A program made the position numbers and the translations under genes. Shown one piece after another: positions 1 through 64,000 of a DNA stretch of 64,000 nt. This stretch comes from an uncultured Bacteroidales bacterium. Its GTDB lineage: Bacteria > Bacteroidota > Bacteroidia > Bacteroidales > F082. The stretch spans positions 1-64,000 of the forward strand of contig ONFO01000009.1 in assembly GCA_900317155.1 (NCBI GenBank), read 5' to 3'. Below the pieces are notes generated by a model. That model was not told the origin of the DNA and searched no databases. It saw nothing but the letters and a program-made list of their open reading frames with translations. Position 1 is the first letter of the stretch, and the number at the start of each line of letters is the position of its first letter.

Positions 1-456
1 CAGCAATCCGCCCTTTCCAACCGCCTGAAGCGGAGCAACGAGGAGCTGCGCGAGCTGAAAGACCAGATCAGGCAGCAAACGGACAACATGAACCCGAAGC
101 AAGAGGCACAAGCCCTATCGTTCAACGACGAACCCATCTGCCATCTCATCATGGAGCGGGTGAACGAAGGAAAGTTCAAATCGAAGATGGACTACACGTT
201 CTATAAGGACTATGCACTGGACAACGACCAACTCTCTGCTTTGCACAAAGCGGCCGACCGTCACTTCAACCAGTTCACCATCCGCTTGGCCAAAGCCTAT
301 CCCGCCCTCACCCAAGGTGACCTCGACTATTGCTGCCTCTATCTGCTTGGCCTTTCCGATCTTCACCTTGCAGGCCATCGCCAACGAGTCTGTATCCATT
401 TGATTGGCAAGACGTTAATCAAAAACCCGAACAAATCCGAACATAGTTTTTCTTGA
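1..456 (+). CDS. C-terminal part of a coiled-coil regulator-like protein (5' end outside window)
   Basis: The frame is open from base 1, so the gene begins upstream of the window; the first Met (base 88) is internal. The visible part starts with a heptad-rich, charged stretch (residues 1-35) that should form a coiled coil, followed by a compact helical region. The segment YPALTQGDLDYCCLYLLGLS resembles the start of the C-terminal HTH region of Bacteroidetes regulators that carry TPR and coiled-coil parts, where a phrase like LT..DL..CCLI.LG.S leads into a LuxR-like helix. After LGLSD the similarity fades. In the +1 frame the DNA reads IANESVSI before a stop, which looks more like the expected HTH, so a frameshift here is possible. 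The function call is tentative; the coding call is good. Confidence 0.6.
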   Translation, partial: QQSALSNRLKRSNEELRELKDQIRQQTDNMNPKQEAQALSFNDEPICHLIMERVNEGKFKSKMDYTFYKDYALDNDQLSALHKAADRHFNQFTIRLAKAYPALTQGDLDYCCLYLLGLSDLHLAGHRQRVCIHLIGKTLIKNPNKSEHSFS

Positions 457-483
457 CAAAGTATTAGGGGAACACTACTTTTG
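453..483 (+). promoter_or_regulatory. Bacteroidetes-type promoter
   Basis: TTG (453-455) lies 20 bases before TACTTTTG (476-483), matching the Bacteroidetes sigma-A pattern TTTG-N19/21-TAnnTTTG. It should start transcription near base 490, shortly before the small gene at 509. Confidence 0.7.
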
Positions 484-508
484 CATCGTCATCTAAATTT
501 GTAAAGCG

Positions 509-673
509 ATGGATAATGCAACAACATTGGTTCTGATGCTCTGTTTGTTTATTTCGGGAGCATTGTGTTACGCCAATGGTGTGGCCAGAACGGAAAAGGA
601 GAAAAGAGAAGATGGAAAACCTATTGAAGTAATCCAACAGAGAACCTGTTTCTTTCGTTTGGAACACCCTTAA
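509..673 (+). CDS. Small exported or membrane-anchored peptide, unknown function
   Basis: A 54-residue reading frame, ATG at 509. Residues 5-22 are hydrophobic (TTLVLMLCLFISGALCYA) and read as a signal peptide or a single membrane helix. A short charged tail follows (RTEKEKREDGK) and the C-terminus is FFRLEHP. A well-formed promoter ends 26 bases before the start, which is the main reason to call it. No family is recognised. It could instead be the leader of the transcript for the T9SS gene at 771, although that gene has its own -7 box (731-738). Confidence 0.45.
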   Translation: MDNATTLVLMLCLFISGALCYANGVARTEKEKREDGKPIEVIQQRTCFFRLEHP

Positions 674-770
674 ACCAAAGAGCATTTCCTAATAATAACA
701 GAAAATCAGTTCTTGAACTGCATTAATTTGTAATTTTGCCAAAATAGTATTCAATAAAACCGCGTCCGTC

Positions 771-2375
771 ATGAAAAAACTGCTTCTCATCATCGCAATT
801 GCACTTGCTGCATTCCATGTCCAAGCCAGTGATATGGACTACTCCCGCGACTCGCTCTTCATGTGCATCACCGGACCCGATGGAGACACGAGCGTTGCCT
901 TCAACTTCCCCACCTTCTTGGAGATGCGAGACAACACGCTGCTGACACGCCTCTTCCTGAAATCACAAGACGGCAGCCAATACATCGGCGACTGGTTCTA
1001 CAGGCTCTCCCCCCAGGACAACGACGTCATCGATTCCGTCTTCGTGGCCAAGGACGAAGCCTTCGACGGAACCTCTTCGCGCTCCTCGGCGCAGGATGAC
1101 GGCAAAGGCCATAATTACGACGACGGCTCACGCGTCCTGCTGGCACAGAATCCCAATGGCGACGACTACATCTACGCCTACCTTGTCTATAACTACAAAA
1201 CGTCAGAGACAAGCCTCCGCATCCGCCATTTCGACGACAACCTGGACTTTGAGGACTTGGGCAACGCCGTCATCGTCCCTCTGGAAAATGCCATTGTCGA
1301 CAGGCTCTGCACCATCATGCTGGAAGGCGACAACATCGTGCTCATGTACCTGATGGAGGGAGGATGGGACACACCCGTCGTCGCACGCATCGGCCTCGAC
1401 GGCTCGCTGAGGGATAGGGTGAGCTTTTCACACCTGTTTCACATCAATTTTCCCAGGTTCCATGCCTTGGCCGTCTTCAACGATTCCCCAAGGGAATATG
1501 CCCTCATTGACATGAACGCCGCGGGGGGCGGCTACAATTATCATGTGATTGACTCCCTGTTTGCCCAGCAGGAAACCATAGTGATGGAGGAATCCTACGG
1601 GGATGTCTATCCGCCTTATCCAAGCGTGTCCTACACGGAAAACTACATCCAGCTCGACATCCTTCCGCTTGACGACGGGTCTTTCCTTGAAGCCAGACAA
1701 TACGAGCGGCACAACGTAATTAGGAACGGAGCCTGCATCATGAAGTACGACAAGACGACCCATGCCTGCCTCGCGAACGCCCAGTTCGAGTCCACTCCCA
1801 TCTATACACATGTCCAGTACTACGGCTTTCCCATAGGCCTGGAGCAATCGGCCGACGGCAACCTCTATTTCGCCTACCGCACCAATGCGAATTATTCGAC
1901 CAACGTGGGATGGATTGGCATTGCGAAGCTGGACACCGACCTGAACATCATCTGGCAGCGGTATTGCCTGGGGACATACTCTGCAACCGGAGGATACCAT
2001 CATATCCATTGCCGGACGGGCGTGACGAAAGACGGTTTCGTCGTCGGAGGGAGATCCAACAAGGAAGAGCCACCTCACGATTTCTTCTGTTATTTCATCC
2101 ATGACGATGGCGTCGTAGGCACTCCCGAAGCGGAAGCCTACATCCGTCCCTACCTCTTCTATCCCAACCCCGCCCAAGACCGGCTCCACCTGCAATACTC
2201 GCCCGATGTGAAGCCCGCGCAAGTCGAGCTCTACGACATGCAAGGACGCTTGGTGCGCACACAGAGCAAAAAATTGGAAAACGTGGACCTGCAAGGCCTC
2301 GCGCCAGGGCAATACCTGATGAAGGTCACCTTGGAGGACGGGAAGACTTATTCGGACAAGGTGGTGAAGGAGTAG
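771..2375 (+). CDS. T9SS-sorted secreted protein, unknown domain
   Basis: 534 residues. The signal peptide MKKLLLIIAIALAAFHVQA is followed by about 430 residues rich in aromatic and acidic residues with recurring short strands (for example the repeated HFDDNLDFEDLG-like turns), compatible with a beta-propeller, but no family is recognised. From about residue 460 comes a type IX secretion C-terminal domain: FYPNPAQDRL, then VELYDMQGRLV, then LAPGQYLMKV and the terminal SDKVVKE. The protein should be exported by Sec and then moved across the outer membrane by T9SS. A -7 box TAATTTTG lies at 731-738. The signal and sorting domain are clear; the role is unknown. Confidence 0.8.
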   Translation: MKKLLLIIAIALAAFHVQASDMDYSRDSLFMCITGPDGDTSVAFNFPTFLEMRDNTLLTRLFLKSQDGSQYIGDWFYRLSPQDNDVIDSVFVAKDEAFDGTSSRSSAQDDGKGHNYDDGSRVLLAQNPNGDDYIYAYLVYNYKTSETSLRIRHFDDNLDFEDLGNAVIVPLENAIVDRLCTIMLEGDNIVLMYLMEGGWDTPVVARIGLDGSLRDRVSFSHLFHINFPRFHALAVFNDSPREYALIDMNAAGGGYNYHVIDSLFAQQETIVMEESYGDVYPPYPSVSYTENYIQLDILPLDDGSFLEARQYERHNVIRNGACIMKYDKTTHACLANAQFESTPIYTHVQYYGFPIGLEQSADGNLYFAYRTNANYSTNVGWIGIAKLDTDLNIIWQRYCLGTYSATGGYHHIHCRTGVTKDGFVVGGRSNKEEPPHDFFCYFIHDDGVVGTPEAEAYIRPYLFYPNPAQDRLHLQYSPDVKPAQVELYDMQGRLVRTQSKKLENVDLQGLAPGQYLMKVTLEDGKTYSDKVVKE

Positions 2376-2389
2376 GCCCCTATATCTAT

Positions 2390-2422
2390 CAGCTGTAAGA
2401 TTTACCCTATCCTGCGGGGAGA
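2390..2422 (+). repeat. 33-base intergenic repeat, copy a
   Basis: This stretch (core ACCCTATCCTGCGGGGAGA) recurs at 47542-47574 with 31 of 33 bases identical by eye. Here it begins 15 bases after the stop codon of the T9SS gene. Confidence 0.75.
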
Positions 2423-2665
2423 CACATTTCTGGCGGATTTACAATCCTCCCCTGGAACGGGATTACTTCGCTCTTCCTTCGCTCTTCTCTCGCTCTAGGC
2501 ATACTGTTGGCATAGTCAAGCAAGCTGTTTGAGTATGCCTACACCTTGCCATCTCCTTGCCAACACCTTGCCAAAAGGCTTTGAAAGTCCAAAAAAAAAT
2601 GGTTCCTCTTTATCCCGAATTTGCGAATTCCCGTTCTCCTATTAAATGAGTATTACAAATATATA

Positions 2666-2723
2666 GAAATTGACCGTCAATAGATTCCAAAGGGAATGAC
2701 ATAGACGGTCAATTTCTTTTTCA
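2666..2723 (+). terminator. Hairpin with T-rich tail, probable terminator
   Basis: Perfect 13-base arms GAAATTGACCGTC (2666-2678) and GACGGTCAATTTC (2704-2716), with a second small hairpin (ATTCC/GGAAT) in the loop, are followed by TTTTTC. It lies downstream of the T9SS gene and ends just before the large repeat at 2728. The stretch 2423-2665 holds only low-complexity CTT/CTCG text and no gene. Confidence 0.5.
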
Positions 2724-2727
2724 TCTA

Positions 2728-2922
2728 AGTAACTGTTCAAAATTAAACTGCAATATCTTTTGACTTCGGGACGATGACTTGTAACTATGACAATGACCGC
2801 TTCAACCAAAGGCTGAAACTTCAGCATCCCCGTGGAAACGGTCATAGTCATTGTCAATGGTCATAGTCAAAAAGTCTCGTAGTCTCGTGTCCAATAGGAA
2901 AACTAATTTTGCTCATCTACTT
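2728..2922 (-). repeat. About 190-base palindromic intergenic repeat, copy 1
   Basis: Read on the minus strand this is near-identical to 47128-47315: both start AGTAGATGAGCAAAATTAG, contain alternating GACTATGACC and GGTCATAGTC blocks that can fold on themselves, and end TTGAACAGTTACT. By eye roughly nine bases in ten match over the whole length. The copy ends two bases from the stop codon of lutB. It has no reading frame of substance. Confidence 0.85.
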
Positions 2923-2924
2923 AA

Positions 2925-4298
2925 TTAAAGATTCCTTTCTTTCCACTGCTGGCTGAACGACTTGGAGGCAAACTCAGGCAGGGTTCTATTACCCCAAAGC
3001 GACCCCAACAAGCGTTTCATTTCCATCTTTTTGAAAAACATTGGACCATCCATTTTTTTCCGTGACTTGCAGTGCCAAACCATAGCCTTCACCAAGGCAT
3101 CAAAACGGGCATTCCCTTCTTTTTTTGTCATAGCCAAGTGGCGGTTTTCAATGATTAAGTCATCTATCGGAATCTTCACTGGGCAGATGTCGACGCATTT
3201 GCCACACAAGGCACAAGCTGCATTCAGATGATGGTATTCTTCCATGCCTAACATCAAAGGCGTCATCACCGTTCCTACAGGGCCAATGTGTTTTGTGCCA
3301 TAAGAATATCCACCTATGTTCTTATAAACCGGACAAACGCTTACACAAGCCCCACAATGTATGCACGACATGGCTTTGCGTTGTTTTTCATGAGCGAGTA
3401 ACTCGGAGCGGTTGTTGTCCAATAAAATCACATACATCTGTCCAGGACCTTTGCCCGTCTTTGTCGGACCGAAAGTGATAGTGTTGCAAGCTGCCATGCT
3501 TTGTCCCGAAGAATGCATGGAAAGCAAAGGCAACAACACACTTAAATCGTCGGTATTCTGAATCACTTTAGCTATGCCAGCTACTACAATGTGAACCTTA
3601 GCTGTAGAAGTAGACTTCAATATATTGCCTTCGTTTTCTGTCAATACCACACCACCTGTATCAGAAAGCAAGAAGTTAGCACCAGTGATACAAATCGGCA
3701 CATCTTTCGATTCAATAGCGACCTCATGACGCACAAAGTTAACCATTTGTCTGACCGTGCTGTCAGGTTTCAACTTGAAAGCACCTGTAAGGATGGCATT
3801 GTTCTCTTCTTTCGAAAGATGAATGGATGGCATCAAGGGATGATAGGGTTTTTGTTCGCCTTCATGGAGAATAAAACGACCCACTTTCGTCTCCACTACA
3901 TGAATGTTTTTCCGTTCCAAGAAACCATTGAGTTCTATTTCATCAAGCACTGTCGAATTCGACCGCATGATAGAGTTGGCTTTTTCCTTGCGAATGAGAT
4001 CGAAAATCATGGTCAAAGCATCGTCGGCATTGCGTGCCCAAAGCACTTTACCTCCGTTTTCAGTGAAATGCGTCTCAAAATCAACCAAAAGTTTTTCCAA
4101 ACCCAATAGTGACTTGTTGCGAAGGGTGTAGGCACGTTGTTTTTCCAAGTCAAGGTTACGGTAATTCACCTTACCTTTGGCAAAATTGGTCTCAAAACAA
4201 CCAGTACTATAATTGATTTTCTGCCAGTGTTCTTCATCGAAAGCTGTCTCACAGCCTTGTTGGAATATAGTGTTAGGTTCACTCATCATCTTTTTCAT
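2925..4298 (-). CDS. lutB: LutB-type lactate utilisation iron-sulfur protein (LUD domain + two 4Fe-4S)
   Basis: 457 residues. An N-terminal LUD domain (about 60-290) is followed by two ferredoxin-type clusters, CIHCGACVSVCPVY and CALCGKCVDICPVKIP, and a basic C-terminal region. LutB works with LutA and LutC in a membrane-associated enzyme that oxidises L-lactate to pyruvate. No lutA or lutC is next to it here. It follows rpiB in the same direction and overlaps its end. An alternative ATG at 4286 makes an ATGAGTGA-type overlap with the rpiB stop and may be the real start. The family call is firm; the substrate is inferred from the family. Confidence 0.88.
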   Translation of the reverse strand: MKKMMSEPNTIFQQGCETAFDEEHWQKINYSTGCFETNFAKGKVNYRNLDLEKQRAYTLRNKSLLGLEKLLVDFETHFTENGGKVLWARNADDALTMIFDLIRKEKANSIMRSNSTVLDEIELNGFLERKNIHVVETKVGRFILHEGEQKPYHPLMPSIHLSKEENNAILTGAFKLKPDSTVRQMVNFVRHEVAIESKDVPICITGANFLLSDTGGVVLTENEGNILKSTSTAKVHIVVAGIAKVIQNTDDLSVLLPLLSMHSSGQSMAACNTITFGPTKTGKGPGQMYVILLDNNRSELLAHEKQRKAMSCIHCGACVSVCPVYKNIGGYSYGTKHIGPVGTVMTPLMLGMEEYHHLNAACALCGKCVDICPVKIPIDDLIIENRHLAMTKKEGNARFDALVKAMVWHCKSRKKMDGPMFFKKMEMKRLLGSLWGNRTLPEFASKSFSQQWKERNL

Positions 4299-4731
4299 TA
4301 GGTTCTATCTTTTCGACTCTTTTGGTATGACGTCCGCCTTCAAATTCAGTGTTTAGAAAAACTTTCACCATCTCCCAAGCCAACTCATTGGGAATAAAAC
4401 GACCAGGCAAGGCAAGGATATTGGCATCGTTGTGTTGACGAGCAAGTTTGGCCAATTCAACATTCCAACACAAAGCTGCTCTTACATGGTGATGGTGGTT
4501 GGCAGTCATCTGGGCACCATTGCCGCTGCCGCAAAGAATGATTCCCAAGGGATATTCTCCATGTTCGATGGCTGAAGCCAAAGGATGAATCATGTCAGGA
4601 TAGTCGACGCTCTCGTTGCTATAAGTTCCAAAATCTTTGACCATATAACCTGCTTCTTTCAATTTCTCAATCAAAAATTCCTTCATCTCGAAGCCGCCAT
4701 GGTCGCTTGCTATGGGTATGATGTGTTCCAT
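4279..4731 (-). CDS. rpiB: Ribose-5-phosphate isomerase B
   Basis: 150 residues from the ATG at 4731. It interconverts ribose-5-phosphate and ribulose-5-phosphate in the pentose phosphate pathway. Family marks are the N-terminal PIASDHGGFEMKE, the catalytic cysteine in LCGSGNGAQMTAN, the NDANILALPGRF segment and the RHTKRVEKI tail. An upstream in-frame ATG at 4776 exists, but the -7 box TAATTTTG (4765-4758, minus strand) lies inside that extension, so the shorter start is right. It forms an operon with the downstream lutB, overlapping it. Confidence 0.93.
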   Translation of the reverse strand: MEHIIPIASDHGGFEMKEFLIEKLKEAGYMVKDFGTYSNESVDYPDMIHPLASAIEHGEYPLGIILCGSGNGAQMTANHHHHVRAALCWNVELAKLARQHNDANILALPGRFIPNELAWEMVKVFLNTEFEGGRHTKRVEKIEPNEKDDE

Positions 4732-5320
4732 TTTTCCGCTGTTGATAAATGATGATGCAAAATTACATATTTTCATTACGCGCCACCGTCATATTGCACT
4801 ATTTCTGAAAGACTTATCCGCTTATAAAAAATCAACATTTTTGAAATAATATACTGAAAATCAATAAAATAATAAGTTATCAACAAGTATTCTGTTGATA
4901 ACTTTTTGATTGAGGTGCATAAAAATTGAGTCAGTTTTTATGAACAGATTTCAACCTAAAAAAGAGAAAAAAATCAACACTATTTCAAAAAATAGGACTT
5001 CATTTTAGTCGTTTTTTTGGTTTTCAACGAATATTCAAAAAGAGATAAATCAGCCTGAAAAATAAATGCTTGATGGTTTCAAAAATGAGCATCTCAAATT
5101 GAAAATTAATAATGCAAGAACTTTATTGAAAAGTTTTCAACCAATTCACAGGCTTATTAACATCCCTATCAAACTTCAATTAATTTGAAATTTAATAATT
5201 AAAAAATGAAATATTGATAATTGTGATGTTGATAAGTTGGTGAGCATTTTTCAAGAATTGAAAAACGGGTATCTCTAATCCAACGAAAATGTCTAATTTT
5301 GACCCGAATTTAATGAGCCA
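4732..5320. other. AT-rich divergent spacer with TTATCAACA motifs
   Basis: No gene is seen in these roughly 590 bases. The rpiB promoter box is at 4758-4765 and a -7 box TAATTTTG for the MORN gene at 5294-5301. Between them the DNA is strikingly AT-rich and contains a perfect inverted repeat GTTATCAAC (4876-4884) / GTTGATAAC (4894-4902). The 9-mer TTATCAACA occurs at 4877-4885 and, inverted, at 4893-4901 and 5227-5235; it differs by one base from the DnaA box TTATCCACA. Confidence 0.6.
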
Positions 5321-6835
5321 ATGAAGCGGATAAAAAGTATTGTTTTTTTGATATTGATGAGTTTGTTTTTCAGTGATGAGGTTTTATCACAGACTGAATA
5401 TCAGACTTATACCTATCCAAGTGGACAAATTTCGAGCGAAGGGACACTACGTGACGGCAAGCCTGACGGACTTTGGAAGACTTATTACGAAAGTGGTCAA
5501 CTGAAGTCGATTGGCAGACGCACGAATTTCCTTTTGGACAGCACATGGGTGTTCTTCTCGGAAGCTGGCGACACCACTTTAATAGTAAATTATGTAAAGG
5601 ACTTGAAAAATGGACCTCGCTTTACCTACGGTAAAGAGGATATTCTTATGGAGCCTTATGTGAATGACGTGAAACAAGGGGTGGGGAGGAGATACGACAA
5701 AAAATGGCATTTGATTCAGAATATTACCTATAAGGATGGTTTTGAAGAAGGTATTTCCCCAATCTTTGATACCACTGGCTTGTTGCGTGAAATCATCACT
5801 TATCGCAAGGGCTTTGTCATGACCCGCGAAGCCTTGAACCGTTACGACCGTGAAGGTAAAAAGCATGGCTATTGGAAAACATTTTATGAGGATTGGAGTG
5901 TGCATACAGAGTGTTATTACCGTCATGGTCTGCGCGACGGGTTTTATAAGGAATACGATGAGAAAGGCAACCTTAAGAAAATCACAAAATATGTGAATGA
6001 TGTGGAGCAGATCTTGGAAGGTGACCAAAAGCCACTCATCGTGAAGCATGAGTATTATCCCAATGGCAAGGTAAAACGTGAGGCTTCGTTCCGTGACGGC
6101 AAAAGAGAGGGTGTTTGGCGTGAGTTTGACGAGGAAGGTAATGTAATCAATTCCCAGACTTATAAAAAGGGCGCATTGGTGGGTGAAGGCATTGTCGGTA
6201 CAGATGGAAAACGCCGTGGCGAGTATAAGGAGTTTTATCCCGACAGTACATTACGTGCTGAAGGTCTCTTCATCGACGGTGAGCGTTCAGGAGAATGGAA
6301 ATTTTATTATCAAAATGGTCAGATTCAGGAAGTTGGTAGTTATAAAGAAGGTCAGCCCGATGGATTTTGGACTTGGTATTATGACAATGGCCAAAAACAG
6401 ATTGAGGAACAGTTCTATAAAGGTCAGCCAAATGGGCCTTACAAAGAGTATGATGCTAAAGGTAATATCATTGTTTCAGGGACCTATTTCGACGGCATGA
6501 AAAACGGTAAGTGGACTGAAGAGATTGGAGACATGCGCACCCAAGGCGAGTATCGCAACGACAAGCAAGTAGGGGAATGGATTTCGTATTATGACAATGA
6601 CAAGATGGCTTTTCGCGGCACTTTCAATGCGGGCTATCCTGATGGTGAACATTTGTTCTATTATGAAAACGGTAGGTTGCGTGAGATACAGAATTATAAG
6701 GCAGGCGTCAAACACGGCGATTGGAAGAAATATCTGGATACAGGCGAGTTGTATTTTACCGTCACTTACAATCAAGGCAAGGAAGTGAAATATGATGGCG
6801 AGGCCTTGGATGAAAACGATGTTATTAAAGAATGA
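5321..6835 (+). CDS. Exported MORN-repeat (YwqK-like) protein
   Basis: 504 residues with a signal peptide (MKRIKSIVFLILMSLFF..). Nearly all of the rest is built from MORN-variant units of about 22 residues with the pattern YYxNGQ....G.YKEGQPDG.W..YY, for example YPSGQISSEGTLRDGKPDGLW and YYQNGQIQEVGSYKEGQPDGFW. Such proteins are often named YwqK-family antitoxins in Bacteroidetes, but no toxin gene is adjacent, so that role is not supported. The repeats suggest a long beta scaffold in the periplasm or on the surface. The -7 box is at 5294-5301. The gene stands alone. Confidence 0.85.
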   Translation: MKRIKSIVFLILMSLFFSDEVLSQTEYQTYTYPSGQISSEGTLRDGKPDGLWKTYYESGQLKSIGRRTNFLLDSTWVFFSEAGDTTLIVNYVKDLKNGPRFTYGKEDILMEPYVNDVKQGVGRRYDKKWHLIQNITYKDGFEEGISPIFDTTGLLREIITYRKGFVMTREALNRYDREGKKHGYWKTFYEDWSVHTECYYRHGLRDGFYKEYDEKGNLKKITKYVNDVEQILEGDQKPLIVKHEYYPNGKVKREASFRDGKREGVWREFDEEGNVINSQTYKKGALVGEGIVGTDGKRRGEYKEFYPDSTLRAEGLFIDGERSGEWKFYYQNGQIQEVGSYKEGQPDGFWTWYYDNGQKQIEEQFYKGQPNGPYKEYDAKGNIIVSGTYFDGMKNGKWTEEIGDMRTQGEYRNDKQVGEWISYYDNDKMAFRGTFNAGYPDGEHLFYYENGRLREIQNYKAGVKHGDWKKYLDTGELYFTVTYNQGKEVKYDGEALDENDVIKE

Positions 6836-6905
6836 AAATCATTCATGATTTTTTCTCTAATTCAATTAATAGCTTTCAGTAATAAAATCTCTAATTCTTA
6901 AATTC

Positions 6906-7826
6906 TTGATAATAAATAACCTAAAAACCGGCTCCAAAATAGCCATCGCAGCCCCAGCGCGAATGGTGACACGAGAAGAAATTGCCTTCGGTATTCAGTG
7001 GTTGAAAGACATGGGTTTTGTTCCAGTTTACGACGACAGACTCTTCAACCAATATTATATATTCTCTGGTGATGATGACACACGTGCGGCTGTGTTTCAA
7101 AAATATCTTGATAATGAGGATATTGATGCAATTTGGATAGCGAGAGGCGGATATGGTAGTATCCGTATCATTGACAAGTTGGACTTCACCCATTTTTTAC
7201 AACATCCGAAATGGATTATTGGCTTCAGTGATGGTACGGTGTTGCATGGCAAACTGAGCCGTTTGGGCGTTCCCAGTCTTCATGCTGCCATGCCTTTCTA
7301 TTTTGCCAACAAAACTCCAGAAGCCAAACAGTCTTTATTTGACGCTTTGACTGGCAAGTCTTTGCATTATGAAATTGCTTCAAATCCATTGAACCGCTTG
7401 GGAAAAATGGAAGGTAAAATTGTGGGTGGAAATCTGTCGGTTCTGTATGGCATGATAGAATCCGATACTTTTCCCGAATTGGATGGAAAAATCTTGTTCA
7501 TCGAAGAAGTAGATGAATATATCTACCACATTGACAGGATGATGCACGGACTAAAACGTGCTGGAAAGCTTGAACATTTGAAAGGACTCATCGTTGGCGG
7601 CTTGACGCAAATCCACGATAATAGTCATCCCTTTGGACAAACCGCCGAGGAAGTTATTGCTGAGGCTGTTTCTGAATATGAATATCCCGTTTGTTTTGGT
7701 TTCCCTGCCGGACATTTTGATGACAATCGACCTTTATTTTTCGGACTGAAGTCAAGAGTGGAAGTTTCTTCCGAAAAATCAGCTTTCCTTTGCAATCCGA
7801 TTCATCTCGTTCAAGATGTGCTTTAG
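6906..7826 (+). CDS. ldcA: LD-carboxypeptidase, peptidase family S66
   Basis: 306 residues. Family S66 enzymes remove the terminal D-Ala from murein tetrapeptides during cell-wall recycling. Visible marks: N-terminal KIAIAAPARMVT, the glycine-rich ARGGYGSIRI, the nucleophile serine in IIGFSDGT, the catalytic Glu in FIEEVDEYIYHIDRM and the His in FPAGHFDDNRPLFFG. The only start that keeps the first strand is a TTG at 6906; the first ATG (6963) would remove the conserved beginning. Its last 48 bases overlap the end of the CARF nuclease gene on the other strand. Confidence 0.9.
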   Translation: MIINNLKTGSKIAIAAPARMVTREEIAFGIQWLKDMGFVPVYDDRLFNQYYIFSGDDDTRAAVFQKYLDNEDIDAIWIARGGYGSIRIIDKLDFTHFLQHPKWIIGFSDGTVLHGKLSRLGVPSLHAAMPFYFANKTPEAKQSLFDALTGKSLHYEIASNPLNRLGKMEGKIVGGNLSVLYGMIESDTFPELDGKILFIEEVDEYIYHIDRMMHGLKRAGKLEHLKGLIVGGLTQIHDNSHPFGQTAEEVIAEAVSEYEYPVCFGFPAGHFDDNRPLFFGLKSRVEVSSEKSAFLCNPIHLVQDVL

Positions 7827-8939
7827 ATTCTCAGGCTTGGTCAAATTAAGCCAATCGCAGAAGGTGATGCCCATGTATTTGGCGGTCTTTTTCCAGTTGC
7901 CTTTGTGGTCTTTCTTGAGCGAGAAAATGTAGGAATTACCGCTGCCGAGAAGCACTTCCTTCAGAGCGCAGACCTTATAGACGATTTCATTAAAAAGGCT
8001 TTCGCTGGTCACACCCGTCTTGCACTCGATGACAAACAATTTGTTGGCCTTCATGAAGCACACATCCAACTCATTGTTGTGCTTGATGACGCCGTTGGAG
8101 ATATGCACGCCCATAGCGATGTCGTCGGGTTGCAGCACATTCTTAATCAGCGCGTAGACATATTCCTCAAACCAACCGCCCGTAAGGTATTCTATTTCAA
8201 AGTTTTGCAAAGAACCTGGTCTTTCTGGAACGAAACCAATGAAATCCAAGAACTTGCTGAGGTTAGGTATGGCGGTCATATATTCTTTATCAGGTTTTTC
8301 GACCTGCGAGATGATGAGGAACTTCCAGTTGCGATATTTCTCGCGTAAGGTACTCATCACTTCATAGTCACCACGACTGAACATATTTTGAGAAAACATA
8401 GTGAACAAATGCTGCGAGAAAGCGGTTTCTTTCACCTGTTTGCGCGGTTGGTCCACATCGCTTTGCAGTCCATAAAGGCCAAAATATTCCTTCAACGTCA
8501 TCCGATGCTTGACGGGGAACACCTCATCATCATCGTCGTAGATGCTGTGGTCAAAGATGGTCTTGACAATGAGATTTTCACGGGTTTGCGTGTAGAAAAA
8601 CAAGGTGTTGAATTCCTCGAAGACATGCTGCACCGACAAGGTCATGTAACGATTGCCGCCTGCCAAGTTAAGGTAATACTGCTTGTTGGGAATCAGATTA
8701 CCTTTGATGGTGCGGCAAATGCGTTCATACAAGAACTTGTCCTGATACCGTTTGACGATGATGGTTTTCACAAGCGTTTCATCAATATCCAACGCTTTTA
8801 TTAACAAAGGAATGCAATTGATTTCTTCCTCGGCGGAGATAAACAGCAGTTCGTCGCCGTCTTCGTAATATTCCTTGGTAAACAGATATGCCGGCAACGG
8901 ATTGCTTTTGTCTATAATATTTACGATGGTTTTGGACAT
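7779..8939 (-). CDS. Card1/Can2-like protein: CARF domain + PD-(D/E)XK nuclease (DUF1887)
   Basis: 386 residues. The N-terminal half looks like a CARF ligand-sensing domain: the segment NLAGGNRYMTLSV (91-103) matches the CARF glycine loop N.TGG.K.M. The C-terminal half is a restriction-type nuclease: GGWFEEY (254-260), then ELDV (290-293), then ECK (305-307), giving the E...D...ExK set of a PD-(D/E)XK site. In characterised relatives cyclic tetra-adenylate from type III CRISPR complexes binds the CARF part and switches on nucleic-acid cleavage. No CRISPR array, cas gene or cyclase lies in this window. It follows the DUF2442 gene by 12 bases and overlaps the 3' end of ldcA. The fold call is good; the activating ligand is inferred. 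Confidence 0.8.
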   Translation of the reverse strand: MSKTIVNIIDKSNPLPAYLFTKEYYEDGDELLFISAEEEINCIPLLIKALDIDETLVKTIIVKRYQDKFLYERICRTIKGNLIPNKQYYLNLAGGNRYMTLSVQHVFEEFNTLFFYTQTRENLIVKTIFDHSIYDDDDEVFPVKHRMTLKEYFGLYGLQSDVDQPRKQVKETAFSQHLFTMFSQNMFSRGDYEVMSTLREKYRNWKFLIISQVEKPDKEYMTAIPNLSKFLDFIGFVPERPGSLQNFEIEYLTGGWFEEYVYALIKNVLQPDDIAMGVHISNGVIKHNNELDVCFMKANKLFVIECKTGVTSESLFNEIVYKVCALKEVLLGSGNSYIFSLKKDHKGNWKKTAKYMGITFCDWLNLTKPENLKHILNEMNRIAKES

Positions 8940-8951
8940 GGTTTAGTATTA

Positions 8952-9203
8952 TCAGTTAAGTGGCACACCATATTCATATATAGTGTCGCTGGGTATGTCA
9001 ATTCGTTCGTTCCAATAAATACAGGTTCGACTGCTATCCAATTGTGCCATAGGCCATAAACCAATCTTAGTAGTCAAACTTTTGAAATCTTCAATGGTAT
9101 CAATGTCATCCTTCACATCGTAACAAACACGAAAGCCATCATCGAAAGTCACCATCAACTTCCAATCATCGTTTAGTTCAAATTGTTTGATTCTTGGTAT
9201 CAT
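8952..9203 (-). CDS. DUF2442 domain protein
   Basis: 83 residues that match the DUF2442 pattern: a hydrophobic strand and turn LMVTFDDGFRVCYDVKDDI, a middle helix, then IYWNERIDIPSDTIYEYG. Members are small, often found as partners of DUF4160 proteins in putative toxin-antitoxin pairs; no DUF4160 gene is here. It is the first gene of a two-gene operon with the CARF nuclease, 12 bases apart. A -7 box TACTTTTG (9247-9240, minus strand) lies about 37 bases before its start. Its function is unknown. Confidence 0.75.
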   Translation of the reverse strand: MIPRIKQFELNDDWKLMVTFDDGFRVCYDVKDDIDTIEDFKSLTTKIGLWPMAQLDSSRTCIYWNERIDIPSDTIYEYGVPLN

Positions 9204-9266
9204 AATGTATTTCGGGCATAGTTTAGTTGTTTATTTGTGCAAAAGTAACAAAAAGTAATGTAATAC

Positions 9267-10736
9267 CTATTTGATTAGTAATTTTTTAACCGACTTATCC
9301 GAAGTATTCCTTACTTCAACGAAATAAGCCCCGCTTCCCAAAGATTCAACATTAATAACATTAGTCTGATTATCAATTTTTTGTGATTTCACAATCTGTC
9401 CATTGACATTGTAAATCACCAATTCGGAAGGTATGGCGTTTTCAAGCGTAAGAGTGAAACTACCATAAGAAACGGGATTCGGCCACACTTCAAAATCAGT
9501 AGTGTTAGACTCACTTACATTATCGTCTTCAAGGAAAGGAATGTAATTGACCAATCCCAAATTTGGGTCGTCGTTCTTATGGGTGATATGGTCTTCAATC
9601 TCTTGCTCATCAATTGTACCCCAGTAGTTGCCGACGGCCGTGATGTCGTAGGTGGAGTTGTTGTACAGGTCAAAAATACCATAACTTGCTCCATAATTAT
9701 AGACATGGCCGTTACCGTGGATTACGTTGTGCCCCCAATCGTCTTCAGTGCCAAGGTCGACATTAGCGGCATTGATGACGGTGATGCCCCAATGGTTGTT
9801 TGTTATGACATTATTTCGGATATAAGCCTTGTTATTCTCGTCCATGCCATAAATGCTGATACCGCTGCCGCCGTTCATCGGGTTGGTTTCGAGTTTGTTT
9901 TGGTCAAACGTATTTCCAATGATGGTTGAACTGAGATGATAGCCTTGTTGGTTGTAGCCATAGCGATTGTAATAAATGTTGTTGTTTTTCAACAGGATTT
10001 TGGTGTCGCCAATTCCCATCAAGTCGGCAATACTGATGCCACCTGCCATATAATCTCCGTCGTTAATGGTACAGTTCACGATACGGATGCTATCTTGAGA
10101 ACCGGGTCCAAGATTGATATGAGGGTTATTACTCACATTTAAAAAGAATATACAGTCGGTAATTTGAGGAGAGGTTTGCCCATTGGCTGGAGAACTGATG
10201 GCCGAACCATTATTATTGTCAAATTCGCAATTCGTGAACACGGGGTCGCAGTTCATGCAATTGACAACAGCACTTTGTTGTTCACAACGGAAAGTATGGA
10301 AATGGCAGTCCGTAAAAACAGCCTCGCTTTCAATAATTTGTATGCCGTCCAATTGTGTAATGTTGCATCTTCTAAACACGCACGGGCCGGTGGCATCCTC
10401 TAAACGGATACGACCATTCACACCTGAATTGCCAGAGAAAGCCAACCAGTAATAATCATCCGTATTGATGGCGTCTATCGAGCCTTTGATGGTCAGGGTG
10501 ACATTGTTGCCAAAGTACAAGGAATGGTTGACATCAAGTTTGTCGTTGGCCGAAATGGTGACGTCGTTTTCGATTCTATACTGTTGGTTGCTTTCATTCC
10601 ACACGACGCAGCCTTCGCTCACTTCTATAAGGTCGTCAATGTTGTAGGTGGTGCCGTTGCCGGGGCTTGTCCATTGGGCGTTCAGCATAGGAATGAATCC
10701 GAGAAACAAGGCTAAAATCAAGGTTACTTTTTTCAT
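9267..10736 (-). CDS. T9SS-sorted right-handed beta-helix protein
   Basis: 489 residues. The signal peptide MKKVTLILALFLGFIPMLNA is followed by a parallel beta-helix region (about 60-390) with repeated asparagine-ladder units such as IRNNVITNNHWGITVINAANV and CEFDNNNGSAI, as in pectate-lyase-like and polymorphic outer-membrane proteins. The end (about 415-489) is a type IX sorting domain, VWPNPVSYGSF ... LVIYNVNGQIV ... SVKKLLIK. Probably a surface adhesin or glycan-binding protein; no catalytic motif was seen. The -7 box TAATTTTG is at 10770-10763. It stands alone. Confidence 0.83.
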   Translation of the reverse strand: MKKVTLILALFLGFIPMLNAQWTSPGNGTTYNIDDLIEVSEGCVVWNESNQQYRIENDVTISANDKLDVNHSLYFGNNVTLTIKGSIDAINTDDYYWLAFSGNSGVNGRIRLEDATGPCVFRRCNITQLDGIQIIESEAVFTDCHFHTFRCEQQSAVVNCMNCDPVFTNCEFDNNNGSAISSPANGQTSPQITDCIFFLNVSNNPHINLGPGSQDSIRIVNCTINDGDYMAGGISIADLMGIGDTKILLKNNNIYYNRYGYNQQGYHLSSTIIGNTFDQNKLETNPMNGGSGISIYGMDENNKAYIRNNVITNNHWGITVINAANVDLGTEDDWGHNVIHGNGHVYNYGASYGIFDLYNNSTYDITAVGNYWGTIDEQEIEDHITHKNDDPNLGLVNYIPFLEDDNVSESNTTDFEVWPNPVSYGSFTLTLENAIPSELVIYNVNGQIVKSQKIDNQTNVINVESLGSGAYFVEVRNTSDKSVKKLLIK

Positions 10737-10816
10737 TTTATTGTGGTTTGGATTATTGGACGCAAAATTAGGAAAAATATAGGAAGATGATTGACAATTT
10801 GATTAAAATTGTAGTG

Positions 10817-11028
10817 GGAACTCCGTAGGAGTGACAGCTTCATAGGCAGGCGGTGTAAACCCCTGCCGAAAAAAACGAATGAATCATTTTGAAACGACAA
10901 CAAACAGAACCCCGTAGGGGTGACAGGAAAAAAAGATGTGTGTCCAATCCTGCCGCCCCTACGGGGCTTAAAACAATTGCATTGCTTATCGGCGGGGGTT
11001 TACTATTGTGCTGTCGCCCCTACGGGGC
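10817..11028. repeat. Four-unit CCCCGTAGGGGTGACAG palindromic repeat cluster
   Basis: Units at 10817-10837 (variant ACTCCGTAGGAGTGACAG), 10908-10926, 10949-10967 (inverted) and 11011-11028 (inverted). Between them GTAAACCCCTGCCG (10856-10869) faces CGGCGGGGGTTTAC (10990-11003), so the region forms one large nested inverted repeat. It fills the spacer down to the pgk stop codon; no gene is seen there. Confidence 0.8.
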
Positions 11029-11034
11029 TATGCA

Positions 11035-12285
11035 TCACTTCCTAATCGCCGCAATGCCAGGCAATTCCTTGCCTTCGATGGCTTCGAGCAAAGCACCGCC
11101 GCCAGTGCTGACATAGGAAACTTGGTCGGCGAGGCCGAACTTGTTGATGCAGGCCACTGAGTCGCCGCCGCCGATGAGCGAGAAAGCGCCGTCCTTGGTG
11201 GCTGCCGCAATGGCCTCGGCGATGGCCTTTGAACCCACGGCGAAGGTGTCGAACTCAAACACGCCGCAGGGACCGTTCCAAAGGATGGTCTTCGAGCCTT
11301 TGATGACGTTGGCGAAGAGTTCGCGGGTCTTCGGGCCGATGTCCATGCCTTCCCAGCCTTCGGGAATGTTCATCGGGTCAACGACTTGTGTGTCGGCATC
11401 GTTGGCGAACTTGTTGCCCACTACGCAATCTTCGGCAAGCACAAGCTTGACGCCCTTTTCCTTAGCTTTGGCAAGGATGTCGAGAGCGAGGTCGAGCTTG
11501 TCGTCTTCGCAGATGGAGTTGCCAATCTTGCCACCGAGGGCCTTCTTGAAGGTGTAGGTCATGCCACCGCAGAGGATGAGATTGTCAACCTTAGTGAGCA
11601 GATTCTCAATGATTTCGATCTTCGTGGAGACTTTCGAGCCACCCATGATGGCGGTGAAAGGATGCTGGATTTCGTTCATCACCTTGTTCACAGCAGCCAC
11701 TTCCTTGCCCATCAGGTAACCGAACATCTTGTGGTCGGCATCGAAGTAGTCGGCAATGAGAGCGGTTGAAGCATGGGCACGGTGTGCGGTGCCGAAAGCG
11801 TCGTTGATGTAGTATTCACCATAACCGGCAAGGGTCTTGGTGAATTCCTTCTGCGAGGCTTTCACGGCCTTCTTGGCTTCGTCGTAGCCTTCTTCACCCT
11901 TTTCGATGCCACGCGGTTTGCCTTCCTCTTCGGCATAGAAACGAAGATTTTCGAGAACCAGCACTTCACCAGGTTTCAGAGCGGCTACTTGGTCGGCGGC
12001 TTTCATGCAGTCGGTGACAAATTGCACGGGACGACCCAGCAATTCTTCCAAGTGCTTGATAATCGGCTTGATGGAGTATTTCGGGTCGGGGTTTTTCTTC
12101 GGGCGACCGAGGTGCGACATCAGCACAACCATGCCTTTGTCGTTCAAGACCTTATTAATGGTAGGAAGAGCGGCACGCATACGGGTGTCGTCGGTGATGT
12201 TGAAGTTGTCGTCCAACGGTACATTGAAATCAACGCGGATAACCACGCGCTTGTTTTCGAATTTTACTTGATCGATGTTTGTCAT
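11035..12285 (-). CDS. pgk: Phosphoglycerate kinase
   Basis: 416 residues, usual length. It transfers phosphate between 1,3-bisphosphoglycerate and ADP in glycolysis. Marks: [13 protein letters not shown] and the basic-patch SHLGRPK at the N-terminus, [12 protein letters not shown], the hinge region, PCGVFEFD and the C-terminal nucleotide loop [14 protein letters not shown] followed by [19 protein letters not shown]. It follows the diacylglycerol-kinase-like gene by 26 bases in the same direction and probably shares its promoter. A palindromic repeat cluster lies against its 3' end. Confidence 0.97.
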
Positions 12286-12311
12286 AATGTTAATTGTTTA
12301 TTGTTGATTGT

Positions 12312-13316
12312 TTAATTGTTGTTTTTCTTGAAACGGTATTTCTTTTTCTGTTTCTTTTGCCCTATATCCTTGGGAATGACCATGTTAACGGCCTTTGGTA
12401 GCACCTCAAAGTCGAAAGGCGAGTTGTTGAGGTTTTCGCCTTCGGTTTCCACTTTCAAGGAATGTGGCGGAATGGAAACGATGTGGATGTTTTTTCCTCT
12501 GTAAGTCTTAACCTCATCGATTTTATTGATGAAACTGCCGTCGTAAATGTTCTTCACATTGGCAGCAAACTTGAAGATGGACACTTTCTTGATGACCGTA
12601 ACGTCGAGCAAACCATCGTTTGGGATGGCATTGGGCATGGTCATCATACCACCTCCGTTGAAGCGCCCATTACCGATGGAAAGGTTGAGGATAGCGTCGT
12701 CGAATACAAGTTCATCATCGATGGTGAGTTGGATATGGGTGACTTTGTACGTCAACATACACTTCACCAAACTAATCAAATAACGAATGGTGCCTCCTTT
12801 GCCTTGTTGCTTCATCATGTTGGTTGAGTGGCACACCATCTCGTCGAGTCCTGTTCCGGCGGCATTGAGGAAATATCGGATGCGTGTGTTGCCGTCATCA
12901 TAGTAGGTCAGTTTGCCGATGTCGTGCGCATAAGTGTGCTGCACCTTGATGATTTTGGCCACTTTGTCGTATTCCAAAGGAATATCAAAAGTGCGACGCC
13001 AGTCATTACCTGTACCGATAGGCATGGTGGCCATGGTGATTTCGGTGGTGGGCACTGCCTCTTGGGTGAAAATGCCGTTGATGACTTCATTGTTGGTGCC
13101 ATCACCGCCCACCGAAATAAACTTGCGATAACCTTTCTCAACTATGGCATTACGGACAATTTCAATGGCGTGTCGGGGATATTCGGTCAGCACATCGTCA
13201 AACTCAATTCCCTCATTGATAAGCGTTTGCTTAATCAAAGGCCAGTCTTTTTCTGACTTTCCGACAGAGGCCTTCGGGTTGACGACGACCAACCATTTGT
13301 TGTTTTCTTCGGTCAT
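12312..13316 (-). CDS. Diacylglycerol/lipid kinase family protein (YegS/BmrU-like)
   Basis: 334 residues. The DAGK catalytic domain shows WLVVVNPKASVGKSEKDW at the start and the ATP-binding FISVGGDGTNNEVINGI, then MPIGTGNDWRR, the signature of the family that phosphorylates diacylglycerol or related lipids. A basic tail QKKQKKKYRFKKNNN may touch the membrane. The -7 box TATCTTTG (13343-13336, minus strand) is about 20 bases before the ATG. It leads an operon with pgk and is divergent from the acyltransferase gene, another phospholipid enzyme. Confidence 0.9.
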   Translation of the reverse strand: MTEENNKWLVVVNPKASVGKSEKDWPLIKQTLINEGIEFDDVLTEYPRHAIEIVRNAIVEKGYRKFISVGGDGTNNEVINGIFTQEAVPTTEITMATMPIGTGNDWRRTFDIPLEYDKVAKIIKVQHTYAHDIGKLTYYDDGNTRIRYFLNAAGTGLDEMVCHSTNMMKQQGKGGTIRYLISLVKCMLTYKVTHIQLTIDDELVFDDAILNLSIGNGRFNGGGMMTMPNAIPNDGLLDVTVIKKVSIFKFAANVKNIYDGSFINKIDEVKTYRGKNIHIVSIPPHSLKVETEGENLNNSPFDFEVLPKAVNMVIPKDIGQKKQKKKYRFKKNNN

Positions 13317-13403
13317 TCAACATCAAATTTGGGGTCAAAGATAGGAAATAAAATGATTGATGGTTTTAAAAAATCTTACTTTTGCACTTCCAAAGGAAGA
13401 ATT

Positions 13404-14525
13404 ATGAAAGATTTTGAAGATATTCGCTCTTATTGTGACGAGGAAATCCCTGCTGCCATGCAGCGCATAGCAAACGATGAGGCTGTTCCAAGCATTTTGA
13501 AGTATTTTGATTTTGGAATGAGAGCGGAACAGTTTCGACAGGTTTTGTGCAACATCAAGACAGTCAATGATTTTCAGCTGCAAATAGTCAAGCGGATGGT
13601 GGAGAAAATCCAGCAAAAAACCACCGATGGACTGGGTAGTTCGGGTTTGGAGCATTTGGATCTAAGCAGGCCTTATCTCTTCATTTCCAATCATCGCGAC
13701 ATCGTTTTGGATGCCATGTTCATGGATTATATCTTGGCCATACATGACTATCCGCTTTTCAATATTGCATTCGGCAGTAATTTGGTTTTCAATCAGTTGG
13801 CGAACGATTTTGCAAAAGCTAACAAGATGTTCCAAATGAAGCGCGGAGGCAACAAGATGGAGTTTTACAATGAATTGGCGCATACTTCCGACTACATTCG
13901 TCATTTGTTAGTCGAAAAGCATGAATCCGTTTGGATTGCCCAACGCAACGGACGCACCAAAGACGGAACGGACCAAACCGACCCAGCGGTCATCAAGATG
14001 TTAGGTATGAGTCGCCGCGACGACCGTGTAGCTTCTTTGGCCGAGTTGCACATTGTTCCAGTTTCCATCTCTTACGAGTGGGAATCGTGCGACAAGTTGA
14101 AAGCCATGGAAATGTATATTTCACGTTTTCAGAAGTATGAGAAAAAGCCAGGTGAAGATTTGAATAGCGTTCTCACGGGTGTGAAGCAGCCCAAGGGAAG
14201 GGTTCATTTCCATTTTGGGTCGGAGCTATCGGCAACTGTTTTGGAAAGTTTCGGGACATGCTCTTCGGGGGAATTCTATAAAAAGGTTGCGGAGTGGATG
14301 GATCGTCAAATCTGCGGCAACTATGTGCTTTGGCCTAACAATTATATCGCCCATGACCTACGCGACGGTTCTGAAGCCTATTTAAACCATTATACTTTGA
14401 AGGAAAAAGACCAGTTTGTGCAACATTTGGCTTGGATTGACGAACGTAAAGATTTAAACCGTGAGTTGCTGAAATCCATCTTTTTAGGCATCTATGCCAA
14501 CCCTGTTGACAAAAAGAACTTGTAA
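13404..14525 (+). CDS. PlsC-like glycerol-phosphate acyltransferase family protein
   Basis: 373 residues from the ATG at 13404. An upstream in-frame ATG (13329) is excluded because the -7 box TACTTTTG (13377-13384) lies inside that extension. The acyltransferase block I is present as ISNHRDIVLDA, with five rather than four residues between His and Asp; block II appears as MKRGGNKMEFYNEL and block III around VWIAQRNGRTKDG. These enzymes add an acyl chain to glycerol-3-phosphate or lysophosphatidate in phospholipid synthesis. gpsA, which makes glycerol-3-phosphate, follows immediately, which fits. Confidence 0.82.
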   Translation: MKDFEDIRSYCDEEIPAAMQRIANDEAVPSILKYFDFGMRAEQFRQVLCNIKTVNDFQLQIVKRMVEKIQQKTTDGLGSSGLEHLDLSRPYLFISNHRDIVLDAMFMDYILAIHDYPLFNIAFGSNLVFNQLANDFAKANKMFQMKRGGNKMEFYNELAHTSDYIRHLLVEKHESVWIAQRNGRTKDGTDQTDPAVIKMLGMSRRDDRVASLAELHIVPVSISYEWESCDKLKAMEMYISRFQKYEKKPGEDLNSVLTGVKQPKGRVHFHFGSELSATVLESFGTCSSGEFYKKVAEWMDRQICGNYVLWPNNYIAHDLRDGSEAYLNHYTLKEKDQFVQHLAWIDERKDLNRELLKSIFLGIYANPVDKKNL

Positions 14526-14551
14526 AATGAAGGAGAAATCCGCTATCTTTG
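14520..14551 (+). promoter_or_regulatory. Bacteroidetes-type promoter for gpsA
   Basis: TTG (14520-14522), 21 bases, then TATCTTTG (14544-14551). The TTG overlaps the last codons of the acyltransferase gene. Confidence 0.75.
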
Positions 14552-14572
14552 CACGTTTTTTAAGCAAAAGGA

Positions 14573-15583
14573 ATGGGATATCATCTTGAAAAGGAATCAC
14601 ATTGTGCTGTAATAGGTCATGGAAGTATGGCAACAGCCATGATGAAGGTTTTGTCCATGAATGAAACTTCAGTGGATTGGTACATCCACAACCCTGAGGT
14701 ATTGGAATCGCTCAGTACAGAAGGACATAATTGCCGCTATCTTCCTGATGTTGAGTTTGATATAAGTCGAATTCATCTTTCAGATGACCTAAACGAGGTG
14801 GTGCATCGTTCCGATGTTATCTTCCTCATCACGCCGGCCATCTACTTAAAAAACTACCTTTCTGATTTGGAGGTTTCCTTGAAGGACAAATTCATCATTT
14901 CCGCCATCAAGGGTATTGTTCCTGAGGATAATCTGTTGGTGACCCACTATCTGAAAAAGCAGTATGGATTATGTGACGAACAATTGGCATTCATGTCGGG
15001 TCCCACCCATGCTGAGGAAGTGTCGCATAACCGCCTGACACACCTCACTATCTCATGCAGCAACCTTGACAATGCACGAAGGATTGGCGAAAAAATCAAG
15101 ACCAATTTCTTGAAATTGAGTTATTCGCAAGAGGTTGAATATCTTGAATTTATTTCTGTGCTGAAAAACATCTATGCCGTTGTTGTGGGCATGGCTTTTG
15201 GTTTGGGCTATGGCGACAATTTCATAGCTGTTTTGGTGGCCAATTGCGCTAAGGAGATGCATCAGGTATTGGATGTCACGTTCAGCGCCAGCAATGTGGA
15301 CAAGATCCCCTCCAGTTTCATGGGCGACTTGTTGGTTTCGTGCTATTCCATCCATGGCCGCAACCGTCGTTTGGGTGTGTTGATTGGCCGTGGCAATTCG
15401 GTGAAGTCGTCATTGAACGAGATGACCATGGTGGCAGAAGGGTATTTTGCCTCAGATTATTTCCAATACCTTACCCCTGAACAACGTCAACAGATGCCCA
15501 TTGCCGAGTTGGCCTATCAGGTCATGCACAAAGGCCTTTTGGCACGCAAGGCAATGAAGAAAATCGAAGGTATTTTGTTGTAA
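14573..15583 (+). CDS. gpsA: Glycerol-3-phosphate dehydrogenase [NAD(P)+]
   Basis: 336 residues. It reduces dihydroxyacetone phosphate to sn-glycerol-3-phosphate, the backbone of phospholipids. The N-terminal nucleotide fold reads CAVIGHGSMATAMMKVL; the middle carries the SAIKGIV and MSGPTHAEEV segments; the catalytic lysine sits in EFISVLKNIYAVVVGMAFGLGYGDN. The C-terminus KIEGILL is usual. It has its own promoter but lies 47 bases after a PlsC-like acyltransferase, so substrate-making and substrate-using enzymes are neighbours. Confidence 0.94.
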   Translation: MGYHLEKESHCAVIGHGSMATAMMKVLSMNETSVDWYIHNPEVLESLSTEGHNCRYLPDVEFDISRIHLSDDLNEVVHRSDVIFLITPAIYLKNYLSDLEVSLKDKFIISAIKGIVPEDNLLVTHYLKKQYGLCDEQLAFMSGPTHAEEVSHNRLTHLTISCSNLDNARRIGEKIKTNFLKLSYSQEVEYLEFISVLKNIYAVVVGMAFGLGYGDNFIAVLVANCAKEMHQVLDVTFSASNVDKIPSSFMGDLLVSCYSIHGRNRRLGVLIGRGNSVKSSLNEMTMVAEGYFASDYFQYLTPEQRQQMPIAELAYQVMHKGLLARKAMKKIEGILL

Positions 15584-15592
15584 ACAAGAGGG

Positions 15593-16702
15593 TTAATTTG
15601 AAAGCAGGAAATATAGCACAGCTATAGCTCCAACACCCATCAAGATGGCCAATAGCACCCTCCATGCTGACACTGGCGACTTGCCGCCTACCTTTCCCGT
15701 CTGTCCGTTTACGGCAAACTGATACACTTTGCCCTCGTATTTGAACGAAGAAATCCAAGCGGGGACGAGGAGATATTTGTAGGTGATGTTGCTATAAAGT
15801 GTCGAGAACTTTAAGGAACTGGTACGATCGGCATTCCAACGTCTGCGGATATAAGAGGAAATGTCGTTATGCAAATGGAACTGAATCGTACTTTGTGCCG
15901 ATGTCCAGCCCTCTTTTAAGCCGATGGAATAGCGTTCGGCGATGAATCCAGCTATCACGTGTGGAGTATAGGGTACGAGCTTCGAGAAATCGAAAGACCC
16001 GCACGCCTTGACGCCTGAATCTTGATAGTGTTTGGAGGCCATCACCAGAACATCGTCGAATGATTTCTGAAACACACCGTTGACGTGTTTCCAGTCGGTC
16101 TTGGTGCTGGTTTTGCCATCTTTGTCCGTAACCTTTTTGTCGAAGCCAGCTTGAGCGATGAAGTTGGAAGTAGTTTGTGCATCGAAGGTCCAGTAGGGGA
16201 GATAGACACCTTGGATGGACTCGGGACGGGCGCTTTTTTTGGCTTTCGAAGGCGCAAACCATTTCTTCTGGAGCCAATTCGTGAAATGTTCGCTGGCTTG
16301 TTCCTTGGTAACCGCAAAGGGACACACAGAGCCCGGGGCGATGGTGTTCTCATTGGCGGCGGGCATCACGTTGGTGGAACCGCAGAAAGGACAAACAGCG
16401 GCGGTTTCAAGAGCGTCGTAGATACCGACGGCACCGCATTGCTTGCATTGCACCTCTTTCTTCTGTTTGCCCCAGTCGAAGCTCTCGGTGTGCATGGCCG
16501 ACTCAAAGTCCATCTCGCAAATCTCACACTCGTTTTCAGCCTTCGGAAGCTCGCACGAATAGCCGCAATACTGACAGCGCATCATGCCCGAGGCAGGGTC
16601 AAAGACCACGGTGGCACCACAATTGGGGCATTTTTTGTCGGTCTCTTTTACGGTTTCTTCTGAAAGAATCTGCTCTTCTTGGTTTTCGATAGCGTCTGAC
16701 AT
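15593..16702 (-). CDS. Zinc-ribbon membrane-anchored protein (TFIIB-type zinc ribbon)
   Basis: 369 residues from the ATG at 16702. The longer frame (ATG 16735) starts inside the -7 box TATCTTTG (16740-16733), so it is rejected. Three CxxC-type zinc sites are visible: CPNCG with CQYCGY (near the N-terminus), CEICEMDF, and CKQCG with CPFCGS. A long middle domain contains PYWTFDA and the repeated HV.G.F motif. A single C-terminal membrane helix (VLLAILMGVGAIAVLYFLLS) anchors it. The molecular role is unknown. Its 3' end faces the gpsA 3' end, 9 bases apart. Confidence 0.78.
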   Translation of the reverse strand: MSDAIENQEEQILSEETVKETDKKCPNCGATVVFDPASGMMRCQYCGYSCELPKAENECEICEMDFESAMHTESFDWGKQKKEVQCKQCGAVGIYDALETAAVCPFCGSTNVMPAANENTIAPGSVCPFAVTKEQASEHFTNWLQKKWFAPSKAKKSARPESIQGVYLPYWTFDAQTTSNFIAQAGFDKKVTDKDGKTSTKTDWKHVNGVFQKSFDDVLVMASKHYQDSGVKACGSFDFSKLVPYTPHVIAGFIAERYSIGLKEGWTSAQSTIQFHLHNDISSYIRRRWNADRTSSLKFSTLYSNITYKYLLVPAWISSFKYEGKVYQFAVNGQTGKVGGKSPVSAWRVLLAILMGVGAIAVLYFLLSN

Positions 16703-16873
16703 AAACAAAAGGGTATAGGCATTATTGATTTGCAAAGATAGGTGTTCTTAATAAAATGAACAAGCAAAACGACGATTTTTGAAGAAAATGCTCTTTTTTA
16801 TCATGTATTTTTACCCAAGATATAGCTGTCGTTGCATGGCAACCATTATGTTTAAAGAGGTTATTTTTTTTAT

Positions 16874-16907
16874 TTTGCGAGACCAACAAGAATATTTCCT
16901 ATTTTTG
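16874..16907 (+). promoter_or_regulatory. Promoter of the SusC-SusD-PNGase operon
   Basis: TTTG (16874-16877) and TATTTTTG (16900-16907), 22 bases apart, slightly longer than the usual spacing. It ends 24 bases before the susC ATG. Confidence 0.55.
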
Positions 16908-16931
16908 TCCCCAAAGTTAAACAATTAGTGT

Positions 16932-19900
16932 ATGAAAAGAAAAACTCTACTTTTCCTATTCCTGCTTGCATTAATGACCCCGATGGTCGGCTTTGCACAA
17001 AGCCTGACAGTGAGCGGTAAGGTCGTTTCAAGCGATGACGGTTACGGTTTGCCTGGTGTCACCATTCAGGTGAAAGGCACTTCTGTTGGCACCGTGACGG
17101 ACATGGACGGTAATTACTCTTTGAATGCCGATGGCAAGGACGTACTGGTCTTCAGTTTTGTTGGCTACAAGACCAAGGAAGTTGCCATCAAAGGCAAAAA
17201 CAAAATCGACGTCACCCTTGAAGTTGACTCACAGACGCTTGACGATGTGGTGGTCACAGCTCTCGGTATCAAACGTCAGAAACGCGAATTGGGCTATGCT
17301 ACCGAAGAAATCGGCGGCGATCTGATTGCCAAGTCAGGCTCAGGTAGTATCATCAGTGCATTGAGCGGTCGCTCGGCAGGTGTGCAGATTATTAACCCTA
17401 ACGGCGTTGATGGTGGCGCATCACGTATCACCATTCGTGGTAACAACAGCATCTTTGGCGACAACCAACCTCTCATCGTGGTTGATGGTGTTCCGATGAC
17501 CAACGAAGGCGGTGTTACTTCGTGGAGCGGTGGCCGCGACTGGGGTACAGCGTTGAACAACATCAATCAGGAAGACATCGAAAGCCTCGACATCCTGAAA
17601 GGCCCCACGGCAGCGGCCCTTTACGGTTCGCGTGGCGGCAACGGCGTGGTGCTTATCACCACCAAGAAAGGTTCGAAACAACGCGGCCTTGGCATCAGCT
17701 ATTCTGCTAGTTTCAAGCTCACAACACCTTATTTGTATCGCACAGTGCAGAATAAATTCGGTGGTTGCGGCCCAATCACCTTCCATACGCCGACATTGAC
17801 GCCCATTGATGGTTTGTTTGACGAGGACGGTAATCAAGTGTATGAATTTCCGTACATTTACAATGTAGACAATGGACCAGCGGGCGAACCCACCAACACC
17901 ACCTTCGGTTACTACGGCGGTGCCCAGAGCTGGGGTCCTGAGATGAACGGCGAGAGCGTTCTCTGGTGGGACGGTAAAATCCGCAAGTATTCACCTCAGC
18001 CCGACAACTTGAAGATGCTCTTCAAGAATGGCCATACGATGAACCACAACATCGCTTTCCAAAATGCTGGCGACTTCGGTAGTGTTCGTGTCTCGTTCAC
18101 CGACTCGCGCACCGATGCCATCATCGACAACTGTAACCTGCGTCAGACTACCGTCAATGTGGGTACTTTGCTTAATGTGTCGGAGAAAATCAAGGTCGAT
18201 GTGGCGTTCACCTATTTGGATTATTTCCGCCTCAACTCGCCTGAGATTGGAGAGTCGAACAGCAACTTCAACAAAGGTCTGCTCTACAGCTGGCCCCGTA
18301 GCTGGAAAGGCTTTGAAAGCACAACATACGAAAACGAGGATGGCACGATGAACCAGTTTGATGGCTATCCTTACCCTTACATCTACAGCAGCACCTTCTG
18401 GACGTTCTACAACAACAACACGACTCTCAACCGCGACAAGATGTACGGCTCTGTCCGCCTGTTGTACGACATCACGCCTTGGTTGGTCGCGAGTGCCAAA
18501 GTGGCTCTCGACTGGACCGACGACAACTATATCACCAAACACAAGCCCACCACCATCACTGGCTTGGCAGGGGGCTACTACTCAAAGAGCAAGTCTTCCT
18601 CGCTCACCCGCGACATGGACTTCCTGATTACGGCCCACAAGGAAAAAATCTTTGGTTCGAAGTTCAATGTGCGTTTCTCTGCCGGCGGTGAGCAATACTA
18701 TGGCTATCGCGACGGCATCAACGGCACTTCGGGCACTTGGGCTTATGCCAACCTTTACACGATCTACAACTACTCCAACGCCTCTGAACGCACCTTTGGC
18801 GAATCAAGATGGGAGAAGCAAGTCAATTCGGTGTATGGTTTCTTCAACTTGAGCTACAGCGATTGGCTGTTTTTGGATGTAACGGGTCGTAACGACTGGT
18901 CATCAACCTTGCCTCTCAACAACAACTCCTATTTCTATCCATCCGCAACTTTGAGTTTTGTCCCGACCTCGGCCTTCAAGAACTGGAACTGGGGTCCTGT
19001 CAATTACCTGAAACTGAGAGGTTCGTGGGCACAGACCGCCAGCGACACCGAACCCTACCAGCTGACCTATACTTACAACACCAGCTCATTCGGACACCAG
19101 CTCTCGGCCGTTCTGCCAACTACCGTTCCGCCTTTGGAATTGAAACCCCAACGTCAGCGCAGCTATGAACTCGGCTTCGACCTCGGCTTAGGTGCCCGAT
19201 TCAATTTAGACTTCACCTATTATGATATCTACAGTTGGGACCAAATCCTTTCCTCGCCGCTTGCTCCCTCTTCGGGTGCCAGCAACGTGACCATTAATAC
19301 GGGTGTGGTGACCAACAAGGGTATCGAGGCCATCATGACCTACGACATCGCTCAAGGCAAAGACTATGGCATTCAGGTGGGATTGAACCTCGCTCGCAAC
19401 AAAAACAAGATTGTGGATTTGGCGGGTGCCAACATGTACACGCTTTCCGAGATTTGGGGCTCAAATGGTCCCGCGGTCGCGGTAGAAGAAGGCGACGAGT
19501 ATGGCACCATCTACGGATGGGACTATGTCTATGAATACACCATGCCCAACGGCACGCAAATAGGACCTTTCTACGATGCCAACGGCAAGCCATTGCCTTT
19601 GCTCAATGAGACGGGTACCACCTATTTGAAGACCGACAACCGTGTGCCGATTGGCAACTGCGCCCCCTTGGTAACGGGTGGTATAAACTTGAGAGCTTCC
19701 TATAAGAATTGGTCGCTTTATGCCTTGATTGATGCCAAGTTGGGTGGCCAAATCTATTGCGCCTCCTACGTGGTGGCCATGCAGACCGGACAAAGCCTAG
19801 AGACGCTCTATGAACGTGAAGGCAACGGCTTGCCTTATTATGAGAACGGTGAGTTGCTTGGCAATTATGGTGTCATCCTGCCAGGCTACTGCATCAATAC

Positions 19901-20258
19901 CGAGACGGGCGAAGCCCACCAAAACGAGAATGTGGTGCATTACCTTTACAAATACATGCCAAACTATGGAGGTTGGGGCAACATCATCAGCACCCCGGGC
20001 ATCGTGAACAACACTTGGATCAAGATGCGCGAACTCTCGTTAACCTACGACTTCCCGCGCAAGTTGCTTGACAAGCAGAACCTCTTCAAGCAGGCCTCCA
20101 TCTCTCTGGTAGGTCGCGACCTGTTCTACATCTACAAGACCTTGCCCGACAACATCAACCCCGAAGGCACCCAAGGCTCGGGCAACGCCCAGGGTCTCGA
20201 GTACGCCTCCTATCCCGGCACGCGTTCCTTCTTGATTAACCTTAAAGTCAGTTTGTAA
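16932..20258 (+). CDS. SusC/RagA family TonB-linked outer-membrane transporter
   Basis: 1108 residues. Signal peptide MKRKTLLFLFLLALMTPMVGFAQ; an N-terminal carboxypeptidase-regulatory-like domain (LTVSGKVVSSDDGYGLPGVTIQVKG, about 24-105); TonB-box-like DDVVVTALGI; a plug domain (IRGNNSIFGDNQPLIVVDGVP ... LKGPTAAALYGSRGGNGVVLITTKKG); then a long beta-barrel ending FLINLKVSL. It imports glycans or peptides across the outer membrane using TonB energy. The susD gene follows after one base and a PNGase F-like enzyme after that, so the likely cargo is glycan or glycopeptide released from glycoproteins. Confidence 0.95.
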   Translation: MKRKTLLFLFLLALMTPMVGFAQSLTVSGKVVSSDDGYGLPGVTIQVKGTSVGTVTDMDGNYSLNADGKDVLVFSFVGYKTKEVAIKGKNKIDVTLEVDSQTLDDVVVTALGIKRQKRELGYATEEIGGDLIAKSGSGSIISALSGRSAGVQIINPNGVDGGASRITIRGNNSIFGDNQPLIVVDGVPMTNEGGVTSWSGGRDWGTALNNINQEDIESLDILKGPTAAALYGSRGGNGVVLITTKKGSKQRGLGISYSASFKLTTPYLYRTVQNKFGGCGPITFHTPTLTPIDGLFDEDGNQVYEFPYIYNVDNGPAGEPTNTTFGYYGGAQSWGPEMNGESVLWWDGKIRKYSPQPDNLKMLFKNGHTMNHNIAFQNAGDFGSVRVSFTDSRTDAIIDNCNLRQTTVNVGTLLNVSEKIKVDVAFTYLDYFRLNSPEIGESNSNFNKGLLYSWPRSWKGFESTTYENEDGTMNQFDGYPYPYIYSSTFWTFYNNNTTLNRDKMYGSVRLLYDITPWLVASAKVALDWTDDNYITKHKPTTITGLAGGYYSKSKSSSLTRDMDFLITAHKEKIFGSKFNVRFSAGGEQYYGYRDGINGTSGTWAYANLYTIYNYSNASERTFGESRWEKQVNSVYGFFNLSYSDWLFLDVTGRNDWSSTLPLNNNSYFYPSATLSFVPTSAFKNWNWGPVNYLKLRGSWAQTASDTEPYQLTYTYNTSSFGHQLSAVLPTTVPPLELKPQRQRSYELGFDLGLGARFNLDFTYYDIYSWDQILSSPLAPSSGASNVTINTGVVTNKGIEAIMTYDIAQGKDYGIQVGLNLARNKNKIVDLAGANMYTLSEIWGSNGPAVAVEEGDEYGTIYGWDYVYEYTMPNGTQIGPFYDANGKPLPLLNETGTTYLKTDNRVPIGNCAPLVTGGINLRASYKNWSLYALIDAKLGGQIYCASYVVAMQTGQSLETLYEREGNGLPYYENGELLGNYGVILPGYCINTETGEAHQNENVVHYLYKYMPNYGGWGNIISTPGIVNNTWIKMRELSLTYDFPRKLLDKQNLFKQASISLVGRDLFYIYKTLPDNINPEGTQGSGNAQGLEYASYPGTRSFLINLKVSL

Positions 20259-20259
20259 T

Positions 20260-21942
20260 ATGAAAAGATATATCATCATAGTGTGTGCAGCTCTTGCTTT
20301 AGCCTCCTGCACCAAGAAATTCGAAGAGATGAACCAAGACCCGTTCTCGCCGACGGGAACGACCGTTGAAGCCTTGTTTAACGGCGTGGTGAGTTCCTTG
20401 CAACAGAGCATGAACGAACAGTTCTATCTGCAAAATGAAATCTGGTATCCCGAAACCGAACTCGGCGCTTTGACTTCCGAGGCTTGGGGTAACTCACAGA
20501 TTGGAACTGCGAACGTATGGTCGGACTATTATCTGATGTTGTCCAACATACGTGAGTTGGAAAAACGCTTCGATGATTATGACGAGGAGCAGGGTGACGA
20601 TGCCGTTTGCGACAAAGTGCGCGCCCAGCTCAATGTGCTGAAGGCCTATCAGACCTTTAAAGTCACGGATATCTTCGGCGACATGCCCTATACTCAGGCA
20701 GGTCGCATCTGGGAAAACGCCTCTTCGCAGGCCACGATGAAGCCCGAATGGGACACCCAGGAGAGCATCTACAAATCGCTGCTGGAAGATTTGGTGTGGT
20801 CGCGCGATGTGATGCGTGCCGACTCTGTAACCACAGCAAGTGGCAACGAATATTACAAGTTGCCTTACGATGTGTTGCTCAACAACGACTACACCCTTTG
20901 GGCAGAGTTTGCCAACTCGCTCATTTTGCGCCATGGCCTGCGTATGTACGAAAAGGATCCTGATTTTGCCACCCCATTGTTGATTGAGGCTTACAACTTC
21001 CTCTATTCAAAAATGAGTACTTCAGGTGGTGTAGCTACAGGAGGTGGTATCTGCTTGTGGCCTAGTGTGTTGGGTACCAACTGGGATATCAACTGGTCGT
21101 TCCGCGAGCACAAAAACCTTCGCATGGGCGAGACGGTTTGGAGCTGTATCTCCTCGACCGACGACATGGACGGTAGCGGCATCTTCGACTATCGCACCTT
21201 CCTCTTCTTCGACACGAACCATAAGACAGACAGTTTCCCCGACGGAGCTTGGCGACCTTATCCCCAAATCCGTACCCTTGAAACCCCCACGGAGGGTGGC
21301 TCACCCTACGCACAATCGCGCGATGGCAGTTACACATTCAAGGGTCCCTCGTGTCTGTTTTCTCCGTTCAACTATTACCTGACAAGAGACGAGAAATATG
21401 TGCCCCAGATCCTCGTCACCTACGCTGATGTGTTGTTTATGAAAGCCGAGATAGAGGTGAGAAACATTGGAGGCATCACGCCGCCGCTGAATGCCGACGA
21501 GTCCATCCGTTCAGGAGTCTATCAATCGTTCCTCTTCTGGACCCACATGCCACAGCAGACCAGCCGTTGGACCTATTTCTATCCGCAATATACCAACTAT
21601 ATTGGAAACCTTGATATCTGGGCTTGGAGCAACAATATGGCTGCCAACGTGATGAACTATGCCGTTTGGATGAATCCCGAATACGACGGAAGTCAGGAGT
21701 TCTACCTGAAGATGATCTACCAGCAGCGTTGGCTCAACCTCTTCCGTCAGCCTTGGGAAGCCTGGGCTTTGGCACGCCGCACCATGGCGACGCCCACCAC
21801 CACCAACCATGCCAAGCTGACTTCGTTCCGTATGGAATATCCCCAGAAGGAAATCGAATACAACTACGAGAACTACACCAAACAACTTGCGCGAATGTCG
21901 CATGGCGACACGAGGCAGACCAAGGTGTGGTGGAACGATTAA
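20260..21942 (+). CDS. SusD/RagB family surface lipoprotein
   Basis: 560 residues. A lipoprotein signal (IIIVCAALALASC, lipid-modified Cys17) is followed by the helical SusD fold: TKKFEEMNQDPFSP, TPR-like helices (NIRELEKRFDDYDEEQGDD, NVLKAYQTFKVTDIFGDMPYTQAG) and the C-terminal YQQRWLNLFRQPWEAWALARRT. SusD proteins form the lid of the SusC barrel and hold the substrate. The susC stop and the susD start are one base apart, so the pair is co-transcribed and co-translated. Confidence 0.93.
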   Translation: MKRYIIIVCAALALASCTKKFEEMNQDPFSPTGTTVEALFNGVVSSLQQSMNEQFYLQNEIWYPETELGALTSEAWGNSQIGTANVWSDYYLMLSNIRELEKRFDDYDEEQGDDAVCDKVRAQLNVLKAYQTFKVTDIFGDMPYTQAGRIWENASSQATMKPEWDTQESIYKSLLEDLVWSRDVMRADSVTTASGNEYYKLPYDVLLNNDYTLWAEFANSLILRHGLRMYEKDPDFATPLLIEAYNFLYSKMSTSGGVATGGGICLWPSVLGTNWDINWSFREHKNLRMGETVWSCISSTDDMDGSGIFDYRTFLFFDTNHKTDSFPDGAWRPYPQIRTLETPTEGGSPYAQSRDGSYTFKGPSCLFSPFNYYLTRDEKYVPQILVTYADVLFMKAEIEVRNIGGITPPLNADESIRSGVYQSFLFWTHMPQQTSRWTYFYPQYTNYIGNLDIWAWSNNMAANVMNYAVWMNPEYDGSQEFYLKMIYQQRWLNLFRQPWEAWALARRTMATPTTTNHAKLTSFRMEYPQKEIEYNYENYTKQLARMSHGDTRQTKVWWND

Positions 21943-21975
21943 ACAAGTTTAATTAAAGATTTAAAACTTAATATT

Positions 21976-24630
21976 ATGAAAAAACTATCACTAATCCTTA
22001 TGCTTTTGGCTTTCTCCTTTGGGATGAACGCCCAAGTCGAAAAGATCTTCGACTTCAACAATTATGAAGAAGGATCCATCCTTAACGGTCAGGATGGATG
22101 GTATGTTCGTGTGCATAGCGCGGGCAATGGTAGCATGGGTCCCATGTATACCGATTACCTTGGTCAATTCTGGGGCACCACACCGGTAACCCCCACTGCT
22201 GACGAAACCATCGGCGTGTTTTCGCACGCTTCGGGTACGGGCTTTGGCGACATCGCCACCCACGACATTACCCAATATGGCTTCGACTTCTCTTCAGGCG
22301 GTATCATCGAGATTGAATGCGACCAGTTGCGCGAATGGTGGGGCACCTTGTTCGGCATCGGTTACGACGGCAATGGCGATGGCTCGGTACTTCCTCCTGT
22401 CAAGGCGGCTCCCGGTCACGCCCTCTATGAACCTATCACTCCCGACCCCAACAGCACCTCTCCTGACGGCGGTGTTTACATGCTCCTCACCGGAAGCGAC
22501 ACCGATCCGCTCTTCATTAAGGGCATCGTTTTGCCTAACAACACGCCAGCCTGCAATTTCCCCGTCCCCGTTCCGGAAAAGGATTGGGTTCGTTGGAAGG
22601 TCTCCATCGACCTTGACGCCAACGACGGTGCTGGTGCTGTCACCCTTTATGGGATGTATAGCAATGTGCCCAACGGCGAGTGGGAAGCTGTGCCGGAATG
22701 CCAAGGCATCAATATTGGCTTGACCCCAGGCAGTGGCGACAAATTCGACCCTGCAACCTGGCACCATATCTTCATGCTCAACAGCGGTTGGTGCGGTTTC
22801 GACAATCTTATCATACGTCATTTCCCTGGTGGACTGGCTGCCCAGTTCCTTGATTTTGCTGAAATCTCAGACCAGTTGGTCTACAGCGACCCCATCACCT
22901 TACAGGCTACTGCCACCTCGGGACTTCCTGTGTCCTTTGAAGTGATACAAGGCCCTGCCACCTTGGAAGGCAACATCCTGACCCTTACGGGTGAAGAAGG
23001 CACCGTGAAAGTGCGTGCCTCCCAGCCCGGCGACGGCACACAATGGCAACCCGCCCCTGCGGTGACCCGTACTTTCTATGTGGTCGACCCGGAGAATTAC
23101 ACTCCCGAAATCACCATCCGTCGTCCCTACGAAGGCACTAAGGTGTATATGCCCGACTTCGAGAATCCCGTTATGGTGGTGCTGAGTGCCTACATCGAGC
23201 ATGGTAACGTGCTCAAGTTTGAAGAGGTGAAATGCAACGTCGACGGACAAGAACTGTACTTGAAGACCGACTACCCCGACAACCCTGACAACGGCTATTG
23301 GTACACCACTTGGACGCCTTCGGGCGAAGGTTCCTACAACATGACCGTGTCCATCACCCAAACGGGTGGCAAGGTCACTACGGCCTCCAACAACTTCGAT
23401 GTGACCACCAACTATGATGATATCGTGGTCTCCGCCCTCAACGGCGAGATGGTGGTGAATACAACGGAGTTTCATGCCTTCGGGGAATATCCCTTCCCAA
23501 CCCATGTCAACGCCTTCAATGCCATCAATTTGCATTATCTGCACAACTGCGTGAACGGCAATTGCAACACCTACGACCACCAGAGCTACCTCCGTGTGAA
23601 GAACTACCGTGGCGAATGGGTGGAGCTCTGCCGTTACATCACTCCGTTTGGCGTGGAATGCGTCGACGACCTCGATGTGACCGATTTCACCAGCGTGCTG
23701 CAAGGACTCGTTGAATTTGAATACTATAGCGAACAATACCAAACAGGCGACGGCTACAACCCGACCGCCATCTTTGAATACGCCAAAGGCACACCGGAAT
23801 ATCCTTATGTGGACATGCAGGAACTTTGGTATGGCAACTATTCGTTCGGCGATTACGAAAATCTCTGCCCCGTCCCGATGCGCACGGTGGATTTCAATCC
23901 TTGTGTCGAAAAGGCCAAACTGCAACTCACGACCTCTGGACACAACTGGAGTGACACAGGTAACGGCGCCTACAACACTGGCAATGCCGCCGAATTCTAC
24001 GAAGCCACTCACAACATCAATATCAATGGTGCCACCATTTACACGCAGCACCTTTGGGAAAACTGCACGCCTAACCCTGCTGGTTGCCAGCCGCAAAACG
24101 GTACTTGGACCTATCCACGTGCCGGTTGGTGCCCAGGTAGCATGACGATGGTGTGGGACTACAGCCTCGACGAATATCTCCCCGATGGCAAGGCAGACGT
24201 GCTCTACGAATTTGACCCGACCTACGTCGACCAATGCCACCCCAACTATCCCGACTGCGTGAGTGGCCAGAACAGCTGCCCCGACTGTAACAATTCCAGC
24301 AACCCGATTTTGAAGGTCTCGGGTAAGTTGGTGACCTACAGCCACAACACCGACATCCTGACGGAGGTTCCGGAGTTGCCTGATGTGGATGCAGAACCGT
24401 TCCAAGTGAGCATCACCCCCAATCCTGCAAGAGGCCAAATGACCATCACCACGGATTATGACAAAGGCAGCGCCAGTGTCCTCATCATCAACCCACAAGG
24501 TGCCAAGGTGCGTGGCTTCAGCGTGAAGGGCTCGGCCACCGTCGACGTGAGCGACCTGCCTGCTGGCATCTACTTTGTCCATGTCATCGGTGGCAAGGTG
24601 GTGACGAGGAAGGTTGTCATCCAAAAGTAA
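21976..24630 (+). CDS. PNGase F-like peptide-N-glycosidase with T9SS sorting domain
   Basis: 884 residues. Signal peptide MKKLSLILMLLAFSFGMNA; a jelly-roll-like N-terminal part (20-285); an Ig-like linker (290-370); then a region that aligns with Flavobacterium PNGase F, which cuts N-glycans from asparagine. NGNCNTYDHQSYLRVKN, RGEWVELCRYITPFG and DVTDFTSVLQG match PNGase F closely, and the second half carries NAAEFYEATHNI, GTWTYPRAGWCPG. By this alignment Asp534, Glu586 and Glu673 sit at the positions of PNGase F Asp60, Glu118 and Glu206. The end (about 812-884) is a type IX sorting domain ITPNPARGQM ... RKVVIQK. It follows susD by 33 bases. The enzyme family is well supported; activity is inferred. 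Confidence 0.85.
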   Translation: MKKLSLILMLLAFSFGMNAQVEKIFDFNNYEEGSILNGQDGWYVRVHSAGNGSMGPMYTDYLGQFWGTTPVTPTADETIGVFSHASGTGFGDIATHDITQYGFDFSSGGIIEIECDQLREWWGTLFGIGYDGNGDGSVLPPVKAAPGHALYEPITPDPNSTSPDGGVYMLLTGSDTDPLFIKGIVLPNNTPACNFPVPVPEKDWVRWKVSIDLDANDGAGAVTLYGMYSNVPNGEWEAVPECQGINIGLTPGSGDKFDPATWHHIFMLNSGWCGFDNLIIRHFPGGLAAQFLDFAEISDQLVYSDPITLQATATSGLPVSFEVIQGPATLEGNILTLTGEEGTVKVRASQPGDGTQWQPAPAVTRTFYVVDPENYTPEITIRRPYEGTKVYMPDFENPVMVVLSAYIEHGNVLKFEEVKCNVDGQELYLKTDYPDNPDNGYWYTTWTPSGEGSYNMTVSITQTGGKVTTASNNFDVTTNYDDIVVSALNGEMVVNTTEFHAFGEYPFPTHVNAFNAINLHYLHNCVNGNCNTYDHQSYLRVKNYRGEWVELCRYITPFGVECVDDLDVTDFTSVLQGLVEFEYYSEQYQTGDGYNPTAIFEYAKGTPEYPYVDMQELWYGNYSFGDYENLCPVPMRTVDFNPCVEKAKLQLTTSGHNWSDTGNGAYNTGNAAEFYEATHNININGATIYTQHLWENCTPNPAGCQPQNGTWTYPRAGWCPGSMTMVWDYSLDEYLPDGKADVLYEFDPTYVDQCHPNYPDCVSGQNSCPDCNNSSNPILKVSGKLVTYSHNTDILTEVPELPDVDAEPFQVSITPNPARGQMTITTDYDKGSASVLIINPQGAKVRGFSVKGSATVDVSDLPAGIYFVHVIGGKVVTRKVVIQK

Positions 24631-24690
24631 AAACGATAAATCAAGTAGAAGCACAGCAAATAAATTCATATTTTTGCAAGCTTAATCGGA

Positions 24691-24720
24691 TGCGCTTTGC
24701 GTCACTGCGAGGCACGAATC
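24691..24720 (+). repeat. GCGTCACTGCGAGGCACGAA repeat unit
   Basis: A unit of the GCGTCATTGCGAGGAACGAA type that recurs at 40134-40222 and 51376-51411. Here it lies in the leader between a -7 box TATTTTTG (24669-24676) and the DHS-like gene. Confidence 0.65.
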
Positions 24721-24756
24721 TTAAATCTTTGAATTTTAAATCTTAAATCAAATACA

Positions 24757-25791
24757 ATGGAGAAAAAAGACTTACTGAAAGACGTTGTCGAACATATCGA
24801 CATCAAGAAGTACGACTCGACTGAACTCATCAATGCCATGCGTAAGATGTCGTTCACCTCGCGCGACACCGCTCGCGCCGCCGACATCCTCTGCCAGATG
24901 ATTGCGGAGAAGGACTGCACCAACATCCTCACCATCGCTGGTTCCACTTCGGCTGCTGGCTGCATGCAGGTGTATGTGGAGATGGTTCGCAACAAGATGG
25001 TTGACGCTGTGGTCAGCACGGGTGCAAGCATCATTGACATGGACCTCTTCGAAGCCCTCGGCTACAAGCATTACATCGGCACGAAAGAGAACGTCATTCC
25101 CGACACCAAGCTGCGTGAGCTTTATATCGACCGCATCTATGATACCTTCATCGACGAAGAAGAGCTGCAGGCCTGCGACCAAGCCACCTGCGACGTGGCC
25201 GACACCCTGGAGTGCCGTCCCTACAGCAGCCGCGAGTTCCTCTATGAGGTCGGCAAATGGCTGGCCAACGGTCACGGCGTGAAGAAAGAGAGCCTCATCC
25301 AGACCTGCTACGAATGCGGCGTGCCGATTTTCTGCCCCGCCTTCAGCGACAGCTCTGCTGGCTTCGGCATCGGCAAGCATCAGTGGCTCCGCAAGAAAGC
25401 CGGCAAGCCTTATGTCAGCATCGACTCGGTGGCCGACTTCCTTGAGCTGACCGAAATCAAGATGAACAGCCCACAATCAGGCCTCTTTATGGTTGGTGGC
25501 GGCACACCCAAGAACTTCGCACAAGACACCGTCGTCTGCGCCGAAATCCTGGGTCACGAAGTGCCCATGCACAAATATGCCATCCAGATCACCGTGGCCG
25601 ACGTGCGCGACGGCGCCTGCTCGTCGTCGACGCTGCTCGAGGCTGGTTCATGGGGCAAGGTGAGCGAAGAGCTCCAACAGATGGTCTACGCCGAAGGCAC
25701 CACCGTCATCCCCGCCATCGTCAGCTATGCCTACCACAACGCACCGTGGCGCGAGCGCGAGTATAAGAACTGGCAGAAGTTGTATCATTAA
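24757..25791 (+). CDS. Deoxyhypusine synthase family protein
   Basis: 344 residues. The DHS fold is shown by NILTIAGSTSAAGCMQVYVEMV, VDAVVSTGASIIDMDLFEALG, the DSSAGFGIG loop, LFMVGGGTPKNF and LEAGSWGKVSEE, in which the SWGK lysine corresponds to the catalytic lysine that holds the aminobutyl intermediate. Eukaryotes and archaea use DHS to modify eIF5A with spermidine; bacteria lack eIF5A, and bacterial homologues are thought to act on small polyamines, homospermidine synthesis being one option. The next gene encodes an arginase-fold protein, which keeps a polyamine context. The -7 box is at 24669-24676. Confidence 0.85.
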   Translation: MEKKDLLKDVVEHIDIKKYDSTELINAMRKMSFTSRDTARAADILCQMIAEKDCTNILTIAGSTSAAGCMQVYVEMVRNKMVDAVVSTGASIIDMDLFEALGYKHYIGTKENVIPDTKLRELYIDRIYDTFIDEEELQACDQATCDVADTLECRPYSSREFLYEVGKWLANGHGVKKESLIQTCYECGVPIFCPAFSDSSAGFGIGKHQWLRKKAGKPYVSIDSVADFLELTEIKMNSPQSGLFMVGGGTPKNFAQDTVVCAEILGHEVPMHKYAIQITVADVRDGACSSSTLLEAGSWGKVSEELQQMVYAEGTTVIPAIVSYAYHNAPWREREYKNWQKLYH

Positions 25792-25793
25792 TA

Positions 25794-25879
25794 ACTATGG
25801 CTTATGGCTCATGGCCTATGGCTGACCCACTGATGGGAAAAGCCATAAGCCATGGGCCATAGTCATAGGCCATTAGCCA
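25794..25879. repeat. Palindromic ATGGC-type intergenic repeat
   Basis: Short blocks CTATGGCTTATGGCTCATGG and AGCCATAAGCCATGGGCCAT face each other around the loop GACCCACTGATGGGAAA and can form a long hairpin. It starts two bases after the stop of the DHS-like gene and ends just before the arginase-like start. Confidence 0.7.
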
Positions 25880-25885
25880 AAAAAT

Positions 25886-27058
25886 ATGGACATCAGCCTT
25901 TTCCTTGAGCCCGTCGCTGAAAAGTGTTTCAGTGCGGCCTACCGTCCAGGTAAAAAGACCTTGGGCGAGAGCATCGGCATCTACCGTAACGAGGAGACAT
26001 TCCCCGACCTCGAAGGTGTGGATTTGGCCATCATCGGCGTCAAGGAGGAACGCGGTGCGGTCGACAACAAAGGCTGCGCCGATGGCGTGGACTACATCCG
26101 GAAAGCCCTTTACCCGCTTTTCAACCATTGGCCCCAACTTCATATCATCGACTTGGGCGACATCAAGATTGGGAAAGAACTCAACGACACTTATTATGCC
26201 GTGAGTCAGGTGCTTACCGAGCTGATGAAGAACAAGGTTGTGCCCATCATCATCGGGGCGGGTCAAGACCTTACCTATACGATGTACCAAGTGTATGAGC
26301 CCACGGGCAAGCTCATCAACATTGCTGCCGTCGACCCCATGTTCGACATTGGCAACGACAAAGAAGCCCTCAACTCGCATTCCTATCTCAGCCATATCAT
26401 CCTACACCAGCCCAATTTCCTGTTCAACTTCACCAACATCGGATATCAGTCGTATTATGTTGACATAGAAAATATTGAGTTGATGAAACAGCTGCTCTTC
26501 GATGCCTATCGTTTGGGCAACATCAAGCAAAACATCGAACTGACCGAGCCGCTCATCCGCAATGCCAATCTCTTAAGTTTCGATGTGTCGGCCATCCGTG
26601 CCGCCGACGCACCAGGCGTGAAAAACGCCTCGCCCAATGGCTTCAACGGCGAAGAGGCCTGCCGCATGACCCGCTATGCCGGACTGAGTTACAAGCTCTC
26701 ATCCATCGGTTTCTTCGAATACAACCCGCATTACGACATTAACTCGCGCACGGCCAACCTCATCGCTGAGATGATTTGGTACTTCATCGAAGGCTTTGCC
26801 AACCGTCAGGACGATGTGCCTACATTGGAAAGCACTGATTTCAAGCGTTATAATGTGCAAATAGGCGACAGTCAAGATGTGGTTTTCCTCTGCCACAAAA
26901 TCACGGGCAAATGGTGGATGGACATGTCGTTCCTGCAAAAGGCCGACCAACGCTATGAGCGGCACCACTTCATCCCTTGCTCGAAGGAAGACTACGACCA
27001 AGCCATGCGCAACGAGCTGCCCGACAAGTGGTGGCAGTTTTATCAGAAGTTGATGTGA
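25886..27058 (+). CDS. Arginase/ureohydrolase-fold protein with degenerate metal site
   Basis: 390 residues. The fold is that of arginase, agmatinase and formimidoylglutamase, which use two Mn ions held by GG-D-H, DxHxD and SxDxD motifs. Here the first motif reads GAGQD (Gln127 in place of His), the second reads AAVDPMFD (Asp150 and Asp154 kept, Met152 in place of His) and the third reads SFDVSAIRA (Asp233 kept, Ser235 in place of Asp). Three of six ligands are therefore replaced, so a canonical dimanganese hydrolase is unlikely. It follows the DHS-like gene by 94 bases in the same direction. Such divergent members exist in Bacteroidetes; their role is not known to me. Confidence 0.78.
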   Translation: MDISLFLEPVAEKCFSAAYRPGKKTLGESIGIYRNEETFPDLEGVDLAIIGVKEERGAVDNKGCADGVDYIRKALYPLFNHWPQLHIIDLGDIKIGKELNDTYYAVSQVLTELMKNKVVPIIIGAGQDLTYTMYQVYEPTGKLINIAAVDPMFDIGNDKEALNSHSYLSHIILHQPNFLFNFTNIGYQSYYVDIENIELMKQLLFDAYRLGNIKQNIELTEPLIRNANLLSFDVSAIRAADAPGVKNASPNGFNGEEACRMTRYAGLSYKLSSIGFFEYNPHYDINSRTANLIAEMIWYFIEGFANRQDDVPTLESTDFKRYNVQIGDSQDVVFLCHKITGKWWMDMSFLQKADQRYERHHFIPCSKEDYDQAMRNELPDKWWQFYQKLM

Positions 27059-27061
27059 TTT

Positions 27062-27208
27062 TTTGGGATTCGCTTCGCGAAGAAATACGCAGTATTCAAC
27101 GAAGTTAAATCTAATCAAAATCTTCTATTTAAGAAATCTATCAAAAAACTGATTTTGAAAGATTGTGATTTGATTTTTGAAAAATTTCTTGCCGTGGGCA
27201 ATCCCAAA
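27062..27208. repeat. MITE-like element, copy 1 (imperfect terminal inverted repeats)
   Basis: The left end TTTGGGATT-N9-AAGAAAT (27062-27086) and the right end, read inverted, have the same frame TTTGGGATT-N9-AAGAAAT, with CG-rich middles that differ. The interior is AT-rich and non-coding. A second copy is at 46054-46180. The element begins 4 bases after a stop codon. Its right end supplies the TTG of the promoter for the next gene. Confidence 0.7.
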
Positions 27209-27220
27209 TTAGTATCTTTG
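27189..27220 (+). promoter_or_regulatory. Promoter of the peptidylarginine deiminase gene
   Basis: TTG (27189-27191), 21 bases, then TATCTTTG (27213-27220). The TTG is part of the inverted-repeat end of the MITE-like element. Confidence 0.7.
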
Positions 27221-27238
27221 CCGCAAATTTTTCGAACT

Positions 27239-29539
27239 ATGAAAAAAGTACTATCTATTTTCACTCTTTTACTCTTGATGGCCGCCACTATGCAGGCCCA
27301 AGAAAAGAAACCCGATTGGATGAGATGGCACTATCTCTCCGAAGAGGAAATGTATGACAAGTCCCGTGGCATGAACTTCGTCGAGACCGACCCGCCAACG
27401 GGAGAGCCGCGTTTCGTGGCCGAGTTTGAGCCCATGCAAGGCGTGATGATCCGCTACCCCTTGGGCATCCCGACCAGCCTTGTGGCTCAGTTGTCGAACA
27501 ACTGCATGGTATATTGTATCGTCAGCAATTCGCAACAGAACAGCGCCCAATACGACTTCCAAAATGCAGGCGTCAACATGGACAATGTCACCTTTGTGAA
27601 TGCCCCTTCAGATTCCTATTGGGTGCGCGACTACGGTCCGTGGTACATCTTCGAAGACCGCAACCCTGCCATCGTCGACAACATCTACAACCGTCCGCGT
27701 CCCAACGACGACAACATGTCGCAAGTGTTCGCCAATTTTTGGCAGATTCCAATGTACGGCATGAGACTGGAACACACTGGTGGCAACATGATGGAAGACG
27801 GTCGCGGCCACGGCGTGAGCGACGACCTTGTGTTTCAAGAGAACTTGCAGGACTACGGAATTGATGAAGCCACTGTCCGCGACAAAATGCGCGACTATCT
27901 GGGCATCGATCCTTATCATGTCACCATCGACCCGCAAGGCGACTACATTGCCCACGTGGACTGCTGGGGCAAGTACCTTGCTCCCGACAAGATCTTGATT
28001 GCGCAACTGCCAGAGAGTAATCCCCGCTATCAGTATTACGAACAGGTGGCCGAATACTTTGAGACCACCAACTGCTGCTGGGGTTATCCCTATCGTGTTT
28101 ACCGCGTCTTTGAACCCGGAGGCTACACCTTGGCTCCCTATACCAATAGCCTCATCTTGAACAAGACTGTTTATGTTCCGTTGGGCACCAACAATACATA
28201 CAACAACGATGCCTTGGCTGTCTATCAGGAAGCCATGCCAGGCTATGAAATCGTTGGCGTGACTAATAATGGGTACACTGGTTGGGAGAACACCGATGCC
28301 CTGCACTGCCGCACCCGTGGCGTGATGGACTTCCACATGCTCTTCGTCGACCACCGCGACGTGCTCTTCGGCGAACAAGAATGGCAAGACTCCATCCCTG
28401 TGGTGAGCAAATTCATCGCCTACAGCGGTGCGAACTTGAAGCAAGATTCGCTCCTTGTTTATTATAGCATCGACGGTGGTGCCTACCAAACTGCTCACAT
28501 GACCGCAACAGGCAACCCTGACGAGTATGTTGGTTATATCAAGGGTTACCAAGGCGAATCGGAGATTGACTACTATGTGTTTGGTGCCGACGAATCGGGA
28601 CACCGCTACACGCAGCCTGTCTTCGCCGACCTCGACCCGCACCATTTCACTATGGAGGCGCATGAACCTCCTACCCCGCAGGGCGAATTGGTGATTACGC
28701 CGGATACACTGTGGTTCACCCAAATGGGACAGGAAAGACAGTTTAATATCATCAACGAAACAAACGAAGCAGTCACTATCATTGATGTGGTGCCCGAAGC
28801 ACCTAGTTTCAATCTTTGGGACAACACCTTCCCGTACACTCTGCAACCTGGGGAAACGCTGATGGTTACCATAAATTTCCAATCCGCTCCTGGTAAAGAC
28901 ACCTACATTCCCTACGAGATTCTGGTTCAGACCACATTGGGCGATAGAATTGTGATGGGCATGGTGCTGAACACCTCACTTGACAGTGGTTTTGTGATTG
29001 TGGGTGCGCCCGTTTTGGAATTCAACGAGCCAGACAGCCTCCCTCAACAAGTGTGTATGCAAAATCGTTTCTTTGGTAGCCAAATTCCGGTCAAGGTGCT
29101 GGCTGTCACAGAAAACGAAACGAACTATTTGCGCTTGGAGCCCCATGGTACCTTGCCCTATACGGTAGAACCAGCGGATTATTTCTACCTTGATGTGTAT
29201 GTCAATGCCTTGGCGAAAGGCTATGTAGTCACTACTTTTACGGTTCAGACCGATCAAAATGACTGCACTTATAGTGTCGCTATCAACGAAGACATCTTAA
29301 CGGTCACCGAACTCTCCGCCGAGACCAAACTCTATCCCAACCCGACCACAGGCCAATTCACCGTGGAAGGCGCGAATGTGGCACGGGTGGAGGTGTATAA
29401 CCTTGTCGGGCAAAAGGTGCACGAAGCCGAAGGCAAGACCGTCAGCATCGATGCCACCAACTGGAACAAGGGCATCTATCTCGTCAACATCATTGAGGAG
29501 AAGGGTGCCATGGTGACCAAGAAATTGGTGGTGAGATGA
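27239..29539 (+). CDS. Secreted peptidylarginine/agmatine deiminase family protein (Porphyromonas type), T9SS cargo
   Basis: 766 residues from the ATG at 27239; an in-frame ATG at 27155 is rejected because the promoter lies between. Signal peptide MKKVLSIFTLLLLMAATMQAQ; PAD_porph domain (about 50-375) with DSYWVRDYGPW, HTGGNMMEDGRG, HVDCWGKYL and DALHCRTRGV. Asp131, His239, Asp241, Asn303 and Cys357 fall where P. gingivalis PPAD has Asp130, His236, Asp238, Asn297 and Cys351. Then come Ig-like domains and a type IX sorting domain (YPNPTTGQFTV ... TKKLVVR). It should convert arginine in peptides (or agmatine) to citrulline and ammonia outside the cell. Substrate choice is inferred. Confidence 0.9.
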   Translation: MKKVLSIFTLLLLMAATMQAQEKKPDWMRWHYLSEEEMYDKSRGMNFVETDPPTGEPRFVAEFEPMQGVMIRYPLGIPTSLVAQLSNNCMVYCIVSNSQQNSAQYDFQNAGVNMDNVTFVNAPSDSYWVRDYGPWYIFEDRNPAIVDNIYNRPRPNDDNMSQVFANFWQIPMYGMRLEHTGGNMMEDGRGHGVSDDLVFQENLQDYGIDEATVRDKMRDYLGIDPYHVTIDPQGDYIAHVDCWGKYLAPDKILIAQLPESNPRYQYYEQVAEYFETTNCCWGYPYRVYRVFEPGGYTLAPYTNSLILNKTVYVPLGTNNTYNNDALAVYQEAMPGYEIVGVTNNGYTGWENTDALHCRTRGVMDFHMLFVDHRDVLFGEQEWQDSIPVVSKFIAYSGANLKQDSLLVYYSIDGGAYQTAHMTATGNPDEYVGYIKGYQGESEIDYYVFGADESGHRYTQPVFADLDPHHFTMEAHEPPTPQGELVITPDTLWFTQMGQERQFNIINETNEAVTIIDVVPEAPSFNLWDNTFPYTLQPGETLMVTINFQSAPGKDTYIPYEILVQTTLGDRIVMGMVLNTSLDSGFVIVGAPVLEFNEPDSLPQQVCMQNRFFGSQIPVKVLAVTENETNYLRLEPHGTLPYTVEPADYFYLDVYVNALAKGYVVTTFTVQTDQNDCTYSVAINEDILTVTELSAETKLYPNPTTGQFTVEGANVARVEVYNLVGQKVHEAEGKTVSIDATNWNKGIYLVNIIEEKGAMVTKKLVVR

Positions 29540-29573
29540 TATAGAGATTAACGAGTGGTGTCTTTACAGAGAA

Positions 29574-29608
29574 AACCTGTAGCATGATCAAATGCTACAG
29601 GTTTTTTT
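29574..29608 (+). terminator. Rho-independent terminator after the deiminase gene
   Basis: Perfect 12-base arms AACCTGTAGCAT (29574-29585) and ATGCTACAGGTT (29592-29603) with a 6-base loop, followed by a run of T. Confidence 0.9.
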
Positions 29609-29615
29609 CTAATCA

Positions 29616-29647
29616 TTTGGATTTTTGAAAAACGTTGGTTATTTTTG
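29616..29647 (+). promoter_or_regulatory. Promoter of the first GLUG gene
   Basis: TTTG (29616-29619), 20 bases, then TATTTTTG (29640-29647); the ATG follows at 29673. Confidence 0.75.
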
Positions 29648-29672
29648 CCGCATAAACCTAAAATAGTCTATT

Positions 29673-31067
29673 ATGAAAAAGTCCATTCTCTTTATCTTGT
29701 TTTTCTGTTTGCCATTTTTAACGGTTGCGCAGAATAATGGAAACAGGGACAATCCTTATTGGACTGAGATAGTGACCGAGCAGCCCGAAGGATATACCGT
29801 GTTGGAAAACGGCGATGTTGAAATCTCATCTGCCGAAGGGCTGGCTTGGCTTATTTCCGTGGTGAATGGGTTGAACGGATGTGTGGCCGACGATTTTGAA
29901 GGACGAAAAGTGGATTTGTTGAGAGACGTTGACCTTTCAGGAGCAGACTGGGTTCCCATAGGCGATATATTCTCTGATTCCACTCTTGTTTTCAAAGGCC
30001 AGTTTGATGGCAAAGGACATACTATAAAAAATCTTTACATCAAAGACTTGTCTTGGGATTATTTGAGCTTGTTTGGATATCTTAATCACGCAGAAATACA
30101 CAATATATTTCTTGACCAAGGATTGATATGTGGGAGGTCGTATTGCGGTGGTATTGCAGGAAGGTGCGATAATGGCTCTCTTATCGATAATTGCGTTGTC
30201 AACCTTGAAGTAGCGGGAAATTGCTATACGGGTGGCATAACAGGACGCAACAAAGATTCCATGATAAGAAACTGCTGTTACATCTACTTTAGATTTGAAC
30301 CTGGAGGCTTTTACGGTGGCGGTATTGCAGGCTGGAACGAGGCCGAAGGGCAAGACGCTGTTATCGAAAACTGCTATTATGATTCTCAAATTATCGGGTC
30401 ATTCAACACCTGCTGGGCTGGAGGCATCGTCGGATACAATGTCGTTACAGAAGGTGAGGGTGCCGCCTTGGTGAAGAATTGCTATGCTGCTTTGCATGGA
30501 CGGGATTGGTATGAAGAAGGTGGTATTGTAGGATGGAATCTGAACGGTACGGTCACGAACAGTTATTATTGCGTAATTTACAACTACATTAGCGATGTGC
30601 CAGTAATTGGATACGGTGACATGAACTATTCGGATTGTTCTATTTTTGAATATCAAGAAGGTATGGAATCAATACTTGAGCATCCTGTTTCAGTTGGGGA
30701 ATATCAGACCGACAACCTTCTTGATGCGTTAAACCTGTGGCTGACAATTCAAAGCCCGACAATATGGTATCAGGAATGGTGCGAAAGAGAGTCTCTACCG
30801 TTTTTCTGCGACCAATTGGATGAAACAGAAGAACAAATGATTCAGTTGGATGGCATAACGGTTTCTCCCAACCCCTCAAGTGGACTTGTTCAAATCAATG
30901 GCATTGATGTAGCTGAAGTGACGGTCTACAACATATTAGGCCAAATAGTGAAGACCGAGCGAAGCACCAACGAAATCGATTTGGAAGGCTTGCCGCAAGG
31001 GATTTACACTTTGCGCATTGCGGATGAGCGCGGTTTCGTTGTGACAAAGAAGGTAATAAAAAAGTAA
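29673..31067 (+). CDS. T9SS-sorted GLUG-repeat surface protein, paralogue 1
   Basis: 464 residues. Signal peptide MKKSILFILFFCLPFLTVA, then an EISSAEGLAWLISVVNGLNG segment shared with the next gene, then GLUG-type units (GGIAGRCDNGSLIDNCVV, GGITGRNKDSMIRNC, GGIVGWNLNGTVTNSYY) that form a beta-helix-like stack, as in bacterial adhesins. The end is a type IX sorting domain (VSPNPSSGLVQI ... VVTKKVIKK) that differs from the one in its paralogue. Probably an adhesin or glycan binder; no catalytic site is seen. Confidence 0.82.
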   Translation: MKKSILFILFFCLPFLTVAQNNGNRDNPYWTEIVTEQPEGYTVLENGDVEISSAEGLAWLISVVNGLNGCVADDFEGRKVDLLRDVDLSGADWVPIGDIFSDSTLVFKGQFDGKGHTIKNLYIKDLSWDYLSLFGYLNHAEIHNIFLDQGLICGRSYCGGIAGRCDNGSLIDNCVVNLEVAGNCYTGGITGRNKDSMIRNCCYIYFRFEPGGFYGGGIAGWNEAEGQDAVIENCYYDSQIIGSFNTCWAGGIVGYNVVTEGEGAALVKNCYAALHGRDWYEEGGIVGWNLNGTVTNSYYCVIYNYISDVPVIGYGDMNYSDCSIFEYQEGMESILEHPVSVGEYQTDNLLDALNLWLTIQSPTIWYQEWCERESLPFFCDQLDETEEQMIQLDGITVSPNPSSGLVQINGIDVAEVTVYNILGQIVKTERSTNEIDLEGLPQGIYTLRIADERGFVVTKKVIKK

Positions 31068-31114
31068 GTTGTTTTTGTCGTAAAAACTGAAAATTAACTA
31101 TAAATCTATACATT

Positions 31115-32572
31115 ATGAAAAAACACATCTTTATTATTTTGCTTTTCTGCTTGCCGTTTATGGCGGTTGGGCAGGATAAGGATTTCCTGCGTGAGTATCC
31201 GCTGCCGAATTGGACCGACACCATCATGTCGCAACCGGAAGGCTATGTGGCGGACGCCGAAGGCAATGTGGAAATATCCTCTTCAGATGGCTTGGTCTGG
31301 CTCATCTCCACCGTGAATGGATTGAATGGTTGTGAGCCTGACGACTTCGACGGACGCACGGTGAAACTGACCGACGATATCGATTTCGGCGAAACTGGGC
31401 TACAATATAATTTTAGTCCTATAGGTACACGCGACACCCCTTTTTGTGGCACCTTTGACGGCAACTGCCATAAAATCCAACACCTTCGTCAGCGCTATTC
31501 ACGCTTTGAGCCTCCTTACCATCACTATTTTGACATAGGTGTTTTCGGATACATCCATCATGCCGAGGTGAAGAACGCGACGTTAGACCCAACATGCCAA
31601 ATATTCTCAACGGCTAATGATGACGGTTATTTCCGAGGAGAAATGGTCGGATTTGCCGACTCACTCTCCATTGTAGAAAACTGCCATTTCAATAATACAG
31701 GAGTCCATACCTTTGGAGGCGGTTTGGTTGGCCTTAACCGTAACTCAACCGTGAGGAATTGCTCATGCGGAGGACATAATAACGGCTTGGGGTCACCCGA
31801 AGAAGGTGCTGGGGTGGTGGCAACCAACCGTTCCGAGGGAGGCTATGCCGATGCCATAGTTGAGAATTGCTATTTTTGTGGAAGCCTTGACCCTTCTTTC
31901 AGCACATGGTATGTTGGTGGTCTTGTATGTTATAATGAAACTGCTGTCAACAACAATGGCTATAAGGCCATCATTAGGAACTGCCATAGCACTCCGACGA
32001 GCGATTTTTGGTCTTACAAAGAATATGGTAGCTTTGCGGCAATCAGTTCCGAAGGAAGTAGCATTAGTAATTGCTATACTGACTTTACAAAGGTAAGCTT
32101 TCCCCTCATGGTTGGTCTTAATCAAGGCGAGTTGAATGATTGTTCTTCATACACCATTATTGATGAGGTGGCTACTTTTTCAGCCCCTGTTAATGTCTAC
32201 GGCAATACTACAGAATACCTGCTTGACGCACTCAATTTGTGGATTGTTGAACAAGAGAATCCAGGGGTATATAGAAGTTGGACGATGGACTCAAACAACA
32301 TTCCAGTATTTGACGAATATTATATTGGCATTCCTGAAATCAAGACATCAGAAGAAGTGATTCTCTATCCCAACCCCACCACAAGCCAGTTCACCGTGGA
32401 AGGCGCCAATGTGGCACGGGTGGAGGTGTATAACCTCGTCGGGCAAAAGGTGCACGAAGCCGAAGGCAAGACCGTCAGCATCGATGCCACCAACTGGAAC
32501 AAGGGCATCTATCTCGTCAACATCATTGAGGAGAAAGGTGCCGTGGTGACCAAGAAATTGGTGGTGAGATAA
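31115..32572 (+). CDS. T9SS-sorted GLUG-repeat surface protein, paralogue 2
   Basis: 485 residues. Signal peptide MKKHIFIILLFCLPFMAVG. The first 100 residues are clearly paralogous to the preceding gene (QPEGY...GNVEISSSDGLVWLISTVNGLNG) and the middle has looser GLUG units (GGGLVGLNRNSTVRNC). The final 70 residues, however, are almost identical to the sorting domain of the deiminase gene (YPNPTTSQFTVEGANVARVE ... TKKLVVR) and not to that of its paralogue. It lies 47 bases after paralogue 1, probably in one transcript. A hairpin terminator follows at 32615. Confidence 0.82.
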   Translation: MKKHIFIILLFCLPFMAVGQDKDFLREYPLPNWTDTIMSQPEGYVADAEGNVEISSSDGLVWLISTVNGLNGCEPDDFDGRTVKLTDDIDFGETGLQYNFSPIGTRDTPFCGTFDGNCHKIQHLRQRYSRFEPPYHHYFDIGVFGYIHHAEVKNATLDPTCQIFSTANDDGYFRGEMVGFADSLSIVENCHFNNTGVHTFGGGLVGLNRNSTVRNCSCGGHNNGLGSPEEGAGVVATNRSEGGYADAIVENCYFCGSLDPSFSTWYVGGLVCYNETAVNNNGYKAIIRNCHSTPTSDFWSYKEYGSFAAISSEGSSISNCYTDFTKVSFPLMVGLNQGELNDCSSYTIIDEVATFSAPVNVYGNTTEYLLDALNLWIVEQENPGVYRSWTMDSNNIPVFDEYYIGIPEIKTSEEVILYPNPTTSQFTVEGANVARVEVYNLVGQKVHEAEGKTVSIDATNWNKGIYLVNIIEEKGAVVTKKLVVR

Positions 32573-32614
32573 ACCTTGTAGGGACACGATTAATCGCGTC
32601 TTATTGAAAAACCA

Positions 32615-32654
32615 AAGAATCCCTGAATCCGTTTCGGGGATTCTTATTATTTTT
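32615..32654 (+). terminator. Terminator hairpin after GLUG genes
   Basis: AAGAATCCC (32615-32623) pairs with GGGATTCTT (32637-32645), followed by ATTATTTTT. The same T-rich tail forms a -7 box TATTTTTG (32648-32655), so the terminator and a promoter for the lipoprotein gene overlap. The rest of the spacer holds a TAGGGACACGATTAATCGCG unit (32579 on) and the palindrome AGGACGCTTGCGTCCT (32775-32790). Confidence 0.65.
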
Positions 32655-32864
32655 GCCCCAAGAAGTAAGAAACTACAGATTGAACAGATGAAACAGATTA
32701 TTGACATCGTAATTTGTGGGGCATAAATGCCCAATTAGTACAGATTCTTACTAGCGTTAGTCATCTGTATAAATAGGACGCTTGCGTCCTCGAAATTTTA
32801 TCTTTCTATCTGTGACATCTGTCAAATCTGTAGTTAAACAAGATCGAATCTATTAGTATCAACG

Positions 32865-33368
32865 ATGAAAAAAGTATTTCCAATTCTTATCTGTTGTATG
32901 TTAGCCTTGACTTCGTGCCAGAAGAAGAACGCCCCACTGTTTCGCGGCGACTACAGCTTCAAGACCTCGGGCAGTGTCACCTTGGATGAAATCAACGCCG
33001 AAGACGAACCTGCCTCCTTTACCGTCAATCTGCCCAACGAAATTGGACAATTGGAAATTAAAGATTTGGACAACGGCAAGGACAGCGTTCTTGTGGTGAT
33101 GAACACCATGGGCGGCGAGGTCGTGGTCACCCATGCCCTTTGCCAAGACAACAAAATCTTCCTCCGCGACTTCAAGAAAAACACGTTGCTCTTCACTGGT
33201 GACTCACTCACACTGAAGAACGAACTGCGCGTGCAGGCCTCGGGACAGATGTATGAGGACAATACGCTCATCCTCAACATGACATACGAGGGTGAAGCCG
33301 AGACTAACGAGCGCAGTTTCAAGATTTATGGCGATGACATCCGCATGGCGGCCACAAGAAACAATTAG
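32865..33368 (+). CDS. Small lipoprotein of unknown function
   Basis: 167 residues with a lipoprotein signal (MKKVFPILICCMLALTSC, Cys18). The mature part is a compact beta-rich domain with strands such as GDYSFKTSGSVTLDE and KIFLRDFKKNTLLFTGDSLTLK; this is the look of a small lipocalin-like or SRPBCC-free barrel, but I recognise no named family. It precedes the efflux operon by about 120 bases with a hairpin repeat between. Co-regulation with the efflux genes is possible but not shown. Confidence 0.7.
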   Translation: MKKVFPILICCMLALTSCQKKNAPLFRGDYSFKTSGSVTLDEINAEDEPASFTVNLPNEIGQLEIKDLDNGKDSVLVVMNTMGGEVVVTHALCQDNKIFLRDFKKNTLLFTGDSLTLKNELRVQASGQMYEDNTLILNMTYEGEAETNERSFKIYGDDIRMAATRNN

Positions 33369-33392
33369 TGTATGAATAAACTAAGGGACGAT

Positions 33393-33473
33393 GGCTTCTG
33401 ACTATGACTATGACCACTTCACCCAAGGCACGAGATGGTCATAGTCATGGTCATTGGCCATAGTCGGAAAAAG
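33393..33473. repeat. Short relative of the GACTATGACC palindromic repeat
   Basis: GACGATGGC...GACTATGACTATGACCACTT faces AGATGGTCATAGTCATGGTC, so the block can fold. It shares the CGATG..CT, GACTATGACC and GGTCATAGTC words with the 190-base repeats at 2728 and 47128 but is less than half as long. Confidence 0.65.
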
Positions 33474-33489
33474 AACAATAAACCGAAAA

Positions 33490-34545
33490 ATGAAAATTAA
33501 ACGTATATTATGGCTCCTTCCTCTCTTGTTGGTCGGCTGCGGCGAAACCGACCCACAGCAACTCAAGGAGAAGCTCATCGGTGGTCCTGCCGAAGAGCGC
33601 GCCATCACAGTGGGTGTGCAGCGCATCGACACGGTGGGCGGCTTGGTGCGCAACAGCTACCCTGGCTACCTTGAAGAAGGCAACACGGTTGACATCAGCT
33701 TCAAATATGGCGGCACATTGCAGTCGCTCAATGTGAAAGAGGGTAGCATGGTGCGCAAAGGACAAGTGCTGGCGCGTGTGTCCTCCCCGCAGATGGAGAG
33801 CACCCGACGCTCGGCACAAGCCACCCTTGAGCAGGCCCAAGATGCCTACGACCGCCTGAAAAAGGTGCATGACAACGGCAGCCTGCCCGAGATCAAATGG
33901 CGCGAGATGGTGGCCAACCTTGAGAAAGCCCAAGCCGCCCTCGACTTGGCCAACGCCATGCTTGCCGACAACACCGTCACGGCCCCCTTCGACGGCACCG
34001 TCACCAACTTGAGCGCCGTGAAAGGTGAGAGCATCACGCCGCTGAAGCCCATCATGCGCATCATCAGCACCAAAGGCTTGGTGGTGAAAATCAGCGTGCC
34101 GGAGAACGAAATCGCCAAGGTGCAAATCGGCGATGAGGCACAAATCCTCATCCCTGCCCTCGACAACCGCCGCTGCAAAGGCCATATTCTCGAAAAGAAC
34201 ATGACTTCATCGTTGCTCACGCATAGCTATCCTGTGAAAGTGCTCATCGATGAAAAAGACGAGGCTTTCACCCCGGGCATGATTGCTAAAGTGGTGCTGA
34301 GTGCAGATGTCGACAATGGCATCGTTGTCCCAGCCAATGCGGTCTTGATCAATAACGATGGCAAGTTCGTGTGGGTGGCGAAAGACGGTCGCGCAACGCG
34401 ACAAACCATCACCATCTCGGGCTATTCGGGCACGGGTGTGGTGGTGAGCGAAGGCTTGCATAGTGGCGACATCGTTATCGTGGAAGGGTATCAGAAGGTT
34501 AGCGAAGGGATGAAGGTGGAATGTGGAATGCAGAATGATGAATGA
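33490..34545 (+). CDS. RND efflux periplasmic adaptor (membrane fusion lipoprotein)
   Basis: 351 residues from the ATG at 33490; an earlier in-frame ATG (33454) lies inside the upstream hairpin repeat and is rejected. Lipoprotein signal LLPLLLVGCGE. The fold is that of HlyD/AcrA adaptors: barrel-lipoyl half-motif YGGTLQSLNVKEGSMVRKGQVLARV, alpha-hairpin coiled coil (ESTRRSAQATLEQAQDAYDR), second lipoyl half TVTAPFDGTVTNLSAVKGE, then beta-barrel. It links the inner-membrane pump to the TolC-like channel encoded next. The last codons (KVECGMQNDE) are written by a GAATGCAGAATG-type repeat. Confidence 0.92.
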   Translation: MKIKRILWLLPLLLVGCGETDPQQLKEKLIGGPAEERAITVGVQRIDTVGGLVRNSYPGYLEEGNTVDISFKYGGTLQSLNVKEGSMVRKGQVLARVSSPQMESTRRSAQATLEQAQDAYDRLKKVHDNGSLPEIKWREMVANLEKAQAALDLANAMLADNTVTAPFDGTVTNLSAVKGESITPLKPIMRIISTKGLVVKISVPENEIAKVQIGDEAQILIPALDNRRCKGHILEKNMTSSLLTHSYPVKVLIDEKDEAFTPGMIAKVVLSADVDNGIVVPANAVLINNDGKFVWVAKDGRATRQTITISGYSGTGVVVSEGLHSGDIVIVEGYQKVSEGMKVECGMQNDE

Positions 34546-34551
34546 TGAATG
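34518..34551 (+). repeat. GGAATGCAGAATGATGAATG tract at the end of the adaptor gene
   Basis: Tandem GGAATG/AGAATG/TGAATG heptamers that include the last codons and stop of the adaptor gene. The same kind of tract occurs inside cysQ (53175-53265). Confidence 0.65.
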
Positions 34552-34562
34552 TGTTTGGCTTC

Positions 34563-34632
34563 TTGCCGTTAGCCATTAGCTGTTCGCCATTAGCTTATTG
34601 GCTACCAAGCTAAAAGCTAATGGCTAAAAGCC
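34563..34632. repeat. TTAGCCATTAGC palindromic repeat
   Basis: GTTAGCCATTAGC and CGCCATTAGCTTATTGGCTA face AGCTAAAAGCTAATGGCTAA in hairpin arrangement. It lies between the adaptor and pump genes and contains the earliest possible pump ATG (34620), which is therefore doubtful. Confidence 0.6.
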
Positions 34633-34646
34633 AACAAAGTAAAAAA

Positions 34647-37600
34647 ATGACAATGAATAAGTTGAAGGAAAGAGGTATCATCAGCGGCAGCATACTGCGC
34701 CAGAAGATTGTATGGGCAGTCGTGGCGGTCATCGTGGCCTTTGGTATCTATGCCCTCGTCGACATGAAGAAGGACGAGTTTCCTGCTTTCACTATTCGAT
34801 TAGGCATCGTGGCAGGTGTGTACCCTGGCGCCAACTCCGAGGAGGTGGAAGCCCAGCTCACCAAGCCCTTGGAACAGCTGCTGTTTGAAATGCCCGAGGT
34901 GGACCGCAAGAATACCTATTCCGTCACCAAAGAGGGGATGTGCTACATCTACACCAGCCTCGACGAGTCAGTGAAGGACAAGGACATCGCATGGTCGAAG
35001 ATTCGACATAAGATCAACGAATCCAAGGCTTTGAACTTCCCTGCGGGCGTGTTGGCCATCGCGGTCATCGACGACTTCGGCAACACCTCTTCGCTGCTCA
35101 TCGCCATGGAGTCGGCCGACAAGACCTACCGCGAGATGCACGACTACACCGACGACCTCACCCACCGCCTGCGCGCCATTCCCGAGATGGGCAACGTGCG
35201 TGTGATGGGCGAACAAAACGAGGAGATAGCCGTCATTATCGACAAGGAAAAACTCTCGTTCTACGGCATCAGCCCCAACACCCTGATGTTGCATTATGCC
35301 TCGCAAGGTCTGCTGACCACCACCGGCACCATGCAGGGCGACGACTTTGACCAACCGCTACACATCGAGAATCCCATGGTCAGCGAGCAGGAACTCGAAG
35401 AGCAGATCATCTATTCCGATGCGGCTGGCAACACCATCCGCCTGCGCGATGTGGCCACCGTTGAACGCCGCATGGCCGAGTCGTCCAAAGTGGTCAACTT
35501 CAATGGCAACGATGCCTTGATCATCAGCGTGGAGATGCGCAAGGGTTACAACATCGTAGCCTTTGGAAGGGAAGTGGAGAAGGTGCTTTCCGAGTTCAAG
35601 GCCACCTTGCCCGACAGCGTGAAACTTTACCGTATCACCGACCAACCCAAGGTTGTGCAGAAGTCTGTCAGCTCGTTCCTACGCGACCTGCTCATCTCCA
35701 TGATTGTCGTCATCGTAGTCATGCTGTTGCTGTTCCCCTTCCGCACGGCCCTCATCGCCAGCTCGGGACTGCCCATCTGCACCGCTTTCAGCATCGGTAT
35801 GATGTATCTCTTTGGAATTGAGTTGAATACCGTCACTTTGGCAGCACTCATCGTCGTGCTCGGCATGATTGTGGACGACTCCATCATCAATATCGACGGC
35901 TATATCGACAAGTTGAGCCAAGGCTACAAGCCCTTTGATGCTGCCGTGAGTAGCGCCCGTGAGCTTTTCATGCCTATGTTCATCGCCACGGCCGCCATTG
36001 CCTGCATGTTTTTCCCTATGACGCGCATCATTACAGGTCCTCTGGGCGAATTTGTGCAGCTCTTCCCTTGGACCGTGGCCTTCTCGCTGATGGCTTCTTT
36101 GGCCTACGCCATGCTTGTCATCCCTGGATTGGAGATCATGTTCATCAAGCCGGAAGACAAGCCGCGGCACAATGGCTTCGTGAGGGCACAGATGCGGTTT
36201 TTCGGTTTCCTGCAACGCATCTACGACAAGATGCAGAGCCACTGCTTCAAGCATCCGTTGTTTACCATCGGCATGGGTATCGGCTCTATCGTCCTGGGCG
36301 TGCTGATGTTCTTGGCCTTGCATGTGCAAATGATGCCTATGGCTGAGCGCGACTGCTTCGCCGTCGAGATTCGTCTGCCCGAGGGCAGCAGCCTTGAAGC
36401 CACAACGAAGGTCAGCGACTCATTACAACACTTGATGTTGGCCGACAAGCGCGTCACCTCCGTGACGGCCTTCATCGGTGAGAGTGCACCACGTTTCCAT
36501 GTGACCTACTCACCCAGCATACCCGCATCCAACCTCTCGCAACTCATCGTCAACACCACCTCGAAACAGACTACCGAAGCTTTGCTGAAAGAATGGGACG
36601 ACAAGTATTCCTATTATTTCCCTGAAGCCTATGTGCGTTTCCGTCAACTGGATTATCAAGCCGTTTCAACGCCTGTCGAGGTTTATGTTTATGGCGATGA
36701 CTACAGCAAGACCGCTCCTGTAGCGCAGCAAATCAAGGACTATATGCTCACCCTTGACAAGGAGTTGCGTTGGGTACACACCGATTACGATGAACAACTG
36801 TCATCAGTGAAGGTGACCATGAAACCTGAGGAATGCGCCCGTTTGGGGCTCACCAAAGGCTTCCTCTCGCTGGATTTGGCCAGTAGCCTCAACGGTCAGC
36901 CTTTGACCACCATCTGGGAAGGCAGTCGAGGCATCCCCGTGCGATTGTATTCCCAGCAAAACTACGACCCCAACAACTACGAGTCCGTCCAAAACCAGCT
37001 GATTCCGACCATGGTGCCTGGCACCAATGTGCCGCTCCGTCAGGTGGCCGACATCAGTCCCGAATGGCATCCTGCGCAATTGGTGCGTCGCAATGGCAAG
37101 AACGCCATCACCGTGGCTGCCGACATGAAGTTCTGGAGGCCGCAGACCGTGAGTATGAAGAAGATACAGCAGTACATCAATAAGGAAATCACTCCCAACC
37201 TGCCTGAAGGCGTGAGCATTGAATACGGCGGACTTTCATCGCTCAACACCAGTGTCATCCCGCAGCTACTTTGGAGCTTGATTGCTGCCATTTTGGTGCT
37301 TTTGGTATTCTTGGTGGCCTATTTCAAGAAGTTGAATTTGGCCATTCTTACCTTGGGTTCCAGCACCCTGTGTATGTTTGGTGCCTTCTTTGGCGAGTGG
37401 CTCTTTGGCCTCGACTTCGGTATGACTTCCTTGTTGGGTATCGTCAGCTTGATTGGTATCATCATGCGAAACGGCATCGTCATGTACGAATATGCCGAGA
37501 CGCTCCGCACCGACGAAGGCTTGCCCACCAAGGAAGCCGCCATGAAAGCTGGTAGCCGCCGTATGAGGCCCATCTTCCTCACCTCGGCCACCACTGCCTT

Positions 37601-37742
37601 GGGCGTGCTGCCTATGATTATCTCCCGCAACCCGCTTTGGATGCCTATGGGCGTGGTCATCTGTTTCGGTGTGGTGCTCTCGATGGTCATCATTCTGGCC
37701 GTGATGCCGGTGATGTATTGGCAAATTTTTAAAAAGAGTTAA
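34647..37742 (+). CDS. RND-type efflux pump, inner-membrane subunit
   Basis: 1031 residues from the ATG at 34647 (an ATG at 34620 falls in the repeat). AcrB/MdtC superfamily: first membrane helix IVWAVVAVIVAFGIYALVDM, two large periplasmic loops, and membrane-helix groups in each half. The proton-relay region reads VVLGMIVDDSIINIDGYID, with the paired acidic residues of helix 4. The second half ends with VVICFGVVLSMVIILAVMPVMYWQIF. It exports toxic compounds by proton antiport. Order adaptor-pump-channel is the standard operon. Substrate cannot be told from sequence. Confidence 0.94.
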   Translation: MTMNKLKERGIISGSILRQKIVWAVVAVIVAFGIYALVDMKKDEFPAFTIRLGIVAGVYPGANSEEVEAQLTKPLEQLLFEMPEVDRKNTYSVTKEGMCYIYTSLDESVKDKDIAWSKIRHKINESKALNFPAGVLAIAVIDDFGNTSSLLIAMESADKTYREMHDYTDDLTHRLRAIPEMGNVRVMGEQNEEIAVIIDKEKLSFYGISPNTLMLHYASQGLLTTTGTMQGDDFDQPLHIENPMVSEQELEEQIIYSDAAGNTIRLRDVATVERRMAESSKVVNFNGNDALIISVEMRKGYNIVAFGREVEKVLSEFKATLPDSVKLYRITDQPKVVQKSVSSFLRDLLISMIVVIVVMLLLFPFRTALIASSGLPICTAFSIGMMYLFGIELNTVTLAALIVVLGMIVDDSIINIDGYIDKLSQGYKPFDAAVSSARELFMPMFIATAAIACMFFPMTRIITGPLGEFVQLFPWTVAFSLMASLAYAMLVIPGLEIMFIKPEDKPRHNGFVRAQMRFFGFLQRIYDKMQSHCFKHPLFTIGMGIGSIVLGVLMFLALHVQMMPMAERDCFAVEIRLPEGSSLEATTKVSDSLQHLMLADKRVTSVTAFIGESAPRFHVTYSPSIPASNLSQLIVNTTSKQTTEALLKEWDDKYSYYFPEAYVRFRQLDYQAVSTPVEVYVYGDDYSKTAPVAQQIKDYMLTLDKELRWVHTDYDEQLSSVKVTMKPEECARLGLTKGFLSLDLASSLNGQPLTTIWEGSRGIPVRLYSQQNYDPNNYESVQNQLIPTMVPGTNVPLRQVADISPEWHPAQLVRRNGKNAITVAADMKFWRPQTVSMKKIQQYINKEITPNLPEGVSIEYGGLSSLNTSVIPQLLWSLIAAILVLLVFLVAYFKKLNLAILTLGSSTLCMFGAFFGEWLFGLDFGMTSLLGIVSLIGIIMRNGIVMYEYAETLRTDEGLPTKEAAMKAGSRRMRPIFLTSATTALGVLPMIISRNPLWMPMGVVICFGVVLSMVIILAVMPVMYWQIFKKS

Positions 37743-37749
37743 TTGTATG

Positions 37750-37883
37750 TCACAAAACCTACAAAACAATCAAAACCAAAAGACATCAGTTGGAAAGCAG
37801 CCAACTGGCGCTTTCCTGCGGCAACCCGGTTGGGTATGCCGCACCAGTCCAAAACTGTTTTGTGGGTTTTGCAAGTTTTGTGA
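37750..37883. repeat. Inverted-repeat element in front of the TolC-like gene
   Basis: The left end TCACAAAACCTACAAAAC (37750 on) and the inverted right end TCACAAAACTTGCAAAAC match at 16 of 18 bases. The interior holds a second hairpin (GTTGG.AAGCAGCCAAC and GCGGCAAC..GGTATGCCGC). It lies in an in-frame extension of the channel gene and begins 8 bases after the pump stop. Confidence 0.65.
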
Positions 37884-37896
37884 GAAAATAGCTTTT

Positions 37897-39234
37897 ATGA
37901 AAAATGCAATAGTTTTTGTCTGTTCATTACTGCTGATGTCCCCTCTGTTTGCCCAACAGAAACTTTCCGTGCAGGACTGCATCGCGATGGCCTTGGAGAA
38001 CAACATCGAACTGAAAAACAGCCAGTTGGAAATCGACAAGGCGAGGGCAACGAAAAACGAAGCCCGCGCCGAATATTTTCCCACCGTGTCAGCACAAGCC
38101 GTGGCTTTCGATGCTTTGAACCCGATGCTTACCTTCGGCATTGAGGACATCGATAATGCCCAGTTGAGGCAGCTCCTATATACCCTCTATGCCGAATATG
38201 GCGCAAATATGGGCTTGGACAAGGAGTATTCCTTCGTGCAAAACGGCGTGATGCTCAACGCGATGGCGACTGAACCGATTTATGCCGGAGGGCGCATCCG
38301 CAATGGCAACAAACTCGCCAAATTGGGCATAGATGCCGCAGAGACCCAGACAAAAGTGAAAGAAGACGAGGTGCGCCTACAAACCGAGACGCTCTATTGG
38401 CAAATCGTAGCCTTGCAAGAGAAGCTGGCCACATTGGACCAACTCGACCGACTTTTGGACACCTTGGACAAAGACCTTACGGGAGCCATCGAAGCGGGCT
38501 TAGCCATGCCTACCGATCAGTTTAAGCTGAAGGTAAAACAGAACGAAAGCCAACTCAACCGCAAGAAAGTCACGGACGGCATCACCTTGCTCAAGATGGC
38601 CTTGGCACAAACCATCGGTGCCGATTGGCAAGAAATGGAACTTGTAGATACTTTGGGATTGGAGACCAACCCCACGACAATGTTCAAGAATGTAGCAGAA
38701 GCCGTGGCTTTGCGCAACGAAAGCCACCTCCTCCAACTCTCGATAGAAGCCGAAAAGCTGAAAAAGAAAATGACCCTCGGTGAGGCTTTGCCTTCACTAT
38801 TGGTGGGCGGCAGTGTGAACTATCATACCGTTATGGAGAACACCAAGCCCAACGCCATGGTTTTCGCCATGCTTCAAGTGCCCATCACTGACTGGCACAA
38901 GACTTCGTATAAGCTAAAGAAACACGACCTCGATGCTGAGATGGCCGAAAACACCCGCCGCGACCTCACCGAGAAAATGGAGATGCAGACCAATCAGGCA
39001 TGGTTCAACCTTGAGCAGAGTTGGTTGCGCATCACCATGGCTCAAACTGCCCTCAGTGATGCAGAAGCTAACTTGAAAATCACGCAAGACTATTACGATG
39101 CCGGTTTGGTCGCCCTTTCGGACGTGCTCGAAGCCCAAACCCTACTCAAGCAAAGCCGAGACGAACTCACCGACAGCCGCGTGGAGTATCGGATTAATTT
39201 GGTGACTTATCAGCAACTTACAAATCATAGATAA
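37897..39234 (+). CDS. TolC-family outer-membrane efflux channel
   Basis: 445 residues from the ATG at 37897, which is followed by a signal peptide (MKNAIVFVCSLLLMSPLFAQ). An earlier ATG (37747) would add 50 residues encoded by the inverted-repeat element and is rejected. The long amphipathic helices of the TolC barrel-tunnel are visible: KLSVQDCIAMALENNIELKNSQLEIDKA at the start, EDEVRLQTETLYWQIVALQEKLA in the middle, and QDYYDAGLVALSDVLEAQTLLKQSRDEL near the end. It completes the tripartite pump with the two preceding genes. Confidence 0.92.
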   Translation: MKNAIVFVCSLLLMSPLFAQQKLSVQDCIAMALENNIELKNSQLEIDKARATKNEARAEYFPTVSAQAVAFDALNPMLTFGIEDIDNAQLRQLLYTLYAEYGANMGLDKEYSFVQNGVMLNAMATEPIYAGGRIRNGNKLAKLGIDAAETQTKVKEDEVRLQTETLYWQIVALQEKLATLDQLDRLLDTLDKDLTGAIEAGLAMPTDQFKLKVKQNESQLNRKKVTDGITLLKMALAQTIGADWQEMELVDTLGLETNPTTMFKNVAEAVALRNESHLLQLSIEAEKLKKKMTLGEALPSLLVGGSVNYHTVMENTKPNAMVFAMLQVPITDWHKTSYKLKKHDLDAEMAENTRRDLTEKMEMQTNQAWFNLEQSWLRITMAQTALSDAEANLKITQDYYDAGLVALSDVLEAQTLLKQSRDELTDSRVEYRINLVTYQQLTNHR

Positions 39235-39298
39235 TACTTTGATAAGGCAATTTTGCACGATTTTTGTATTTTTGTCCCCTGATTCAAAACTCATTCCA

Positions 39299-39736
39299 AT
39301 GAAGAAACTCCTATTTTTAGTCCTTTTCATGGCCTCGGCCATCCTCGGACAGGCCCAAGTGAGCAAGATGCTCGGCCAGTGGAACACTTTTGACGACAAG
39401 ACGGGCGATATGCGCTCGTGCGTCAACATCACGGAAAAAAACGGCACCTATTATTGTGAAGTCATCATGCTTTACGAGAAAGACGCCAGCGGAAAGTACA
39501 AGGTGATGCAACCGCCATACGCAAAAGAATACGAAGGCGTGGTGGGCACCCAACTTTTCATCGACATGAAGCAAGACGATGACGTCCTCAGAGGGGAAGT
39601 CTATGACCCCGAAAGCCAAAAGACGTATTACGGCAAGGTGAGCTACAAAGCCAAGACCGACGAACTCATCCTGCGCGGCTCCTTGGATAGGGCCGGATGG
39701 CTGGGACGCTCGCAAACCTGGAAACGCAAGAAATAA
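39299..39736 (+). CDS. DUF2147 family exported protein
   Basis: 145 residues from the ATG at 39299 with signal peptide MKKLLFLVLFMASAILGQAQ. An upstream in-frame ATG (39239) is excluded by the -7 box TATTTTTG at 39267-39274. The DUF2147 pattern is present: LGQWNTFDDKTGDMRSCVNITEKNGTYYCEV, GTQLFIDMKQDDDVLRGEVYDPESQKTYYGKV and the final GRSQTWKR. The family is periplasmic, with a small beta-barrel fold and unknown role. It has its own promoter box, so it is probably not part of the efflux operon. Confidence 0.87.
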   Translation: MKKLLFLVLFMASAILGQAQVSKMLGQWNTFDDKTGDMRSCVNITEKNGTYYCEVIMLYEKDASGKYKVMQPPYAKEYEGVVGTQLFIDMKQDDDVLRGEVYDPESQKTYYGKVSYKAKTDELILRGSLDRAGWLGRSQTWKRKK

Positions 39737-39741
39737 GTTTT

Positions 39742-39872
39742 TCTCACGCAGAATTCGCAGAATCATATGAAACGCAAAGCGACACTTCCTTTCTCACGCA
39801 GAAATCGCAGAATTGTTTGACATTAGGTTTGCGTCCGGTAGGTTCTGCGCTTTCTGCGTATTCTGCGTGAAA
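39742..39872. repeat. CACGCAGAATTCGCAGAA repeat cluster
   Basis: Three units: 39742-39763 and 39791-39814 in direct order, and 39841-39872 inverted (TTTCTGCGTATTCTGCGTGA). Together they can fold back on each other. They fill the spacer between the stops of two convergent genes. Confidence 0.7.
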
Positions 39873-39875
39873 TAT

Positions 39876-40034
39876 TTATACATCAAATTTGAATTCGGCA
39901 TCAAACCAGCCGGTGTCTTCCTTTAAGAGGTCATATTCTTCGCCCGTTTGGTGGTCAACCACATGCACGGTGCCTTTGATGTCGTCGTAGGTGAAGGTAA
40001 ACTGTGAGTTTACGTCGTCTTTGGGTACGTCCAT
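39876..40034 (-). CDS. Small acidic protein of 52 residues, unknown
   Basis: A short frame with clear gene character: ATG at 40034, stop at 39876, protein beginning MDVPKDDVNSQFTFTYDDIK and ending GWFDAEFKFDV. It is acidic and likely a small beta fold, with no signal or membrane segment. A promoter with correct spacing lies just upstream (40095-40063, minus strand). The codon pattern keeps sense through the whole frame. No family recognised; it could be a small regulator or a conserved orphan. Confidence 0.65.
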   Translation of the reverse strand: MDVPKDDVNSQFTFTYDDIKGTVHVVDHQTGEEYDLLKEDTGWFDAEFKFDV

Positions 40035-40062
40035 TTTAGGTGTTATCTATATTTTGAGGCTG

Positions 40063-40095
40063 CAAAACTAATCAATTTTTCTTTTTGGAAACAAA
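40063..40095 (-). promoter_or_regulatory. Promoter of the 52-residue protein gene
   Basis: On the minus strand TTTG (40095-40092), 21 bases, then TAGTTTTG (40070-40063). Confidence 0.7.
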
Positions 40096-40133
40096 TCTGC
40101 CACAAATCTATTACAAATTGTAATGTCCATTCT

Positions 40134-40222
40134 GCCGCTTCGCGTCATTGCGAATGGAGTGAAGCAATCCAGAGAAAGAGCTTGTTGTCTAGACTGCTTT
40201 GTGCCTCGCAGTGACGCAAAGT
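40134..40222. repeat. GCTTCGCGTCATTGCGA inverted repeat pair
   Basis: GCTTCGCGTCATTGCGAATG near the left edge faces TGCCTCGCAGTGACGCAAAG at the right, with CTTCA..GCAATCC and GACTGCTTTG inside, so the block can form a long hairpin. Related single units are at 24691 and 51376. The remaining spacer (40035-40270) shows only the small-gene promoter. Confidence 0.7.
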
Positions 40223-40270
40223 TCTGCAAAACGATTTACGACAAGATTTATGTTAGATTTGTTTCTATTA

Positions 40271-41602
40271 TCACAAACCTAATCTTTCATTCAATTTCTT
40301 CGTCTGCTCCTCAAATCCTTTCTTGCCCAAGAGTGCGAACATATTCTTCTTGTATGCCTCAACGCCGGGTTGGTCAAACGGGTTGACATCCAGCATGTAG
40401 CCGCTGACGGCGCAAGCCATCTCGAAGAAATAAATCAGCTCGCCGAGGACCTTTTCGGAGACTTCGGGGATGACAATACGCAGGTTCGGCACGCCACCGT
40501 CTTCGTGGGCCAACACAGTGCCGAGTTCAGCCTTGTGGTTCACCTCGCTGATGCGCTTGCCAGCGATGTAGTTCAGTTGGTCGAGGTCTTCGTTCTCCAT
40601 CGGGATGCGGAGCTCGTGATTCGAGTTCTCGACCGAAATCACCGTCTCGAAGAGGTTGCGCAGACCGTCCTGGATGTATTGTCCCATCGAGTGGAGGTCG
40701 GTGCTGAAGGTGACCGAAGCGGGGAAGATGCCCTTGTGCTGCTTGCCGTGGCTCTCGCCGTAGAGTTGCTTCCACCATTCGCTGAAGTAAACCAGACGCG
40801 GCTCGTAGTTCACCATAATCTCGTTGGTCAGACCTTGTGCATAAAGGGCTTGGCGCACCACGGCATATTGCGTGACAGGGTTCTCAAGGGTCGGGTTGGC
40901 CTTGCATTGCTTTTCCATTTCGACGGCACCCTTCACCAAAGCGCGGATGTCGATGCCCGCCATAGCGATGGGCAACAGACCAACAGGAGTGAGCACCGAG
41001 AAACGACCACCCACATCGTCGGGGACGATATAGGTCTTGTAGCCTTTCACGTTGGCCAGTTGTTTGAGGGCACCACGGGCTTTGTCGGTGATAGCGATGA
41101 TGCGCGAGGCGGCTTCCTTTTCGCCATACTTATTAATAATGTGCTGCTTCAAAATGCGGAAGGCGATGGCGGGTTCCGTCGTCGTGCCCGATTTGGAGAT
41201 AACGGCCAGTGAGTAGTCTTTCTTGTCGAGGATGGCCATCAGGTCGTGCAGGTAGTCCTCACTCATGTTGTGTCCGGCATAGACAATAAGAGGTTTCTCG
41301 CCAGTGAGCGGTGCAAAGTGATTTTGCAAGGCTTCGATGACGGCACGGGCTCCGAGATAGGAGCCTCCGATGCCGATGACGACAAAAATCTCCGACTTCT
41401 TGCGCAAGTCGGCAGCAGTCTTTTCGATGTCGGCCAGCAGTCTCTCATCGATTTCGGATGGCAGGTTCACCCAGCCGAGAAAGTCGTTTCCAGCGCCAGT
41501 CTTTTTGTAAATGGTTTCGTAAATTGCTGGTATTCTTGATTCTAATGATTTTTCTAAAGCCTTATCCAAAAAAGGCGTAACGTGACTAAGGTCGATTTTC
41601 AT
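40271..41602 (-). CDS. pgi: Glucose-6-phosphate isomerase
   Basis: 443 residues, the short bacterial form of the type seen in Firmicutes and Bacteroidetes. It interconverts glucose-6-phosphate and fructose-6-phosphate. Marks: VVIGIGGSYLGARAVIEAL, ISKSGTTTEPAIAFR, the catalytic-glutamate region YFSEWWKQLYGESHGKQHKG and the final catalytic-lysine segment QPGVEAYKKNMFALLG. A -7-like box TATCTTCG (one base off consensus) lies at 41636-41629. It stands alone, facing away from the response regulator gene. Confidence 0.96.
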   Translation of the reverse strand: MKIDLSHVTPFLDKALEKSLESRIPAIYETIYKKTGAGNDFLGWVNLPSEIDERLLADIEKTAADLRKKSEIFVVIGIGGSYLGARAVIEALQNHFAPLTGEKPLIVYAGHNMSEDYLHDLMAILDKKDYSLAVISKSGTTTEPAIAFRILKQHIINKYGEKEAASRIIAITDKARGALKQLANVKGYKTYIVPDDVGGRFSVLTPVGLLPIAMAGIDIRALVKGAVEMEKQCKANPTLENPVTQYAVVRQALYAQGLTNEIMVNYEPRLVYFSEWWKQLYGESHGKQHKGIFPASVTFSTDLHSMGQYIQDGLRNLFETVISVENSNHELRIPMENEDLDQLNYIAGKRISEVNHKAELGTVLAHEDGGVPNLRIVIPEVSEKVLGELIYFFEMACAVSGYMLDVNPFDQPGVEAYKKNMFALLGKKGFEEQTKKLNERLGL

Positions 41603-41809
41603 GATTTTTGTTTTTATTGATGATGCTGCGAAGATATGAAAAAAAAGGACATAAATAAAAAAGACTGTTCATGCAACAATTTTTTTTGAGTTTTTTCGTT
41701 TTTATTTTGTTGGAATTCTTATTTTTGCAACACCTTTTCAAACTAAAAGAGTACACTATATTTCAACTCGCTTAAACAAGTAACTATTTTTCTATTCAAT
41801 TTTGTTTTT

Positions 41810-42493
41810 ATGTCACAAATTAAAGTTTTATTAGCCGAAGATGACAAGAATTTGGGAATGATTCTCAAAGCTTTTCTTGACTCTAAAGGTCTTTTCACCA
41901 CATTGTGTTCAAATGGTCAGGAAGCCTTGAACAGCTTCAATACTTATGAATACGACCTTTGCTTGTTTGATGTAATGATGCCTGTGATGGATGGTTTCAC
42001 ATTGGCCAAGCAGATCAAAATGAACAACCCTTCCATGCCGATCGTTTTTCTTACGGCAAAAAAAGAGCAGGATGATATTTTGGAAGGTTTCCGCATAGGT
42101 GCCGACGACTACATCACAAAGCCTTTTAGTATGGATGAGCTGCTGGCCCGTCTTAATGCGATTCACCGCAGATGCACTTATGTGCAAGCCAAACCCTCCG
42201 TTTATCAGTTGGGTAGTTTCACCTTCGATTCGCCGCGCCATATTCTCACCAAAGGCGACGAGACCAAGAAACTGACCTCAAAAGAAGCAGACCTTTTGTT
42301 GTTGTTGTGTGAAAACATGGGCAACACACTGGAACGCTCCAATGCCTTAATGCAGATTTGGGAGGAGGACACTTACCTCAATGCGCGCTCAATGGATGTT
42401 TACATTACCAAATTGCGCAAGTATTTTAAGGACGACCCGAACGTCGACATCCAGAATGTGCATGGCGTAGGATTCAAGTTGGTGGTGAAGTAA
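41810..42493 (+). CDS. rprY: OmpR-family response regulator, RprY-like
   Basis: 227 residues. A receiver domain (1-120) with acidic pair EDD (10-12), phospho-acceptor Asp54 in LFDVMMPVMDG, the FLTAKKEQDD switch and KPFSMDELLARL; then a winged-helix DNA-binding domain (about 130-227) with LTSKEADLLLLLCENMG, the recognition-helix region SMDVYITKLRKYF and the wing VHGVGFKLVV. It closely resembles the RprY regulator of Bacteroides. No sensor kinase gene is adjacent. A -7 box TATTTTTG is at 41720-41727, leaving a long AT-rich leader. Confidence 0.88.
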   Translation: MSQIKVLLAEDDKNLGMILKAFLDSKGLFTTLCSNGQEALNSFNTYEYDLCLFDVMMPVMDGFTLAKQIKMNNPSMPIVFLTAKKEQDDILEGFRIGADDYITKPFSMDELLARLNAIHRRCTYVQAKPSVYQLGSFTFDSPRHILTKGDETKKLTSKEADLLLLLCENMGNTLERSNALMQIWEEDTYLNARSMDVYITKLRKYFKDDPNVDIQNVHGVGFKLVVK

Positions 42494-42529
42494 AGACGTA
42501 GAGCAAAATACAATTCTGAAGGTTTTTTT

Positions 42530-42550
42530 TGTCGGATTGTCAATCCGACA
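42530..42550. repeat. TGTCGGATT palindrome
   Basis: Arms TGTCGGATT (42530-42538) and AATCCGACA (42542-42550), three-base loop. A T-run lies before rather than after it, so it reads as a palindromic repeat, not as a terminator. Confidence 0.55.
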
Positions 42551-42576
42551 AAATAGGTATCGGATGAAAACAACTT

Positions 42577-42609
42577 AAACGCAGGGAAGGGCTTCTCTGC
42601 GTTTTTTTA
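42577..42609 (+). terminator. Terminator after rprY
   Basis: AAACGCAG (42577-42584) pairs with CTGCGTTT, with GAAG/CTTC continuing the stem, followed by TTTTTTTA. It overlaps the stop codon of the convergent serine hydrolase gene. Confidence 0.85.
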
Positions 42610-43797
42610 TTGAGGCAATGGCTGGGCTTCTGGGAGTTGCACTGTAGTATCGCAAACAAAATCCCAAATCACATCTGGCGGGATGTTGTAGGTGGTATTG
42701 CCCAACACGGCAAGGAAACGGTTTTTGTGCACATCGCGTATGATGGCACTGCGGTAGCCCTTCCACCAACCATAGTGGAAATAAGCACCAGGATGTTCTT
42801 TGGTCATACGCCAGCCGAAGCCATAGTTCTCGTTGTTTTTCCACTCGGGTGAACTGGGCTTGAAAGCCTCGGCTTGCAGACTGTCGGGTAACAGCTGGTT
42901 GGCGTCCAAGGCCTGATTGAACTTCCAAAGGTCTTCCACCGTCGAGAACATGATCTTGTCGCCCATCACACCGTTCAGGTAGTCGTTTTGGGCTTTCACG
43001 GGACCTTTCTTGTAGATGTCGTGACCGTGCGCCTTAACGGGCATATAAAACGAGACCACAGTATCATAGCGCATCGAATAGATGTAGGAATTCGTCATGC
43101 CAAGCGGCTCAAAGATGTTCTCTTTCATGAAGTCCTCGAAATGCTTGCCACTTGCCCTTTCAACCACCGAAGCCAGCAGCGCATAGTTGATGTTGTTGTA
43201 GAAATACGCTGCACCTGGCTGGCCATAGGGTTTAGGCGTTTTCAAGACCAGCAATTTAATCAACGCTTCGTTGGAAAAAGGTTTTTTACGGTCGGGCCAA
43301 TACGCATCAGCCATTGAGTCGTAACGCGGCAAACCTGAGCGGTGGGTGAGGAGCATCCTTATCGTGACCCCTTCATAAGGCAGCTCGGGGATGAATTTCC
43401 TGACATCGTCGTCGTAATCCAGTTTGCCTTGGGCTTTCAACAGCATGATGGCTTCGGCGGTGAACATTTTGGAATCCGAAGAGAGCTGGAAGGCATCATC
43501 GATGCGCAACGAGTCTTTTTGTCGTTTGCTCAGGTCACGCCAACCGAATGTGTTTTCGTAGACAATCTCACCTTGTTCGGCATACAGCACAACGCCGTTC
43601 AAGCCAGCACGACTCATGTTGCTGAACACATTGTCGGCCATTTTGGCGCGCTTATCCACGATTTCCTTGTTCAGATTGAAGAAAAGGCTGTCGGTGTTAA
43701 TGACGACATCTTTATGATGGCTGCACCTTCTTCCACAGAAGAAAAGAGAAACCGTCAGAATTAGGAAAACCAATATGAGTAGTGCCTTGCGATTCAT
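42607..43797 (-). CDS. Beta-lactamase-fold serine hydrolase (class C / AmpH-like)
   Basis: 396 residues from the ATG at 43797; the longer frame is excluded because a -7 box TATTTTTG (43815-43808) lies inside it. An N-terminal hydrophobic segment (ALLILVFLILTVSLFFCG) with a cysteine reads as a signal anchor or lipobox. The nucleophile motif SxxK appears as QLSSDSKMFTA, the YxN motif as YFYNNINYALL, and the family's LLTHRSGLPRYD is clear. Such proteins act as peptidases or esterases on cell-wall material more often than as antibiotic-resistance enzymes. No regulator is next to it. Confidence 0.88.
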   Translation of the reverse strand: MNRKALLILVFLILTVSLFFCGRRCSHHKDVVINTDSLFFNLNKEIVDKRAKMADNVFSNMSRAGLNGVVLYAEQGEIVYENTFGWRDLSKRQKDSLRIDDAFQLSSDSKMFTAEAIMLLKAQGKLDYDDDVRKFIPELPYEGVTIRMLLTHRSGLPRYDSMADAYWPDRKKPFSNEALIKLLVLKTPKPYGQPGAAYFYNNINYALLASVVERASGKHFEDFMKENIFEPLGMTNSYIYSMRYDTVVSFYMPVKAHGHDIYKKGPVKAQNDYLNGVMGDKIMFSTVEDLWKFNQALDANQLLPDSLQAEAFKPSSPEWKNNENYGFGWRMTKEHPGAYFHYGWWKGYRSAIIRDVHKNRFLAVLGNTTYNIPPDVIWDFVCDTTVQLPEAQPLPQ

Positions 43798-43928
43798 TTT
43801 CGAGGTGCAAAAATATGGAAAAACAAGCATAAATATGCGTTTTTAGTGCCAAAACGAAAATAATTACCGTCTAATTCGTTAATTATTACTACTTTTGCAG
43901 CCTCATTTAAACACCATAATTTTATTTC

Positions 43929-46049
43929 ATGTCACAATTTACAGATTTTGGATTGAATCCCGCTCTGCTGAGGGCTATTAAGGAGCTGGGGTTCGAGAAT
44001 CCTATGCCCATCCAGGAAAAGACGATACCTGTGCTCCTGGAGAAAGATGTTGACTTCGTGGGCCTTGCACAGACGGGAACGGGTAAGACTGCCGCATTCG
44101 GCTTGCCCTTGTTGAACAAAATCGACGAGACGCAACGTTGCGTCCAAGCGTTGATTCTTTGTCCGACGCGTGAGCTTTGTATGCAGATTACCAGAGACTT
44201 GCGCAACTATGCCAAGTACATTCCAGAAATCCTGATTGTGCCCGTCTATGGCGGCGCCAGCATCGAGCTCCAGTTTAAAGACTTAGCCAAGAAACCGCAG
44301 ATTATCGTGGCCACGCCCGGCCGTCTGCGCGATATGATCCGCCGCAACCGCGTCGACTTCAGCAACGTGAAGACGATGATCCTCGACGAGGCCGACGAAA
44401 TGCTCAACATGGGCTTCCAAGAGGAAGTCGACGACATCCTCGAGTACATGCCCAAGGAAGGTCGCCACACCATGCTGTTCTCGGCCACCATGCCGAAGGA
44501 GGTGGAGGCCATCCTCAACAAGTACATGACCGACCCCGTGAAGGTGGCCGTTGGCGAACGCAACAGCGGCACTGTCAACGTCGACCACATCTACTACATG
44601 ATGGCCGCCAAGGACCGTTACGCGGTGCTAAAGCGCATCATCGACTACACGCCTTCCATCTACGGCATCATCTTCTGCCGCACCAAGTTGGAGACCCAGG
44701 AGATTGCCGACAACCTCATTCAGGACGGTTACAACGCCGCCGCATTGCATGGCGACCTCTCGCAAGGCATGCGCGACAACGTGATGGACCACTTCCGCAA
44801 ACGCAGCCTGCAGCTGCTAGTGGCTACCGACGTGGCCGCCCGTGGCATCGACGTGAAGGAATTGACGCATATCATCAACTACAACCTGCCTGACGACATT
44901 GAGACCTATGTGCACCGCAGTGGCCGTACAGGTCGCGCCGACAAGCGTGGCATCTGCATCAGCCTCATCAACTTGCGCGAGAAGAGCAAGATCAAGCAGA
45001 TTGAGAAGATCGTAGGCCGTCCTTTCGAAAAGGCCATGATTCCCACGGGTAAGGAGGTGTGCGAGAAACAGCTCTTCAACCATATCGACCGTATCGAGCA
45101 TGTCAACATCAATAGTGAGGAAATCGACGACTATCTGCCTGTCGTGTTCCGCAAGCTGGATTGGATGAGCCGCGAGGAACTCATCACCCGCATGGTCGCG
45201 CTCAACTTCAACCGTTTCCTTGAGTACTACAAGGATGCCGTCGACCTCAATGTCAACGAAAAAGACGAGAAGAAAGACCGCAAGGAGCTCAAGAAAGAAC
45301 GTGAACTGCGTGACGAGACCATGAAACGCCTCTACTTCGGTATGGGCAAGAACGACCACATCCTGCCACAGAAGATCATCGGCAAAATCAACGACGTCAC
45401 CCATTCGAAGAACATCCCTATTGGCCGCATCGACCTCTTTGGCGACTATTCCTACGTCGACGTGGAAGAGAGCTTCGTCCCGATGATTCTCGACTGCTTT
45501 GCCGACCCGCACAACAACCCGCGTGGTATCGTGGTTGAGGTGGCTAAGGAACAGCCCGAGCGCAAGAAGAGCAGCGAGAAGAAAGAACGCAAGGAACGTC
45601 GCGACCGCGACGACCGCAAGCGTGACGATTTCCGCGAGAAGCGTGAAAAGCACGACGACGACTTCTTCGAGAAAAAATCGAAAAAGAAAAAGAAGGACTT
45701 CGACGACGACAAACCCTTCTACAAGTCGGAGCGCTCACGCGACGGTCGCGAATGGCTCGACCCTGACTGGAGAGAGCATCTCGACGACATCGACATCTTC
45801 ATCGACGATGACGACCGTCCGAGCCGCAAGCAGCGCAACGCTGAGCGTGGCTTTGGTGCCAAGAAGAGCAGCGGTAGTTCTTCAAAAAGCAGCTCATCGA
45901 GAGGTGGCAGTTCAAGAGGCGGTTCGTCGAGAGGCGGTTCATCAAGGACTTCATCGAGAGACTCAGGCCGTGGTCGCCGTGGCGCCAGCCGTTATGATGA
46001 CAACGATTACTACTCGCCTCGTCGCCGTGGCGGAGGCCGCAGGAGATGA
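43929..46049 (+). CDS. DEAD-box ATP-dependent RNA helicase (DeaD/CsdA-like)
   Basis: 706 residues. Helicase core: Q motif GFENPMPIQEKTIP, motif I AQTGTGKT, Ia PTRELCMQ, II LDEADEML, III FSATMP, VI HRSGRTGRADKRG. Then a DbpA-like RNA-binding domain (ITHSKNIPIGRIDLFGDYSYVDVEE) and a long, highly charged, glycine/serine/arginine-rich tail with four SRGGS units and an RRRGGGRRR end. These helicases help ribosome assembly and mRNA decay at low temperature. The -7 box TACTTTTG is at 43890-43897. The RGG-like tail suggests self-association or RNA binding. Confidence 0.95.
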   Translation: MSQFTDFGLNPALLRAIKELGFENPMPIQEKTIPVLLEKDVDFVGLAQTGTGKTAAFGLPLLNKIDETQRCVQALILCPTRELCMQITRDLRNYAKYIPEILIVPVYGGASIELQFKDLAKKPQIIVATPGRLRDMIRRNRVDFSNVKTMILDEADEMLNMGFQEEVDDILEYMPKEGRHTMLFSATMPKEVEAILNKYMTDPVKVAVGERNSGTVNVDHIYYMMAAKDRYAVLKRIIDYTPSIYGIIFCRTKLETQEIADNLIQDGYNAAALHGDLSQGMRDNVMDHFRKRSLQLLVATDVAARGIDVKELTHIINYNLPDDIETYVHRSGRTGRADKRGICISLINLREKSKIKQIEKIVGRPFEKAMIPTGKEVCEKQLFNHIDRIEHVNINSEEIDDYLPVVFRKLDWMSREELITRMVALNFNRFLEYYKDAVDLNVNEKDEKKDRKELKKERELRDETMKRLYFGMGKNDHILPQKIIGKINDVTHSKNIPIGRIDLFGDYSYVDVEESFVPMILDCFADPHNNPRGIVVEVAKEQPERKKSSEKKERKERRDRDDRKRDDFREKREKHDDDFFEKKSKKKKKDFDDDKPFYKSERSRDGREWLDPDWREHLDDIDIFIDDDDRPSRKQRNAERGFGAKKSSGSSSKSSSSRGGSSRGGSSRGGSSRTSSRDSGRGRRGASRYDDNDYYSPRRRGGGRRR

Positions 46050-46053
46050 TTGT

Positions 46054-46180
46054 TTTGGGATTCGCTTCGCGAAGAAATCTATCAAAAATCATAATAAAAT
46101 CCATTGAAAATCAAAGATATAGATTATAAATGATTTTAAAAACAAATTTTTGAGAGATTTCTTGCCGTAGGCAATCCAAA
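46054..46180. repeat. MITE-like element, copy 2
   Basis: The left end is identical to that of copy 1 (27062) over 25 bases, and the right end TTTCTTGCCGTAGGCAATCC matches copy 1 except for the middle. The interior is AT-rich, shorter and non-coding. It begins 4 bases after the stop of the helicase gene and ends 13 bases before menA. Confidence 0.7.
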
Positions 46181-46193
46181 TCATACAACACCT

Positions 46194-47111
46194 ATGACTA
46201 CACTTAAATCATGGATTAGAGCAGCCCGTTCGAGGACGGTGCTGCTCTCTTTTTCAGGAGTGCTGCTAGGAGGTTTTTTGGCCTTTGACCAGCTAAGGTC
46301 CCTGAGCCCGTCGAAGGGTCAGCCCTGTCTTGTCGTAGTTTTTGCTGCCCTTACAGCCATCCTGCTCCAGATCCTCTCCAACCTCGCCAACGACTACGGC
46401 GACTTCAAGAAAGGCACCGACGGCGCCAAGCGTGTTGGCCCTCAGCGCGAGATGCAGAGCGGCGCCATCACCGAACAGGAAATGAAACGCGGATTGGCCA
46501 TCACTGCGGCTTTATGCCTGATTTTTGGAGCCTTATTGATTTTTGTTTTCGCCAAACTGACTTGGCAAGAACTGGCTGTTTTCGCGGCATTGGGCATAGG
46601 GGCAGTATTGGCGGCTTTGTTCTACACATTGGGCAAGCGTCCCTACGGTTATCGTGGCTTGGGCGATTTGTACTGCTTCCTCTTTTTCGGCTGGGCAGCC
46701 GTGGCGGGAACCTTTTATTTGGCCACAAAATCGCTCGATTTCAGTGTCTTGTTGCCCGCCTCGGCCATGGGCTTTCTCTCCAATGCAGTGCTCAACATCA
46801 ACAACATGCGCGACTATGAGAACGACAAGGCCTCGGGCAAGAATAGCCTTGTGGTGAAGTTAGGCCTGAAAAAGGCTTTCATTTACCATTGCCTGCTCAT
46901 CGTTGGGGCTTTCGTCTGCCTCGCTGTTTATCTCGTTTTGCACCATGCCGCATGGTATCCCTACCTGTTTGTGGTGTTGTTTCTTTTCTATTTGAAGGAT
47001 CTCATTGCCATCAAAACGACGAAGCCCGAGCTGCTCGACCCGTTTTTGGGCAGGCAGGTGAAGCATAGTTTTTTGCTGGTGGTGGTTTACGGGATATTGA
47101 TGCTCATTTGA
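46194..47111 (+). CDS. menA: 1,4-dihydroxy-2-naphthoate polyprenyltransferase
   Basis: 305 residues, about nine membrane helices. It joins a polyprenyl chain to dihydroxynaphthoate in menaquinone synthesis. Two Asp-rich UbiA motifs bind Mg-diphosphate: SNLANDYGDFKKGTDGAKR and NINNMRDYENDKASG. Between helices 1 and 2 the stretch LRSLSPSKG is encoded by the common intergenic repeat GGTCCCTGAGCCCGTCGAAG (46297 on), an in-frame insertion that does not stop the gene. It lies 144 bases after the helicase gene with a MITE-like element between. Confidence 0.93.
   Translation: MTTLKSWIRAARSRTVLLSFSGVLLGGFLAFDQLRSLSPSKGQPCLVVVFAALTAILLQILSNLANDYGDFKKGTDGAKRVGPQREMQSGAITEQEMKRGLAITAALCLIFGALLIFVFAKLTWQELAVFAALGIGAVLAALFYTLGKRPYGYRGLGDLYCFLFFGWAAVAGTFYLATKSLDFSVLLPASAMGFLSNAVLNINNMRDYENDKASGKNSLVVKLGLKKAFIYHCLLIVGAFVCLAVYLVLHHAAWYPYLFVVLFLFYLKDLIAIKTTKPELLDPFLGRQVKHSFLLVVVYGILMLI
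46297..46318 (+). repeat. GGTCCCTGAGCCCGTCGAAG repeat inside menA
   Basis: This word and its reverse complement (CTTCGACGGGCTCAGGGACC) form a short repeat that I recall from many bacterial genomes, where it is usually intergenic. Here it lies in the first loop of menA in frame. Confidence 0.6.
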
Positions 47112-47127
47112 TTTCTGCATTATAATA

Positions 47128-47315
47128 AGTAGATGAGCAAAATTAGTTTTCCTATTGGACACGAGACTACGAGACTTTATGACTATGACCATTGACAATG
47201 ACTATGAACGTTTCCATGGGGATGCTGAAGTTTCAGCCCTTGGTTGAAGCGGTCATAGTCATAAGTCATCGTCCCGAAGCCAAAGTATTTTGCAGTTTAT
47301 TTTTGAACAGTTACT
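47128..47315 (+). repeat. About 190-base palindromic intergenic repeat, copy 2
   Basis: Matches copy 1 (2728-2922, opposite strand) over the whole length with scattered substitutions and a few small gaps. It starts 16 bases after the menA stop, so both copies have the same end facing the 3' end of a gene. The remaining spacer (47316-47810) holds the palindrome GGGGATTGCAAATCCCC (47439-47455), the 33-base repeat, and a -7 box TATTTTTG (47756-47763), but no gene. Confidence 0.85.
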
Positions 47316-47541
47316 AAAATGATGAAAAAAAACTCGAATACCAACATTTTCAATGCGAAATACTTGCGCGGTAACATATAATACATTATAGTTTGCCATC
47401 AAAACCAGCTTGTGATGAGAAACCGAGCTGCATATTACGGGGATTGCAAATCCCCACCCGAAGAACGGTTAACATCTCCGAAACCACCCATATCATTTTC
47501 CCACGACACCCATATCTCATACATACGACACCCATATCTCC

Positions 47542-47574
47542 CAGCTGTGAGATATACCCTATCCTGCGGGGAGA
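47542..47574 (+). repeat. 33-base intergenic repeat, copy b
   Basis: Second copy of the sequence at 2390-2422, two mismatches. It sits 270-300 bases upstream of a T9SS gene, whereas copy a sits just downstream of one. Confidence 0.75.
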
Positions 47575-47810
47575 TATGGGGTTCAAGTTAGGTTGGGGCT
47601 TTTTGCGGCGCAAAATAAGGCAAAACTGACACATAGGTTGTTTGTCGGAAACGTGTTTTTTATCGAAAAAGACAAATTATCAAATAATGTTTGTCAAATA
47701 TACCTTCAAAAGTAGATATTTTTTCCCAATAGGGCTTTTCATCCAAAATTGTTCTTATTTTTGCACCGTAAAATCTAATCTAATTATCTAAACATTAAAA
47801 TTTTAACACT

Positions 47811-50162
47811 ATGAAGAAAACCTTACTTTTTGCCTTCGCAATGCTTTTTGCAACGGCAATGATGGCACAAAACCGCGCGGTTTTGCTGCAGGAATCTTTC
47901 AATGGCTCAACCATGCCCGCGGGATGGTCCATTAATGGACAACCGAGCAACTGGTCGGTTTCGGCCACCAACAACGCTGGAGGAGAACCCAATGAAATGC
48001 ACCTCACGTGGAGCCCTCAATTCAATGGCATGACGCGACTCGTCTCTCCCGCCGTCGATTTGACTGGTATCAGCAGTGTCGTTTTCTCGTTTAAGCATGC
48101 CCTTGACAATTACTCAGGTAGCAACACCATCGGCGTGGCCACGTCATCTGATGGTGGCTCCACTTGGAACCAAGGTTGGAGCCAAGGCTACAGCACCAGC
48201 AATTCGTGGTCGGTGAGTCAGGAAATCAGCACTCCCGATATGGGTCAAGCCAGTGTGCAATTCTGCATCTTCTTCAACGGCAGCAGCTACAACATCAACG
48301 ATTGGTTCTTTGATGACATCGTGGTCTTCACGCTCGAGGATCTCGACCTCGGCGCTTCAGCTGCTACACTTCCCAGTTTCATCGGTAGCGGCGAGACTTC
48401 ATTCGGCATGACGGTCTTCAGCTTTGGTACCACCACCGTAACCTCTGTTGAAGCCACCTACGAAGTGGAAGGCATGGAGCCTGTCACCGAGACCTTTACG
48501 GTCAATGTTCCCTCACTCGGCACCGCGACCTTGAACTTCACGACTCCAACCCTGTTGACTCCCGGAAGCTACATCGTCAACTACAGCATCAACTTGGTCA
48601 ATGGCCAACCCGATGATGACCCGAGCAACAATACGCTCTCGAAAACCGTTAGCGTGGCTATTGGCTCTGCTGAACGCAAGCCTATGATTGAGCACTTCTC
48701 CTCATCGACCTGCGGTCCGTGCGTGCAACCTAACACTCTGATGCACAACTTCTGCAACAACAACGAAGGCCGTTACACCTACACCAAATACCAGATGAAC
48801 TGGCCCGGAAACGGTGACCCCTACTACACTGATGAAGGCGGTGTGCGTCGTGACTACTATAGCGTGAATGCTGTTCCTATGGCTTTCCTTGATGCTGAGT
48901 CGTTGAACTTCAATGGTGTACAAAACCAATTCAACCAACATGCAGAGATTCCAGCTTTCATGGACATCAAAGGCTCGTTCTCGGTTGAAGGCAACAACAT
49001 TACGGTCTTGGCTGACATTATGCCTTACATTGATGCCAATGCCCGTATCTACATCTCTGTGAACGAGAAGGAAACCCACGGTAATGTGGGAAGCAACGGC
49101 GAAACTGTGTTCCACCACATTTTCATGAAGATGTTGCCCGATGCTCAAGGTACTACGGTTGATTTTGTTACCGGCGAACTGCAACATTTGGAATTCACGC
49201 AAGACATGTCGGGAACCCATGTCGAGGAAATGAGCGACCTCGAAGTCTCCATCTGGGTACAGAACTATAGCACACAAGAAATCTTCAACAGCCGTTATGC
49301 CTACGAATACACCGATGTGCATCCTTATCCCGTCGAGAATCTGACATTGACCGAAATGAATAGAGGAACATTGGTGGCTTCGTGGGATGCCCCTGCCAAT
49401 GGCAATCCTATCGGATATGATGTGTATGTCAACAATGTTTTGGTGGCCGAAAACACTACCGAAACCGAGTATTCGTTTGAAGGTGAATCTGGTGTGTTCT
49501 ATGTCGCAGGTGTGGTTGCCAAGTATGCTGGCGACATGAGTTCGGTTAAAGTTCTTGCCTCTGTGTCAAGCAATTTGCAAGACATGGGATTGGTTATCAA
49601 TGGTGCTGCCGAAGTCATGCTGGATGTGGAGCATCCTTCTGTTGAAGTTGCTGTGACCAATGCCAACTACAACACCGAGAATCCCATCGAGATTCAGTTG
49701 GTTGAAGAGGTCGAGAATCCAACTGGTGTGCCGTATTTGTACATCACAACCAATGAATTGCCTTACACGCTGAATTTTGGTGAAAACTTGATAATAAAGT
49801 TGGAACCCAACACGGAAGATTTGAACAGAAGTGTTGCCAGCGCGGTTGTCAAGGTGGAATCGAATGCTGGAACCGTGGAGTTCTTGGTGGAAATCGACGG
49901 CGAACTGCTGAGCGTCACCGAGCTTTCATCGACGGCCAAAGTCTATCCTAACCCCGCCAACGGCCAAGTGCACATCGAGAGTGCCAACGGCATCGAGAGC
50001 GTGATGGTTTACAACATGATGGGTGTTTTGGTGGAGACCATTCCTGCCAACAGCATGATGCTCAACGTGGACCTGAGCCAATACAGCAACGGCACGTATT
50101 TCTTCAACATCCGCCAGAGCGACGGCACGGTCAGCAACCAACGTGTGATTGTGAGACATTGA
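47811..50162 (+). CDS. T9SS-sorted protein with choice-of-anchor J-like and Omp28-like thioredoxin-fold domains
   Basis: 783 residues. Signal peptide MKKTLLFAFAMLFATAMMAQ; an N-terminal jelly roll (20-175; ESFNGSTMPAGWSI ... NDWFFDDIVVF); a CARDB/Ig-like domain (180-285); then an Omp28-like thioredoxin fold with the redox motif FSSSTCGPCVQPNTLMHNF (about 295-315) and VPMAFLDAESL; an FN3 domain (VENLTLTEMNRGTLVASWDAPANG); and a type IX sorting domain (YPNPANGQVHI ... NQRVIVRH). The CxxC pair suggests disulfide or redox chemistry at the cell surface, which is inferred. A -7 box is at 47756-47763. Confidence 0.83.
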   Translation: MKKTLLFAFAMLFATAMMAQNRAVLLQESFNGSTMPAGWSINGQPSNWSVSATNNAGGEPNEMHLTWSPQFNGMTRLVSPAVDLTGISSVVFSFKHALDNYSGSNTIGVATSSDGGSTWNQGWSQGYSTSNSWSVSQEISTPDMGQASVQFCIFFNGSSYNINDWFFDDIVVFTLEDLDLGASAATLPSFIGSGETSFGMTVFSFGTTTVTSVEATYEVEGMEPVTETFTVNVPSLGTATLNFTTPTLLTPGSYIVNYSINLVNGQPDDDPSNNTLSKTVSVAIGSAERKPMIEHFSSSTCGPCVQPNTLMHNFCNNNEGRYTYTKYQMNWPGNGDPYYTDEGGVRRDYYSVNAVPMAFLDAESLNFNGVQNQFNQHAEIPAFMDIKGSFSVEGNNITVLADIMPYIDANARIYISVNEKETHGNVGSNGETVFHHIFMKMLPDAQGTTVDFVTGELQHLEFTQDMSGTHVEEMSDLEVSIWVQNYSTQEIFNSRYAYEYTDVHPYPVENLTLTEMNRGTLVASWDAPANGNPIGYDVYVNNVLVAENTTETEYSFEGESGVFYVAGVVAKYAGDMSSVKVLASVSSNLQDMGLVINGAAEVMLDVEHPSVEVAVTNANYNTENPIEIQLVEEVENPTGVPYLYITTNELPYTLNFGENLIIKLEPNTEDLNRSVASAVVKVESNAGTVEFLVEIDGELLSVTELSSTAKVYPNPANGQVHIESANGIESVMVYNMMGVLVETIPANSMMLNVDLSQYSNGTYFFNIRQSDGTVSNQRVIVRH

Positions 50163-50164
50163 TA

Positions 50165-50224
50165 GGAGCCAACGCTTCCAAGCGTTGGTTATATGCTGGT
50201 TGTGACACTATGAAGTGTCACCTC
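50165..50224 (+). repeat. 60-base direct repeat, copy 1
   Basis: Begins GGAGCCAACGCTTCCAAGCG (a hairpin: CCAACGCTT/AAGCGTTGG) and ends with GACACT/AGTGTC hairpin and CACCTCC. It starts two bases after the stop of the T9SS gene. The second copy is at 50271-50330. Confidence 0.85.
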
Positions 50225-50234
50225 CTGATAACAC

Positions 50235-50270
50235 GAAAGGAACCTCGAATTCGAGGTTCCTTTCTTTTTT
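50235..50270 (+). terminator. Terminator between convergent genes
   Basis: A perfect 30-base palindrome (GAAAGGAACCTCGAA and its complement, 50235-50264) followed by TTTTTT. It lies exactly between the two 60-base repeats. Confidence 0.9.
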
Positions 50271-50330
50271 GGAGCCAACGCTTCCAAGCGTTGGTTTAGT
50301 GTTGCTGCGACACTTGGAAGTGTCGTCTCC
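50271..50330 (+). repeat. 60-base direct repeat, copy 2
   Basis: First 26 bases identical to copy 1; the rest keeps the GACACTT/AAGTGTC hairpin and the CTCC end. It touches the stop codon of the ornithine carbamoyltransferase gene. Confidence 0.85.
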
Positions 50331-51332
50331 TTAGTCGCCCAACGTGGCCACCATGACGGCCTTGATGGTGTGCATGCGGTTCTCGGCCTCGTCGAAGACA
50401 ATGCTGTTCTCGCTTTCGAATACGTCTTCGGTGACCTCGATACCGTTCAAGCCGAACTTCTCATAAACGTCGCGGCCGGCCTTGGTCTCCAGATTGTGAT
50501 ACGAAGGAAGGCAGTGCATAAACTTGCACTTGGGGTTGCCTGTCTTTTTCATCAGGTCTGCATTGACCTGATAGGGCATCAGCATATCGATGCGCTCTTT
50601 CCACACGTTGTCGGGTTCGCCCATCGATACCCAGATGTCAGTGTAGATGAAGTCAAGATCCTTCACGCCTTTCTCCACATCGTCGGTGACGGTAAGCTTG
50701 GCACCGGTTTCCTTGGCGATTTCCTGGCACTTCTTGACCAGATCTTTGGCCGGCTGCAGTTTCTTGGGGGCGATAATGCGGATGTCCATACCCATCTTCA
50801 CACCACCGACCATCAGGCTGTTGCCCATATTATAGCGGGCATCGCCGATATAAGCGAACTTCACCTGGTTGAGGGGCTTGTCGGTATGCTCCTGAATGGT
50901 GAGGAAGTCGGCCAGAATCTGAGTGGGGTGAGCTTCGGCGGTAAGACCGTTCCATACGGGAACACCGGCATATTTGGCCAGTTCCTCGACAGTGGCCTGG
51001 TCGAAGCCACGGTACTCGATGCCGTCGAACATGCGACCCAGCACGCGGGCGGTGTCAGCCATCGATTCCTTGATGCCGATCTGTGAGCCAGTGGGGCCGA
51101 GATAGGTGACGTGGGCACCTTGGTCCTTGGCGCCAACCTCGAAGGCGCAGCGGGTGCGGGTCGAGGTCTTTTCGAAGATGAGGGCAATGTTCTTGCCCGT
51201 CAGTTTGGGTTGTTCGGTGCCTGCATACTTGGCGGCCTTGAGGTCGGCAGCAAGTTTCAGTAAGAACTTAATCTCTTCCGGAGTGAAGTCCAACAACTTC
51301 AGGAAGTTTCTGTTTCTTAAGTTAAAAGCCAT
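50331..51332 (-). CDS. argF: Ornithine carbamoyltransferase
   Basis: 333 residues. It joins carbamoyl phosphate and ornithine to citrulline, or runs in reverse in arginine breakdown. The carbamoyl-phosphate motif [15 protein letters not shown], the HPTQILADF segment and the ornithine-site HCLPSYH are all canonical. The whole protein reads like the ArgF/ArcB type of Firmicutes and gamma-proteobacteria, not like the acetyl- or succinylornithine enzymes often found in Bacteroidetes. No other arginine-pathway gene is adjacent, so biosynthetic or catabolic role is open. A promoter lies at 51458-51429 and a repeat unit in the leader. Confidence 0.93.
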
Positions 51333-51375
51333 ACTTTATGATTTAAAGATTTAAAATTTAAAAATTCAAAGATTT

Positions 51376-51411
51376 CTGCCGCTTCGCGTCATTGCGAGGA
51401 ACGAAGCAATC
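51376..51411 (-). repeat. GCTTCGCGTCATTGCGAGGA repeat unit in the argF leader
   Basis: Imperfect palindrome GCTTCGCGTCATTGCGAGGA followed by ACGAAGC. Because transcription should start near 51422, the unit would be in the 5' untranslated RNA of argF. Confidence 0.7.
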
Positions 51412-51428
51412 TATATTCAAATTCGCTG

Positions 51429-51458
51429 CAAAATTACTCATTTTCTTATCTCATCCAA
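51429..51458 (-). promoter_or_regulatory. Promoter of argF
   Basis: On the minus strand TTG (51458-51456), 19 bases, then TAATTTTG (51436-51429). The TTG lies inside the last codons of the membrane-protein gene. Confidence 0.7.
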
Positions 51459-52210
51459 CCTTCAACACGATAAATCTTTTCCAACAGTTTGGTTTCTTCT
51501 TCTGTTCTCGCATTTTTGTGCCATACTTCGATACGAGCCGCATAATAATCTCCCCAATCGCCTTCGTATATTGTGAAACTTTGTTTGTCTGCAATCATAC
51601 CAAATTCCGTATGACCAATCACTTTTACAGTAGATGCTTTTCGCAATCTCGATGTAGACAATTCAATGTTTTCTGTTACCTCAAAACAACGCAGAAATAC
51701 ATCGCCATCAGGTAATTCTGGGTAGTAAAAACTGTATTGATACAAACCTCCTTGAAAATCGTTCCAAACTTGTAAACACTCTTTTTCTGAAAAACCATCA
51801 ATGATTAAGTCAACAGGAGCAATTTCCTTTAGAGGAATCTCGTATTCCATTCCTTCAGGTATGGGATGTTCTTTGCCGAAAGGGTCTGGTTGCGAACTAC
51901 TTATTATTAGATAAATGAAAGAAATAATATAAAATGCAATAAAACAAACTATACAACCTATCGCTGAACCTACAGATTGCCACCATTCTTTTTTGCAAAG
52001 GCAATAAATTAGGATGATTCCTTGAATAACCAATAATACTATAAACACAATAAATAACGCGGAAGTCAATCCCCAAAGGTTATGGTTGGCAGAAGGTATT
52101 ATCAACAAAGCACAAACAAGATTAACTATAGGAAAAATCCACCAAAACTTCACGAAAAAGTTTCTTTTTTTACATTCTTGTTTAAGGCAATTCTCGTTTG
52201 CATTTTCCAT
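51446..52210 (-). CDS. Membrane protein of unknown function
   Basis: 254 residues. Three membrane helices are visible in the first half: FWWIFPIVNLVCALLIIPSA, GLTSALFIVFIVLLVIQGII and IGCIVCFIAFYIISFIYLII. The second half is a soluble, aromatic- and acidic-rich domain (PELPDGDVFLRCFEVTENIE ... GDWGDYYAARIEVWH). No family recognised. Base composition is clearly more AT-rich than in its neighbours argF and cysQ, which might indicate recent gain. It diverges from the DUF3109 gene. Confidence 0.7.
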   Translation of the reverse strand: MENANENCLKQECKKRNFFVKFWWIFPIVNLVCALLIIPSANHNLWGLTSALFIVFIVLLVIQGIILIYCLCKKEWWQSVGSAIGCIVCFIAFYIISFIYLIISSSQPDPFGKEHPIPEGMEYEIPLKEIAPVDLIIDGFSEKECLQVWNDFQGGLYQYSFYYPELPDGDVFLRCFEVTENIELSTSRLRKASTVKVIGHTEFGMIADKQSFTIYEGDWGDYYAARIEVWHKNARTEEETKLLEKIYRVEGWMR

Positions 52211-52268
52211 TTTTCGTATTCCAATAGTTATTATGGCAACGAATAATAAATCAGATTATTGTTTTCAG

Positions 52269-52276
52269 TATCTTTG
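52269..52276 (+). promoter_or_regulatory. -7 box directly in front of the DUF3109 start
   Basis: TATCTTTG ends only four bases before the ATG at 52281. With the usual distance from this box to the transcription start the mRNA would begin at or about the ATG, so little or no leader is expected. Confidence 0.65.
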
Positions 52277-52280
52277 CGCC

Positions 52281-52844
52281 ATGATTATCCTCGACAATGT
52301 AGTCGTCACCGACGAATTCCTGAATGCCCAGTTCTGTTGCTGCCTGCCGCGCTGCAAAGGCTGGTGCTGTGTGGCTGGCGATGCTGGCGCACCTCTCGAA
52401 GCCTCTGAAATAGAGCAGATTGAAGACAACTTAGAAGCCATCAAGCCGTATATGCGCCCTGAAGGCATCAAAGTCGTAGAAGACAACGATGTCTACGATT
52501 ATGACGAGACGGGCGAACTCGTCACGCCTTTGGTGAACGGCGAGGAATGCGCCTTCGTTTATTTCCACGAGAACGGCACGGCCCTCTGCGCCATCGAAAA
52601 AGCCTACCTCGAAGGCAAATGTGACTTCTGGAAACCCATTTCGTGCCATCTCTATCCCATTCGCTTGGTCGAGAAGGACGGTTTCACACACATTCTCTAC
52701 CACGAATGGAGCGTTTGCGTACCTGCCAAGCGCAAGGGCGAACACGAAGGTATCCCGCTGTGGAAGTTCCTCAAAGCCCCGATGATTCGGAAGTTTGGGG
52801 AGGATTGGTATATGCGGCTAGAGAAAATGATTCTGAAAGAATGA
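52281..52844 (+). CDS. DUF3109 family cysteine-rich protein
   Basis: 187 residues from the ATG at 52281. The longer frame (from 52086) runs through the promoter box and over the divergent gene and is rejected. The family start MIILDNVVVTDEFL is followed by the cysteine cluster CCCLPRCKGWCCVAGDAGAPL, later CAFVYFHENGTALCAIEKA, KPISCHLYPIRL and WSVCVPA, altogether a YkgJ-like putative zinc- or iron-binding set. The function is unknown. Its 3' end faces cysQ with a single base between stops. Confidence 0.88.
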   Translation: MIILDNVVVTDEFLNAQFCCCLPRCKGWCCVAGDAGAPLEASEIEQIEDNLEAIKPYMRPEGIKVVEDNDVYDYDETGELVTPLVNGEECAFVYFHENGTALCAIEKAYLEGKCDFWKPISCHLYPIRLVEKDGFTHILYHEWSVCVPAKRKGEHEGIPLWKFLKAPMIRKFGEDWYMRLEKMILKE

Positions 52845-52845
52845 A

Positions 52846-53622
52846 TTATTGGGCCGTTTTTGCCCAGGCCACAAACGGAGGATTGGGATAATCGGTCTTG
52901 CTGTATTCCAAGGGTTGTCCATCACTGATGCGGAGCACCTTGCCACCTGCGGCGCGAAGGATGGCGTCAGCGGCGGCGGTGTCCCATTCCTTAGTCTTGC
53001 TGTAACAGACGTAGACATCGGCTGAGCCTTCGGCCAGACGGGCGAATTTGAGGCTGCTACCTTGCGAGTCAATGACCAAGTCGGGGTGGGAGGGACGCAA
53101 TACCTTATTAATATATTCATCCACCTCTGGCGTGCGGTGCGAACGGCTGACTAAAACCGTGAAAGGACGTTCTTTATGAATGCTGAATGCTGAATTATGA
53201 ATGCTGAATGATTCATTCTGCATTCCGCATTCCGCATTCTGCATTCCACATTCTGCATTCCACATTCTATCCAATACCGGAGCATAGATAACACCCATAA
53301 CGGGTTGCTTATCGTCAATCAGCGCGATGTTCACCGTGAACTCGCCGTTGCGGTTCACAAACTCGACCGTGCCGTCCAACGGGTCGACGAGCCAATAACG
53401 CTTGAATTGTGAGCGGTCGGGCGGCAAGTCTTCCTCGCTGACGAAGGGTATTCCTGTCGGTTTCAGCATTTCCTTGATGATATTGCTGGCGCGCAAATCG
53501 GCCTGGGTTACAGGCGAGTCGTCGTCCTTGATATAGACTTCGAAGGGCTGTGCATACACCTCCATGATGGCCTTCCCGGCTTCAAGTGCTGCGTGTTGGG
53601 CTAATTCCAATAGTTGTTCCAT
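52846..53622 (-). CDS. cysQ: 3'(2'),5'-bisphosphate nucleotidase CysQ with repeat-encoded insertion
   Basis: 258 residues. It removes the 3' phosphate of PAP formed in sulfate assimilation. The Mg-binding motifs of the inositol-monophosphatase fold are there: FVSEEDLPPD, WLVDPLDGTVEF and EWDTAAADAILRAAGG. Residues about 121-149, between GVIYAPVLDRM and KERPFTVLVSRSH, are written by tandem repeats (NAECGMQN twice, then IHNSAFSIH) and replace the usual G-A-Y hairpin region of the family. The frame stays open, so the protein may still work. Its promoter region holds another palindromic repeat. Confidence 0.88.
   Translation of the reverse strand: MEQLLELAQHAALEAGKAIMEVYAQPFEVYIKDDDSPVTQADLRASNIIKEMLKPTGIPFVSEEDLPPDRSQFKRYWLVDPLDGTVEFVNRNGEFTVNIALIDDKQPVMGVIYAPVLDRMWNAECGMQNAECGMQNESFSIHNSAFSIHKERPFTVLVSRSHRTPEVDEYINKVLRPSHPDLVIDSQGSSLKFARLAEGSADVYVCYSKTKEWDTAAADAILRAAGGKVLRISDGQPLEYSKTDYPNPPFVAWAKTAQ
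53175..53265 (-). repeat. ATTCTGCATTCC tandem tract inside cysQ
   Basis: About ninety bases made of ATTCTGC/ATTCCGC/ATTCCAC heptamers, continued by ATTCAGCATTCATAATTCAG. The heptamer is not a multiple of three, yet the tract stays in frame across the gene. A similar tract lies at 34518-34551. Confidence 0.8.
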
Positions 53623-53643
53623 GGTGCAAAAATAGTGTTTTTT

Positions 53644-53753
53644 TGACTATGGCCGACTATGGCCTAAGCTTATATCCCATGGTTCGCTTCAGCAAAAGTC
53701 ACGAAATCCACATTTTAGGTGAAGCGAGCCATTGGCTATTAATATAAGCTATG
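53644..53753. repeat. Palindromic repeat upstream of cysQ and topA
   Basis: Starts GACTATGGCCGACTATGGCC, then AAGCTTATAT..CCATGGTTCGCTTCA faces TGAAGCGAGCCATTGGCT..ATATAAGCT. It lies in the divergent spacer. The topA -7 box TAATTTTG is at 53832-53839. Confidence 0.65.
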
Positions 53754-53891
53754 ATCAATTTTATAGTATTGTAAATCAAGAATATAAGAAAAAACTTCTA
53801 AAAAAATTAGCTTTGTCAACTTTTATTCCACTAATTTTGCACGCGAAAACGAGGGGTCACAGATGCATCCCTTTAGCATAAAAATGAGACT

Positions 53892-56213
53892 ATGGCAAAG
53901 AATTTAGTTATTGTGGAGTCACCGGCCAAAGCCAAGACCATCGAAGGTTTTTTGGGCAAAGAATATACGGTGAAGTCAAGTTACGGACACGTGCGCGACT
54001 TGAACAAGAATACTTTGAGTGTTGATATTGAACATGACTTCGAACCTGAATACGAGATTTCTGACGACAAGAAAGCCTTGGTGGCTGAGTTGAGAAAACT
54101 TTCGAAAGCCTCGGATACCGTATGGCTTGCATCTGATGAGGACCGCGAGGGAGAATCCATCTCGTGGCATCTCTATGAGGCTTTGGAATTGAAGAAGAAA
54201 GACACTAAACGTATCGTCTTCCACGAAATCACCAAGACCGCCATCCTCAACGCCATCGAGAACCCACGCGACATCGACATGGATCTTGTGGCTGCACAAC
54301 AGGCGCGTCGTGTGCTTGACCGTCTTGTAGGTTATGAGCTGTCGCCCTTGTTGTGGAAAAAAGTGAAGCCGGCCCTCTCAGCCGGTCGTGTGCAGTCGGT
54401 GGCTGTGCGCCTCATCGTTGAGCGCGAAGAAGAAATCAAGAACTTCGTGCAGACCAGTGCCTACCGCATCACTGCCCAGTTTACGTTCCAGAAAGACGGA
54501 CAGGAATACAATCTCTTTGCTGAGTTGCCACATCGTTTTGATACAGAGGAAGAAACGCGTAATTTCTTGGAACAATGCGTCAACGCAGGCTATAAGGTGG
54601 ATTCCATCGAGAAGAAACCTGCCACACGTTATCCCGCACCGCCTTTCACCACGTCCACCTTGCAACAGGAGGCTGCTAGAAAACTTGGCTTCTCGGTGGC
54701 CAACACGATGCGTATTGCCCAACAGCTTTACGAATCAGGTAAGATTACCTATATGCGTACCGACTCCGTCAACCTCAGTAGCCTCGCCTTGGGTATGGCC
54801 AAAAAGGAAATCATGGAAAACTATGGCGCCGAATATGTGAAGACCCGCCAATACCACACCAAGACCAAAGGTGCACAAGAGGCTCACGAAGCCATTCGCC
54901 CGACCTACTTGAACCAACATACCATCAAAGGCACTGCCGACGAACGCAAACTTTATGAGCTGATTTGGAAACGTACCATCGCCTCGCAAATGGCTGATGC
55001 TCAAATGGAACGCACCAATGTGAACATCGGCATCTCAACTAACGACAAGCAATTTGTTGCTACTGGCGAAGTCATCCTCTTCGACGGTTTCCTGAAGGTC
55101 TACATGGAAAGCTTCGACGACGACCGTGCAGAAGACACTGCCGCCATCCTCCCACCCATCGAAGTCGGTACCTCATTGGATTTGGAGAAGATGGAAGCCC
55201 AACAACGCTACACCCGTCACCCCTTGCGCTACACCGAGGCCAGCCTCGTGAAGAAGATGGAAGAACTGGGCATCGGACGTCCTTCCACTTATGCACCCAC
55301 CATCTCCACCATCCAAAAACGCGAGTATGTGACCAAAGGCGACGTGAAGGGCGAACCTCAGAATTATCAAATCATCACGCTGAAAAACAATAAGATTTCG
55401 GATAAGATGGGCAAGGAAAACTACGGTGCCGAAAAAGGCAAACTGCTGCCCACCGACATCGGCATCCTGGTGAACAAGTTCTTGACCCAATATTTTGAGA
55501 GCATCATCGACTACAACTTCACTGCCAACGTGGAGAAGGAATTCGACAAGATTGCCGAAGGCGAATGCGAATGGAATACCATGATCAAGGAGTTCTACAA
55601 GAACTTCCATCAACAAGTCGTCTCCACCACGGAAAACTCAGGCAAATTCAGCGGCGAGAAACTCCTTGGTGTTGACCCCGCTACGGGTAAGAATGTCTAT
55701 GTGAAAGTCGGACGTTTCGGTCCAGTGGCACAGATTGGCGACACGGAATCGGAGGAGAAACCCCGTTTTGCAGGTTTGAAGAAAGACATGAGCATCGAGA
55801 ATGTCACCTTGGAAGAAGTGTTGAAGCTCTTCGACTTCCCACGTATTCTCGGTGAGTTTGAAGGCAAGGAAATCACTGTAGCCGTGGGTCGTTTCGGCCC
55901 CTACATCCGTCACGACAACAAGTTCTACAGCCTTGCCAAGACCGACAACCCTGCTTTGGTGGAATACGACCGCGCTGTTGAAATCATCAATGAGAAACGT
56001 CAGAAGGATTTGAACAACATCATCCTCACCTTTGACCAAGACCCCGACATGCGCGTGCTGAATGGCCGCTTCGGACCTTATATCACTTACAAGAAGAACA
56101 ACTACAAGATTCCGAAAGGCACTGAACCCTCCTCTTTGACCTACGAAGCCTGCCTGGCCATCATGGAAGACCCTAAAAATGCACCAAAGAAGAAGGTGGC
56201 GAAGAAAAAGTAA
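53892..56213 (+). CDS. topA: DNA topoisomerase I
   Basis: 773 residues. It relaxes negative supercoils by a transient single-strand break. TOPRIM domain KNLVIVESPAKAKTIEGFLG with LASDEDREGESISWHL; the core with RRVLDRLVGYELSPLLWKK and AGRVQSVAVRLIVERE; the active-site tyrosine in KITYMRTDSVNLS; and PSTYAPTISTIQKR. The C-terminal part has TopA-C repeats (VGRFGPVAQIGD, VGRFGPYIRHDN, NGRFGPYITYKKN) instead of classic zinc fingers, as usual in this phylum, and ends in a lysine-rich tail. The -7 box is at 53832-53839. Confidence 0.97.
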   Translation: MAKNLVIVESPAKAKTIEGFLGKEYTVKSSYGHVRDLNKNTLSVDIEHDFEPEYEISDDKKALVAELRKLSKASDTVWLASDEDREGESISWHLYEALELKKKDTKRIVFHEITKTAILNAIENPRDIDMDLVAAQQARRVLDRLVGYELSPLLWKKVKPALSAGRVQSVAVRLIVEREEEIKNFVQTSAYRITAQFTFQKDGQEYNLFAELPHRFDTEEETRNFLEQCVNAGYKVDSIEKKPATRYPAPPFTTSTLQQEAARKLGFSVANTMRIAQQLYESGKITYMRTDSVNLSSLALGMAKKEIMENYGAEYVKTRQYHTKTKGAQEAHEAIRPTYLNQHTIKGTADERKLYELIWKRTIASQMADAQMERTNVNIGISTNDKQFVATGEVILFDGFLKVYMESFDDDRAEDTAAILPPIEVGTSLDLEKMEAQQRYTRHPLRYTEASLVKKMEELGIGRPSTYAPTISTIQKREYVTKGDVKGEPQNYQIITLKNNKISDKMGKENYGAEKGKLLPTDIGILVNKFLTQYFESIIDYNFTANVEKEFDKIAEGECEWNTMIKEFYKNFHQQVVSTTENSGKFSGEKLLGVDPATGKNVYVKVGRFGPVAQIGDTESEEKPRFAGLKKDMSIENVTLEEVLKLFDFPRILGEFEGKEITVAVGRFGPYIRHDNKFYSLAKTDNPALVEYDRAVEIINEKRQKDLNNIILTFDQDPDMRVLNGRFGPYITYKKNNYKIPKGTEPSSLTYEACLAIMEDPKNAPKKKVAKKK

Positions 56214-56271
56214 GAACTAAATCCGTACCTTTGCCGCCCGAATAATCAAGCATTATAAAAGAAATCGAGAT

Positions 56272-57999
56272 ATGAAAGTTGCAACACTATTAGGCGAACG
56301 TTTCAAGAAAGCACCGGCCGACTGCGTTTTCGACAGTCAGGCGCTGATGGTGCGTGGTGGATATATCAAGTCGGTAGGAACAGGTTTGTTTTCCTTCTTC
56401 ATGCCGGCCAAACGCATCGCAAAGAAAATCGAGAATATCATCCGTGAGGAGATGGACCGCATTGACGGACAGGAAGTGATGTTTCCCGTCGTGATGCCGG
56501 GCACATTGTGGCAGGAGTCAGGGCGTTACAACAGCATCGGCTCGGAGCTGCTCCGTTTCAAGGACCGTAACGGCATCGATATGGTATTAGGCATGACCCA
56601 CGAAGAAGCCGCTGTGCAGCTGGCCCGCGATGCCGCGAAGAGTTACACGCAGTACCCTTTCATGATCTACCAAATCCAGACCAAGTTCCGCGATGAACCC
56701 CGTTCACGTGGTGGCCTCATCCGTACCCGTGAGTTCACGATGAAGGACGCCTATAGCTTCCACACCTCGCAAGAGGACTTGGAGCAATACTACGCCAAAG
56801 CTTATCATGCCTACGACCGCATCTTCGCCCGTGCTGGCGTGCCGCAAGTCGTGGCCGTCAAGTCCGACTCGGGCATGATGGGTGGCCGCATTTCGCATGA
56901 GTTCATGCTGCTCACCGACATTGGTGAGGACACCATCGTCATCTGCCCCGAATGCGGTTATCGCTCCAATAGCGAAGCTGCGGACTGCATCGTCCACAAC
57001 GAGGAATACCCGATCGAGCCTTTGGAAGAGGTCTACACCCCCGACCAGAAGACCATTGAGGATGTGTGCAACTATCTGCATAAGTCGCCGCTGCAATCCT
57101 GCAAGGCTGTGCTCTATCAGCGTAACATGGATGACTCGTTGGTCATCGTCTTCTTGCGAGGTGATCTCGAGGTGAACGAGACAAAGCTCCGCAACTTGCT
57201 TTGCGCCGAGGTGCATGCCGCTACCGTCACCCCTGAAATGGGTATTTGCCCTGGTTTCATTGGGCCTAAGGGTCTGCCTGAAGGCATCACCGTGGTCTAC
57301 GATGAGTCGCTGAAGACCTTGAACAGCTTCGTGGCGGGTGCCAACAAGGAGAACTACCACTACAAGGGCATGAACATGGCCCGCGACCTCGGCGAGGTGA
57401 AGTACGACAGCGTGGCCAAGGCCACCGCCGGCGGCATCTGCCCCGTGTGCGGCAAGCACAGCATCACCATCAGCCGTGGCATCGAGGTGGGCAACATCTT
57501 CCAACTCGGCACGAAATATACCGAGTCGATGAACATGCAGTACCTCGACAGCGACAACACGCTGAAATACCCCATCATGGGCTGCTACGGCATTGGCGTG
57601 GGTCGTTTGATTGCCTCGGTCTGCGAAGTAAGCCATGATGACTATGGCCCCATTTGGCCCATCACTATCGCTCCTTGGCAGGTGCAGGTGTGTGCTCTGC
57701 GCATCGCCGACGAAAACGTTCGCCGCGTGGCCGACAAGCTCTACGAAGACCTGAAGAAGGCCGGTGTGGAGGTCATTTATGACGACCGCAACATCAGCGC
57801 TGGTGTGATGTTCTCCGATGCCGACCTGCTGGGTGTGCCGCTGCGCATCGTGGTCAGCCCGAAGACGCTGGAGCGCAATGCCATCGAGTTCGCCAGCCGC
57901 GACAAGAGCTTCAAGGCCGACCTCAATCCCGACAATGTCGTCGCCGAGGTAAAGGCCAAGATTGCTGAAATGATTGCGGCTTTGACGCCTGAGGATTGA
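56272..57999 (+). CDS. proS: Prolyl-tRNA synthetase (bacterial type)
   Basis: 575 residues, the bacterial ProS layout. Class II motifs: MFPVVMPGTLWQESGR (motif 1 region), RDEPRSRGGLIRTREFTMKDAYSFH (motif 2) and GCYGIGVGRLIASV (motif 3). Between motifs 2 and 3 sits the inserted editing domain (about 220-400, including TPDQKTIEDVCNYL and ANKENYHYKG), which clears Ala-tRNA(Pro). The C-terminal anticodon-binding domain ends DNVVAEVKAKIAEM. A cysteine pair CPECGYRSN lies between motif 2 and the insert. The -7 box TACCTTTG is at 56226-56233. Confidence 0.97.
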   Translation: MKVATLLGERFKKAPADCVFDSQALMVRGGYIKSVGTGLFSFFMPAKRIAKKIENIIREEMDRIDGQEVMFPVVMPGTLWQESGRYNSIGSELLRFKDRNGIDMVLGMTHEEAAVQLARDAAKSYTQYPFMIYQIQTKFRDEPRSRGGLIRTREFTMKDAYSFHTSQEDLEQYYAKAYHAYDRIFARAGVPQVVAVKSDSGMMGGRISHEFMLLTDIGEDTIVICPECGYRSNSEAADCIVHNEEYPIEPLEEVYTPDQKTIEDVCNYLHKSPLQSCKAVLYQRNMDDSLVIVFLRGDLEVNETKLRNLLCAEVHAATVTPEMGICPGFIGPKGLPEGITVVYDESLKTLNSFVAGANKENYHYKGMNMARDLGEVKYDSVAKATAGGICPVCGKHSITISRGIEVGNIFQLGTKYTESMNMQYLDSDNTLKYPIMGCYGIGVGRLIASVCEVSHDDYGPIWPITIAPWQVQVCALRIADENVRRVADKLYEDLKKAGVEVIYDDRNISAGVMFSDADLLGVPLRIVVSPKTLERNAIEFASRDKSFKADLNPDNVVAEVKAKIAEMIAALTPED

Positions 58000-58021
58000 C
58001 AATCGGCTCATTATTCACAAA

Positions 58022-58060
58022 AAATCGGCTCAAATACACACTGTTTTGAGCCGATTTTTT
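58022..58060 (+). terminator. Terminator after proS
   Basis: AAATCGGCTCAAA (58022-58034) pairs with TTTGAGCCGATTT, followed by a T-run to 58060. A single extra AATCGGCTCA copy lies just upstream (58002). Confidence 0.93.
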
Positions 58061-58076
58061 GTTTGTTGTGAACTGA

Positions 58077-59417
58077 TTATACCTTTTCATACAGCCATCG
58101 TCGCAGCAAAAAAGCACAAAAATAAGGAAAAGTATAAAACTTTCCATTAAAGCCTATATTCTTGTTACATAGTTTGATGCCGTATTTTATGTCGGGATAG
58201 GAGGTGCTGTCTATCAGTGTGTTCAGCGAGATGGTGGCACCGTCTTTGGCTTTCACTTCTACGGGAATTAAGCTGTTTGTGTCGCGTAGGAAGAAATCCA
58301 TCTCAAGTTGGGAGTTCTCCTTTCTATAATAGTAAATGGAATAATTGGATTTTGTAAGCGCTTCAGCTACTATGTGTTCATAAACAGCACCTTTATAAAC
58401 GCCAAGATTCTTGTTTTGTCTGAGATCTCGGGCTGATTCTTCGTCCAAACTGGCCATCAACAGACCATTGTCATGGAAGTAAATCTTGTATTTGGTTTCA
58501 TCGTAATTGCCTTTCAGTGGTAATTCTGGAAAGTTCAGACAATGGCAAACATTCACAATGCCAGCGTCAGCAAGCCATTCCACACAACCCACATATTCGC
58601 GACTACGAGCATGGGCTGCCACTTTTGTAATTTGGAATTTTTTGTTTTCCTTGGCCAAGAAGAACGGAATATGGTGATACACATTCTTGATTTTCGCCTT
58701 GTCAAAACCTTGTGCATACTTAGTTATATCTTCCTCATAATCAAACAGAAGCTGTTGCTGCATTTCCACAATGCCCACATAGGTTCCCGTTTCAATGAAG
58801 TGACTTACTATAGCGGGCATCCCTCCCACTACGGCATATTCGAGGAAAAGACCGTTCATAACATTCATTTCAATCGATGAAAAGGGAGTCAAGGTCGAAA
58901 GATGACGAAACAACTCGTCAATTTGCTCATTTTTATAGCCTTTTGCCCAAAGAAATTCTTCAAAATCCAGAGAATACATAGTATAGTCTGATTTATAGCC
59001 CACGCTGTTTGAAGTGATTTCCTTGTAGTTCAAGCCCATCATTGAGCCAGAGCAAATGACATCAAAACGATGGTCTTCCAAAAAGAATTTCAAGCATGTG
59101 ACACAATCTGTAAACTCCTGTATTTCATCGAAAAAAATAAGTGTATCATTTTCAATAAATTGAAATGCAGGATTAAAAAAGGAGATTTGCCGAATCACTG
59201 TATCAACTGAGAAACCTTGGGCGAAGATGCCCTTGAATTCTGGATGTGTGACAAAATTAATTTCGACAAACGATTGATATGTTTTCCCCAATTGGCGTAC
59301 CGAATAGGTTTTCCCTACCTGACGGGCGCCTCGTACAATCAAAGGCTTGCGATTGGAATCCCGTTTCCACGAATGTAAATAAAGGTCTATCTTACGCTTC
59401 ATCATGGCTGTTTTCAC
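58077..59417 (-). CDS. AAA ATPase with DUF4143 domain
   Basis: 446 residues. An N-terminal P-loop (RGARQVGKTYSVRQLG) with Walker B LIFFDEIQEF and sensor CSGSMMG, and a C-terminal DUF4143 domain that ends in the nuclease-like SQLEMDFFLRDTNSLIPVEVKAKDG (D...ExK pattern of the PD-(D/E)XK fold). The family is widespread, often in many copies per Bacteroidetes genome, and its cellular job is not settled. The gene stands alone and is more AT-rich than its neighbours, which fits a mobile, variably present gene. Confidence 0.88.
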   Translation of the reverse strand: MKTAMMKRKIDLYLHSWKRDSNRKPLIVRGARQVGKTYSVRQLGKTYQSFVEINFVTHPEFKGIFAQGFSVDTVIRQISFFNPAFQFIENDTLIFFDEIQEFTDCVTCLKFFLEDHRFDVICSGSMMGLNYKEITSNSVGYKSDYTMYSLDFEEFLWAKGYKNEQIDELFRHLSTLTPFSSIEMNVMNGLFLEYAVVGGMPAIVSHFIETGTYVGIVEMQQQLLFDYEEDITKYAQGFDKAKIKNVYHHIPFFLAKENKKFQITKVAAHARSREYVGCVEWLADAGIVNVCHCLNFPELPLKGNYDETKYKIYFHDNGLLMASLDEESARDLRQNKNLGVYKGAVYEHIVAEALTKSNYSIYYYRKENSQLEMDFFLRDTNSLIPVEVKAKDGATISLNTLIDSTSYPDIKYGIKLCNKNIGFNGKFYTFPYFCAFLLRRWLYEKV

Positions 59418-59508
59418 ATTTTCTGGATAAAATTATCACCAGAAATATACATTTCATGTTTTTTTGCTGTAGAGATGCCTATATACATCTCTATAAATAA
59501 AGAGCATA

Positions 59509-59541
59509 AAAAACCTCCGAGAGCCTTACTCTGCCGGATTT
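59509..59541 (-). terminator. Probable terminator of the nrdD-nrdG operon
   Basis: On the minus strand CCGGCAGAG and CTCTCGG pair with a small bulge, followed by TTTTTT; the nrdG stop codon lies in the loop side. A second small hairpin AGAGATG/CATCTCT (59471-59492) lies beyond. Confidence 0.5.
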
Positions 59542-60026
59542 TTTTCTACCTCTGTGACTTTCTTGTTCTTCCGGAACCACTCCGTGATGTCCTTCACACG
59601 ACCGTCGGCCAAGCGTTTCATCATGCGTTGGTTGGTGGTGGCGCTGTCCAAGGCGCCCAATTCAGCCACGTAACGTCCTAACTTGATGTAGTCGAAATGG
59701 TCGGTGGAGACGTCTTGTGGCAGGTCGTTCTTGCCAGAATACCAAGCCACTTTGACCCCATAGTCTTTTTTTACTTGGCGGGCCAGTTGTGCCACTGACT
59801 CAGGCTCGTTGTCGCCACCCATAAAACACACGCAGGTGATGCCTGTCTTGTATTGTTCCACAAGACGATACAATTCCTTGGTGTCTAATGGGTTGCCTTT
59901 GTTTTCCCACAAATACTTGCTGTGGCAACCAGGACATTGGTTGGGACAGTTTGAGATATTAATGGCAAGAGTCACTTCTTCAGGAACTTCCTGAAAGACG
60001 ATATCAAAATTAGCATACTTTAACAT
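59526..60026 (-). CDS. nrdG: Anaerobic ribonucleotide reductase activating protein (radical SAM)
   Basis: 166 residues. It reduces S-adenosylmethionine to place the glycyl radical on NrdD. The radical-SAM cysteines are in ISNCPNQCPGCHSKYLW (CxxxCxxC), followed by CVCFMGGDNEPESVAQLA and a typical WYSGKND turn. Its ATG overlaps the last codon and stop of nrdD by 7 bases, so the two are translated together. The C-terminus FRKNKKVTEVEKNPAE is basic and longer than the minimal family length. Confidence 0.94.
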   Translation of the reverse strand: MLKYANFDIVFQEVPEEVTLAINISNCPNQCPGCHSKYLWENKGNPLDTKELYRLVEQYKTGITCVCFMGGDNEPESVAQLARQVKKDYGVKVAWYSGKNDLPQDVSTDHFDYIKLGRYVAELGALDSATTNQRMMKRLADGRVKDITEWFRKNKKVTEVEKNPAE

Positions 60027-62131
60027 CTGTCCATCTCCATTTTTCCATAGTGACGGCGGGCGGCTTCTTGTTGGCGAGGCTCGCTGAAATTGCTGACGCG
60101 TTTCAAGTAACCGATGATGCGGGTCAGGTAGTCAATGTTGTGGCTGTGGCACTCGGGACATTCCTTCAGGAAGCGCTTGTCGATGTGGCCGCAGTCGTTG
60201 CAAATTGTGTTAGGAATATTGAATGTGAAGTAGTTGCAGCCTTCGCGGGCAGCTACACGGAGCAACTGACGGTACTGATCCTTGGTGAGGTGTTCCTCAA
60301 GGTTGCAGTGCAAGGCCGAACCACCGGTGAGGTGCTTGATGTACTTCTCACCGTGGAGACGGAACTTGTCCAAGACGTTGGTATTCGGGTCTTCCACGAT
60401 GTAGAAATAGCTGTTGTAGCAGTCGCGGTGCACCTCGTAGCCGTCCTCCTTGTCCCACTTGGCGTGTTTCACGCCTACGTTCTCGGCGGGAATCATCTCG
60501 CAGTTGAACATCAGGCCGTCTTTCTTCGAGTAGTATTTCTTGTTGTAACGCTCGATGAGGCCCAGCACATCCTGCACAAACTTCTCGTAATCAGGATTGT
60601 CCGAAATCTTGATTTTCAGGAATTCGGCAGCTTCCACAAGGCCGTTCACGCCGATGGTGAGGTATTGGCGACCGAGGTTGATGTAGCCTGCATCAAAGAG
60701 CGGCAGCATGCCTTTCTTCTGCAACTCCTTCAGGTTTTCGTTGTAGCAAATCTGCACCTTATGGCAGAGGTCGACGATTTCCTCAAGGAAGGTAAGGTAA
60801 TGCATGTTGTTGCGGGCGGCATATTGGATGCAACGGTTCAGGTTGATGGTCAGCACGCTCTTCGAGCCCGTGCTTACGCCACCGGCGCCAAGAGTGTAGC
60901 TGAAGCCATTGTCTTGGATTTCGTTGCGCAAACGGCAGCACGACGACAGCGAGTCGGCGTTGTCGCTGAGGTAAGTGAAGAACGAGTGGCCTTCGGCATA
61001 CATCTCGGCGGTGAAGTCGCCCCATTCCTTGTCGATGACGTCGCCATCTTTCGAGAGCAGAGCCATCGTCTCCACAGGGAAGGTGAGCACGCTTCTCAGA
61101 CGCTCGGCGTTGAACCATTTCATGAAACGTTTTTGCAGCCAGCTGAGCGATTCCCAGTCGGGTTTCGTGCCGTCGGGGAAATAGAAATTGCCAAACAGCG
61201 ACTCGAAATAATAACGGTCATAGTAGGCAATGTTCCAGAACACCGACTGGTAGTTTCTTGCTCCCGCAGGTTGGTTCAGGGAATATACGATTTGCTGGAA
61301 GCAGTCGGTGATGACCTTGTCGATGGTGCGGGGTTTCAATGAGAAGTCGACCACCTCGTCGGCGCGCTTGTAGTAGTCTGGGCCGTAGTCCTTGGCGATG
61401 AAGTAGTTCATGTACATCAGGAACTCAGGCGTGGCACAGGCACCCGACAATTGCGACGAGACCATGAACACCATATTAATAAAGCCGCCACAGAAGGAAC
61501 GCAGCTTGGTAGGGGCGGTTGAGTTGCCGCCGATGGAAGCCGTGCCTTCGTTGAGCCAGGGATACATAGTGATGGAGGCGCAGTAGTTGGCCAAACTGGT
61601 TTCGTCGTTCTTGTAGATGAAGTGGTTGTTGAGCAAATAGAGATAACGATCGGCAAGTTCCTTGCCAAACACTTCCTTGATACGGTCGGTCAGCAGGCGA
61701 CGGTTGATGCGGATGAAGCTCGACTTGGGCAGCTCGCCGATGAGCGTGGCGATGTTTTTCTTCTCCACGTTGGCATTGGCGTCATACTTCGAGCCAGTTG
61801 CGGCGTTCGAGGCGTTGACGTAGTTGCTCAGGAAATCGATTTTTTCGCGAATCTCACGGTCTTCAGTGTGTTTCTGGCGGTACAGGATGTAGTTTTTGGC
61901 CACAGTGTAATACTGCTCCGCCATTAAGGCAGTCTCCACCTGGTTCTGGATTTCCTCGACGGTGATGCCGTTGGTCACGCGGACGCGGCTCAAGATGCCG
62001 TTGAGGTCCTCATCGGTGGCATAGAAGCCCGAGGCGAGAAAGGCCTTGCTGATGGCGACTTTGATTTTTTCAAGAGAGAAGGCTTCCAGCTTGCCATCTC
62101 TTTTGGTGATATACAATCCTCCGTTGCTCAT
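60020..62131 (-). CDS. nrdD: Anaerobic ribonucleoside-triphosphate reductase (class III)
   Basis: 703 residues from the ATG at 62131. The frame is open further upstream, but that part encodes the cobalamin riboswitch and is not protein. N-terminal ATP-cone (GLYITKRDGKLEAFSLEKIK), the catalytic barrel with SGACATPEFL and ITVNLNRC-like NLNRCIQYA, a zinc site CNDCGH...CPECHS and the glycyl-radical region YLTRIIGYLKRVSNFSEPRQ. It makes all four deoxynucleotides without oxygen and without B12. nrdG follows with overlap. Confidence 0.96.
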   Translation of the reverse strand: MSNGGLYITKRDGKLEAFSLEKIKVAISKAFLASGFYATDEDLNGILSRVRVTNGITVEEIQNQVETALMAEQYYTVAKNYILYRQKHTEDREIREKIDFLSNYVNASNAATGSKYDANANVEKKNIATLIGELPKSSFIRINRRLLTDRIKEVFGKELADRYLYLLNNHFIYKNDETSLANYCASITMYPWLNEGTASIGGNSTAPTKLRSFCGGFINMVFMVSSQLSGACATPEFLMYMNYFIAKDYGPDYYKRADEVVDFSLKPRTIDKVITDCFQQIVYSLNQPAGARNYQSVFWNIAYYDRYYFESLFGNFYFPDGTKPDWESLSWLQKRFMKWFNAERLRSVLTFPVETMALLSKDGDVIDKEWGDFTAEMYAEGHSFFTYLSDNADSLSSCCRLRNEIQDNGFSYTLGAGGVSTGSKSVLTINLNRCIQYAARNNMHYLTFLEEIVDLCHKVQICYNENLKELQKKGMLPLFDAGYINLGRQYLTIGVNGLVEAAEFLKIKISDNPDYEKFVQDVLGLIERYNKKYYSKKDGLMFNCEMIPAENVGVKHAKWDKEDGYEVHRDCYNSYFYIVEDPNTNVLDKFRLHGEKYIKHLTGGSALHCNLEEHLTKDQYRQLLRVAAREGCNYFTFNIPNTICNDCGHIDKRFLKECPECHSHNIDYLTRIIGYLKRVSNFSEPRQQEAARRHYGKMEMDRC

Positions 62132-62237
62132 AAGTGCTCGTTTTCTGTTTGTTGCATCAATACTGATGCCTAATATAGTTGCGTTTTCAATTGTTCGGCA
62201 CGTTTCCCTTATCCCGAGGGAGGGCATGCTTCCATTT

Positions 62238-62395
62238 CCAAGGCAGGTCTTCTGACTTACTCCCTTCCGAACGGCCTTCCCGTCCTCATGGTCGGACAGT
62301 GGCATGGGGTGCTCGGCATGTTTCAGAGCTCACAGCTACGGGTATAGTCCCTGATTTTCACGGGGTTCCCTTTTCATCTTTTCCCAAGAACCTTG
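62238..62395 (-). promoter_or_regulatory. Cobalamin (B12) riboswitch upstream of nrdD
   Basis: Read on the minus strand: paired ends CAAGG and CCTTG, then AAAAGGGAACCCCGTGAAAA followed by TCAGGGACTATACCCGTAGC and TGTGAGCTC, a variable stem region with GAGGACGGGAAGG, and near the 3' end AGTAAGTCAGAAGACCTGCC. These match the conserved cobalamin-riboswitch core, including the B12 box. About 107 bases separate it from the nrdD ATG; no clear U-run terminator is seen, so how it controls expression is open. Confidence 0.92.
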
Positions 62396-62400
62396 TTTTG

Positions 62401-62433
62401 CAAAGGTATAGTATTTTGGTTTCACCGACCAAA
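62401..62433 (-). promoter_or_regulatory. Promoter of the riboswitch-nrdD-nrdG transcript
   Basis: On the minus strand TTTG (62433-62430), 21 bases, then TACCTTTG (62408-62401). Transcription would begin near 62394, exactly at the 5' side of the riboswitch. Confidence 0.8.
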
Positions 62434-62518
62434 TTAATTCTTGAAAATTTTGTCAACAAAATTATCAACATGCTAATTGGGTGATTTATTTATCTTTGCA
62501 AAAAATTTCAGAATCGTT

Positions 62519-64000
62519 ATGCCAAAAAAGAAAAAAATTGAGAATAAACTGAGCACTTTTACAAGTGTCATCCTCGGCATTTTTGCCGACCAACCCTTTC
62601 GCCCGAAGAACTACAAGCAAGTCTGCAAAATCATGGGCATCAAGGACCAAGCAGGGAAGGATGTGGTGTATAATTTGCTTATTGACCTGAAAAATAAAGG
62701 GTTGCTAAAGGAAGAACGGCCTTATAGTTATGTCATGAGTCCTGAAGGCATGGCACAGTTCGGGCCTAAGACAAAGTATGTGGAAGGTAAGGTGGAGATG
62801 AAATCGACGGGCAAGGCCTACGTGGTGCGCGACGACGGCGAAGGCGAGGATATCTTTATCGCCGCCCAAGACACCTACAAGGCGTTGCATGGCGACCGCG
62901 TGCGCGTGGCCATGTTCCCGAAACGAAACAACAGCAAACCCGAAGGCGAGATTGTGGAGGTGCTGGAACGTAAGCATACCGAGTTTGTTGGCGTCCTCAC
63001 CATTTCGCACGGCTATGTCTTCGTTCGTCCCGATGTGGACTGGATGCCGGTCGATATCTTCATCCCGCGAGGCGACCTCCGTGGCGCTAAAGACGGTATG
63101 AAGGTGATCGTCCATCTGGTGGATTGGCCTGATGGCTCGGGCAACCCCTTCGGCGAGATTGTGCGCGTACTCGGCAAACCTGGTGAGAACGACGTGGAGA
63201 TGGAATCCATTCTGGCAGCTCATGACTATCCAATCGAGTTTCCTGAAGAGGTTGAAAAAGAAGCGGATAGAATCCCTGTCACCATCAGCAAGGACGAAAT
63301 CAAGCGCCGCCGCGACTTTCGCAAAACGTTCACCATCACCATCGACCCTGCCGATGCCAAGGACTTCGACGACGCCATCAGCTTGCAGAAAATGGCGAAC
63401 GGACATTGGGAGGTGGGTGTCCACATCGCCGATGTGTCGCATTATGTGCAGAAAGGTTCTGCCATCGACCGCGAGGCGTTGGATAGAGGCACTTCAGTTT
63501 ACCTCGTCGACCGCACCATCCCCATGCTTCCCGAGAAACTCTGCAACAATGTGTGCTCACTCCGCCCCGATGAGGAGAAACTGTCTTTCTCTGTCGTTTT
63601 CGAGATGGACGATGAGGCCAACATCTACGACAAATGGATTGGCAAGACCATCATCAAGTCGTGTCGCCGCTACACCTACGAAGAAGTACAGACCATGATC
63701 GAAGGCGGAGAAGGTGACTATAAAGCCGAAATATTGACTTTCAACAGTTTGGCGACCAAACTTCGCGAGAAGCGAATGGAAGCAGGCAGCATCAACTTCC
63801 ATTCCGAAGAGGTGAAGTTCATCCTTGACGAGAACAAAAAACCCATCGATACCTACGTGCGTGTGCAGAACGAGTCGCATGAATTAATCGAAGACTTCAT
63901 GCTCTTGGCCAACCGCACCGTGGCCGAGACCTTCGGCAAACCGGAAAGCAAATGGAGCAATTACACTTTTGTCTACCGTGTCCACGACGAGCCTAACCCC
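62519..64000 (+). CDS. rnr: Ribonuclease R (3' end outside window)
   Basis: The first 494 codons are present and the frame runs off the window. RNase R is a processive 3'-5' exoribonuclease that degrades structured RNA. Seen here: a basic start MPKKKKIENKL, a winged-helix-like region (KQVCKIMGIKDQAGKDVVYNLL), cold-shock domains (about 75-220, GKAYVVRDDGEGEDIFI and GYVFVRPDVDWMPVDIFIP), and the RNB catalytic domain with TITIDPADAKDFDDAISL (metal-binding Asp cluster), GVHIADVSHYV and RTIPMLPEKLCNNVCSL. The -7 box TATCTTTG is at 62491-62498. The S1 domain lies beyond the edge. Confidence 0.95.
   Translation, partial: MPKKKKIENKLSTFTSVILGIFADQPFRPKNYKQVCKIMGIKDQAGKDVVYNLLIDLKNKGLLKEERPYSYVMSPEGMAQFGPKTKYVEGKVEMKSTGKAYVVRDDGEGEDIFIAAQDTYKALHGDRVRVAMFPKRNNSKPEGEIVEVLERKHTEFVGVLTISHGYVFVRPDVDWMPVDIFIPRGDLRGAKDGMKVIVHLVDWPDGSGNPFGEIVRVLGKPGENDVEMESILAAHDYPIEFPEEVEKEADRIPVTISKDEIKRRRDFRKTFTITIDPADAKDFDDAISLQKMANGHWEVGVHIADVSHYVQKGSAIDREALDRGTSVYLVDRTIPMLPEKLCNNVCSLRPDEEKLSFSVVFEMDDEANIYDKWIGKTIIKSCRRYTYEEVQTMIEGGEGDYKAEILTFNSLATKLREKRMEAGSINFHSEEVKFILDENKKPIDTYVRVQNESHELIEDFMLLANRTVAETFGKPESKWSNYTFVYRVHDEPNP

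Follow-up and report, generated by a model that had tools for sequence, protein, structure and literature searches.

The closest described relatives of the nuclease reported here are Card1 (PDB 6wxw/6xl1), Can2 of Sulfobacillus (PDB 7bdv) and VC1899 (PDB 1xmx), the orphan founder of DUF1887. PMC7969007 names Ser19, Thr42, Lys99 and Tyr118 as cA4-binding residues of Can2 and reports that the orphan VC1899 is not activated by cA4. PMC4012209 notes that certain CARF genes in the VC1899 family have no CRISPR link, and PMC12669027 describes CARF homologues as abundant outside CRISPR. A CARF sensor that, as here, is not CRISPR-linked occurs in RtcR, where it is reported to bind tRNA halves ending in a 2',3'-cyclic phosphate (PMC7790460); this divergent CARF domain is fused to an AAA+ activator and not to a nuclease, and RtcR is a precedent for another ligand only. 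Orphan CARF nucleases have been noted since VC1899; here we describe a bounded clade with many natural sequences and fixed pocket changes. A literature search on stand-alone CARF nucleases, from which the 2020 CARF classification (Makarova 2020) was missing, gave no description of this clade.

The window, the whole stretch of 64,000 nt that was analysed, comes from a 3.8-Mb MAG of 65 contigs (96.8% complete, 3.0% contaminated). Its minus strand carries a gene for a stand-alone CARF-PD-(D/E)XK nuclease of the Card1/Can2/DUF1887 family (7779..8939, 386 aa). A gap of 12 nt separates this frame from a gene on the same strand for an 83-aa probable DUF2442 protein (8952..9203; DhiA-type antitoxin), and comparison with related loci identifies the four codons at 9208..9219 (minus strand) as the remnant start of a deleted DUF4160 toxin gene. 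Further upstream on the minus strand lie the genes for a Por secretion tail protein (9267..10736) and for phosphoglycerate kinase, pgk (11035..12285; Pfam PGK, 503 bits). An LD-carboxypeptidase (Peptidase_S66) gene on the plus strand (6906..7826) is convergent with the nuclease gene and overlaps it by 48 nt.

The sequence-only reading had described a 386-residue CARF nuclease with the glycine loop NLAGGNRYM and a PD-(D/E)XK active site. The open reading frame, the loop (residues 91-99, 8643-8669, including Arg97 at the position of Can2 Lys99) and the catalytic set were all found as described, and the profile search it had proposed and a structure prediction agree. Both Pfam domains scored above their cut-offs, CARF_Card1 (residues 13-152, 8484..8903) with 37.8 bits (cut-off 24.6) and Card1_endonuc (residues 251-344, 7908..8189) with 61.9 bits (cut-off 26.4), while the PADLOC CARF4 profile gave 198 bits; loop and domains are encoded on the minus strand. 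In an alignment of 79 orphan sequences, with two rows dropped, the active-site residues Glu258/Glu259, Asp292, Glu305 and Lys307 are invariant (79/79). The predicted model carries a CARF fold followed by PD-(D/E)XK with a complete active site, and matches Card1 and Can2 structurally over its full length. By descent and predicted fold, the window protein is assigned to the Card1/Can2 family (DUF1887, CARF4-PDDEXK).

Card1 is 25% identical to the window nuclease and has the loop NITGGTKIM in place of NLAGGNRYM; in contrast to Card1, the window nuclease has no Csx20-like neighbour and its genome no detected type III locus. Fold and active site are the same as in Can2, and the differences lie in the ligand pocket, for which the residue contacts of Can2 given in PMC7969007 were mapped by alignment to the orphan clade. 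Can2 Ser19, Thr42 and Lys99 are replaced by Asp10, Ala36 and Arg97 in the window nuclease, whereas Tyr118 is kept as Tyr116, the sole identity among the four; the set of cA4 contacts that marks Can2 as a cA4-activated type III effector is therefore not found here. Among the 79 orphans the CARF residues Asn91, Leu92, Ala93, Gly94, Gly95, Arg97, Tyr98, Tyr116 and Asn122 are invariant (79/79). Position 10 is Asp in 66/79, Ser or Thr in 12 and Ala in 1, and position 36 is Thr, as in Can2, in 44/79, Ala in 29 and another residue in 6. Card1, Can2 and all non-orphan Bacteroidales rows aligned have Lys at position 97, and none of them has Ala at position 93; position 10 of the Lys-type Bacteroidales proteins is mostly Ser, sometimes Gly and in one case Asp (G364, L234). 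VC1899 shows Asp9, Asp34, Arg96 and Val115 at the four positions and thus has Val where the window's clade has Tyr. The window nuclease shares with VC1899 its membership of DUF1887, the absence of a type III link and the alteration of the cA4 pocket. We infer from the aligned sequences that the ligand pocket has changed yet stayed constrained. Such a change is no proof of lost cA4 binding, and cA4 or another oligoadenylate could still be the ligand, since the replacement of Lys by Arg is mild and Tyr116 is kept.

It had also been noted that no CRISPR system was in sight, and a whole-genome search for cas10 and other cyclases had been proposed. This search gave no Cas10 palm domain at E 1, no SMODS cyclase and no mCpol in the 96.8% complete MAG, and no RAMP match over the cut-off (one match of 11.5 bits, E 0.72). 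The absence of CRISPR holds for the window's contig, on which the whole-genome searches placed no Cas10, Cas1 or RAMP match, but not for the genome, which has a type II CRISPR locus on another contig (L246, G000:C24:104000-122000) with a Cas9 of 1536 aa, Cas1, Cas2 and 31 repeat copies about 78 nt apart. A type III locus elsewhere in the genome was looked for and not found, the sole Cas1 belonging to the Cas9 locus. The nuclease is hence neither linked to nor co-resident with a detected Cas10 complex. Conserved, and standing alone where no type III system was detected, it does not resemble an ordinary type III effector; this part of the first interpretation is retained, while its proposed module with DUF2442 is given up (see below). 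We consider it probable, with some reserve, that the nuclease is a domesticated type III CRISPR effector.

The chromosomal place of the gene is largely constant in the genus. At 43 of the 52 genus loci pgk is found upstream, no more than 3.5 kb away and on the strand of the nuclease gene; L031 and L040 have it at 3.8 and 4.5 kb, and several of the remaining loci are at contig ends. The nuclease start codon overlaps the pgk stop codon (TAATG, TGATG or ATGA) in 12 of 13 members of a subclade with 54-59% identity; this is not the case in the window, in whose subclade the Por-tail protein separates pgk from the nuclease gene. Among more distant orphans (42-50% identity), 12/29 overlap an upstream same-strand gene by 4 nt; the two such upstream genes tested (L173, L165) both encode CHU_C-tailed proteins, and ribonucleotide reductase is encoded by the next gene at L162 and L163. 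With this stable setting near pgk and other genes, the nuclease gene looks like a chromosomal resident and not like part of a CRISPR locus. A mobile or phage gene was rejected on the basis of no match in phages, plasmids and viral contigs, searched with a single-protein query that distant kin may escape. The nuclease gene is under strong purifying selection (median dN/dS 0.076; 49 CDS, 393 pairs, dS 0.1-1.5), and both of its parts are constrained, residues 1-155 with a median of 0.085 and the remainder with 0.071.

As a domesticated effector, the nuclease would work like Card1 and Can2 as a dimeric, ligand-gated enzyme, whose filled CARF pocket would lead to DNA nicking and/or RNA cutting and thereby to a slowed cell. 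With no Cas10 detected the signal must come from another source, and RtcR is a precedent for a CARF domain that senses a signal other than cA4. The pocket ligand would be not the Cas10 product cA4 but presumably another nucleotide or an RNA-end signal that the cell produces when infected or damaged. In one subclade the overlap with pgk points to steady expression, control being exerted by the ligand and not by transcription.

Alternatively, the protein could be active as a housekeeping enzyme or weak RNase that has lost its ligand gating, or could have only a VC1899-like residual activity. This would agree with the overlap with or closeness to housekeeping genes such as pgk, and VC1899, with Arg at the Lys99 position, is reported in PMC7969007 as a weak RNase not regulated by cA4. 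Against this stands the CARF half, which is nearly as constrained as the rest of the protein, and the nine invariant CARF residues would be needless for an idle sensor. We regard an ungated role as unlikely, although deserving some weight.

The descent of the domesticated effector was followed in a sample of 295 Bacteroidales genomes, which gave 17 matches. Only three are of the orphan type (G000, G126, G245), which indicates a narrow clade; the other 14 have Lys at position 97 (judged from the motif in G274), and ten of these lie beside Csx20-like or Csm-like genes within short flanks, while four do not (G296, G171, G364, G282). In a 52-row tree, whose 'type III' labels include these four and in which several long branches were flagged, 30 orphans form one group with support 100/100, their nearest neighbours being the type III locus proteins of G123 (96/78) and G308. 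VC1899 is a long branch beside Can2 in this tree, outside the orphan clade but unsure in its place, and was left out of a second tree. In the latter, calculated without long branches and with the type III protein of G154 added, 18 orphans are set apart by a single branch (100/99), and the three type III-linked proteins of G123, G154 and G308 join them (100/99). As judged from these protein trees, the orphan clade lies within the Bacteroidales Card1-like proteins, the majority of which are type III-linked. This supports a single departure from CRISPR, provided that the root is not on the orphan branch. A scan of species genomes, for which two peptide patterns of the query's clade served as alignment query, delivered 160 relatives; at the 80 listed loci of these 160, blastp of the flanks (8 kb at most, less where a contig ends) detected no gene best matching the type III genes of the genus.

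A fuller account, which we put forward tentatively, is that a type III effector left CRISPR once, in a common ancestor of a number of Bacteroidales lineages, was re-tuned to a new intracellular signal and is now a vertically inherited, CRISPR-independent, messenger-gated nuclease. It could show a CRISPR effector becoming part of the resident gene set of the chromosome, or reveal a new nucleotide signal. Due to the type III-linked sister protein in the same genus (G123), CARF sensing without Cas10 can be tested by pairwise comparison.

The genomes compared are mostly MAGs. A match to the window protein was obtained in 53/99 genomes of the genus, in two of which (G001, G100) only distant CARF nucleases are matched; the orthologue is thus present in 51/99 genomes and, with two copies in G133, at 52 loci. 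The copies in G133 (L091, L110) are 98% and 89% identical to the window protein, and both lie at contig ends of one bin, which is possibly mixed. The orthologue of G049 (L050/L147) is found in three matching pieces, either by decay or by assembly error, and the G054 copy is an open frame of 381 aa with a TGA beyond the frame. The further CARF nuclease of G001 (L063:9143-10351) has Lys in the glycine loop and Cys for the first Gly and groups in the tree with the Lys-type proteins, apart from the orphan clade; it has no neighbour like the type III references, and no Cas10 was found in this 89% complete genome. Among the 46 good genomes of the genus (at least 90% complete, at most 5% contaminated) the orphan type is absent from 26, and the gene is therefore dispensable. 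A pgk match was obtained in 23 of these 26 genomes, with a Por-tail gene after pgk in 11 and without it in 12 (one with only 142 nt of sequence); this empty-site pattern does not separate loss from gain.

Cas10 occurs in 3/99 genomes of the genus (G100, G025, G123), only the last of which has the orthologue, so that 50 of the 51 orphan carriers have no detected Cas10. Presence of the orphan shows no association in either direction with Cas10, Cas1 or SMODS in the genus (Fisher p 0.61, 0.30 and 0.27, respectively), and the low Cas10 count in the carriers thus corresponds to the genus background. These counts bear on the possibility that the protein is a usual cA4-gated Card1 acting in trans for type III systems, which would be acquired and lost around it. 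Such a link could exist in the outer clade, where Cas10 is present in 7/28 genomes with the orphan, and G123 contains the orphan together with a type III-A locus. This locus, however, has a separate CARF nuclease, 40% identical to the window protein (36% in an alignment), followed by a Csx20 gene, and the type III loci of G154 and G142, both of which were read, likewise have their own Lys-type CARF nuclease and Csx20-like gene. As the pocket residues also differ from those of the Lys-type proteins and Cas10 is so rare in the genus and among its orphan carriers, service in trans appears improbable. The outer Bacteroidales type III-A loci L248:6522-7976 and L249:8311-9762 encode a short Cas10 of 482-484 aa in which Csm1_B and palm2, but not an HD domain, were matched, and the Cas10 open frames in the seven outer genomes measure 481-542 aa.

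That the nuclease is the effector of a CBASS-type (SMODS) cyclase encoded elsewhere in the genome is very improbable and was rejected: SMODS is present in 6/51 orphan carriers, but also in 2/48 other genomes, with no association in the genus and no SMODS in the window's own genome. For mCpol, none of the 99 genus genomes gave a match over the cut-off and G031 gave one weak match, a weak test because the control genomes also showed none over the cut-off.

The slot before the nuclease gene was compared in the genus with gene families taken from L031 and L050 genes. The earlier statement that a DUF2442 gene lies 12 bases from the nuclease is correct in position; the family match of 19.3 bits is below the Pfam cut-off of 23.9 (16.6 bits for the G047 copy), but is supported by G047, where the gene comes immediately after an unambiguous DUF4160 gene (70 bits). 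The DUF4160/DUF2442 pair is described in PMC8198452 as the toxin-antitoxin dhiTA, and a toxin-antitoxin pair of this kind from a Thermus plasmid is reported in PMC12724237. As in DhiTA, DUF2442 is the second gene of a DUF4160-DUF2442 pair in G047 and G124, both with an intact toxin gene, whereas in the window 232 nt of the DUF4160 gene are missing and its first four codons are kept. DUF2442 adjoins the nuclease gene in 3/52 genus loci (G000, G047, G124), the contig ending too soon at two. The slot contains PIN and DUF6364 genes in G055, G022 and G120, the antitoxin gene and a PIN remnant in G018, a HicB gene in G049 and G123, and nothing in other species.

The sequence-only reading had proposed a two-gene module of DUF2442 and the nuclease. 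Such a module, whether for defence or as a toxin-antitoxin system, is hardly credible and was rejected, for although the 12-nt gap on one strand, the same neighbourhood in G047 and G124 and the excess of silent over replacement codon differences between the DUF2442 genes of the window and G047 (16 vs 7/83) speak for it, the gene-neighbour check found the pair at just these three loci, the toxin gene is deleted in the window, the slot elsewhere holds unrelated toxin-antitoxin genes or none, and dhiTA is a known pair on its own (PMC8198452). The DUF2442 gene is best read as a remnant or bystander and not as a partner of the nuclease. A bolder form of the domesticated-effector reading would have the nuclease sense RNA ends from toxin RNases or phage attack, fed or controlled by the toxin-antitoxin genes of the slot. 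Three unrelated toxin-antitoxin families occur in this one slot, which is 8952-9219 in the window and is also filled at L031, L032 and L050, all on the strand of the nuclease, at 9/52 loci (with two contigs ending too soon); a toxin-antitoxin hot spot was given little weight, the query genes having been picked from the same slot and further toxin-antitoxin genes (YoeB, HicA, HigB) being present within 10 kb.
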